36,489 nucleotides of DNA from Streptomyces afghaniensis 772 (lineage in GTDB: Bacteria; Actinomycetota; Actinomycetes; Streptomycetales; Streptomycetaceae). Under the pieces are notes generated by a model. It did no database searches. It worked only from the letters and a program-made list of their open reading frames with translations, and was not told the DNA's origin. How positions within the stretch are numbered: position 1 is the first letter of the stretch; each line of letters starts with the position of its first letter. The position numbers and the translations under genes are program-made. Location: positions 1 through 36,489 of the forward strand of contig KE354210.1 of assembly GCA_000415505.1 (NCBI GenBank), given 5' to 3'. Shown here one piece after another: positions 1-36,489 of the stretch.

Positions 1-542
1 AGGACGGGCCAGAGGAGCGGAGCGAGCCCGACCCCGGCGACCGTCGGAGGCCGCTCACCTTGCTCCTGGCCGTCCTGCTCGTCGTCGGCCTGGTCGCGCT
101 CGCCGCCCTGGGGTGGCAGTACCGCGACGGCCGCCTGACGGAGAGCGCCCGGACCGAGGCGCTCGCGGCCGCGCGAAAGGCGGCGCCGGCCGTCCTGTCG
201 TACGACTACCGCCGCCTGGACAAGGACTTCTCCAGGGCCCGCGCCCACCTGACCGGCGACTTCCGCGACGAGTACGGCAAGACCACGAAGACCGTGGTCG
301 CCCCGACGGCCGAGAAGTACCACGGCGTGGTGAAGGCCACGGTCGCCGCCCCCGGCTCCGGCGGCACCCCGGCAGCCTCCGTCGTCTCGGCCTCCCCCGA
401 CAAGGTCGTGGTCCTGCTCTTCGTCAACCAGGTCACCGAGAGCACCCAGGTGTCGGGTGCCCGGGTGGACCAGAACCGGGTGCGGATGACGATGGAGCGC
501 ACGGGCGACGGGTGGAAGGTGAGCGCGGTGGACGCCCTGTGA
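1..542 (+). CDS. Mce-associated membrane protein, 5' end outside window
   Basis: The reading frame is open from the left edge (first whole codon at 3) to a TGA at 540-542, so the gene is truncated here and the TTG at 60 is probably internal. The visible part has a charged Glu/Arg-rich cytosolic stretch, one transmembrane helix (LLAVLLVVGLVALAALGW) and an extracellular domain of about 130 residues. That domain carries the pattern typical of actinobacterial Mce-associated proteins: a YDYRRLDKDF block, a TAEKYHG block, a VVLLFVNQVT strand and a GDGWKVSAVDAL ending. Such proteins usually close mce lipid-import operons and are thought to stabilise the Mce complex at the membrane. It is convergent with the channel gene to its right. 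Family assignment is by pattern memory; the substrate cannot be told. Confidence 0.75.
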   Translation, partial: DGPEERSEPDPGDRRRPLTLLLAVLLVVGLVALAALGWQYRDGRLTESARTEALAAARKAAPAVLSYDYRRLDKDFSRARAHLTGDFRDEYGKTTKTVVAPTAEKYHGVVKATVAAPGSGGTPAASVVSASPDKVVVLLFVNQVTESTQVSGARVDQNRVRMTMERTGDGWKVSAVDAL

Positions 543-620
543 CGGGAAGTTCCGGCCTCGGGTGCGATCACGATGTAGCTCCGCAACTGGACACCGCCCC
601 ACTCCTGCCGGGGCCTTCCG

Positions 621-2521
621 TCAGTTCTCGCCGACGACGACCACCGCGTCCTGGACCGACCAGCGGCGCCGCTCCGCTTTGGGAGGTTGATCCGCACGCC
701 GTAGCCGGGACTCGTCGACGAGCCGTCGTGGCTTCGGTAACCGATGGCGCATTCGCCACGATGACGTGCCGCTGCCACGACTGTGGCGAAGGACGTCTCA
801 CAGCCGGGCAGCACGTAGTCGGTGGCCGGCCGCAGGCGAACCCCGGTGCCGTCGGCGGAGAAGAGTTCCTCGAACACCGCTGCCAAGTGCCGGTTCTGGG
901 AGATCTGCGCCATGAGCAGGCCGATGAGTTTGCCACTGATGATCACGTCGGCTCCGGGGCTGATGGGGGCCAGCGCCCGGTTGCGGTCGTCGATCAGTTC
1001 GGTGACAACCGGCAGCTCGCGCCCGGTGGCTTCCTCCAGTTGGCGTAGAAGGAGCAGCGTGACGAGCGTGTGGTTGTCGGGGTCGTCCTGCGGCTGTCCG
1101 GGAGCGGGGTCCTGGCCGAGCACGATCACGCTGTCGTAGGAGTGCACGTCCAGACGCTTCAGGATCTCGGGACGGGTGATGTCCCCGTGGTGCAGTGTCA
1201 AGGTCAGGTCGGAGCCGCTGTGCGTGTCGGCCTCGCTCACCTGCCGGACTGTCACTTCACGACTGTCCGCCACCACGTCGACGGCTGATCCGGGCCGAGC
1301 GCGGCGGCGCAACTGGTCGACTATGAGCGGCGCTCGGCGATTCCAGCCCAGCAGGAGAACCCGCTCCGGTCGCAACGCGGGCGTCGAAGGACCGGATGCC
1401 ATCGCTGCCTTCTCGACCAACTCCGCGCAGTCGGCCGGCCATGCCGTGTCGTCGTCACGGGAGATGACGATGAGCACGTCGTCGGGGGCTATGGGCGTCT
1501 GCTGTGGCGGGTTGAGCAGGGGGGTGCCTTCTCGCATCATCCCGACGACGCTCGACGTCGGGTAGGACAGCAGCGCGTCGCCGAACGGCCGGCCGGCCAG
1601 TGCCGGCTCGGCGATCAGGTAGAACTCGTCGCCGGCGAAGTCCAGCAGTTCCTGGTGGACGAGGGAGAGCCCGGGCCGGCGGGCGGCCTGGACGATCAGC
1701 CGGGCGGTGACGGTGTCGCTCTCCAGGACGATGCCGCCCGGTCCGGCGGCCAGACAGGCGGCCAGGCGGTAGCGGTCGTCCCGGACCGCGGCGATGACGG
1801 GCGGACGGGTTCCCTCCCCGGCCAGGGCCGCCCTGAGCGCCAGCAGCGTCTTGACCACCTCGGCGTCGGCGTCCGGCTCGTCGTGGGGCAGGACCAGCAC
1901 GACACCGGCCGTGGCCGGGCTGGTCAGAGTGAGCACGGCCGGGTCGGTGGTCGGGCCACTGCGGCAGATCAGCCGCGTACGGCCGAGGGGACCCACCTTC
2001 GTGCTCAGGGCCTCCTCCATGGCGGTCTTGTCCCGGTCGGCCAGGACGGCCACCGCCGCCCGCCGCTGGTTGGCGTTGGCGGCCACCAGCTCGCTCACCA
2101 CCGTGAAGACCTGTTCCGACCATCCCAGGACGACGACGTGCTCTTGTTCGAGCACGGTGGAACGGCCCCGTCGCAACTCGGTGAGCCGCTCCGTGAGCGC
2201 CGTCGTGATCAGGCCGACGAGCGTCGAGACGTACAGCAGCGCGACCAGTGCGAGCAGCACCGACATCGTCACTCGCAACGGCGCCCCCGTGGCACCGCCC
2301 AGCCGCAGTGTCTCCCCGGTGAGGCGCCATACCTCCGCCAGCCGGTCCGCCACGGCCGCCGGCGCCTCGGGGTCGGTCCACACCAGCACCGCACTGGCCG
2401 GAACGACGATGGCCAGACATAACAACGCCATCCAGCCGACGAGAGCGGGAGCACCGCGGGCCAGCGTGCTGTCGAACCAGTAACGGGCTCTGTCACCGAA
2501 CGGAGTGCGCCGCTGCGCCAC
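621..2521 (-). CDS. CASTOR/POLLUX-related ion channel with two RCK-like domains; apparent frameshift near the C-terminus
   Basis: Start is GTG 2521, preceded by a strong GGAGGGGG ribosome site. The protein has two membrane helices (GWMALLCLAIVVPASAVLVW and VTMSVLLALVALLYVSTLVG) flanking a pore-loop-like segment, then two Rossmann/RCK-like regulatory units beginning HVVVLGWSEQV and RVLLLGWNRRA. This is the layout of the bacterial CASTOR/POLLUX-related channel family, which gates cations in response to a cytosolic ligand. Near 663-676 the frame appears to slip. The unshifted frame runs on to about 206, antisense through the neighbouring gene, with low-complexity sequence. The next frame gives RRWSVQDAVVVVGEN followed by TGA at 621-623, which looks like the natural last RCK strand. 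The interval 621-2521 is not a multiple of three, as expected if one base is missing. Family call is good; the end is inferred. Confidence 0.72.
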
Positions 2522-2812
2522 CCTTCCCCCTCCACCGACCCGCACTCTCGTGAGGCCTGCGCGGCACGTCGCGTACGTGACGCGACCGCAGACCCGCCGA
2601 GGAGCACGGATGTGAATACGCACGTGGCAGTGTGGGGGACCGATCACGGCGGCAGATGGAGATTGCTCCGCGTTCATCCCTTCGGGTTTCCCGAGCCGTC
2701 CACGTCGGTGCACCTGCTGTGACGTCAGGGTTTGTCGCCGTCTTCGCTCCTTCGAGTCAACGCCGGAGCGAAGGGCGGGCACCTGGTCACGGCCACCAGT
2801 ACAAAGGCCGCC
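2522..2812. other. Divergent intergenic region between channel and oxidase genes
   Basis: These 291 bases hold the promoters of two divergent genes. I see no convincing small gene. Two symmetric motifs stand out: CACGT-CGCGT-ACGTG at 2565-2579, close to the channel start, and a longer inverted repeat at 2742-2773 close to the oxidase start (listed separately). No clear -10/-35 pair could be fixed by eye. Confidence 0.5.
2742..2773. repeat. 9-bp perfect inverted repeat upstream of the oxidase gene
   Basis: The arms CTTCGCTCC (2742-2750) and GGAGCGAAG (2765-2773) are exact complements separated by 14 bases, and the second arm ends 39 bases before the oxidase ATG. It could be a repressor operator or a hairpin in the mRNA leader. 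The arms are too far from any stop codon to be the terminator of a visible gene. Confidence 0.5.
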
Positions 2813-4807
2813 ATGACTGAAGATCACGCGGTGGTGCACTCAGGCGGCGGCTTCTCCCGGCGGAGCTTCGCGGCGGTGGCCGGCACGGCCACGGCCGCGA
2901 CGGCCCTGACCGGCGGTGTCTCCACGGCCCTGCCCGCGCCTGCCGCCCCCAGCGCCGACCGTGGCGCCGACTTCGACCGGTGCCTGGCCGTCGCTCGCGC
3001 ACTGCTCGTACTGGACACCGACAACCGCCCCCTCGTCCCGCGCTACCAGCGCGTCCTCGAAAAGGGCCTGCCGGCTCAGCGGCGGACACGTCCGAAGAAC
3101 GTCCTGGTCATCGGCGCCGGTCCGGCCGGTCTTGTGACTGCCTGGCTGCTGAAGAAGGCAGGTCACCGGGTGACGGTACTGGAGGCCAACGGCAACCGCG
3201 CGGGCGGACGCATCAAGACGTTCCGCAACGGCGGCCACGAACACGCCGAGCAGCCCTTCGCCGATCCCCGTCAGTACGCCGAAGCGGGTGCGATGCGCAT
3301 CCCCGGCAGCCATCCCCTGGTGATGGAGCTGATCGACCAGTTCGGCCTGAAGAAGCGGCGTTTCCACTATGTGGACGTCGACAACGAGGGACGTCCCGCC
3401 GGCCGCACCTGGATCCACGTCAACGGGATCCGGATGCGGCGCGCCGACTACGCCCGCGCGCCCCGGCGCATCAACCGGTCCTTCGGCGTTCCCCGGGCCC
3501 GCTGGGACACCCCTGCCGCCGCCATCCTGCGTTCCGTTCTGGACCCGGTGCGTGACGAGTTCAGTTACGTCAACGGCGACGGCAAGCGGGTCGACAAGCC
3601 GCTCCCGGAGCGGCTGCGGGGCTGGGCCCGCGTGGTGCAGCGGTTCGGTGACTGGTCGATGTTCCGCTTCCTGACCGAGCACGCCGGCCTCGACGAGCGG
3701 ACCATCGATCTGATCGGCACCCTGGAGAACCTCACCTCACGCCTTCCTCTGTCCTTCATCCACAGCTTCACCGGCTCCTCCCTCATCAGCCCTGACACGC
3801 CCTTCTACGAGTTGGAGGGCGGCACGGCCGTGCTGCCGGACGCCCTCCTGGAACGCGTGCGGGGGGACGTGCGGTTCGACCGCCGTGTCACGCGCATCGA
3901 GTACCACCACCCCGACCGCCCTTCGCCGGACACCGAGCACGTCCGGGGCAAGGGGCCGCACGTATGGGTGGACACCGTGTCCGAGGGCCGCGACGGTCCC
4001 GTCGTACGCGAGCAGTTCACCGCGGACGTCGCCGTGGTCACGGTTCCGTTCTCCGGACTGCGCCACGTACAGATCGCCCCGCCCATGTCGTACGGCAAGC
4101 GTCGCGCGGTCTGCGAACTGCACTACGACAGCGCGACCAAGGTGCTGCTGGAGTTCAGCCGCCGCTGGTGGGAGTTCGACGAGGCCGACTGGAAGCGAGA
4201 GCTGCAGGCCATCGCCCCGGGCCTGTACGACGCCTACCGCACCGGCCGCGCCGCAGGGGACGGCAGCCTGCTCGGCGCTCATCCCTCCGTGCCCGGCGGA
4301 CACATCACGGCGGGCCAGCGCACCCACTACGCCGCCAACCGAGCGATCGCGCGCGACCAGCCGGAGGCGGTCGACGTCGTGGGTGGCGGCTCGGTGTCGG
4401 ACAACGCCAACCGGTTCATGTTCCACCCCTCCCATCCGGTTCCGGGCAGCGCGGGGGGTGTGGTCCTGGCTTCCTACAGCTGGGCGGACGACGCGCTGCG
4501 CTGGGACTCCCTGGACGACGAGGCACGGTACCCGCACGCCCTGTGCGGTCTCCAGCAGGTGTACGGCCAGCGCATCGAGGTCTTCTACAGCGGCGCGGGC
4601 CGCACGCAGAGCTGGCTGCGCGACCCCTACGCCTACGGGGAGGCGTCCGTGCTCCTGCCCGGGCAGCACACGGAGTTGCTGCCCGCCATCCCCGTGCGCG
4701 AAGGGCCGTTGCACTTCGCCGGGGACCACACGTCCGTCAAGCCGGCGTGGATCGAGGGAGCCGTGGAGTCCGCCGTGCGTGCCGCCTTGGAGATCCACAC
4801 CGCGTGA
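2813..4807 (+). CDS. Tat-exported flavin L-amino-acid oxidase, L-glutamate oxidase-like
   Basis: 664 residues from ATG 2813. An upstream in-frame GTG at 2732 would put the Tat signal too far inside. A twin-arginine signal ([11 protein letters not shown], residues about 14-24) with an alanine-rich h-region indicates export of a folded flavoprotein. The dinucleotide-binding motif [10 protein letters not shown] lies near residues 97-106, followed by [15 protein letters not shown]. The C-terminal FAD motif is [20 protein letters not shown]. Blocks such as [29 protein letters not shown]-like, [12 protein letters not shown] and [12 protein letters not shown] closely resemble Streptomyces L-glutamate oxidase as I remember it. 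The reaction would be oxidative deamination of an L-amino acid to a keto acid, ammonia and H2O2. Glutamate specificity cannot be asserted by eye. Confidence 0.8.
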
Positions 4808-4841
4808 GCCGCGCGGTCCGCTGAGCCACGACGTACACGCA

Positions 4842-4867
4842 GGCCCCGGCGCACCCGCGCCGGGGCC
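4842..4867. terminator. Bidirectional terminator hairpin
   Basis: A perfect 11-bp stem (GGCCCCGGCGC at 4842-4852 and GCGCCGGGGCC at 4857-4867) with a 4-base loop ACCC. It lies 34 bases after the oxidase stop and 36 bases after the end of the convergent Ser/Cys-rich gene. Position and stability fit a shared intrinsic terminator; Streptomyces terminators commonly lack a U tract. Confidence 0.8.
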
Positions 4868-4903
4868 ATCGGTTCTCGCGGGGCGACTTCATTACCCCAG
4901 TCG

Positions 4904-5296
4904 TCAACAGGAACTGCCACAGGACGACGAACTGCTACTGCAGGACGACGAGCTGCCGCAGGACGAGGAGCTGCTGCAGGACGACGAGCTGCCGCCCGAA
5001 CAGGAGGAGGAACCGCCGCAGGAGGAACCGGACGGCGAGCCGTCGCAGGCGTCACCCGCGGCGTACCAGGACGAACCGCTGGACGCCGTGCCAACGCCCC
5101 CTGTCGCTGATGCCGCACCCGTACCGCTGCTCGTCGGCCACGCCCCGTACCCCAGCCCACTCCCCCGGCCGTACCCGGACGCCTGCCGTCCCAGATCGTC
5201 CCAGGCACGCCGCCAAGCCCGACGCACGAGCCAGGCGCACAACACGGCCATCGCCGGCACGGCAACGGCCAACACGACCAAAGCAGTCACGATCAT
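4904..5296 (-). CDS. Small membrane protein with Ser/Cys-repeat tail
   Basis: 130 residues. The ATG at 5296 follows a purine-rich GGGGGG ribosome site at close spacing. The N-terminus is one hydrophobic helix (VTALVVLAVAVPAMAVLCAWLV) followed by Arg/Trp residues (RRAWRRAW), so a positive-inside anchor is likely. The middle is Gly/Ser-rich. The last ~47 residues carry eight cysteines spaced by runs of serine and glycine (CSSSSSC, CGSSSSC units), from an imperfect 18-21 bp DNA repeat at 4920-4994. I do not recognise a function. The cysteines could bind metal or cross-link outside the cell, but that is speculation. The opposite strand gives a low-complexity Gln/Asp/Glu frame without a start signal, so the minus strand is preferred. 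Confidence 0.6.
   Translation of the reverse strand: MIVTALVVLAVAVPAMAVLCAWLVRRAWRRAWDDLGRQASGYGRGSGLGYGAWPTSSGTGAASATGGVGTASSGSSWYAAGDACDGSPSGSSCGGSSSCSGGSSSSCSSSSSCGSSSSCSSSSSSCGSSC
4920..4994. repeat. Imperfect 18-21 bp tandem repeat inside the Ser/Cys-rich gene
   Basis: Four consecutive units of the form CAGGACGACGAGCTGCCG (4920-4940, 4941-4958, 4959-4976, 4977-4994; the first has three extra bases). On the coding strand each unit encodes about six Ser/Gly/Cys residues. Repeat slippage would change the number of cysteines in the tail. Confidence 0.75.
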
Positions 5297-5468
5297 TTCC
5301 CCCCGTCCACCGGGCCAGGCGCACCGGCTGTCCGGACCATGCCCCCTGCTGTGGCGACTTCAATCTCCCCTTGAGCAAGCCAAGAGGTTCTCTCGTCAGA
5401 GCCGGGTACACGCGGCTCGCACCCCATACCGCACGCCGCCGGCCGGCGCAGACGGGGCGAATGCGAAT
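5297..5468. other. Intergenic region between the GT2 gene and the Ser/Cys gene
   Basis: 172 bases between two leftward genes. It must contain the leader of the Ser/Cys gene and the end of the exopolysaccharide operon. The only symmetric element I see is the 12-bp palindrome CGCCGGCCGGCG at 5437-5448, which makes only a weak hairpin. No gene is supported. Confidence 0.4.
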
Positions 5469-6464
5469 TCACTCCGTCATCTTGCGCTGCGCCGCAGCGG
5501 ATGTCGTCCTCGCCAGGGCGCGGGTGTATTCGAGATCCCAGACCAGGCTGAAGGCCGCCAGCGACGGTCGATCGGCGTGCAGGACGTGGAGCAGACATCC
5601 TGCCGCGATCGCGCCGATGACGGCGCAACGGTGAGCCGCCGGGGGCCGGCAGGCTCGACGGGCGAGGCGCAGCAGCCGGTGCCGATGACGCAGGTCCTCG
5701 CGCACCGACGACAGCCGTTGTGAATCGGGCACCAGCTGATCGATGAGAACGTCGAACTGTGCGCTGAGGGCTGGGATGCGGGTCCATGTCCGAAGGGTGC
5801 GATCGCTGTCGTGCCAGACGACGGCGAGAGGATCGAAGGCGAACCGGGAGCCCAGCCGGAAGAGCCGGAAGCCGAGTTCGACGTCCTCCTGTCTGGCCAG
5901 ACGCTCGTCGAACCCGCCGACGGCACGGAAGTCGGCGCGTCGGACCGCGAGGTTGCCGGTGTAACAGTGGGTCCACGTCGGAGTGCTCTCGCCGCGGCCC
6001 AACCGAGCGTATTCCCGTCCCAGACGATCGGCGTCCCAGTGCGTCCAGGGCGGCAGGCGCCGCCCGGGCGGTGAAAGGATCGGGCCGAGGGACACCACAG
6101 GTCCGGCGGCACGGTCCAGCGCGGCGTGGTGCCGGGCGATCAGCTCCGGGCGGGAGATGCAGTCGTCGTCGATGAACAGCACGTACGGTGCATTCGACAG
6201 GGCCACCCCCCGGTTGCGGCTCGCGGCGGGCCCCACCGATCGCGCATTGCGGACGACCCGGACCGGGCGGGTGGGGTGGGACGCCTCGACGCGCCCCGCC
6301 ACCGGGTCCCTGCCGCCGTCGTCGACCACGATCACACCGAAGTGCTCGAAACTCTGGCGCCAGAGCGCGCCGAGACAGGCCGCCAGCTTGTGGGCCGGGC
6401 GGTCACGGGTCGCGATGACGACGTCCAGCTCGGTGTCCCGTCCTGATCCCTGTACGTTCGCCAT
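5469..6464 (-). CDS. Family 2 glycosyltransferase
   Basis: 331 residues from ATG 6464, with a GGGAAGG ribosome site upstream; the longer frame to 6692 would run back into the deacetylase gene. Features of a GT-A inverting enzyme are visible: the N-terminal strand LDVVIATRDRP, VIVVDDGG, the metal-binding region VLFIDDDC, GNLAVRRADF and GGFDERLARQEDVELGFRL, the latter carrying the likely catalytic acidic pair. The C-terminal ~100 residues contain a basic stretch and one short hydrophobic segment (VIGAIAAGCLLHVLHA), suggesting membrane association. It is the last gene of the leftward exopolysaccharide operon, 29 bases after the deacetylase, and probably adds one sugar to the lipid-linked repeat unit. 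Donor and acceptor are unknown. Confidence 0.85.
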   Translation of the reverse strand: MANVQGSGRDTELDVVIATRDRPAHKLAACLGALWRQSFEHFGVIVVDDGGRDPVAGRVEASHPTRPVRVVRNARSVGPAASRNRGVALSNAPYVLFIDDDCISRPELIARHHAALDRAAGPVVSLGPILSPPGRRLPPWTHWDADRLGREYARLGRGESTPTWTHCYTGNLAVRRADFRAVGGFDERLARQEDVELGFRLFRLGSRFAFDPLAVVWHDSDRTLRTWTRIPALSAQFDVLIDQLVPDSQRLSSVREDLRHRHRLLRLARRACRPPAAHRCAVIGAIAAGCLLHVLHADRPSLAAFSLVWDLEYTRALARTTSAAAQRKMTE

Positions 6465-6493
6465 CACGTCCGCCTTCCCGGTGTGTGTCGTGC

Positions 6494-7327
6494 TCAGCGG
6501 TTGTCCACAGCCGCATCGCGGCGCCACCTGTCGTGCTCGGGGGGTATGTAGTGGGAGAACCAGACCGTGCGGTGCGCGTTTCCGATGGCGAGCAGGTCCG
6601 ACACGGTGATGTTGTGCAGCCCGCGCCGTGCCAGTCCGCCGATGAGGAGTTCCGTCATCCGGGCGCGGTCGAACGGCAAGGTGAGACCGCACTCCTCGTC
6701 GATGCCCGCGCGGCCGTCATGCGCAAGGACAATGGCGCCCTCGGCGGTCTGGGTGATGACGCTGTCCGCGACTTCCTGCTCGTTTCCACCGCGCCAGTCG
6801 AGGCTGTCCAGGTCCCAGACGACACAGTCGAGACCGACGTCGCGTACTCCGAGATAGCTCCGCACCGTCTGTGCTCCGAACGGGGGCCGGAACAGCTTGA
6901 CCGGGGCACCGGCGATCGCTTCGAGTTCCGATGTCGCCGATTCGAGGCACTCCCGTACCGCCCGGCGTGACACGTGGACGAGGCTGCGGTGATCAGCTCC
7001 GTGCAGTGCGACCTCGTGTCCCTCTGCGACCACACGGCGGACGAGTTCAGGGTGCGCGCGGGCGTTGTACAGCAGCATGAAGAACGTCGCGTGGCACGCC
7101 CGGTCGGTGAGGACCTCGAGCACTTGCGGGGTCCACACCCCGTCAGGCCCGTCGTCGAATGTCACGGCGACGTAGGGGCCGTTCGTCCGCACGCGCCGGA
7201 TCGATCCGAGCCAGGGGCCGGCGAGTGCATCGACGGCGTGCCGCGCCGCTCGGTGGCCCCGCGGCCCCAAGGCTCTCCGCATCGACTCGACCACGCCCGT
7301 GGCGTCGCTCGTCGCGTCCTGTCGCAT
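6494..7327 (-). CDS. Polysaccharide deacetylase, NodB/CE4 family
   Basis: 277 residues from ATG 7327, preceded by a strong GGAGGT site. CE4 motifs appear in order: VAVTFDDGPD (motif 1, catalytic base and metal Asp), EVALHGADHRSL (motif 2, the two metal-binding His), LFRPPFGAQT (motif 3), VVWDLDSLDW (motif 4) and IVLAHDG (motif 5). No signal peptide is obvious, so it may act in the cytosol or use another route out. In this operon the expected role is to remove N-acetyl groups from hexosamines of the polymer, making it cationic. It sits 15 bases after the glycosidase gene. Confidence 0.9.
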   Translation of the reverse strand: MRQDATSDATGVVESMRRALGPRGHRAARHAVDALAGPWLGSIRRVRTNGPYVAVTFDDGPDGVWTPQVLEVLTDRACHATFFMLLYNARAHPELVRRVVAEGHEVALHGADHRSLVHVSRRAVRECLESATSELEAIAGAPVKLFRPPFGAQTVRSYLGVRDVGLDCVVWDLDSLDWRGGNEQEVADSVITQTAEGAIVLAHDGRAGIDEECGLTLPFDRARMTELLIGGLARRGLHNITVSDLLAIGNAHRTVWFSHYIPPEHDRWRRDAAVDNR

Positions 7328-7342
7328 GTTGCACCTCCACGA

Positions 7343-8434
7343 TCACGTCCACCAGCGGAGCACCACCTGCTCGGCGGCCTTGTCCCGCGGTGTGTAATCG
7401 AGCGCGTCGTCCCGGCTGCCGCGCGGCGTCACGTCCCAGACCCACCAGAAGACACCGGCCCACCAGGACTCGCCCCCGAAGCTCGCGAGCAGCGCCGCGT
7501 AGCCGGCCGCCTGCTCGGCCTGATCCGGCGTCGTACTGATCGTCCAGGAGTACGGGGCCGTGGTGGACCCACGCTGGCTGGTATAGCCCGCTTCGGTGAA
7601 AAGGATGCGGCGACCACGTTCGGCCGCGAATGCCGCCAGCTTCTCCCGGATGGGTCTCCAGGTCCGTTGCAGCGCCCGCGCATCGTGAGTGGGCCGCGTG
7701 CTCAGGGGCCAGTAGGCGTCGACGCCGATCAGGTCCACGGCGTCCCAGAAGGCGACCCGGGGGTACTCGTCGTAGTTGGCCGCGTACACCAACGGCCCCG
7801 GATAGCGCGCACGCACGGCCCGGACGACGCCCAGCCACTTGCCCCTGTCCCCCGAGACCCCCTCCAGTTCGGTCCCCACGGCGAATTGCTCCACTCCGGT
7901 CCGTGCGGCCAGATCCGCATAGTGGGTGATGAGGGCGGTGTAGGAGGTGAACCACGCTGTGTGGTCGCGTGGCCGGATGTGGCTCCGGCTCTCGGCGCGC
8001 GGCAGGTCGACATGCGGTTTGAGCAGGACCTTCAGTCCGCGCTCGTGGGCCAGGGCGATCGTCTTCCGCACCCCGGCGTCGTCGGGCGTCTGCCATGCCG
8101 CACCGGCAGGCGCCCGGGTGATCTCGTCGGCGTCGGAACTGCTCTGGAACCACGTGGGCACGATCTGGACCCATCCCGCGCCGACGCCGGCCATGTGGCG
8201 GAGACTGCCCTCGAGCACCTGCGTGTCGCCGTAACCGTCACGGGAGTACGTGGGCAGGGCGAAACCGTGCTGCCGGTGCCGCGCCGGGCCGGGTTCGGTC
8301 TCACCGGAACATCCGGACACCGCCGTGGCGACGAGCACGATGCCCAGCACGGCGGCGGCCAGGCGCCGTGCGTGGCGTGTCAACGCGCCATGCGGGCCGA
8401 GGCCCTTGTCATGAGAACACCGGGTGGCCGGCAC
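7343..8434 (-). CDS. Lipoprotein glycoside hydrolase-like protein (TIM barrel, GH113-like)
   Basis: 363 residues from GTG 8434; AGGAG lies about 11 bases upstream. A lipoprotein signal is clear: basic start, hydrophobic LAAAVLGIVLVATAVSGC lipobox, so the protein should be anchored outside the membrane. The rest reads as a (beta/alpha)8 glycosidase: GWVQIVPTWFQ, LLKPHVD, QFAVGTELEG (probable acid/base Glu), DLIGVDAYWPL, ILFTEAGYTS (probable nucleophile Glu) and WWAGVFWWVWD. The pattern resembles GH113 and related bacterial TIM-barrel hydrolases. Within the operon it may trim or release the polymer at the cell surface, as glycosidases do in other exopolysaccharide systems. Substrate is not predictable. 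Confidence 0.75.
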   Translation of the reverse strand: MPATRCSHDKGLGPHGALTRHARRLAAAVLGIVLVATAVSGCSGETEPGPARHRQHGFALPTYSRDGYGDTQVLEGSLRHMAGVGAGWVQIVPTWFQSSSDADEITRAPAGAAWQTPDDAGVRKTIALAHERGLKVLLKPHVDLPRAESRSHIRPRDHTAWFTSYTALITHYADLAARTGVEQFAVGTELEGVSGDRGKWLGVVRAVRARYPGPLVYAANYDEYPRVAFWDAVDLIGVDAYWPLSTRPTHDARALQRTWRPIREKLAAFAAERGRRILFTEAGYTSQRGSTTAPYSWTISTTPDQAEQAAGYAALLASFGGESWWAGVFWWVWDVTPRGSRDDALDYTPRDKAAEQVVLRWWT

Positions 8435-8449
8435 GAGGGCATCGTCTCC

Positions 8450-9952
8450 TCACCTCGGCCGCACACGCGGCCGGGCCTGCTCCGGCGCACCGCCGCGGAG
8501 TGGCGGCAGCGGTCTTGCCGAGGCGACGTCGTCACCACCGCGGAAGCACACGGCGACCAGCAAGCCCATCACCGCGGTGATGCCCAGAGCGTCGAAAGCC
8601 GGAAAGGTCACACCGGTGAGGAGAAGGGCGAGCAGGGCCGCTCGGCTGCCGATCCGGAGGGTGTGCCGCCGCCAGTCCTCCCCGGACGGGCCCCGCCGCA
8701 CGACCGCCGCTGCGATCACGAGCACGAGGAAGGCCGCCGCCGGTATCCCGATCTTCCATGCCAGCCAGAGGTAGCCGTTGTGGGCGAAGGGGGTCGTCAG
8801 GGTGTCGAACGTGTTGTCCTTGCTCCAGGTGATCGTGGCGCCGAAGCCCGATCCGGTCAGGGGCCGGCTTTTGATCTCGTCCAGGACGACCTGCGATTCG
8901 ATCACCCGGTACTCGTAGGACTTGTCGACCTCGAGTTGAGTGACCGAGACCAGGCGCTGCACGGCCGTTCGGATCTCGCCGGGTGCGAGCACGGCGAGGC
9001 ACACGAGCAGTGACACAGCACCGAGCGGCGCCCACTTCGCCGCGATCCGGCGCGCGTGGGCCCCCGACATCATCACCACGACGGCGCAGGCCACCACCGT
9101 GGCCACCCAGAAGGTCCGCTCGTACGTGAGCCAGAGGCAGATCGCGTTCAAGCACACGATCGCCGCCAACAGCCACCGGAGCGCGATCGACCGCACGCGA
9201 CCGGACACCAGCGCGGCCCACGCCAGCGTCACGGCGACCGGGTACGCGTACAGCCCGCCCTGCAGTGAACCGCGTTCCGACGAGGTGAGGTCCACGCCCT
9301 TGCGGACGCCGACATCGGCCGAGCTCGTGTAGTCGATGGAGAACCCCCACTGGATCAGCCCCCAGACCCCCAGAGCCAGCCCGAGAGCGATCAGTGCCCC
9401 GTCGAGACGTCGGCGGGCCGCCTTGTCACGAACCACCGGCCACGCCAGCACGAACGCGCCCACCCCGAGCATCACACGACGGGCCTCATGGCCCGCCTCG
9501 CTCACGGCGGCTCCGTGCGTTATTCCCCACACCAGGGCCCCGGTGACCACCAGGGCGACGCCCGCGGCGGCGAGAAGCGGCATGTCGGTCTCCAGCCGGC
9601 GCGTCAGGATCAGCCATCCGACCCGGCACAGTCCGAGGACGAGGAGGACGTCGACGAGCAGCAGCCCGGGCCGGCCGGACCCGCCGACGGCGGAGAACTG
9701 GTCCTGCACCTCGAAGGGCACCAACACCGTGACGGCGACCAGCACGGACAGGGCGGCGACCGGTGCCCCGAACGCCAGCGGGATCACCACGATCGCGGCG
9801 ACGGCCATGAGCGGCGCACCGGGTAGGAGGGCCCCGAACGCAAGTGCCGCCAGCACGGCGACGCACGTCGTGCCCAGGGCGCGACGGCCCGGTCCGGACG
9901 CGAGCGGCGGCGACGATGGCGCCCGCTTCCGTCCGGCCACTGCCCATGTCAC
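8450..9952 (-). CDS. O-antigen ligase / Wzy-type polymerase, multi-spanning membrane protein
   Basis: 500 residues from GTG 9952, which overlaps the TGA of the flippase gene (GTGA), indicating translational coupling. About ten or more hydrophobic helices are visible. The Wzy_C/O-antigen-ligase region contains LTYERTFWVATVVACAVVV and a large loop with SYEYRVIES, RPLTGSGFG and FAHNGYLWLAWKIG before the last helices. In a Wzx/Wzy pathway this protein would polymerise repeat units on undecaprenyl diphosphate on the outer face of the membrane; in a Gram-positive it could also transfer chains to an acceptor. Polymerase is the likelier role, since no other Wzy candidate is in the locus. Confidence 0.82.
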   Translation of the reverse strand: MTWAVAGRKRAPSSPPLASGPGRRALGTTCVAVLAALAFGALLPGAPLMAVAAIVVIPLAFGAPVAALSVLVAVTVLVPFEVQDQFSAVGGSGRPGLLLVDVLLVLGLCRVGWLILTRRLETDMPLLAAAGVALVVTGALVWGITHGAAVSEAGHEARRVMLGVGAFVLAWPVVRDKAARRRLDGALIALGLALGVWGLIQWGFSIDYTSSADVGVRKGVDLTSSERGSLQGGLYAYPVAVTLAWAALVSGRVRSIALRWLLAAIVCLNAICLWLTYERTFWVATVVACAVVVMMSGAHARRIAAKWAPLGAVSLLVCLAVLAPGEIRTAVQRLVSVTQLEVDKSYEYRVIESQVVLDEIKSRPLTGSGFGATITWSKDNTFDTLTTPFAHNGYLWLAWKIGIPAAAFLVLVIAAAVVRRGPSGEDWRRHTLRIGSRAALLALLLTGVTFPAFDALGITAVMGLLVAVCFRGGDDVASARPLPPLRGGAPEQARPRVRPR

Positions 9953-11406
9953 TGGGATCGCCTCCCGACGAAGGTCCGGAGCAGCAAGAGCCCCGACGCC
10001 GCCAGCCCGGCAGCGCCTGCGGCGCAGACGGCGACGCTGTCGGACGTCCCCGCGGCCCTCAGGGAGAAGAGCAGGGCGAAAGTCACCACCACCTGCCATG
10101 CCACCGCGGCCACGATCGGGCGCAGAGCATGCCAGAGGTCTCCGGGTGTGGTCCCGGCGAGCCGTGCACCGACGGTGGCATACACCGCCACGTACGGCAG
10201 GAAGACCACAACGTGCGCCAGTGCGGCCCCACGGATCCCGTCGATCGACACGAGGACCCACAGAGCGATGGCCGTAGCGATACAACGGGCGGCCATGACT
10301 TTCGCGCGGAAGTCGATGTGTCCGGTCCCGGAGAGCGCCTCACCTATGCAGTTGTCGATGGCGTAACCGATGCCGGCCAGCCACAGCACCTGGAAGGCGG
10401 TCACCATGCCCGCCCATTCGGGTCCCAGGACGGCCGGAAGCACCACCGGTGCGAGCAGGATGCCGGCCGGCAGCAGCGGCAGCAGGAGCGCCGACATCAG
10501 ACGCACGGACTGCACCGTCCGCTCCCCGCTGGTCTCAGGGCTGGACGCGGCGGCGGCGAAGAGCACCTTGCCGACCTGCTCCGAGAATTGCGTCGAGGGA
10601 GCCATGGCGATGGTGAAGGCCAGAGCGTAGAGACCGACGAGACTCGCATCGCTGGAGAGGCCGACCACCAGGTAGTCGAGGTTGGCGGCCAGCATCATGG
10701 TGACGCCGAACAGGAAGAACCACCGATTGGCGGTGCGCGCGTGGTCGGCGGCGCCGGAGGCGTCCGGCGCCGCCGGTCCATGCCGGAGACCGGGCAGACA
10801 CAGCGCGGTGGTGAGCACCGCCAGCAGACCGAACAACACCACTTGGCGCGCCACCAGCGACCAGACGCCCGCGCCGGCCAGGACCGCGGCCACGGCCACC
10901 GCCGCGGACACCATGTTGGCGACGGCCGTGGCCCAGGCGAGCCGCCGGAACCGCATCGACTTGTGCAGCAGCGCCGTGGGGACGACGGCGATCGCGTGCA
11001 GCGGCAGGCAGACGGCGAGCAGCGCGACGGCAGGCGCGTCTCCGCCTCCTGCGAAGGTGCCCACGAGGGGTCCTGCGGACGCCGCCATCGCTGCGGCGAG
11101 TCCTGCGGCGATGAGGAAGCAGCGCCAGAAGGCGCCTACGAGGTAGGCCCGGGTGAGACGCGGATGCACCATGATGCCGCCGTAGGTGCCGCGTTCCACC
11201 AGCAGGGTCGCTATGTAGACGACGGCTGTTCCGACCGCCACGGTCCCGAAGCTGGCCGGTGGCAGGCGTCGTGCGAGGAAGATGAGCGATCCATAGGCGA
11301 AGGCCTGGGCGACCAGATGACTTCCGGTCATCCATGAAGCGGAGGCGATCAGGCTGCGCCCGGTCAGCTCGCGCGGCCTGGGGACGCCCTTGGCGCTGAC
11401 GCTCAC
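9949..11406 (-). CDS. Wzx-like oligosaccharide flippase (MVF/MOP superfamily)
   Basis: 485 residues from GTG 11406, overlapping the TGA of the WecG-like gene (GTGA). About twelve to fourteen hydrophobic helices span the protein, with the usual start of this family: a basic segment, SLIASASWMTGSHLVAQ, then FLARRLPPASFGTVAVGTAVV. Mid-protein LGLYALAF-like and SEQVGKVLFAAAAS blocks also match Polysacc_synt/MviN-like exporters. It should flip undecaprenyl-diphosphate-linked repeat units across the membrane for the adjacent polymerase. Genes on both sides overlap it by one base-pair-sharing stop/start, so all three are made together. Confidence 0.87.
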   Translation of the reverse strand: MSVSAKGVPRPRELTGRSLIASASWMTGSHLVAQAFAYGSLIFLARRLPPASFGTVAVGTAVVYIATLLVERGTYGGIMVHPRLTRAYLVGAFWRCFLIAAGLAAAMAASAGPLVGTFAGGGDAPAVALLAVCLPLHAIAVVPTALLHKSMRFRRLAWATAVANMVSAAVAVAAVLAGAGVWSLVARQVVLFGLLAVLTTALCLPGLRHGPAAPDASGAADHARTANRWFFLFGVTMMLAANLDYLVVGLSSDASLVGLYALAFTIAMAPSTQFSEQVGKVLFAAAASSPETSGERTVQSVRLMSALLLPLLPAGILLAPVVLPAVLGPEWAGMVTAFQVLWLAGIGYAIDNCIGEALSGTGHIDFRAKVMAARCIATAIALWVLVSIDGIRGAALAHVVVFLPYVAVYATVGARLAGTTPGDLWHALRPIVAAVAWQVVVTFALLFSLRAAGTSDSVAVCAAGAAGLAASGLLLLRTFVGRRSQ

Positions 11407-12230
11407 GGCAGTGCCTGGCTGCCGGTCGACGTCGCGGATTCCCCGTCGCGCCGCCACCGCAGGCGCAGGGCGTCGACGGCCAGGCGAGCGGCGGGGGGAA
11501 CCCCCTGGACCAGGTAGCGGCGCCAGAGCCAGGGCTGTCTCGTGAGCCGCCAGGCCCACTCCAGGCAGAGCCGGCGCACGAGATCCGGGGGGCGTGTGCG
11601 ATCGCCGTTGATGAAATCGAAACTCGAGCCCACACCCACGAACCAGGTGCCCGGCAAGGCGGGGCGCAGATCGGTCATGACCGATACCTGGCTCGCGAAG
11701 GGCAGACCGAGGAACACGATGTCCGGGGACGAGGCGATCAGTGTGCGCGAGAGGGCCGCCAGCTCTCCGACCATGGTGTCGGGCCGGACGTAGCACGGGT
11801 AGGTTTCGGCACGCAGCCCCGGGGTCACCTGCGTGAGACGGTCGGCGGCCCGCTGTGCCTCGCCGGGGCGACCCCCTGCGAGCAGGACCGAGCGCCCGTG
11901 CGCACCTGCTCCCGCGGCCAGGGCCCGGAGCATGTCCGTGCCCGTGATCTGCTGGGGCGCCGGGGTTCGCTGGATCCGCAGCGCGACCACCAGCGGCATG
12001 CCGTCGGTGACGACGAGTTCGGTGTGTTCGAACACCCGCCGCAGATCCGGCGAGCGCCGGTACTGCCGCAAGATGTCGATGTTCGGCGTCAGCACTGTCC
12101 CGCCCCGGCCGTCCGCCAAGCTGTCGAACACCTGACCGACCGCCTCGTCCAGCGTCACCGCATGGATGGGCATGCCCATGAGACGTGGGATCCGCCGAGG
12201 CGGAGGCGCCCCGGGGGCAGGGAACGACAT
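11403..12230 (-). CDS. WecG/TagA/CpsF family glycosyltransferase
   Basis: 275 residues from ATG 12230, five bases after the Wzz stop; GGGAAG in the end of that gene serves as ribosome site. Family motifs: LTPNIDILRQYRRS, VVTDGMPLV (the conserved Thr/Asn/Asp region), ITGTDML, VLLAGGRPGEAQRAADRL, PDIVFLGLPFASQ, and the GVGSSFDFINGDRTRPP block, then a basic C-terminus (WRLTRQPWLWRRYL) that binds the membrane. WecG and TagA transfer N-acetylmannosamine(uronic acid) to undecaprenyl-PP-GlcNAc. The UDP-GlcNAc 2-epimerase in this locus would provide UDP-ManNAc, so ManNAc transfer is the best guess, not proven. Confidence 0.88.
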   Translation of the reverse strand: MSFPAPGAPPPRRIPRLMGMPIHAVTLDEAVGQVFDSLADGRGGTVLTPNIDILRQYRRSPDLRRVFEHTELVVTDGMPLVVALRIQRTPAPQQITGTDMLRALAAGAGAHGRSVLLAGGRPGEAQRAADRLTQVTPGLRAETYPCYVRPDTMVGELAALSRTLIASSPDIVFLGLPFASQVSVMTDLRPALPGTWFVGVGSSFDFINGDRTRPPDLVRRLCLEWAWRLTRQPWLWRRYLVQGVPPAARLAVDALRLRWRRDGESATSTGSQALP

Positions 12231-12235
12231 CGGAC

Positions 12236-13096
12236 TCACTTCCCGATGATTTCCGGTGAGGACACATCTGGCTCGCGTCTGGCGGTCGCGACGTCGTCGC
12301 TCTGCGCGCGGCGCCTGATTCGCTCGATCCCGACGGCTCCGAGAATGCCGAGGAACATCCCACCACCTGCCGCCAGGCCGATCATCACGGCCGCGGGCAT
12401 CTCCTTGACGCGCACCGCCGGACTGATCGAGTCGATACTCAGGGTGGGATCCGCGCCGCTCTCGCGGACGAAGTTGAGAAGTTGCAGCCTCCGGGACTCT
12501 TCCCCGGCGTTCGGATCCGCCGCGGTGTTCCTGGTCGCGAAGGCGATGCGGCGATCCAGTTGCGCGGAGATCGTCTGCCACCGATCCTTCAGAGCCGTCT
12601 GTGCGAACGTCCTTGCCAGGCGGACCGCCTGGTCCGGGTCGGCCCCTCGGGCGGTGACCTCGATCAGGTTCGTTTCGCCGACCGTGACGTCGACGGCAGA
12701 GCGGACGGATCCGGGAGTCCAGCGACCGCCGAGGGACTGGGCGGTCCCGAGCGCGACACGGTGGGAGTCCAGCACTCGCGCCACCGTGGAGGAGGTGCGG
12801 TTGGCATCGCCCGCATCGCGAACGAGGCTGGTTCCGAGGAATGTCTCGTCCGATTGCGCGAGAGGCGTGACCGGCATTCTCACGGTCGAACTGTAGGAAG
12901 GGGCTCGTGGCCCCAAGGCCACCACGCTCGCCACTACGGCGGCGAGCGTGGTGAGCACCACGAGTGGCCACCAGCGCACAACGTCGCGGATCCCGACAGC
13001 GCCCGAACGGGCGCCGCTGTCGTGTGGCGCTTCGGGCCGCTTGCCATCCGATGCCGTGGACGTCCCCAGGGGATGCCGATGCAGATCCGTGGTCAT
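12236..13096 (-). CDS. Wzz/YveK-type chain-length determinant protein
   Basis: 286 residues. ATG 13096 overlaps the TGA of the GT4 gene (ATGA). It has an N-terminal membrane helix (WWPLVVLTTLAAVVASVVAL), an external domain of about 150 residues with coiled-coil tendency, and a second helix near the C-terminus (MPAAVMIGLAAGGGMFLGILG), followed by a basic cytosolic tail. This two-helix layout with a Wzz-like start is that of polysaccharide co-polymerases that set chain length with Wzy. No Walker motifs are present, so there is no fused BY-kinase, and no separate kinase is in the locus. Confidence 0.8.
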   Translation of the reverse strand: MTTDLHRHPLGTSTASDGKRPEAPHDSGARSGAVGIRDVVRWWPLVVLTTLAAVVASVVALGPRAPSYSSTVRMPVTPLAQSDETFLGTSLVRDAGDANRTSSTVARVLDSHRVALGTAQSLGGRWTPGSVRSAVDVTVGETNLIEVTARGADPDQAVRLARTFAQTALKDRWQTISAQLDRRIAFATRNTAADPNAGEESRRLQLLNFVRESGADPTLSIDSISPAVRVKEMPAAVMIGLAAGGGMFLGILGAVGIERIRRRAQSDDVATARREPDVSSPEIIGK

Positions 13097-14205
13097 GCCG
13101 GCTGCCTGTATGCGAGAAGGTGCATGGTGACCGCCAGGTCCTCGTCGAGAGACGGATCGGGTGCCACGGCGCAGGCCAACTGCGCGTCGATGGCACGGTT
13201 GAGATCGTGCGGATCACCCGCCCGGAAGGTCCGCGAGGCAAGTTCCCGCAGGCCACCCACGTTCGCCGCGACGGTCGGGGTGCGCAGCTGACGGGCAACC
13301 GCGAGCACCCCGCTCTGGCTCGCCTTGTCATAGGGCAGGACGACGAGATCCGCCGCCGAGATCGCCGCCGCGAACTCTCCGAGCTCGAGGAACCCCACTC
13401 GTGCGACGACGTCGACGCCGTGGGCATGTGCGAGTTCTGCGCAGTGGGCCCACCCGCCACGGTCTTCACCCACGACGGCCAAGCGCCGGTTCGCGGGCCA
13501 CTGGCGAGCACTCTCGACAAGCACGTCGAGCCGCTTCTCGGGTCGGATGCATCCGGCGAAAAGGACGACGGACACGTCCGTGCCGGCACGCCACTCGTTG
13601 CGCCACGCGAGCCGCTCGTCGTCCGAGGCCGCAGGCACGAGCTGGACGAGCGGAGAACAGTGCCCCTCGAGACCGCGGCGGCGAAGGACCTCGACGTCCG
13701 CATGGGAGTAGACGATGACCTCGTGCGGGACTCGAAGGGCGAGCCGCAGCAACGCGCCGTCCACACGCCCCCGTCTCGAGAACGTGTCGTGCGGTGAGTA
13801 GACCACCAGACGATCCCTGAACCGCCCGACGCTCAGTGCGAGAAGTGTCAGGGCCCCCGCCGCGGCGATCCCCTGCACATGAAGGACCGCGCCGGGGGGT
13901 ACCGCGGCGTGAAGGTGCGGCAGCGTACGGCAGACGAACCTGCGGGCGATGGCGCTGGGGCGGCGAGCGCCGCCACGACGATCACGTGGCCACCACGAGC
14001 ACGGGCACAGGTCGACGCCATCGATGCGCACCTTTTCGTGCTCGTGCCCGGTGTGGAGCACCACGTGCCGGCCGGACTCGCCGAGGAGCTGACCGAGGCG
14101 GCAGGCATGCTGGAAGACCCCGGCGTATCCCGATGGTTCGAACAAGTGGATCTCGGGGCGGGCGGACCGGGTCATGCTCGCGCGGTCAGGGACGTGCCCG
14201 GGCAT
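13093..14205 (-). CDS. Family 4 glycosyltransferase, first gene of the exopolysaccharide operon
   Basis: GT-B fold enzyme: an N-terminal half with EIHLFEPSGYAGVFQHACRL and VLHVQGIAAAG, then the GT4 donor domain VVLFAGCIRPEKRLDVLVES, RLAVVGEDRGG, VARVGFLELGEFAAAISAADLVVLPY and SQSGVLAVARQL. I chose ATG 14205 (370 residues) over ATG 14175 because the bases before it (AACCCAGAGGGTCCGTCCCGG) align with the leader of the phosphoglycosyltransferase gene (AACCCAGAAGGACCTTCCCGAG), including the ribosome site. It heads eight leftward genes, overlapping the Wzz gene. Sugar specificity is unknown. Confidence 0.85.
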   Translation of the reverse strand: MPGHVPDRASMTRSARPEIHLFEPSGYAGVFQHACRLGQLLGESGRHVVLHTGHEHEKVRIDGVDLCPCSWWPRDRRGGARRPSAIARRFVCRTLPHLHAAVPPGAVLHVQGIAAAGALTLLALSVGRFRDRLVVYSPHDTFSRRGRVDGALLRLALRVPHEVIVYSHADVEVLRRRGLEGHCSPLVQLVPAASDDERLAWRNEWRAGTDVSVVLFAGCIRPEKRLDVLVESARQWPANRRLAVVGEDRGGWAHCAELAHAHGVDVVARVGFLELGEFAAAISAADLVVLPYDKASQSGVLAVARQLRTPTVAANVGGLRELASRTFRAGDPHDLNRAIDAQLACAVAPDPSLDEDLAVTMHLLAYRQPA

Positions 14206-14212
14206 CCGGGAC

Positions 14213-14248
14213 GGACCCTCTGGGTTGAACGGACCCTCTGGGTTGATT
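14213..14248. repeat. 18-bp tandem duplication in the leader of the GT4 gene
   Basis: GGACCCTCTGGGTTGAAC (14213-14230) is followed directly by GGACCCTCTGGGTTGATT (14231-14248), 16 of 18 identical. The corresponding leader of the phosphoglycosyltransferase gene has one copy, so this is a local duplication of the ribosome-binding segment. Confidence 0.85.
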
Positions 14249-14372
14249 CGGACGGGTTCGGGGCACATGCCAGCAGTCTGCGGTGGTGCCGAGGCGGGTT
14301 CATCGGTAACCGGACCCAACTTTTCACTGCGGGCTACCCAGATACGCCGAGCGACGAGCCCTTACTCGGAGC
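14249..14372 (-). promoter_or_regulatory. Conserved exopolysaccharide upstream element, copy A
   Basis: Read toward the GT4 gene, the core (14345 down to 14293) is GTATCTGGGTAGCCCGC, then AGTGAAAAGTTGGGTCC, then GGTTACCGATGAACCCGCC. Downstream is CAGACTG, then GCAT. Nearly the same sequence occurs upstream of wecB (copy B) and of the phosphoglycosyltransferase gene (copy C), in the same orientation to the gene. The AAAA and CCGATGA blocks, about 14 bases apart, resemble a sigma-WhiG/FliA promoter (TAAA, GCCGATAA). GGGNNNCCC and GGTT-N7-AACC symmetry could also mark protein binding sites. Confidence 0.65.
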
Positions 14373-14474
14373 GCCGGCCTCCGGCTGCCCGAAGCGGGCG
14401 TGAAGGCGTGCAGGCCCGAAGATCCTTAGACTGAAGGTGTTCGGATACACGACGCATCCACCCTGGGGACAGCC

Positions 14475-17096
14475 GTGACCGATCTTCTCGAACGCGGCGC
14501 CGTACTGCAGGATCTCGCAGACTGCCTGGACCAGGCCGAACTCGGCCACGGACAGCTGGTGCTGTTGCGCGGTGAGGCCGGTATCGGCAAGACCGCGGTC
14601 GTGCGGCGCTTCGCGGAGGAGATGGGCGGTGCGGGGCGCGCCCGGGTTCTGCTCGGGGCCTGCGACCCGCTCTCCGCGCCGCGCCCTCTGGGCCCCTTGA
14701 TGGACGTCGCCACGCTGCTCGGCCCGCCGGTGACCCAGGCCCTGGAGGCGGGCTTGCGTCGGCGTACCGACCCGGGCGGCATCTTCAGCGGAGTGCTCAC
14801 GGCGCTCGGCGGCCAGGCGGGAGGGCAGCCGACGCTGCTGGTGATCGAGGACCTGAACTGGGCCGATCAGGCCACTTTGGACCTGGTGCGCTTCCTGGCC
14901 CGGCGGATCGACCGGATCCCCCTCCTGCTCCTGGCCACCTACCGCGACGATGAGATCGGCTCCACACACCCGCTGGCGGCGGTACTGGGCGACCTCGCCG
15001 CTTTGGCTGCGGTCCACCGGTGCACCCTGGAGCCGCTGAGCCGCCGAGCGGTCGCCGATCTGACGGCCGCGGCCGGGCACCCGGTGGACGCCCACGAGCT
15101 GTTCAGCAACACGCACGGAAACCCGTTCTACGTCACAGAAGTCCTGGCAGCCCGCGCTCCCGGCGTCCCCGCCACTGTGCGCGAAGCGGTACTGGGCCGA
15201 ATAGCCCGGCTCCCGGACCGGGCCCGGGAAGCGGCGGAGACGGTGGCCGTCATCGGGCCCCGCGCGACCGAACCGTTGATCGCCGCCGTATCACGGGAGG
15301 CCGCCACGGGGCTGGAGGACTGCCTGGCATCGGGTGTGCTGCGCCCGGACGGTCCGGTGCTGTGCTTCCGCAACGAGCTGGCGCGCCGGGCCGTCTGGGA
15401 GTCGCTCCCGGTCTACCGGCGCGCCAGGCTGCACGGCCGCGTCCTGGCGGCCTTGCGCTCCGGACCGGTCGACCCGGTCGATCTCGCCCAGCTCGCCTTC
15501 CACGCCGAGCAGGCCGGGGACGAAGGGGCCGTGGCCGAGTACGCCCCGCGGGCAGCCTCCTACGCTGCGGCGCTCGGCTCGCACCGGGAGGCCGCCGAAC
15601 TGTACGGCCGCGCCGTGCGCAACCCGGCTTCCGCACCGTCCGCACAGCGTATCGAACTGCTCGAAGCCCAGGCGTACGAGAACTACGTGACCGGGAACGT
15701 TCCGGAGGCGATCGACGCCTGGGACGAAGCGGTCCTGCTGCGCCACGAGCAGGGCGACCGGCGCCGCGAGGCAGAGGACCTGCGCCGGCTCTCCCACATG
15801 CACTGGCTGGCGGTCCACCGGACGGACGCCTGGAGAGCGGGCCTGGACGCCGTGCGCGTGCTGGAAGGCGAGGACGCGCCCCGGGAACTCGCCTGGGCCT
15901 ACGCCCACCTCGCCCAACTGGCCTGCCTCGGCTACGACCCCGCGACGACGGCCGATTACGCGGGCAAGGCCACCGAACTGGGGCTGGGCCTGGGCGAACC
16001 CGCGCTGAAGGCCCATGCGCGTGTCTGCGAGGCCCTGGTGAACGTGGCCTGCCGCGGGCAGGGCTGGCCGAGTTTCGAGGACGCCTGGCACGCGGCCATG
16101 GCCGAGGAGGGCCTGACGGACGACGCCTGCAAGGTCGGAGCGGTGGCCTGCTGGACCGCGGCACTCCATCACGATCTGCCGCGCCTCGATCGACTGACCG
16201 TCCGCACCTGCGCGTACTGCCGCGAACACGAACTCCCGATGTTCCTCGTGCTGGCCCTCGGAACGGCCGGCCTCGGCATGCTGCACCGTGGCCAGTGGGC
16301 ACGGGCCGCCCAGAAGGCGGGCGACGTGCTCGACCGGAACCCCCAGCCGGTGCACCGGCTGCTGCCCTTGGTGACGTCAGCGCTGGTCAGGGCCCGCCGA
16401 GGCGAACCGGGGGTGTGGCCACTGCTGGACGAGGCACTCTCGTACGGCGAAGACGCGGATCTCTTCCTGGCGGGCCCGGTATGGGCCGCCCGCGCCGAGG
16501 CGGCCTGGCTCGAAGGGGACGACAGCCTCGCCGTGGCGGAGGCCGAACACGGTCTGAAGGCCGTCACCATCGACAGCGACCCCTGGCTCGTCGGCGGACT
16601 GCTGCGCTGGTCCCGGCTGACGGGCGGCGAACCCCCGCAGACGCGGGCGGCAGAGCCGTACGCCCTGGAACTGGCCGGGCAGTGGCGCGAGGCGGTGCGC
16701 GTGTGGGAGGAGCTCGGTTGTCCGTACGACGCGGCGCTGGCCCGCCTCGGCGGTGATGTACCCGCCATACGGCAGGCACTGGAGACCTTCCGCTCCCTGG
16801 GGGCCCGACCCGCTGCGGAGCGCGCCTGGGAACGCCTGCGGGCGGCCGGGGTGCGGCGCACCTCGTACGGCAAGCGCGCCTCGACGTGCGCCAACCCGTA
16901 CGGCCTGACCAAGCGGGAGCGGGAGGTCCAGCACCTGCTGCGCGAGGGACTCAGCAACAGGGAGATCGCCGCCCGGCTCTACATCACCCCCAAGACCGCC
17001 GCACATCACGTGGCCGCCGTGCTCGCGAAACTCGGCGTCCACACGCGCGAGGAGGCCGCCATCCCGCTTGACCAGGACCGGTCCGGACTCTCCTGA
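14475..17096 (+). CDS. LuxR-family LAL-type transcriptional regulator with AAA ATPase domain
   Basis: 873 residues from GTG 14475 with GGGGAC upstream. N-terminal AAA_16/LAL ATPase: Walker A LLRGEAGIGKTAVV near residues 30-43 and Walker B LLVIEDLNWAD near 121-131. The long alpha-helical middle is TPR-like. The C-terminal LuxR/GerE helix-turn-helix includes GLTKREREVQHLL, EGLSNREIAARLYI and KTAAHHVAAVLAKLGVHTR. LAL regulators are large ATP-dependent activators, often cluster-situated. It lies between the two halves of the exopolysaccharide locus and is divergent from the eight-gene operon, so it is the natural candidate to control the three shared upstream elements. That link is inferred from position only. 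Confidence 0.9.
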   Translation: MTDLLERGAVLQDLADCLDQAELGHGQLVLLRGEAGIGKTAVVRRFAEEMGGAGRARVLLGACDPLSAPRPLGPLMDVATLLGPPVTQALEAGLRRRTDPGGIFSGVLTALGGQAGGQPTLLVIEDLNWADQATLDLVRFLARRIDRIPLLLLATYRDDEIGSTHPLAAVLGDLAALAAVHRCTLEPLSRRAVADLTAAAGHPVDAHELFSNTHGNPFYVTEVLAARAPGVPATVREAVLGRIARLPDRAREAAETVAVIGPRATEPLIAAVSREAATGLEDCLASGVLRPDGPVLCFRNELARRAVWESLPVYRRARLHGRVLAALRSGPVDPVDLAQLAFHAEQAGDEGAVAEYAPRAASYAAALGSHREAAELYGRAVRNPASAPSAQRIELLEAQAYENYVTGNVPEAIDAWDEAVLLRHEQGDRRREAEDLRRLSHMHWLAVHRTDAWRAGLDAVRVLEGEDAPRELAWAYAHLAQLACLGYDPATTADYAGKATELGLGLGEPALKAHARVCEALVNVACRGQGWPSFEDAWHAAMAEEGLTDDACKVGAVACWTAALHHDLPRLDRLTVRTCAYCREHELPMFLVLALGTAGLGMLHRGQWARAAQKAGDVLDRNPQPVHRLLPLVTSALVRARRGEPGVWPLLDEALSYGEDADLFLAGPVWAARAEAAWLEGDDSLAVAEAEHGLKAVTIDSDPWLVGGLLRWSRLTGGEPPQTRAAEPYALELAGQWREAVRVWEELGCPYDAALARLGGDVPAIRQALETFRSLGARPAAERAWERLRAAGVRRTSYGKRASTCANPYGLTKREREVQHLLREGLSNREIAARLYITPKTAAHHVAAVLAKLGVHTREEAAIPLDQDRSGLS

Positions 17097-17132
17097 TGGC
17101 GAACACTCGAAGTGCGGTGACGGCCACTCCCG

Positions 17133-17212
17133 GTATCTGGGCATCCCGCCGCGAAAAGCTGGGTCCGGTTACCGATGAACCTGCCCCGAACACCCCCTCA
17201 GACTGGACGCAT
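17133..17212 (+). promoter_or_regulatory. Conserved exopolysaccharide upstream element, copy B
   Basis: The core 17133-17185 reads GTATCTGGGCATCCCGCC, then GCGAAAAGCTGGGTCC, then GGTTACCGATGAACCTGCC; CAGACTG at 17199-17205 and GCAT at 17209-17212 follow. It is oriented toward wecB, whose ATG is 34 bases further. It shares the core with copies A and C but diverges outside it, so it best defines the functional part of the element. Confidence 0.65.
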
Positions 17213-17246
17213 CTCTTGCCGGCGCCGGACGTAGGAGTGGTGGCAC

Positions 17247-18386
17247 ATGGCGAGGCGCATCCGCGTGGTCACGTTCGTGGGCACACGGCCCGAGGTCATC
17301 AAGATGTATTCGCCCATTCGGGCACTACGCGACCTGGATTCGACCTTCGAGACGATCGTGTGCTCCAGCGGCCAGCATACAGAGCTGTTGTCCGATGCCC
17401 TCACGACGTTCGGGATGAGCGCCGACTACCAGTTGGCGGTGATGCGAAAGAACCAACGGCCTGCTGAGGTGGCGTGGAAAGTGGCTCAGTGGGCCGCCGA
17501 CATCTGTGACCGGCTGCGCCCGGACGTGGTCATGGTTCAGGGCGACACGACGACCACGATGGCCGCCGGCGTCGCGGCCTTTCACTCCTCCACGCGAGTG
17601 GCTCACGTCGAAGCCGGCCTGCGGACCTATGACAACCGTGCCCCTTGGCCCGAAGAGGGCCACCGGCGGATCGTCGGCGCGATCGCGGATCTGCACTTCG
17701 CCCCCAGCGAGACGGCTGCGGCCAACCTCGTACGTGAGGGGGTGGCATCGGACCGGATATTCCTCACCGGGAACACCGGCATCGACGCGCTCTACTGGGC
17801 CCGCTCACAACCGCGCCAAACGGCCGCGCCCTCCGAAGGACAACGTCGAATTGTGATCACCACACACAGGCGCGAGAGCATCCCCGACGGGATCAGATCC
17901 GTCTTCGGCGCCGTCCGGCAGCTGGCGAGTCTCTACCCCGACGTGCAATTCCAGTTGGTGCGTCACCCGTCTCCGCCGGTCATCCAGATGATCCAGCAGA
18001 TGCTGAACGGAACCCGCCCCCCGAACGTCGAGGTGCTGGCGCCATGCAGCTACATCCCGTTCACGCACATGCTCGCCGACTCGTATGTGATAGTGACGGA
18101 TTCGGGCGGCATCCAGGAGGAGGCACCAGCCTTGGGTAAACCGCTCCTCGTGGTCAACCGTCGCACGGAACGCGAGGAGCCCCTCAGGGCCGGAACATCC
18201 AACCTTGTAGGAACCGATCAGCACGACATCGTCGCAGCGGTGGCCGCACTGCTCGAGGACCCCGTCCTCTATGCACGCATGGCCACTCGCCATGACCCCT
18301 ACGGGGACGGCCTCGCCGGCGAGCGGATCGTGAAGATCCTCGGCGAGGAGATGGCGCCATCGGTACGCACGGAGTGCCGGCGATGA
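17247..18386 (+). CDS. wecB: UDP-N-acetylglucosamine 2-epimerase (non-hydrolysing)
   Basis: 379 residues from ATG 17247 with GGAG nine bases upstream. It interconverts UDP-GlcNAc and UDP-ManNAc. Visible family motifs: VVTFVGTRPEVIKM at the start, SSGQHTELL, MVQGDTTTTMA (catalytic Asp), AHVEAGLRT (Glu), PWPEEGHRR (Glu), TTHRRES, RHPSPPV (His) and VTDSGGIQEEAPALGKP. Some positions are unusual for the family: PSP instead of PNP after the His, and NRRTEREE where RDTTERPE is common. So it may be a divergent subgroup. It overlaps the next gene by ATGA. The WecG-like transferase in the same locus is the likely consumer of its product. Confidence 0.9.
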   Translation: MARRIRVVTFVGTRPEVIKMYSPIRALRDLDSTFETIVCSSGQHTELLSDALTTFGMSADYQLAVMRKNQRPAEVAWKVAQWAADICDRLRPDVVMVQGDTTTTMAAGVAAFHSSTRVAHVEAGLRTYDNRAPWPEEGHRRIVGAIADLHFAPSETAAANLVREGVASDRIFLTGNTGIDALYWARSQPRQTAAPSEGQRRIVITTHRRESIPDGIRSVFGAVRQLASLYPDVQFQLVRHPSPPVIQMIQQMLNGTRPPNVEVLAPCSYIPFTHMLADSYVIVTDSGGIQEEAPALGKPLLVVNRRTEREEPLRAGTSNLVGTDQHDIVAAVAALLEDPVLYARMATRHDPYGDGLAGERIVKILGEEMAPSVRTECRR

Positions 18387-19513
18387 CGGCGGCGTCCCCG
18401 ATCACCGGTACCGCTCTGTCTGCGGAGACAGCTGAGGCTGCCCGGCGCATCGAGCGATGGTTGCTGCACAGCGGGGTTCAGATCGAGGAGGGCGCCCAGC
18501 GCGGAGCGGTCGCCGGATGGCTGGATCGGGAGGGGCGACCAGAATTCGTATACCTCGAGATCACCGGCTACTACCTGACCACGATGGCCTGGTTGGCCTC
18601 GGGCTCGGCGAGCTCTCCGGACCGTGCCGCCGATGCAGACGAGCACGGCCGGCAGGCGTTGGACTGGATCACTCGCACCGTCTCGGAACATGAAGTTCCG
18701 CCGACACGGCTGTACCTGTCGGCCGGTCGCTCCGATTGGCGGAACGCCGGCGTGTTCACGTTCGACCTGGCGATGGCAGCGCGGGGAGTCGCAAGTTTCC
18801 GGCACGGAACAGAAGGGAAGCTCGCCGCCGACCTCTGCACCATCGTCGAAGGCATCTGTTCGGGAGCCGCCGTCCTGCCGTCCCATGACGCGGTCGGCGG
18901 CGCGCCACTGCCCGACCGTTGGTCGACGCGACCCGGTCCGCACCATCTGAAGGCGGCTGCGGCCTTGCTCCGGATTCCTGATGGCGCGCTCAGGACACCT
19001 CTCAGGCGGATCTGCCGGCGGACCTGCGAGCACTGGGAGGCGGTGTTGCAGCAAGGCTGGCCGTGCCGCGAGTTGCACCCGCTCCTCTACGGGATCGAGG
19101 GCCTGCTGATCGGGGCGCCACATGCGGAAGACGAGGCGCTGGAGGTCGTCGAAAGGCTCTACGCGCGCCTCATGGGACTGCAGGCCGATGACGGAACCCT
19201 TGCGGAGACCGCGGGAGGGGGGATCGTACGTTCCGACGTTCTCGCCCAGGCCTTGCGCATCGGCCTCCTGCTGCGCGGCCGTGGTTACCTGCGGGGGGAC
19301 CACTGGTCCGGGCGTCTGGAGGGGCTGACGCGGGCCCTGCTCGGCTCCGTGCGACCGGACGGGGGCGTCCTCTTCTCAGGCGGTCAGGACATCGCCAATG
19401 CCTGGTCTGCGATGTTCACCCACCAGGCGCTGCTCCTTCACGCCCGCGGCGCCGATCAGGATCCCCAGGACCCCCTGAACCTGCACGCAGTCGTCTCGGA
19501 GCTGCTGGTGTGA
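18383..19513 (+). CDS. Unrecognised alpha/alpha-toroid-like protein coupled to wecB
   Basis: 376 residues from ATG 18383, overlapping the wecB stop (ATGA), so the two are translated together. No signal peptide or membrane helix is seen. The sequence is mostly helical with repeated aromatic/glycine patterns: LEITGYYLTTMAWL, NAGVFTFDLAMAARGV, LHPLLYGIEGLLIGA, LQADDGTLAETAGG, RSDVLAQALRIGLLL and VRPDGGVLFSGGQDIANAWSAMFTHQALLLHA. This spacing resembles (alpha/alpha)6 barrels such as terpenoid-cyclase-like, GlcNAc 2-epimerase-like or polysaccharide-active proteins. I cannot name the family. Co-translation with an epimerase and its place in the locus suggest work on a sugar nucleotide or on the polymer. 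Confidence 0.7.
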   Translation: MTAASPITGTALSAETAEAARRIERWLLHSGVQIEEGAQRGAVAGWLDREGRPEFVYLEITGYYLTTMAWLASGSASSPDRAADADEHGRQALDWITRTVSEHEVPPTRLYLSAGRSDWRNAGVFTFDLAMAARGVASFRHGTEGKLAADLCTIVEGICSGAAVLPSHDAVGGAPLPDRWSTRPGPHHLKAAAALLRIPDGALRTPLRRICRRTCEHWEAVLQQGWPCRELHPLLYGIEGLLIGAPHAEDEALEVVERLYARLMGLQADDGTLAETAGGGIVRSDVLAQALRIGLLLRGRGYLRGDHWSGRLEGLTRALLGSVRPDGGVLFSGGQDIANAWSAMFTHQALLLHARGADQDPQDPLNLHAVVSELLV

Positions 19514-19548
19514 GCTTCGCCTTGTGAGCCTCGCCCCCTGGGAAGCCC

Positions 19549-20208
19549 TCAGTACGCGCCTCGGCGCGCGAGCACGGCCGGCACCGTCCTGACCAGGAGC
19601 GTGATGTCCAGCAGGAGGTCCCACTGGGCGATGTAGTCCAGGTCCATCCGCACTTGTTCGGCGAACTCGACGTCGGAGCGGCCGCTGACCTGCCAGATGC
19701 ATGTGATACCGGGCTTCACGAGCAATCGCAGCCGCTCCCGCGGACCATAGAGCTCACACTCCTCCGGAAGGGGAGGCCGTGGGCCGACGAGGCTCATCTC
19801 GCCGTGTACGACGTTCAGCAGCTGTGGCAGCTCATCGATGCTCCACGTGCGAAGAACGCGTCCCACCGGGGTGACCCTCGGATCGTGACCGATCTTGAAG
19901 AGGGGACCGGCGCATTCGTTCAGGTCCAGATACGCCGACCGCTGACGCTCCGCATCCAGACACATCGAGCGAAACTTGAACATCCTGAAGGGCTTCCCGT
20001 CGCGGCCGACTCGCTCTTGCAGGAAAAGGACCGGTCCCGCGGAAGACAGCTTGATCGCGCATGCCGCCACCAGAAAGACCGGCGACAGAAGGATCAGTGC
20101 AAGCAGGGCGAGGACGAGGTCAAAAACACGCTTCCCGAGCAGTTGGCGGCTACTCGCTGCAACAAGGCCGCAATCGAGACGTGGCGGGATATCGGCATGC
20201 GCTGACAT
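19549..20208 (-). CDS. Polyprenyl phosphoglycosyltransferase (initiating sugar-1-phosphate transferase)
   Basis: 219 residues from ATG 20208, with AAGGA nine bases upstream. One hydrophobic N-terminal helix ([25 protein letters not shown]), then the catalytic domain with [44 protein letters not shown] and [16 protein letters not shown]. This is a short monotopic enzyme, the catalytic core without the N-terminal WbaP domain. It transfers a sugar-1-phosphate from a nucleotide sugar to undecaprenyl phosphate, the first step of the repeat unit. It is transcribed alone, convergent with the toroid gene (35-base gap), and shares its upstream element and leader with the eight-gene operon. Confidence 0.92.
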
Positions 20209-20223
20209 CTCGGGAAGGTCCTT

Positions 20224-20368
20224 CTGGGTTGGTTTGACCGGGTTCAGGGGTTATGCAAGCAGTCTGCGGTGGCCGCCGAGGCAGCTTCATCGGCAACCGG
20301 ACCCGATTTTTAACGGCGGGATACCCAGATACGCCGAGCGACGACGCTCCTACTCAGCCGGAGCGGCA
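20224..20368 (-). promoter_or_regulatory. Conserved exopolysaccharide upstream element, copy C
   Basis: Read toward the phosphoglycosyltransferase, the core (20332 down to 20280) is GTATCTGGGTATCCCGCC, then GTTAAAAATCGGGTCC, then GGTTGCCGATGAAGCTGCC. TAAA (20312-20309) and GCCGATGA (20294-20287) are 14 bases apart and are the best match in the window to a sigma-WhiG/FliA promoter. Similarity to copy A continues on both sides of the core, from GCTCC upstream through CGTCGCTCGGCG, and downstream through GCAGACTGC and GAACCC to the ribosome site. The two regions therefore look like duplicates of about 150 bases. Confidence 0.65.
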
Positions 20369-20386
20369 CTCCCCGACCGGGTCTAA

Positions 20387-20405
20387 TTAGGTTAGGCTCA
20401 GTTAA
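20387..20405 (+). promoter_or_regulatory. Iron box (DmdR/DtxR-type operator) of the argB-like gene
   Basis: TTAGGTTAGGCTCAGTTAA differs at two positions from the Streptomyces iron box TTAGGTTAGGCTCACCTAA. It ends one base before the GTG start of the acetylglutamate kinase gene. Iron-loaded DmdR1-type repressor bound here would block transcription; iron starvation would release it. Confidence 0.82.
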
Positions 20406-21329
20406 GTGACACCTGTGAGCGTGAGCCGAACCGATCAGGTCGCGACCTGCCCCACCGAGAAGTTCCGCCCGCCGGAGGAGCTCAGGGGCAGCACGGTCGT
20501 CGTCAAGTACGGCGGCCACGCCATGGTGGACCCCGGCCTCCAGCAGGCGTTCGCCCACGACGTCGTGGAGCTGTGGCACGCGGGTCTGCGCCCGGTGGTC
20601 GTGCACGGCGGCGGACCGCAGATCAGCGCGATGCTCGACCGCCTCGGCCTGGAGAGCCGTTTCGAGGCGGGTCTCAGGGTCACCACCCCGGAGACCATGG
20701 ACGTGGTGCGCATGGTGCTGACGGGACGGGTCCAGCGGGAGCTGGTCGGTCACATCAACGCTCATGGCCCGCTCGCCGTGGGGATGACGGGCGAGGACGC
20801 GCACACCATGACGGCCGTGCGGCGGCCGGCCTGGGTGGGCGGCCGGGCGGTGGACATCGGTCTGGTCGGTGACGTCGTCGACGTGAACCCGCGCGCGGTG
20901 CGCACGCTCCTGGAGCAGGGGCACATCCCCGTGGTCTCCCCCGTGGCCCGCGGTGAGGACGCGCAGGTCTACAACGTGAACGCCGATCTGGCGGCGTCGG
21001 CACTGGCCGTCGCCCTCGGCGCCGCCCGTCTGGTGGTGCTCACCGACGTGGCGGGGCTGTACGCCGACTGGCCGCACAGCACCGAGGTGGTCGAGCGCCT
21101 GACGGCGGATGAACTGGCCGAGCTGCTACCGGGGTTGGCGGCCGGGATGCTGCCGAAGATGGAGGGCTGTCTGCGGGCCGTCCGCGGCGGCGTGCGCGGG
21201 GCGCATGTGCTCGACGGCCGCGTGCCGCACGCACTGTTGCGGGGCGTGCTGGGCCGGAACAGCCCCGGTACCACGGTGTTGCCGGAGCACAGCTCCGATG
21301 CCCCGTGCGCCGGAGCGAGCTCCCCCTGA
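20406..21329 (+). CDS. argB: Acetylglutamate kinase (ArgB), iron-box controlled
   Basis: 307 residues from GTG 20406; other in-frame GTG codons at 20415 and 20421 are possible. No ribosome site lies upstream because the iron box abuts the GTG, so the mRNA may be leaderless. Amino-acid kinase motifs: [10 protein letters not shown] (phosphate-binding Lys), [84 protein letters not shown] and [13 protein letters not shown]. It phosphorylates N-acetylglutamate, the second step of ornithine synthesis. Its place beside a coelichelin-type NRPS, with an ArgA-like acetyltransferase nearby, suggests a siderophore-dedicated copy; a housekeeping argB would normally sit with argC and argJ. Confidence 0.9.
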
Positions 21330-21347
21330 GGACCGGATCCGCCGCCG

Positions 21348-21872
21348 TCAGAGGGTTCGCGCGAGGACGCGCGCGTTGCGGCGCGGGTCCAGGGACGTCG
21401 CCCAGGCCGGAGGCGCGAGGCGCAGGCCGGCCGGGGCGAACCCGTGCCGCAGGAAGAGGCTGCCGCTGCCGACCGTCGCGGTGAACAAGGAACCCACCGA
21501 CTGGGCGCGCGCCCTGGCCAGCACCGCACGCAGCAGCCGGCCTCCCAGTCCGCTGCCCTGCCGGTGCCGGGCCACGCAGAAGTTGTAGAGGACGCCCGCG
21601 GGATGGCGGCTCCCCTCCGCGTCTGCCGCGTGGACGCGCAGGGCCAGGCAGCCCTCCAAGGTGCCGTCGGGTCCCTCGGCCACGAGGAAGTCGGCCGCGT
21701 GGGCGGCGTAGAGCGAGACGGGTCGCGGGCGTAACGCCCCCGAGTGCACGAAGGGTTGGGACAAGTCCGCGAGTGCGGCGGCGTCCTCCGAGCGGGCGGG
21801 GCGTACGACCGAGGTCGCTGTGAGTGGAGCAGGCGGCAGCGGCGGTGCGGTGGACGGCGTGGCCGTGTTCAA
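21348..21872 (-). CDS. GNAT acetyltransferase, ArgA-like N-acetylglutamate synthase
   Basis: 174 residues. I chose TTG 21872, which overlaps the amidohydrolase TGA (TTGA) with AGGGAAG just upstream. The GNAT fold is visible: VVRPARSEDAAALADLSQPF, LYAAHAADFLVAEGPDG, GCLALRVHAAD, LYNFCVARHRQGSGLGGRLL (the acetyl-CoA-binding R/Q-x-x-G-x-G/A loop) and FLRHGFAP. The block FVHSGALRPRP..LYAAHAADFLVAE and the ending RNARVLARTL resemble the acetyltransferase domain of ArgA and its ending (KSKVLMADL in E. coli), so N-acetylglutamate synthesis is the likely reaction. It would feed the ArgB encoded convergently 18 bases away. A different amine acceptor remains possible. Confidence 0.72.
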   Translation of the reverse strand: MNTATPSTAPPLPPAPLTATSVVRPARSEDAAALADLSQPFVHSGALRPRPVSLYAAHAADFLVAEGPDGTLEGCLALRVHAADAEGSRHPAGVLYNFCVARHRQGSGLGGRLLRAVLARARAQSVGSLFTATVGSGSLFLRHGFAPAGLRLAPPAWATSLDPRRNARVLARTL

Positions 21873-23467
21873 GGCTTCCCTGCCCCGCTTTCGGATCCGC
21901 CGTCGCGTCGATCGCGGCCGTCGACGTACGTCGCCACGACCTCGATGTCGCCGATGCGGGAGGTGTCGACGCGCCACGGGTCGTCGCCGAGGACCACCAG
22001 GTCGGCGCGCTTGCCCGGGGAGAGGCTGCCGGCGCTGTCCTCCCAGTGGCAGGCATAGGCGCCGGCGACGGTGTAGGCGCGCAGCGCCTCGTCCACGGTG
22101 ATGCCCTCGTCCGGGCCGATCACCCGGCCGGACCGCGAGACGCGCTCGACCATGAACTGGACGGCCCGCAGTGGGGATCCGTCGGTGACCGGCCGGTCGG
22201 AGCTGCCGACGAGGGTGATGCCGTGGTCCAGGAATGCCTTGCCCCGGTACAGCCACGGCGCCCGCTCCTCGCCCATGATCGCCGCGTAGTCGTCGCCGAA
22301 GTAGCGCAGGAAGTTGGGCTGGACGACCGCGCTCACGCCGAGCCGCGCCATGCGCGAGAGCTGGTCGGGGCGGATGAGGCCCGCGTGTTCGACGCGGTGC
22401 CGGACACCGTGGCGCGGGCGGAGGCGCTGGGCCCGTTCCAGGGCGTCGAGGGCGACGTCGGCCGCGCGGTCGCCGATGGCGTGCACGGCGAGCTGCCAGC
22501 CGGCGAGGTGGCCCGCCACGATCGTCTCGGTGAGCGTCTCCGGGTCGTCCTGCAACTGCCCCGTGTGGTCCAGCCCTTCGTACGGGGTGCTCAGCGCGGC
22601 GGTACGGGCCATCATGCCGCCGTCGGTGTAGACCTTCAGGGCGCCGACGGAGAGCCAGTCGTCGCCGAAGCCCGTGCGCAGGCCGAGGTCGAGGGCTCTG
22701 GGGATGCCGTCGGCCTCGTGCGCGGCGACGGGCCGCAGCCGGTCGGCGGCAACCATGAGCTGAACGCGTAGCGGCAACAGGCCCTTCTCGCGGGCGAGTT
22801 GGTAGGCACCGAGTTCGACGGGGCTGTGCCCGAAGAGGGTGCCTCCGATGCCCGCCTCGGCGCAGGCGGTGACGCCTTCGGCGACGCAGGTCCGGGCGGC
22901 GCGTCCGATCGCCTCGGCGAGTTCTTCCTGGGAGTACGGAAGACGCAGCGCGCGGGCGGCGCCCATCGCGCCCTCGGCGAGGAAGCCGTTCTCGTGGGGG
23001 ACGTCGGCGGGCAGCAGGTCCAGGACGGCGGTGTTGACGACGCATCCGTGTCCGGAGTCGTGGAGCACGAACACCTTGTGCCCGTCGCTCACCCGGTCCA
23101 GTTCGGCGGCGGTCAGATGGCGGCCCAGGGCCCGCTGGTCGTAGCCGGCGATACTGACCCACGCGCCGGGCGATCCGGTCCGGCGGACGGCTTCCGCCAC
23201 GACGGCCAGGGCCTCGTCGATCCGCGTGCGGCCCGCGATGCTCGGCGTGTTCTGCTTGAGGCCGGTCCAGGCCACGTGCACGTGGGCGTCGATGAACCCG
23301 GGCAGTACGGTGGCGCCCTGAAGGTCGATCACCTCCCGTGCGGGCAGCGAGGTCACGGCCTCGTCCAGGCCGACGATCCGGCCCCGCCAGATGCCCAGGT
23401 CGTGGGCGACGGGGTGGGCCGGGTCCATGGTGACGAAGCGGGCGTTCGTCAGTCTGGTGCAGAGCAT
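21869..23467 (-). CDS. YtcJ-like amidohydrolase (Amidohydro_3)
   Basis: 532 residues from ATG 23467, six bases after the MbtH stop. Metal-dependent amidohydrolase motifs: VLPGFIDAHVHVAW (HxH metal site), VGALKVYTDGGMM (possible bridging Lys), LAVHAIGDRAAD, RHRVEHAGLI, ITLVGSSDRPV (Asp) and an ending of composite-domain strands (SPGKRADLVVLGDDPW). These enzymes hydrolyse amide or imide bonds; the substrate range is wide. It lies between mbtH and the ArgA-like gene with overlaps, in one iron-box-controlled operon. One idea is deacylation of an N-acetylated ornithine-pathway intermediate or hydrolysis of a spent siderophore, but nothing in the sequence decides this. Confidence 0.83.
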   Translation of the reverse strand: MLCTRLTNARFVTMDPAHPVAHDLGIWRGRIVGLDEAVTSLPAREVIDLQGATVLPGFIDAHVHVAWTGLKQNTPSIAGRTRIDEALAVVAEAVRRTGSPGAWVSIAGYDQRALGRHLTAAELDRVSDGHKVFVLHDSGHGCVVNTAVLDLLPADVPHENGFLAEGAMGAARALRLPYSQEELAEAIGRAARTCVAEGVTACAEAGIGGTLFGHSPVELGAYQLAREKGLLPLRVQLMVAADRLRPVAAHEADGIPRALDLGLRTGFGDDWLSVGALKVYTDGGMMARTAALSTPYEGLDHTGQLQDDPETLTETIVAGHLAGWQLAVHAIGDRAADVALDALERAQRLRPRHGVRHRVEHAGLIRPDQLSRMARLGVSAVVQPNFLRYFGDDYAAIMGEERAPWLYRGKAFLDHGITLVGSSDRPVTDGSPLRAVQFMVERVSRSGRVIGPDEGITVDEALRAYTVAGAYACHWEDSAGSLSPGKRADLVVLGDDPWRVDTSRIGDIEVVATYVDGRDRRDGGSESGAGKP

Positions 23468-23473
23468 CGGGCG

Positions 23474-23686
23474 TCAGGCGTCCATGGACTCGGCGAGGGA
23501 ACGGGGGCGCAGATCGGTCCAGTTGGCCTCGACGTACTCCAGGCAAGCCTCCCGGGTGTTCTCCTCGAAGGCGATCGTCCAGCCCCCGGGCACGTCCGCG
23601 AAAGACGGCCAGAGCGAGTGCTGGCCCTCGTCGTTCACGAGGACGAGGAAACGGCCGTCGGAGTCGTCGAAGGGGTTGGTGCTCAT
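23474..23686 (-). CDS. cchK: MbtH-like protein
   Basis: 70 residues from ATG 23686 with AGGAGG eight bases upstream. It is a textbook MbtH protein: [36 protein letters not shown] and [14 protein letters not shown], including the conserved Trp residues. MbtH proteins bind and activate NRPS adenylation domains, here presumably those of the synthetase at the right of the window. The position next to the esterase, exporter and NRPS genes matches cchK of the coelichelin cluster. An iron box lies 22 bases upstream. Confidence 0.93.
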
Positions 23687-23708
23687 GTACCGGTGCCTCC
23701 TATGAAAA

Positions 23709-23727
23709 TTAGGTTAGGCTCGCCTAA
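23709..23727. promoter_or_regulatory. Iron box between mbtH and the esterase gene
   Basis: TTAGGTTAGGCTCGCCTAA matches the Streptomyces iron box at 18 of 19 positions. It sits between divergent genes: 22 bases from the mbtH ATG and 50 from the esterase ATG, so one DmdR-type operator could control both. A weaker half-site (GTGAGCTTAGCCT, about 23733-23745) lies just to the right. Confidence 0.88.
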
Positions 23728-23777
23728 TCGCAAGTGAGCTTAGCCTTCTCGCTTTCCGCTCCACAAGGAGACGTGCA

Positions 23778-24873
23778 ATGAGGTTGGTGGGGGAAGACAC
23801 GTTCGCCGGATTCGGACTGCCCGGCACACCCGGCACCGACGCGTTCTGGGCGGCCGCGCGGACACCCGCGTCGATACCCGACGGCGACGGCTGGACGACC
23901 CTCTTCCTGAGGCGTGGGTCCGATGCGGCGAGCATCGACTTCGAGAGCTGGTCAGAGCCGGTGCCCCTGCGCCGGTTCGGCGACACGGACTGCTGGTACG
24001 CCGAGGTGCGCATGCCCGCGCGGCTGCGGGTGACGTACCAGTTCCGCGTGGGCGAGGAGTTGTACGCGGATCCGCTCAACCCGGTCGGGGCCGGCGGTGA
24101 CCGGTCCATCGCCGCGACGCCGGACGCGCCGCCTCAGCCGCACTGGCCCGCTGTCGGAGCCGACGGCGTACTGCCCCTCCCCCGTTCCCGGATCCGCTGG
24201 GCCAGTGAACGGCTGGGCGGGCGGCGGACCGTGCGCGTGCATCCGGCGGGCGGTGGCGGGCCGGTGGTCCTGCTGCTCGACGGGGACGACTGGCTGTATC
24301 TGCACCCGGCCATGAGCGCGTTCGACTCGGCGGTCGCCAGTGGGGAGATGCCGCCGGTCACCCTCGTCTTCCTGCCGGCCAAGGACAGGGAGGCCGAGTT
24401 CGCATGCCGAGGCGAGCTGTGGGAGGCGGTCCGGGACGAACTGCTGCCGCTGGTGGCGGAGTCGGGGGTGACCGCCGACCTTGACCGGCTGGTGGTCGCC
24501 GGGCAGAGCCTCGGGGGGTTGAGTGCGATGTACGCGGCGCTGGAGTTTCCGGGGGTGGTGTCGCGTGTGGCCTGTCAGTCGGGGTCGTTCTGGTGGACGT
24601 CCGATGCGGTGGGTTCGGCGGATCCGTTGGGGGTCCGGTGGGTGGGCGATCGCGGAGCGGCTGCGGGAGGGGGCGGATCTGTCGGGGCTGCGGGTCGCGT
24701 TCGACGTGGGGGAGCATGAGACGCGGATGCTGCCGCATTGTGAGGCGGTGGAGGTTTTGGCCGAGCAGGCCGGGGCGACCGTGCGGGTTTCGCGGTCGGC
24801 CTCCGGGCATGATCGGGTGGGGTGGCGGCATGCCCTGCTGAGGGATGTCGCCTGGGCACTGGGGTCCAGGTGA
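23778..24873 (+). pseudogene. cchJ: CchJ-like siderophore esterase, reading frame disrupted
   Basis: Start ATG 23778 with AAGGAG upstream. The first frame has a Fes-like N-terminal domain (RVTYQFRVGEELYADPLNP) and an alpha/beta hydrolase core with the nucleophile elbow VVAGQSLGGLSAMYAALEFP and CQSGSFWW. After about 24625-24650, in a G-rich run, this frame decays and stops at 24719. The rest of the enzyme continues in the next frame: AIAERLREGADLSGLRVAFDVGEHE, then SASGHDRVGWRHAL with the catalytic His, ending at TGA 24871-24873. One extra base explains this, since the interval is one base more than a multiple of three. Repaired length would be about 364 residues. CchJ is thought to release coelichelin or hydrolyse it. 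Sequencing error is possible. Confidence 0.85.
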
Positions 24874-24879
24874 TTGTCC

Positions 24880-24930
24880 GCGGGCCGGTGGGGGTTGATC
24901 GCGCAGTTCCCCGCGCCCCTTACGGGGCGC
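24880..24930. repeat. Streptomyces dispersed intergenic repeat with terminator-like hairpin
   Basis: The segment contains GGTTGATCGCGCAGTTCCCC followed by GCGCCCC-TTAC-GGGGCGC (stem 24913-24919 and 24924-24930). I recognise this as a short repeat found between many Streptomyces genes. Here it lies between convergent esterase and ABC-transporter genes, where the hairpin can act as a terminator in both directions. Confidence 0.75.
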
Positions 24931-24931
24931 T

Positions 24932-26632
24932 TCACCTGGCCACCGCCGAGCAATAGCTCTCGTCCTTGGCCAGCAGGTTCCGGTGGGTGTCCTCGGCCGT
25001 GACGACTCCGTCGTCCAGGACGAGGACCCGGTCGGCGGCGTCCAGGAGGGCCGGGCTGCTGGTGAGGACGATGGTGGTGCGGCCCCGGCGCAGCTTCGCG
25101 ACGTTGCGGGCGATGAGCTGTTCCGTGACCGCGTCGACGGCCGTCGTCGGATCGTGCAGGACCAGGACGTCGCTGTCGGCGGCCAGGGCGCGGGCCAGGG
25201 AGAGCCGTTGGCGCTGTCCCCCGGAGAGGTTCGCGCCGCGGTCGCGGACGCCGTAGTCGAGGCCTTCGCGGTGGAGGGCGACGACGTCGGTCAGCATGGA
25301 CGCCTCGACGGCCTCGGGGACCATGCGGCTGGTGCCCGACGGGTCGATGTTCGAGCGGAGCGTCCCGGCGAAGATCTCCCCGTCGTACGGGTTCACCAGG
25401 ACGTGCTCGCGGACCGCCTCAACCGACAGGTCCGCGAGGTCCCGCCCGCCGACCCGCACCGTTCCCTCGTACGTGCCGGGCGGGACGTTCACGGCCAGGA
25501 TCGACGCGAGGTCGGCGGCCGTGCGCGGCTGGTAGGCGGCGATCGCCACGAACTCCCCTGCGGACACCTGGAACTTGAGCTTGCGCAGGGTTCCGTACCG
25601 GACGCAGTCGATCTCCACGTCCGCGCTCTCGGCCGGGCGTTCGGATCCCGGCGTCATCACCGGCGGCGCGGTCAGCACCAGTGCCATGCGCTCGGCCGAG
25701 GCGCGCGCCATCATGACGTACTTCGGCATCTCCGAGAACAATTTCAGCGGTTCCATGATGAACTGCGCCAGGCCCACCGCCATGACCAGTTCGCCGATGC
25801 TGATCCGGCCGTCGAACGCCAGCCAGCCCGCCGTCAGCGTCACGGCGCCGGCGAGGACCGCGTTGAGGGCCAGGGCGGTGCCCGCGTACGCGCCGTTCAC
25901 CTTGGCGACGGTGATCGCCTGGACCTTCGCCTCCGTGCTGACCTCACGGTAGGAGCGGAACGCCGCGTGGTTGCCGCCGAAGCCGTGCAGCGGGCGCAGG
26001 CCGGTGATCAGGTCGGCGACCTTCGCGCCCGCCCGTGCCACCCGGGCCTGCTGTTCCTGGGTGCTGGTGCCGATCCGCTTGGACAGCACGCTCAGGCAGG
26101 ACAGGATCGCGACGGTTCCCACGATGACCAGCAGGCCGAGCCGGATGTCGGCCAGGCCCAGCGCGACCGCGGCGACCACCACCGCGACCAGCGAGCTGAT
26201 CAGCAGCGGCACCACCTCGATGATGTCGGCGGTCTGGTCGGCGTCCTCGGTGGCGATGGTCAGCACCTCGCCGGACTTGAGGTCGACGTCCCTGGCCACC
26301 GGCTGGAGCCCGCAGGCGGCGACCTTCACGCGCCAGCGGTGTGCCTCCGTCGTGTTGGCCTTCTGAAGGATGCGCATCCCGAATCGCCAGGACAGCGACA
26401 CGGTCGTGATGATCACGGCCAGTACGGCGATCGAGAGTCCGAGCGCGCCGAGGCTCCGGTCCCGCATCGTGTGCTCCACGATCAGGCCGAGCGCGATGGG
26501 GAAGGCCGTCTCGCCCGCCTGGTACATGCCCATGAGGAGGGTGCCGCCGGCCATGGCGCCGACGTTGCGGCGCAGTGCGGTGCGGAGGATGTCGGACCCC
26601 GAGCGGGGCCGCTGCGTGTCAGGAGTTGTCAT
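24932..26632 (-). CDS. cchI: ABC exporter half-transporter with degenerate ATP site, CchI-like
   Basis: 566 residues from ATG 26632, overlapping the end of the NRPS gene by 14 bases; no good ribosome site, so coupling to the NRPS is likely. An exporter-type membrane domain of about six helices (for example [17 protein letters not shown] and [14 protein letters not shown]) is followed by a nucleotide-binding domain. The signature [16 protein letters not shown] is intact. The Walker A loop is not: where GxxGxGKS/T is expected the sequence is [10 protein letters not shown] (about 25505-25550). Walker B reads [12 protein letters not shown], with Asp at the catalytic Glu position, and the H-loop His is replaced (VLTSSPALL). 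Such a half would pair with a second, active half, as coelichelin clusters encode two (CchG, CchI). Probable role: export of the siderophore. Confidence 0.85.
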
Positions 26633-29600
26633 CGAGGTGGCGGGCAATCGCTTCCGGGGTGCGCAGGGTGAACAGATCACGGATCGTGATCACTGGACCG
26701 TACTCGCGGCGGAGCAGCCCGATCAGCCGCACCGCCAGCATGGAGTGTCCTCCGAGGGACACGAAGTCGCTCACCGCGCTCACCTCGTCGTCGTCCAGGT
26801 CCAGTGCCTCGGCGAAGTATTCGCAGACCACGGTTTCGGTCTCGGTCTCGGGCCCCCGCTCCCCCACCGTGGTCAGCGCGCCCAGCGGCTTGGCCTCCGG
26901 CAGCGCCTTGGTGTCAGCCTTCCCGTTCACCGTCAGCGGGATGCTGTCGACCTGGGCGTAGTGCGTGGGGCGCAGGAAGTCCGGCAGCCCGGCGCCGACT
27001 TCGGCGGCCACGGTGGCCAACTCGGCCCCGTCCAGGACCAGATAGGCGGCCAGCCGGTACGCGCCGTCGACCTGTGGGTCGGGCTGGGCGACCGCGGCGG
27101 CGAACCGCACCGCCGGGTGCGCCGCGAACACCGCCTCCACCTCGCCGAGTTCGACGCGATGCCCGCGGATCTTGACCTGCTGGTCGGTGCGGCCCAGGTA
27201 CATCAGGTTGCCGTCCGGCCGGCGGACCACCAGGTCCCCGGTGCGGTACATGCGCTCGCCGGGTTCCCCGAACGGGCAGGCGACGAAGCGGTGCGCGGTC
27301 TGCGCGGGCTGCCCGAGGTAGCCGCGCGCGATGCCGACGCCCGACACGTACAGCTCACCGGGGACGCCGTCCGGCAACGGCCGCAACCACGGGTCGAGGA
27401 CGTAGACGTCGGTGTTGTCGATCGCCACGCCCACCACCGGGTCCGCGCATTCGAAGGTGCCGACGCCGAGGGTGTTGATGGTGTACTCGGTGGGTCCGTA
27501 GAGGTTGTAGCCGACCGTTCCCCCGGTCTCGGCGAGTCGCTGCCACAGCGTCGGGGTGACGGCCTCGCCGCCGAGCAGCACCAGCGGCGGCCGGCGTTCC
27601 GGGTCGTCGAGCAGGCCTTCGGCCACGAGCTGCTGGGCGTAGGTCGGGGTCACGTTGACGACGTCGATCCCGTGCTCCAGGCAGTACTCGACCAGCCGGG
27701 GCGCGTCGCGGCGCAACTCCTCGTCGCAGACGTGCACTTCATGCCCGTCGGCGAGCCACAGCAGCTCCTCCCAGGACATGTCGAACGCGAACGACACGGT
27801 GTGCGCGATCCGGAAGATCCGGTGGCCGTGCTCCGCCAGCACCGGCTCGAAGATCCGGCGCTGATGGTTGATCAGCATGTTGGTGAGTCCGGCGTACTCG
27901 GTCACCACGCCCTTGGGCTTGCCGGTCGAGCCGGAGGTGTAGATCGTGTACGCGGGGTGCCGCAGGCGGTCCGGGTCGTCCGGTGCGAACGTCACAAACG
28001 GCTCGGCCTCGGGCAGCGGGCGGTCCAGCTCGATCAGGTCGCCGTTCAGCGAGGTCAGCCGGGGCGACACGGCGCTCACGGTGAGGATCACCTCCGGGCG
28101 GGCGTCCGCGACGATCGCGGCGATCCGCTCGTCCGGGTGGTCCAGCTCCAGCGGCACGTACGCGGCGCCGACCCGCAGCACGGCGAACAGCGCCACGATC
28201 GAGTCGAGGGAGCGCGGGATCGCGAGACCGACGTTCGTCTCGGGGCCGATGCCGCGCCGGGCGAGCACACCCGCCACCGCGCGGCTGCGGTCCCGGAGTT
28301 CGGCGAACGTCATGGTCGAACCGTGGGCGACGAGTGCGATCCGCTCCGGTGCGCGGTCCGCCGCCCGGTCGAACCGGTCGACGACGGTGTCCGTGCCGAC
28401 GTCCGTGCGCTCGCCCCGCGAGGGCTCCGGTCCCAGGCCCCGCAGCGCGCCCACCGGGCCGGTCGAGCGGGCCAGGTCCTCCAGCACGCGCAGGTAGTCG
28501 TCGAGGAGACGACGGGCGTTGCCGGTGTCCTCGTCGCGGTACTCCAGCTTGACGGTGAGGCGGTCGCCGGGCGTGACGACCCAGGTGAACGGATAGTGCG
28601 TGGAGTCGTCGGCCTGCACCGAGGTGATGCCGTGCCGGGCGTTCATCTCGGCGAACGCGTCCATGTCCAGGAAGTTCTGGAGCACGAACAGGTTGTCGAA
28701 CAGGGTGTCGTGGCCGCTGGCCCGCTGGATCTCGCCGAGCCCCAGGTGCTCGTGTTCCATCGCCTCGACCCTGGCCGTCTGCACCGCCGAGAGGTAGTCG
28801 CGGACGGTGTCGTCCGGCCGGGGCCGCGTCCACATGGGCACGGTGTTGAGCAGCACTCCGACGATGTCGGACAGTCCCTCGCCCTCCCGGCCGGAGACGG
28901 TCACGCCGAACACGGCGTCACTGCGGCCCGTGTGGGCGCCGAGGAGAAGGCCGAAGGCTCCGGTCAGCACGGAGTTCAGCGTGACGCCGTGCGTCCTGGC
29001 CGCTTCCCGCAGCAGGTCGGACTGTTCGGCGGACAGCGTGTGCACGAGCGCGCGCGGCAGGTCGTCCGAGAAGGACGGCGCCGGTCCGGCGAGCAGCGTG
29101 GGGCCGGGGAGGCCGGCCAGCTGCTCCGCCCAGAAGCGTTCCGATACGGCGGAGTCCTTGGCGTCGAGCGCCCGGGCGTAGTCCTCGAAGCTCGGCGTGG
29201 CCGGGGCCGCGTCGAGCGATTCGCCCGCGACGGCGGCCTCGTACGCGTCGAACAGGTCCCGCAGCATGATCTCGCGGGACCAGCCGTCCCACAGCAGCAG
29301 GTGGTAGCTGAGCAGCAGGCCGTCGCGACCGTCGGGCAGACGCACCGCGGTCAGCCGGATCAGCGGTGGCTCGCCCGGATCGAACCCGGTGTCGCGGTCC
29401 CGGGCCCGCAGGGCGTCGACCTCGGCGTCCGCCGCCAGCTCGATCGTGCGGACGTCGACCCGCCGGCCGGCCTTGAGGATCTGGACGGGGTTGCCGTCGG
29501 AGTCGGTCGTGAAGCCGGCGCCCACGACCGGGTGCCGGGCGATCACGTACGCCATCGCCTCGGCCAGCGCGCCCGTGTCCAGGCGCCGGTCGAACGTGAA

Positions 29601-32600
29601 CCAGCTCTGCGCCACGTAGTGCCCGGCCGAGCCCGCCATCTGGGCCTGGAAGTACAGGCCCCGCTGGAGCGGGGTGACCGGTGCGGTGCGCTCGGCTGTC
29701 GTGGCGGCGTCCGCGATGCGCTGGAGTGCGCGGTGCCAGTGCTCGGTGATCTCGTCGGGGACGCCCCCGGCGAGAGTGAAGGCCGTGTGCAGGCTGCCGG
29801 TGGTCTCGTCGAGCCAGGCGTTGACCTCGACGGCGTACGGGCTGCCCTGGTCGCCGCCGGTGAGGTGCACGGCCTGCGACTCGCTGCCCCGGCCGAGGTA
29901 GTTGAACAGGACCTGCGGGCGGGCGGTGAGCAGCGGGGCCGTCTGCGGGTTGAGATACCTGAGCTGTCCGTAGGCGACGTGGGCGCGCTCGTCCGGCTGG
30001 CGTTCGGCGACCTCGCGTGCGGCTGCGACGGGGTCGGTGTGCGCGGTGAGCCGTACGGGTGCGATGGCGGTGAACCAGCCGACGGTACGGGCGTAGTCGT
30101 GCTGTTCGAGCACCGGGACCCGGCCGTGCCGCTCCAGGTCGATCGCGAGGTCGCTGGGTGACGGCTGGATGTGTGTCAGCGCGGTGCGCAGGGCTCCGCA
30201 CAGCAGCTCGGTGAGGCCGACGCCGAGTGCGGCGGGGGCGGTACGGGTGACGCCGTCGGTCAGCTCGGGCGGGAGGACGACCGTGGTCTCGCGCGAACCC
30301 TCGACCGCGGGCAGCAGCGCGGGCGCCTGGAGAGTGGTGATCCAGTGTCCGAGGTCGTCGACGTCCTGGGCCGCCTGGAGCGTCAGTGCTTCGGCGTACT
30401 CGGCGTAGGACGTGGTCGGCGGGGCCAAGGGCGCACCGCGCAGGGCCGTGGCCAGGTCGTCCAGCAGGATCAGCCAGGACACCGAGTCGACGGCGAGGTG
30501 GTGGACGGTGACGACCAGGGTCCGGCTCTCCTCCAGCCAGGAGAAGGCGACGACCTCGCCCGACTCGGGGTCGAGCCGTCCGGCGGCCTCGTTCGCGGCG
30601 GTCGTGGCGTCGGGAGTGTCCGGGCGTACGACGGTGACTTCGCGGGCGGGTTCGGTGCGGAGGGTCCACACTCCGTGTTCGGTACCGAGCCTCAGTCGCA
30701 AGGTGGGATGTGCGGCGACTACGGCGCTGGCGGCGCGTTCGACCTCGGCGAAGGAGCTGTCCGGGACCACGAGCGTTCTGGCCTGGGCGAAACGGGCGAG
30801 TGAGCCGCCCAGTTCGCGTTGGCGCAGGATGATCGGCGTCGGGGGGAGCGGGCCGTCCTCGCGGTGGGTGGGAGCGGCGGTCTGTGGTGTACGTGTCGCC
30901 AGATGTTCGGCGAGCGCGCGGGGGGTCTTGTGGAGGAACACGTCCCGGGGGGCTATGGGCAGGCCGAGTGTCCTGGCCCTGTTCACGACCGTGATGGCGA
31001 TGATGCTGTCGCCTCCGGCGTGGAAGAAGTCGGTGTCTGCGTCCACCTCCGTGCCGGGCAGTGTCTGGGTGAAGATGTCGACGAGTGCGGCTACAGCTGA
31101 GCTTTCGTCTGCGGGTGCGTCGTGGCTTGTCGCGCCCCGCGGCGGAGCCGCAAACTGATACAGCCCCGCGCCCCCAAGTGCCTGCTCCGCCAAGGCCTTT
31201 CGATCCAGCTTGCCGTTCACCGTAAGAGGCAGTGCTTCAACCGGCATCACCAGGCCCGGGATCATGTGCACGGGCAGCTTCGTGGAGAGCTGCCCGGCGA
31301 AGTCCCCCGGTACCCGGCCCACCACGTGCGCCACCAAGTGATCCCCGCTGTCCGCCACCGTCACGGCCACGTCGACCACGCCGTCGAGTTCCCGGACCGC
31401 TGTCTCGACCTCGCCCAGCTCGATGCGGAAGCCCTTGAGCTGGACCTGGTCGTCGGCGCGGCCTACGAACTCCAGCTCGCCGTCCAGGGTGCGGCGGGCC
31501 AGGTCGCCCGTGTGGTACATGCGGGAGCCGTCCCCGGCGAAGGGGTTCGCCACGAACCGGCCCGCGGTGAGCCCGGGCCTGCCCAGGTAGCCGAGCGAGA
31601 CCTGGTCGCCGGCGACGTAGATGGCGCCCACCCGGCCGGGCGGCACCGGGCGGAGGCGGTCGTCGAGGAGGTGGGTGACGAGGCCGGGTATGGGGCCGCC
31701 GATCGGGCTGACGTCGTCGCCGGGGCCGAAGTCCTCCTCGGTCAGTACGCGGTGGGTGACATGGACGGTGGTCTCGGTGATGCCGTACATGTTGACCAGC
31801 TCGGGCGAGCCGGTGCCGTGCCGTTCGACCCAGCCGCGCAGCCGCCCGAGGTCCAGTGCCTCGCCGCCGAAGATGACGCGGCGCAGGGCGGGCAGCGGCT
31901 CGCCGGCGTGCCGGTGGGCCTCGATGAACTGGTAGAAGGCGGACGGCGTCTGGTTGAGCACGGTCACCCCGCGCTCGCGCACCAGCCGGTGGAAGTCGAC
32001 CGGGGAGCGGGTCAGCCCGTACTCCGGCACCAGCAGCTCACCGCCGTACGCCAGCGCTCCCCACAGCTCCCAGACCGCGAAGTCGAAGGAGAAGGAGTGG
32101 AACTGGACCCAGACGTCGTGCGGGCCGAAGTCCATGTCGGGCTGGGTGTTGGCGAGCAGCGTCACCACGCTGGAGTGCGGGACGACGACGCCCTTGGGCC
32201 GGCCGGTCGATCCGGAGGTGTAGATCACGTAGGCGGGGTCGTGCCAGCCGGGCTCCCGACTTGGGTGCGCGGGGGTGGCCTGCGGAAGTTCGTCGCCCTG
32301 GACGAGTACGCGGGCCCGTACGCCCGTACGGGTCAGGAGTTCCGTGAAGCGGTCGCGCTGCTCACGGTCCACCAGGACGACCTGCGGCGCGGCATCGGCG
32401 AGGATGTACTCCAGCCGCTCGTCCGGGTAGGCCAGGTCCAGCGGTACGTACGCGCCGCCCGCGGCGACGATCGCGACCAGGGCGACGACCTGCTCGACGG
32501 ACCGCGGGACGGCGACGGCGACCCGTCGGCCGGGGCCGACTCCGGCGGCGCGCAGAGCGGCTGCCAAATCGTCCTTGGCGTGGGCCAGTTCGCCGTACGT

Positions 32601-35600
32601 CAGGGACCGGGTACGGCCGTCGAGACCGCACTGGGTGACGGCGGTGGCGGCCGGGTCGCGCCGCGCGGCGGCGTCGAACAGGCCGCCGAGGGTGGTCGGG
32701 GTGATGTGCGCGGGGCGCCGGTCGGCCTCCGAGGCCACGTCGTCGACCAGGGTGTCCGGCCGGGTGAGCAGGGCGGTGAGGGTCGAGGTGAACGTGCGCA
32801 GGATCGCCTGGGCGGTCGTCTCCCGCAGCAGTTCGCCGTCGTAGATCAGGTTGAAGCGCGGGCTGCCGTCGAGTGCGCGTTCCACGACCAGGGTCAGCGG
32901 GTAGTGCGGTGCGCCCTCGTTGACGAGGCCGGTGACGGCCAGGGTGTCGCCGGGTCGGCGCAGTGCGTCCACGTCGGTCGCGACGTCGAACACCACGAGG
33001 GTGTCGAACAGCGAGCCGGCCTCGGCCTGGCGGCCGATCCTGGCCAGGGAGACGTGCTGGTGCGGCAGGACCGCGCCCTGGTGTTCCCGCACCGAGGCGA
33101 GGAGGTCACGTGCGGTGGTGGTGGCGGTCCAACGGGCGCGGACCGGGATCGTGTTGATGAACAGGCCCACCATGTCCTCGATGCCGGGCACATCCGCGTC
33201 GCGGCCGGACACCGTGGAGCCGAACACCACGTCCTGTCCGTGCAGGATGCGGCCCAGCGTGACCGCCCAGGCGCTGTGCACGGCCACGCTCAGCGGCACG
33301 CCGGCCGACCGTGCGGCCGCGTCGATGTCGTGCTCCGGCCGCACGGCGGTGTCGGCGAACCGGTCGGACGGGGTGTGCCCCTCGGCGACCAGCGAGGGGC
33401 CGGGAAGCCCGGCGAGCTGCTCGCGCCACACCCGGTCGCTCTCGTCGGCGTCGCGTCCGGCGAGCCAGGCCACGTAGTCGGAGAAGCCGCCGATCGGGTA
33501 GACGGTCCCCGGCGCGTGGTACTCGGCGAGCAGGGCGCGGAGCATCGGCGGCACCGACCAGCCGTCGGCGATGATGTGGTGCACGGTCTGCACGAGGACG
33601 TTCCGGCCGGGACCACCGCGGACGAGGATGTACCGCATCAGCGAGCCGGTCGCGAGGTCGAATCCGGCGCGGCGGTCCCGCTCGGCCAGGTCGCGCAGCT
33701 CGGTGTCGGTGATGCCGGGGCGGTCGAGGGTCGTGAAGGGCGCCTCGACGCCGCTCTCCAGTACGGAGACCACGCGGCCGTCGGCGAGGGCCACGAACCG
33801 GGCGGCCAGGTTGGGGTACAGCGTGAGCAGCCGGGTGGCCGCAGCCGCGAGCCGGTCGGCGTCCACCTCGCCGTCCAGGGTGAGCAGTTGCTGTTCGACG
33901 TAGGCTCCGGCCGAGTTGTCGTCGAAGACGGAGTGGAAGTACAGGCCCTCCTGCAACGGCGTCAGCGGCAGGATGTCCCGCAGGGCCGGGCCGTCCAGGG
34001 CGTCGACGTCGGCCTGGGTGAGCGGCACCAGGGCGAAGTCGCTGGGCGAGTGGCCGCCCTGCGGGTCGAGTGCGGCCAGTCCGGCGAGGGCGTCCCGGAA
34101 GTAGCCGCCGATGGTCGTGATGTCCTCGTCGGTGAACATGCCGTCGGGCCAGGAGATGGTGGTGACGAGGTCGTACTCGCCGGTCGGGTCCGGTTCGGCG
34201 ATCGCGTTGAACTCGAGGGCGCGCGGCAGGCGCATTCGCGGGTCGCGCTTCTCGCCCAGCTGGCCGGTGGTCCGGGCGAGCTGCCAGTCGCCGGGTTCGC
34301 CCGCGGCGAAGCGGCCCAGGTAGTTGAAGAGCACCTGCGGTGCGGGCGCGTCGAACTCGGTGTCGGTCAGGTACCGCAGCGCACCGTAGGAGACGCCGTT
34401 GTCCGGCACCCGGGCGAGGTCTTCCTTGACCGCCTTGAGGGCGGCGGTCAGGTATGCGGGTGCGGTGAGGTCGGCCGCCGTGCCGGGGTCGACGGTCACC
34501 GGGAAGAGGGTGGTGAACCAGCCCACGGTCCGCGACAGTTCGGGTTCGAAGCCGGCGGAGGCGGCCACGAACTGTCCTTCGCGGCCGTGGCCTTCCAGTT
34601 CGATGTGGGCGAAGGTCTGGTCCTGTCCCAGGTCGCGGCGCCAGCGGGCGAGCGCGACGGCGAGCCCGGTCAGCAGGACGTCGTTGACGCCCGCGTGGAA
34701 CTTCGCGGGGATCTCGCCCAGCAGCGCGGCCGTGATCTCCGGGCCGGCCGAGACGGTCCGCAGTCGCTCCGTGGCGACGGTGTCGGCGTCGGACAGCGCG
34801 CGCCTGCCCACCGGCTGGTCCTCCGTCGGCAGGGGACGCCAGTAGTAGGAGCTGTCCGCGTCGAACGCCGCGCGCTCCAGCAGTTGCGTCCAGCGCCGGA
34901 AGGACGTGCCCACCGGGGGCAGTTCGATCGGGGTGTCCGAGGTGAAGTGCCGCCAGGCCGTGGCCAGGTCGTCCATCAGGATCCGCCAGGACACGCCGTC
35001 GATCACCACGTGATGGGCGACCAGGACCAGCTGCCGCGCCGCGCGGCGCCAGACGGCGCGCAGCATCACACCGTTGTCGGGGTCCAGGGCGTCGGTGGCG
35101 AGTGCGACGCATGCGTCGAGCGGCCGGTCGCTCTCCTGCCATCCGGCGACGGTCCGGTCAGGCTCCGGGATGTCGAAGCTCCAGCGGCTTCCGCGCACCA
35201 GCCTGGCACGCAGCATGTCGTGCCTGCGGACCAGGGCGGTGAGGATCTCGTCGAGAGCGTCTGCGGTCAGGTCCGGCGGGGTGTTCAGCATGACCGACTG
35301 CACGAAGCCGTCGATGGCGTCGGTGGTCTCGCCGAGCCACTGCACGATGGGCGATCCCACGACGGGTCCGGTCGCGACATCGCGGTGGTCGACCGTGGAG
35401 ACGTCCTCCCGGCTCGCGACCGAGGCCAGGGCCCCCACGGTGCTGTGGGTGAAGATCTGCCGTGCCGTGACGTAGAGGCCCGCGTCGCGCAGCGCGGTCA
35501 GCAGCGAGATCGCCAGGATGCTGTCGCCGCCGAGCTGGAAGAAGTCCTGGTCGACGCCGACCTCTTCGAGCCGCAGCACCGCCGCCACCGCCGCGCAGAC

Positions 35601-36489
35601 CGCGCGCTCGTCGTCGGTGGTGGGCCGTACGAGCGTGCCCGTGCCGATCGTGGGCTCCGGCAGGGCGTTGCGGTCGAGCTTGCCGTTGGCGGTGAGCGGG
35701 AACTCCGTGAGCACGACGATGTGGGCGGGCACCATGTACTCGACCATGTGCTCGGCGGCCCACGCCTTGACCTCGTCCGCCCGCAGGTCCTCGCTGCCGG
35801 CGGCCGGGATGACGTAGCCCACCAGGTAGGTGCCGCCCGCCGTGTTCTTCCGCGCGACGACGCAGGTGTGCCGTACGGCGGGGTGCTCGGCGAGGCCGAC
35901 CTCGACGTCCTCGATCTCCAGCCGCATGCCGCGGATCTTGATCTGGTTGTCGGCGCGGCCGAGGAAGTCGAGGGAGCCGTCCGGGGCGAAGCGGGCGAGG
36001 TCACCGGTGCGGTAGAGGCGGGAGCCGTCGTTCGCGAAGGGGTTGGCGACGAACCGGGAGGCCGTCAGACCGGGCGCGTTGACGTAGCCGCGTCCCAGGA
36101 GGAAGCCGCCCACGTACAGTTCGCCGCCGACGCCGACGGGGACCGGGCGCAGTTCCTCGTCCAGGACGTACAGCTGGGTGTTGGGGTTGGCCTTGCCGAT
36201 GGACGTCGACAGGCGTTCCGCCTCTCCCCGGTAGATGACGTGGGAGACGCCGATGGTCGTCTCGGCCGGGCCGTAGCCGTGGTACATGGGGATGTCGAGC
36301 TTGGTGCGGAACCGCTCGTACAGCTCCGGGGTCAGCACCTCTCCGCCGCACCACACGTGCCGCAGGCTGTCCAGCCGGCCGGAGTCGCCGGCGATCTCCA
36401 GCAGGACGTCCAGCATGGACGACACCAAATACGTGAAGGTGACGCGCTGTTCGGCGATGACGCTCAGCAGGTGGTGCGGGTCGCGTTCG
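26619..36489 (-). CDS. cchH: Coelichelin-type NRPS (CchH), N-terminus outside window
   Basis: The frame is open through the right edge; at least 3289 residues are present. Order from N-terminus: A1 (partial, about 36489-35650), T1 (Ser codon 35520-35522), E1 (HHVVIDG at 34995-35015), C2 (HHIIADG at 33561-33581), A2 ([12 protein letters not shown] near 32185-32225), T2 (Ser codon 31005-31007), E2 (HHLAVDSVS at 30477-30503), C3 (YHLLLWDG at 29283-29306), A3 ([12 protein letters not shown] near 27906-27942), T3 (GGHSM, Ser codon 26742-26744). There is no thioesterase. Pocket residues by alignment to GrsA: A1 ..YWGGIG, A2 DFWNIGMVH (Thr), A3 DMENLGLIN (hydroxyornithine). These agree with the codes I know for CchH of S. 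coelicolor (formyl-hydroxyornithine, Thr, hydroxyornithine). Both E domains fit the D-residues of coelichelin. Confidence 0.93.

Follow-up and report, generated by a model that had tools for sequence, protein, structure and literature searches.

A repeated bipartite promoter element at a polysaccharide locus of Streptomyces afghaniensis 772 and its candidate LAL regulator

The binding sites of LAL regulators, large proteins with an N-terminal ATPase domain and a C-terminal GerE helix-turn-helix (HTH), are poorly defined. MalT is reported to multimerise and to bind its boxes cooperatively (PMC4381067). The MalT-like LAL of Actinoplanes sp. SE50/110, which is encoded within the region it controls, is described as acting through TCATCC-5-GGATGA, repeated sites that overlap the -35 of many promoters at 34.4 +/- 1.0 nt from the start (PMC7567727). 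For SCO6993, a LAL studied by footprinting, the sites are palindromes or inverted repeats, and its report states that a consensus could not be predicted (PMC9628970). Other LAL genes, such as those of PikD, RapH, and NysRI, are situated in Streptomyces antibiotic clusters with likely pathway-specific control (PMC9628970, PMC3282765), and operators of the SARP/SARP-LAL type, as described for PimR, are heptameric direct repeats with 4-nt or 3-nt spacers upstream of the -10 in a cluster promoter (PMC5930380). The HrdB promoter set of S. lividans and S. coelicolor is reported to combine a -10 TANNNT and a -35 TGAC with spacers of 18-19 nt; leaderless ORFs are put at about 20% of those in S. lividans (PMC6742748).

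The locus studied here lies in a 36,489-nt stretch of Streptomyces afghaniensis 772 (contig KE354210.1), hereafter called the window; coordinates refer to its forward strand. The genes and promoter features, with positions relative to the predicted transcription starts, are as follows.

13093..14268, minus strand: GT4 glycosyltransferase, 391 aa (Pfam Glyco_trans_1_4 on a longer ORF from 14319)
14266..14268, minus strand: predicted transcription start and GT4 ATG (leaderless); ATG at the predicted +1 in three of three species
14275..14280, minus strand: copy A -10 hexamer CAGACT
14301..14325, minus strand: copy A proximal module GAAAAGTTGGGTCCGGTTACCGATG, at -57..-33, overlapping the -35
14335..14345, minus strand: copy A distal module GTATCTGGGTA, at -77..-67
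14427..14432, plus strand: probable -10 TAGACT of the LAL gene's own promoter, conserved in three of three species
14475..17096, plus strand: LAL (MalT-like) regulator gene, candidate activator (Pfam AAA_16 and GerE)
17133..17143, plus strand: copy B distal module GTATCTGGGCA, at -78..-68
17153..17177, plus strand: copy B proximal module GAAAAGCTGGGTCCGGTTACCGATG, at -58..-34
17199..17204, plus strand: copy B -10 hexamer CAGACT, predicted +1 at 17211
17247..18386, plus strand: wecB, UDP-GlcNAc 2-epimerase (TIGR00236 equivalog)
18374..19513, plus strand: conserved protein without a family, overlapping the wecB end, found in four of four loci
19549..20208, minus strand: polyprenyl glycosylphosphotransferase (PGT), EPS_sugtrans type (Pfam Bac_transf)
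20261..20266, minus strand: copy C -10 hexamer CAGACT, predicted +1 at 20254, which reads ATA, unusual as a start codon
20288..20312, minus strand: copy C proximal module TAAAAATCGGGTCCGGTTGCCGATG, at -58..-34
20322..20332, minus strand: copy C distal module GTATCTGGGTA, at -78..-68

A first-pass annotation of this DNA had described a core of about 53 bp upstream of three genes, at 14293-14345 (A), 17133-17185 (B), and 20280-20332 (C), and both its sequence and its positions are borne out. Each copy points at its downstream gene, as had been claimed; the three are thus in the same orientation relative to their genes, but not on the DNA strand, where A and C are on the minus and B on the plus strand. 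The cores share 47 (A-B), 45 (A-C), and 45 (B-C) bases and are all alike at 42 positions. The best other 53-mer of the window has 31 matches to any copy, and in 200 order-1 Markov windows copy A had a best chance match of 28.45 on average and 32 at most. CAGACTG and GCAT, reported to follow the core, are present in all three copies, and the GCAT coincides with the predicted transcription start. The same annotation had copies A and C matching for about 150 bases down to the start codon. The similarity is real (86% over -77..0 and 68% over 0..+75), but in A it does not stop there and runs into the GT4 coding sequence.

Orthologous loci in S. albicerus (L023) and S. roseicoloratus (L024) each carry three copies before the same genes, and one almost intact copy (C) is kept in Streptomyces sp. 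ISL-96, whose locus no longer has the LAL gene or either of sites A and B. The resulting ten copies from four genomes have the form of a housekeeping-type promoter, mostly TGAA-18/19-CAGACT with a C/A start, preceded at a fixed distance by a bipartite element with the consensus GTATcTGGGyA (centre near -72) and AAAAnnTGGGTCCGGTTRCCGATG (about -57 to -33). Its two GGG blocks are 22-23 bp apart, that is, two helical turns. In the -10 hexamer, position 2 is A and position 6 is T in all ten copies, and the first base is C (nine) or G (one), never the T of HrdB-type TANNNT; AGACT set the register for this test, yet is present in every copy. Base -1 is always C, and the +1, a few bases after the hexamer, is a purine (A in nine copies and G in one). 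The -35 reads TGAA in seven copies and TGGA, TGTG, or TGAT in one each, compared with TGAC in the HrdB set, with a spacer of 18 or 19 nt. AGACT lies 21 bp (eight copies) or 22 bp (two copies) downstream of CCGATG. The invariance of CCGATG and AGACT is partly by construction, because both set the register (CCGATG alone for the weight matrix), whereas the near-fixed spacing between them is not. A generic sigma-70 scan requiring 9 of 12 bases called no promoter at the copies.

The GT4 ATG (14268-14266) begins 7 bases past the -10 hexamer, and the GCAT of copy A contains it. The frame is open from the ATG at the predicted +1 in all three species, and in S. roseicoloratus this is the only in-frame ATG, GTG, or TTG ahead of the conserved PEIHLFEPSGYAG. 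A start codon at the predicted +1, open into the gene, is likewise found for PGT in three of four loci, the exception being the window copy. The GT4 mRNA is thus predicted to be leaderless, and the likely start of the gene is corrected from that of the longer ORF. We read GT4, and PGT in the relatives, as leaderless because promoter, start site, and start codon appear to have been duplicated as one cassette. The arrangement resembles the Streptomyces HrdB-type leaderless promoters as described in PMC6742748, in that the cAGACT -10 ends 6 nt before the ATG after an 18-19 nt spacer, but differs from that description in its weak -35, which lies within an element that is conserved and specific to the locus.

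Three sites in the S. afghaniensis genome match the exact bipartite pattern, all at this locus, and the matches in S. albicerus, S. roseicoloratus, and ISL-96 (three, three, and one) likewise lie at this locus and nowhere else. Among the sampled genomes, the remaining 391 of 392 from the genus and 393 of 394 from the class have none; the two samples overlap. Occurrence at many unrelated genes, named in the first-pass annotation as a finding that would refute a shared promoter/operator of one regulon, was searched for and did not appear among exact matches in the own genome, the relatives, or the two samples. Looser patterns gave scattered matches. The half-pattern CCGATGAANCYGCCYCG with up to two mismatches gave 81 matches in the own genome (3 exact, those of the window, 1 with one mismatch, and 77 with two) versus 42 for a control, an excess that weighs against the regulatory reading preferred below, and a 17-mer gave 11 versus 9, seven of them with two mismatches. 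A fourth 17-mer match with one mismatch (C394:18936) lies inside an ORF, lacks the rest of the core, and was taken as chance. The 18-mer GGTCCGGTTRCCGATGAA, with one mismatch allowed, matched in 9 of 150 genus genomes (three exact matches in the own genome and a single mismatched one in each of eight others), while its control matched in 26 genomes. The loci scanned with the weight matrix were those it had been built from, so the scan provides no independent evidence.

With WecB as anchor, a search of genome contigs retrieved three loci. WecB itself was found in 1 of 392 genus genomes at 1e-100, its own, and in 14 of 293 order genomes at 1e-80, namely its own, G551 (82%), and twelve at 42-45% identity; 265 plasmid records gave matches all below 60% identity. 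The locus of G551 (L052) was taken as a duplicate of the S. roseicoloratus locus and left out of the counts.

In a fixed register, 9 of 11 distal and 14 of 25 proximal positions are invariant over the ten copies, versus 3 of 60 upstream and 0 of 60 downstream. Between the window and S. roseicoloratus, 10-11 of 11 and 19-21 of 25 module bases are retained, compared with 18-30 of 60 in the flanks; the fourfold-site identity of the LAL gene is 0.712. The proposal that the core is a shared promoter/operator is well supported by this conservation against diverged flanks, together with the restriction of the exact pattern to the locus and the fixed distance to the -10 and start. The related proposal of one regulon gains support from the comparison, in which the same three genes carry the exact, locus-restricted pattern across relatives.

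The interpretation that we regard as fairly probable, based on sequence comparison, is that the copies are activator-dependent HrdB-type promoters, one for each of three transcription units in a single Wzx/Wzy-type polysaccharide locus, and are controlled by the LAL regulator of the locus itself. Each would consist of the -10 CAGACT, a weak -35 TGAA within CCGATGAA, an 18-19 nt spacer, and a C/A start. The upstream bipartite operator would take an activator on one face of the DNA, touching the -35 region and recruiting RNA polymerase (class II activation). The likeliest candidate for this role is the LAL/MalT-like protein, whose gene lies between copies A and B and has a probable promoter of its own that lacks the element in the pattern search of the own genome. 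A signal would make the protein oligomerise and occupy all three sites, so that chain initiation (PGT), supply of the ManNAc precursor (WecB), and assembly and export (the GT4 operon) are switched on together. PGT scores 292.9 bits against TIGR03025, slightly below the cut-off of 295.55. ORF 18374-19513 appears to share a transcription unit with wecB; it has no Pfam or NCBIfam match, and its predicted structure (mean pLDDT 57) has no PDB match at E <= 0.001.

The LAL assignment follows from the domain layout of the 873-aa product of ORF 14475-17096, with AAA_16 at residues 4-152 and a LuxR/GerE HTH at residues 811-862 (Pfam). Orthologues stand in place in S. albicerus (90% identical) and S. 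roseicoloratus (82%), so that LAL is syntenic with the sites in all three intact loci. In the presumed recognition segment TPKTA[AG]HHVAAVLAKL a single residue varies, and S. albicerus alone has the variant. Taken whole, the GerE domain shows no higher conservation than the remainder of the protein against S. albicerus (0.877 vs 0.900; 0.895 vs 0.822 against S. roseicoloratus), which counts against LAL as the binder. CGATGA, with five of the six bases of the MalT-type box GGA(T/G)GA, occurs in eight of ten copies at -37..-32 or -38..-33. From the synteny, the nearly identical recognition segment, and this MalT-like site position, we infer that LAL binds the element.

That the same promoters and operators are served by an activator or repressor encoded elsewhere in the genome appears rather unlikely. 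Copy C persists in ISL-96, where the best match to LAL is 51% identical and lies on another contig, indicating that the element can outlast its proposed regulator; the loss of LAL there may be recent. The element also has no clear inverted repeat of the kind typical of LuxR-type sites. Four genes lie between copies A and C; against a binder encoded elsewhere, LAL alone among them has a regulator domain (Pfam), and one of the four has no family. Moreover, since the exact element is restricted to this locus in four genomes, its regulator would have one target region and is expected to be encoded inside the locus. A promoter for an alternative sigma factor, in which AAA and RCCGATGA would form a WhiG/FliA-type site, is improbable. 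The WhiG/FliA consensus is TAAA-N15-GCCGATAA. Every one of the ten copies has AAA and CCGATG, the latter having served to set the register, and copy C of the window reads TAAA-N14-GCCGATGA, the others having mostly GAAA 14 nt ahead of RCCGATG. But all ten copies have G after CCGAT where the consensus has A, TAAA is found in window copy C only and at 14 nt, and the elements were not assigned to this class. Such a promoter should also occur beyond the locus, which the exact element does not, and it would account neither for GTATcTGGG and GGG nor for CAGACT and the C/A start that follow 21-22 bp downstream. A WhiG scan does not discriminate here because the exact consensus (spacer 14-16) has no site in the own genome.

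We consider it highly improbable that the copies are a recent duplication or a small mobile repeat without a regulatory role. The passage of the A-C similarity beyond the core into coding sequence would fit, as would the 85% identity of A and C over 0..+75 in S. albicerus, which exceeds their identity to the window orthologues (68% and 63%). The preservation of the modules against S. roseicoloratus while the flanks diverged, and the lack of exact copies elsewhere in four genomes, argue otherwise. Polysaccharide loci are sometimes riboswitch-controlled, and a conserved block upstream of each gene might suggest an RNA leader (riboswitch or attenuator). The chance of this is equally slight: the element lies upstream of the predicted start, the start codon of copy A is at +1, and the leaders of A, B, and C beyond the predicted starts (0, 36, and 46 nt, that of wecB with AGGAG at 17233-17237) are not conserved. 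No Rfam family reached its gathering score in the window.

Activation through the LAL of the locus would place it beside the MalT-type regulons, E. coli MalT boxes and the MalT region described for Actinoplanes sp. SE50/110 (PMC7567727), with which it would share a large ATPase-LuxR regulator and a GATGA core near the -35 and, in the case of Actinoplanes, a regulator gene within the controlled region and repeated sites. In contrast to these, the element is longer and bipartite with GGG blocks two turns apart, CGATGA replaces GGATGA, the targets are polysaccharide genes, and the site is a putative one. The TCATCC partner half-site is missing at the MalT spacing, where window copy A has GGTCCG (by eye). 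As in the antibiotic clusters cited above, the LAL gene lies in a biosynthetic cluster and may exert pathway-specific control, but the product here is a polysaccharide and the site differs from the short footprinted palindromes reported for SCO6993 (PMC9628970). Direct repeats upstream of a -10 recall PimR as described in PMC5930380; a SARP operator was rejected, given the 22-23 bp repeat distance and the lack of a SARP-type domain among the Pfam matches of LAL. The box of the PAS-LuxR regulator PimM is CTVGGGAWWTCCCBAG. It was also dismissed, as TCTGGGTATCCCGC has a 3-base centre and the CCC is lost in S. roseicoloratus copies B and C (by eye). In the open-access literature on Streptomyces, no such promoter set stood out among the matches listed for LAL or LuxR regulators together with exopolysaccharide or Wzx/Wzy systems, and the string GTATCTGGG with Streptomyces was not found in the open-access literature searched. 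An undescribed LAL operator is conceivable, with the chances leaning slightly against it: a bipartite direct repeat, its proximal GGG joined to the CCGATG -35 block, that would have spread between genes with a leaderless start codon as a promoter-plus-N-terminus cassette, placing initiation, precursor, and assembly under one switch.

Ten copies in four genomes give a sharp consensus and a near-exact promoter spacing, and they point to a single obvious candidate for the regulator. The kind of control is ordinary and the cluster, for a surface polysaccharide, is rare; one cluster regulator probably switches its three main gene groups on together, and the element would be a handle to switch on this rare polysaccharide cluster.

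A 53-bp element claimed in the first-pass annotation lies upstream of three genes of this locus:

14293-14345, minus strand: copy A, upstream of the GT4-type glycosyltransferase
17133-17185, plus strand: copy B, upstream of wecB
20280-20332, minus strand: copy C, upstream of the polyprenyl glycosylphosphotransferase (PGT)

The claim is confirmed: the three cores have pairwise identities of 47, 45, and 45 of 53 positions (42 common to all three), whereas the top score for copy A in simulated windows (n = 200) was 32 of 53. The exact bipartite pattern matched only copies A, B, and C in the 9.85 Mb genome of this strain, and the sole match outside the locus to a 17-mer with one mismatch falls within an open reading frame. 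The exact pattern is confined to the locus rather than spread over many unrelated genes, although looser half-patterns gave scattered matches (81 for one of them, compared with 42 for its control). In two overlapping samples, 392 genomes of the genus and 394 of the class, it was absent from every genome but that of this strain (391 and 393 genomes, respectively). WecB orthologues are rare too: this strain has the only one among the 392 genus genomes, and a WecB search of genome contigs returned three loci.

Ten copies from four genomes were aligned in a fixed register set by CCGATG and AGACT. Invariant positions amount to 9/11 in the distal module (near -72) and 14/25 in the proximal module (about -57 to -33), compared with 3/60 in the upstream and 0/60 in the downstream flanks. 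Between the window and Streptomyces roseicoloratus, the modules are identical at 10-11/11 (distal) and 19-21/25 (proximal) positions, the flanks at 24-29/60 (upstream) and 18-30/60 (downstream), and the fourfold sites of the intervening LAL regulator gene at 71%. The GGG blocks of the element are 22-23 bp apart, and TGGG is complete in both blocks in seven of the ten copies. The gap from the end of CCGATG to AGACT is 21 bp in eight copies and 22 bp in two, the -35 region reads TGAA in seven, and in all ten the seventh base past the -10 hexamer (mostly CAGACT) is A or G and follows a C. The hexamer, spacing, and predicted start fit the TANNNT and TGAC motifs and 18-19 nt spacers published for Streptomyces (PMC6742748), with a weak -35.

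At copy A, transcription is predicted to begin at the A of an ATG whose frame is open into GT4 in each of the three species; S. roseicoloratus has no other in-frame start codon ahead of the conserved domain. At copy C, an ATG occupies this position in S. albicerus and S. roseicoloratus, and a GTG does so in Streptomyces sp. ISL-96, all with a frame that stays open into PGT. The window has ATA there, and its PGT ATG is found 46 nt further downstream, in a different frame. The wecB leader is of the ordinary kind and contains AGGAG. Therefore, the GCAT noted in the first-pass annotation is the predicted transcription start, and the long A-C match combines a promoter with the opening codons of an N-terminus that was duplicated. 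Over 0 to +75, copies A and C of S. albicerus are 85% alike but only 68% (A) and 63% (C) identical to their window orthologues, which suggests a later exchange between them. Unlike its relatives, window copy C lacks a leaderless start (20206-20254), and its PGT gene uses an internal ATG preceded by AAGGA. The GT4 N-terminus also carries a perfect, in-frame 18-bp tandem duplication (14211-14246; NPEGPF/NPEGPS).

Family searches identified wecB, a WecG/TagA/CpsF glycosyltransferase, GT2, and the phosphoglycosyltransferase, a Wzx-like flippase (Polysacc_synt_3) and a Wzy-like O-antigen ligase/polymerase, together with a polysaccharide deacetylase, a GH113 hydrolase, and the LAL regulator. This is a Wzx/Wzy-type polysaccharide locus, and the polysaccharide probably contains an N-acetylmannosamine-type sugar because WecB and WecG are both encoded. 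The protein at 12236-13096, judged by eye to be a Wzz-like chain-length protein, matched no family in these searches. The conserved protein at 18374-19513, predicted to be all-helical in a low-confidence model, matched no Pfam or NCBIfam family. An argB-like acetylglutamate kinase gene (20406-21329; TIGR00761), divergent from PGT, gave no match in the three related loci, and 206-2839 encodes a Castor/Pollux-type ion-channel protein (Pfam PF06241, TrkA_N).

In S. albicerus and S. roseicoloratus, the queried genes from GH113 to PGT are in the same order as in the window, and three copies precede the same three genes; the exact pattern is absent elsewhere in both genomes. S. albicerus has additional sequence separating LAL from wecB (9334-9760 of its locus, L023), possibly a mobile-element remnant, and element B beside it is intact. 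The comparison of these loci supports the proposals that the element serves as a shared promoter/operator and that the three units form one regulon.

The element lies directly upstream of and overlaps the -35 region, as do class II activator sites, and may be such a site. Copies A and C enclose four genes, of which LAL alone has a regulator domain, and we regard LAL as a likely regulator of the elements. LAL is 90% (S. albicerus) and 82% (S. roseicoloratus) identical to the window protein; its presumed recognition segment varies at a single residue across these species and the window, and the whole GerE domain is no better conserved than the rest of LAL in the S. albicerus comparison. Its gene has a conserved, probable promoter of its own, which lacks the element. 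An inverted repeat in its leader (14443-14459; GGATAC-5-GCATCC), kept in all three species, is a possible autoregulatory site. In the ISL-96 locus (20.8 kb), no match to GT4 or LAL was found, and its genome gave no LAL match above 51%; a single element is left, before PGT. An element that persists without LAL lends no support to LAL as the binder, unless the gene was lost recently. The ISL-96 wecB matched only from residue 98 onward and directly adjoins the deacetylase/GT2 end, where both of those genes match in several pieces by tblastn (8616-10033 of that locus, L025); the locus is perhaps decaying.

A MalT-like LAL of Actinoplanes is reported to control a gene region via repeated sites that overlap the -35 and lie 34.4 +/- 1.0 nt from the start (PMC7567727), and palindromes are reported as the sites of a further LAL, SCO6993 (PMC9628970). 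At the corresponding position, eight of the ten copies described here have CGATGA, but the TCATCC partner is missing; for these reasons, the element probably works like the MalT-type system and is not placed in the MalT operator family. The element offers a sharp, testable candidate for a LAL operator.
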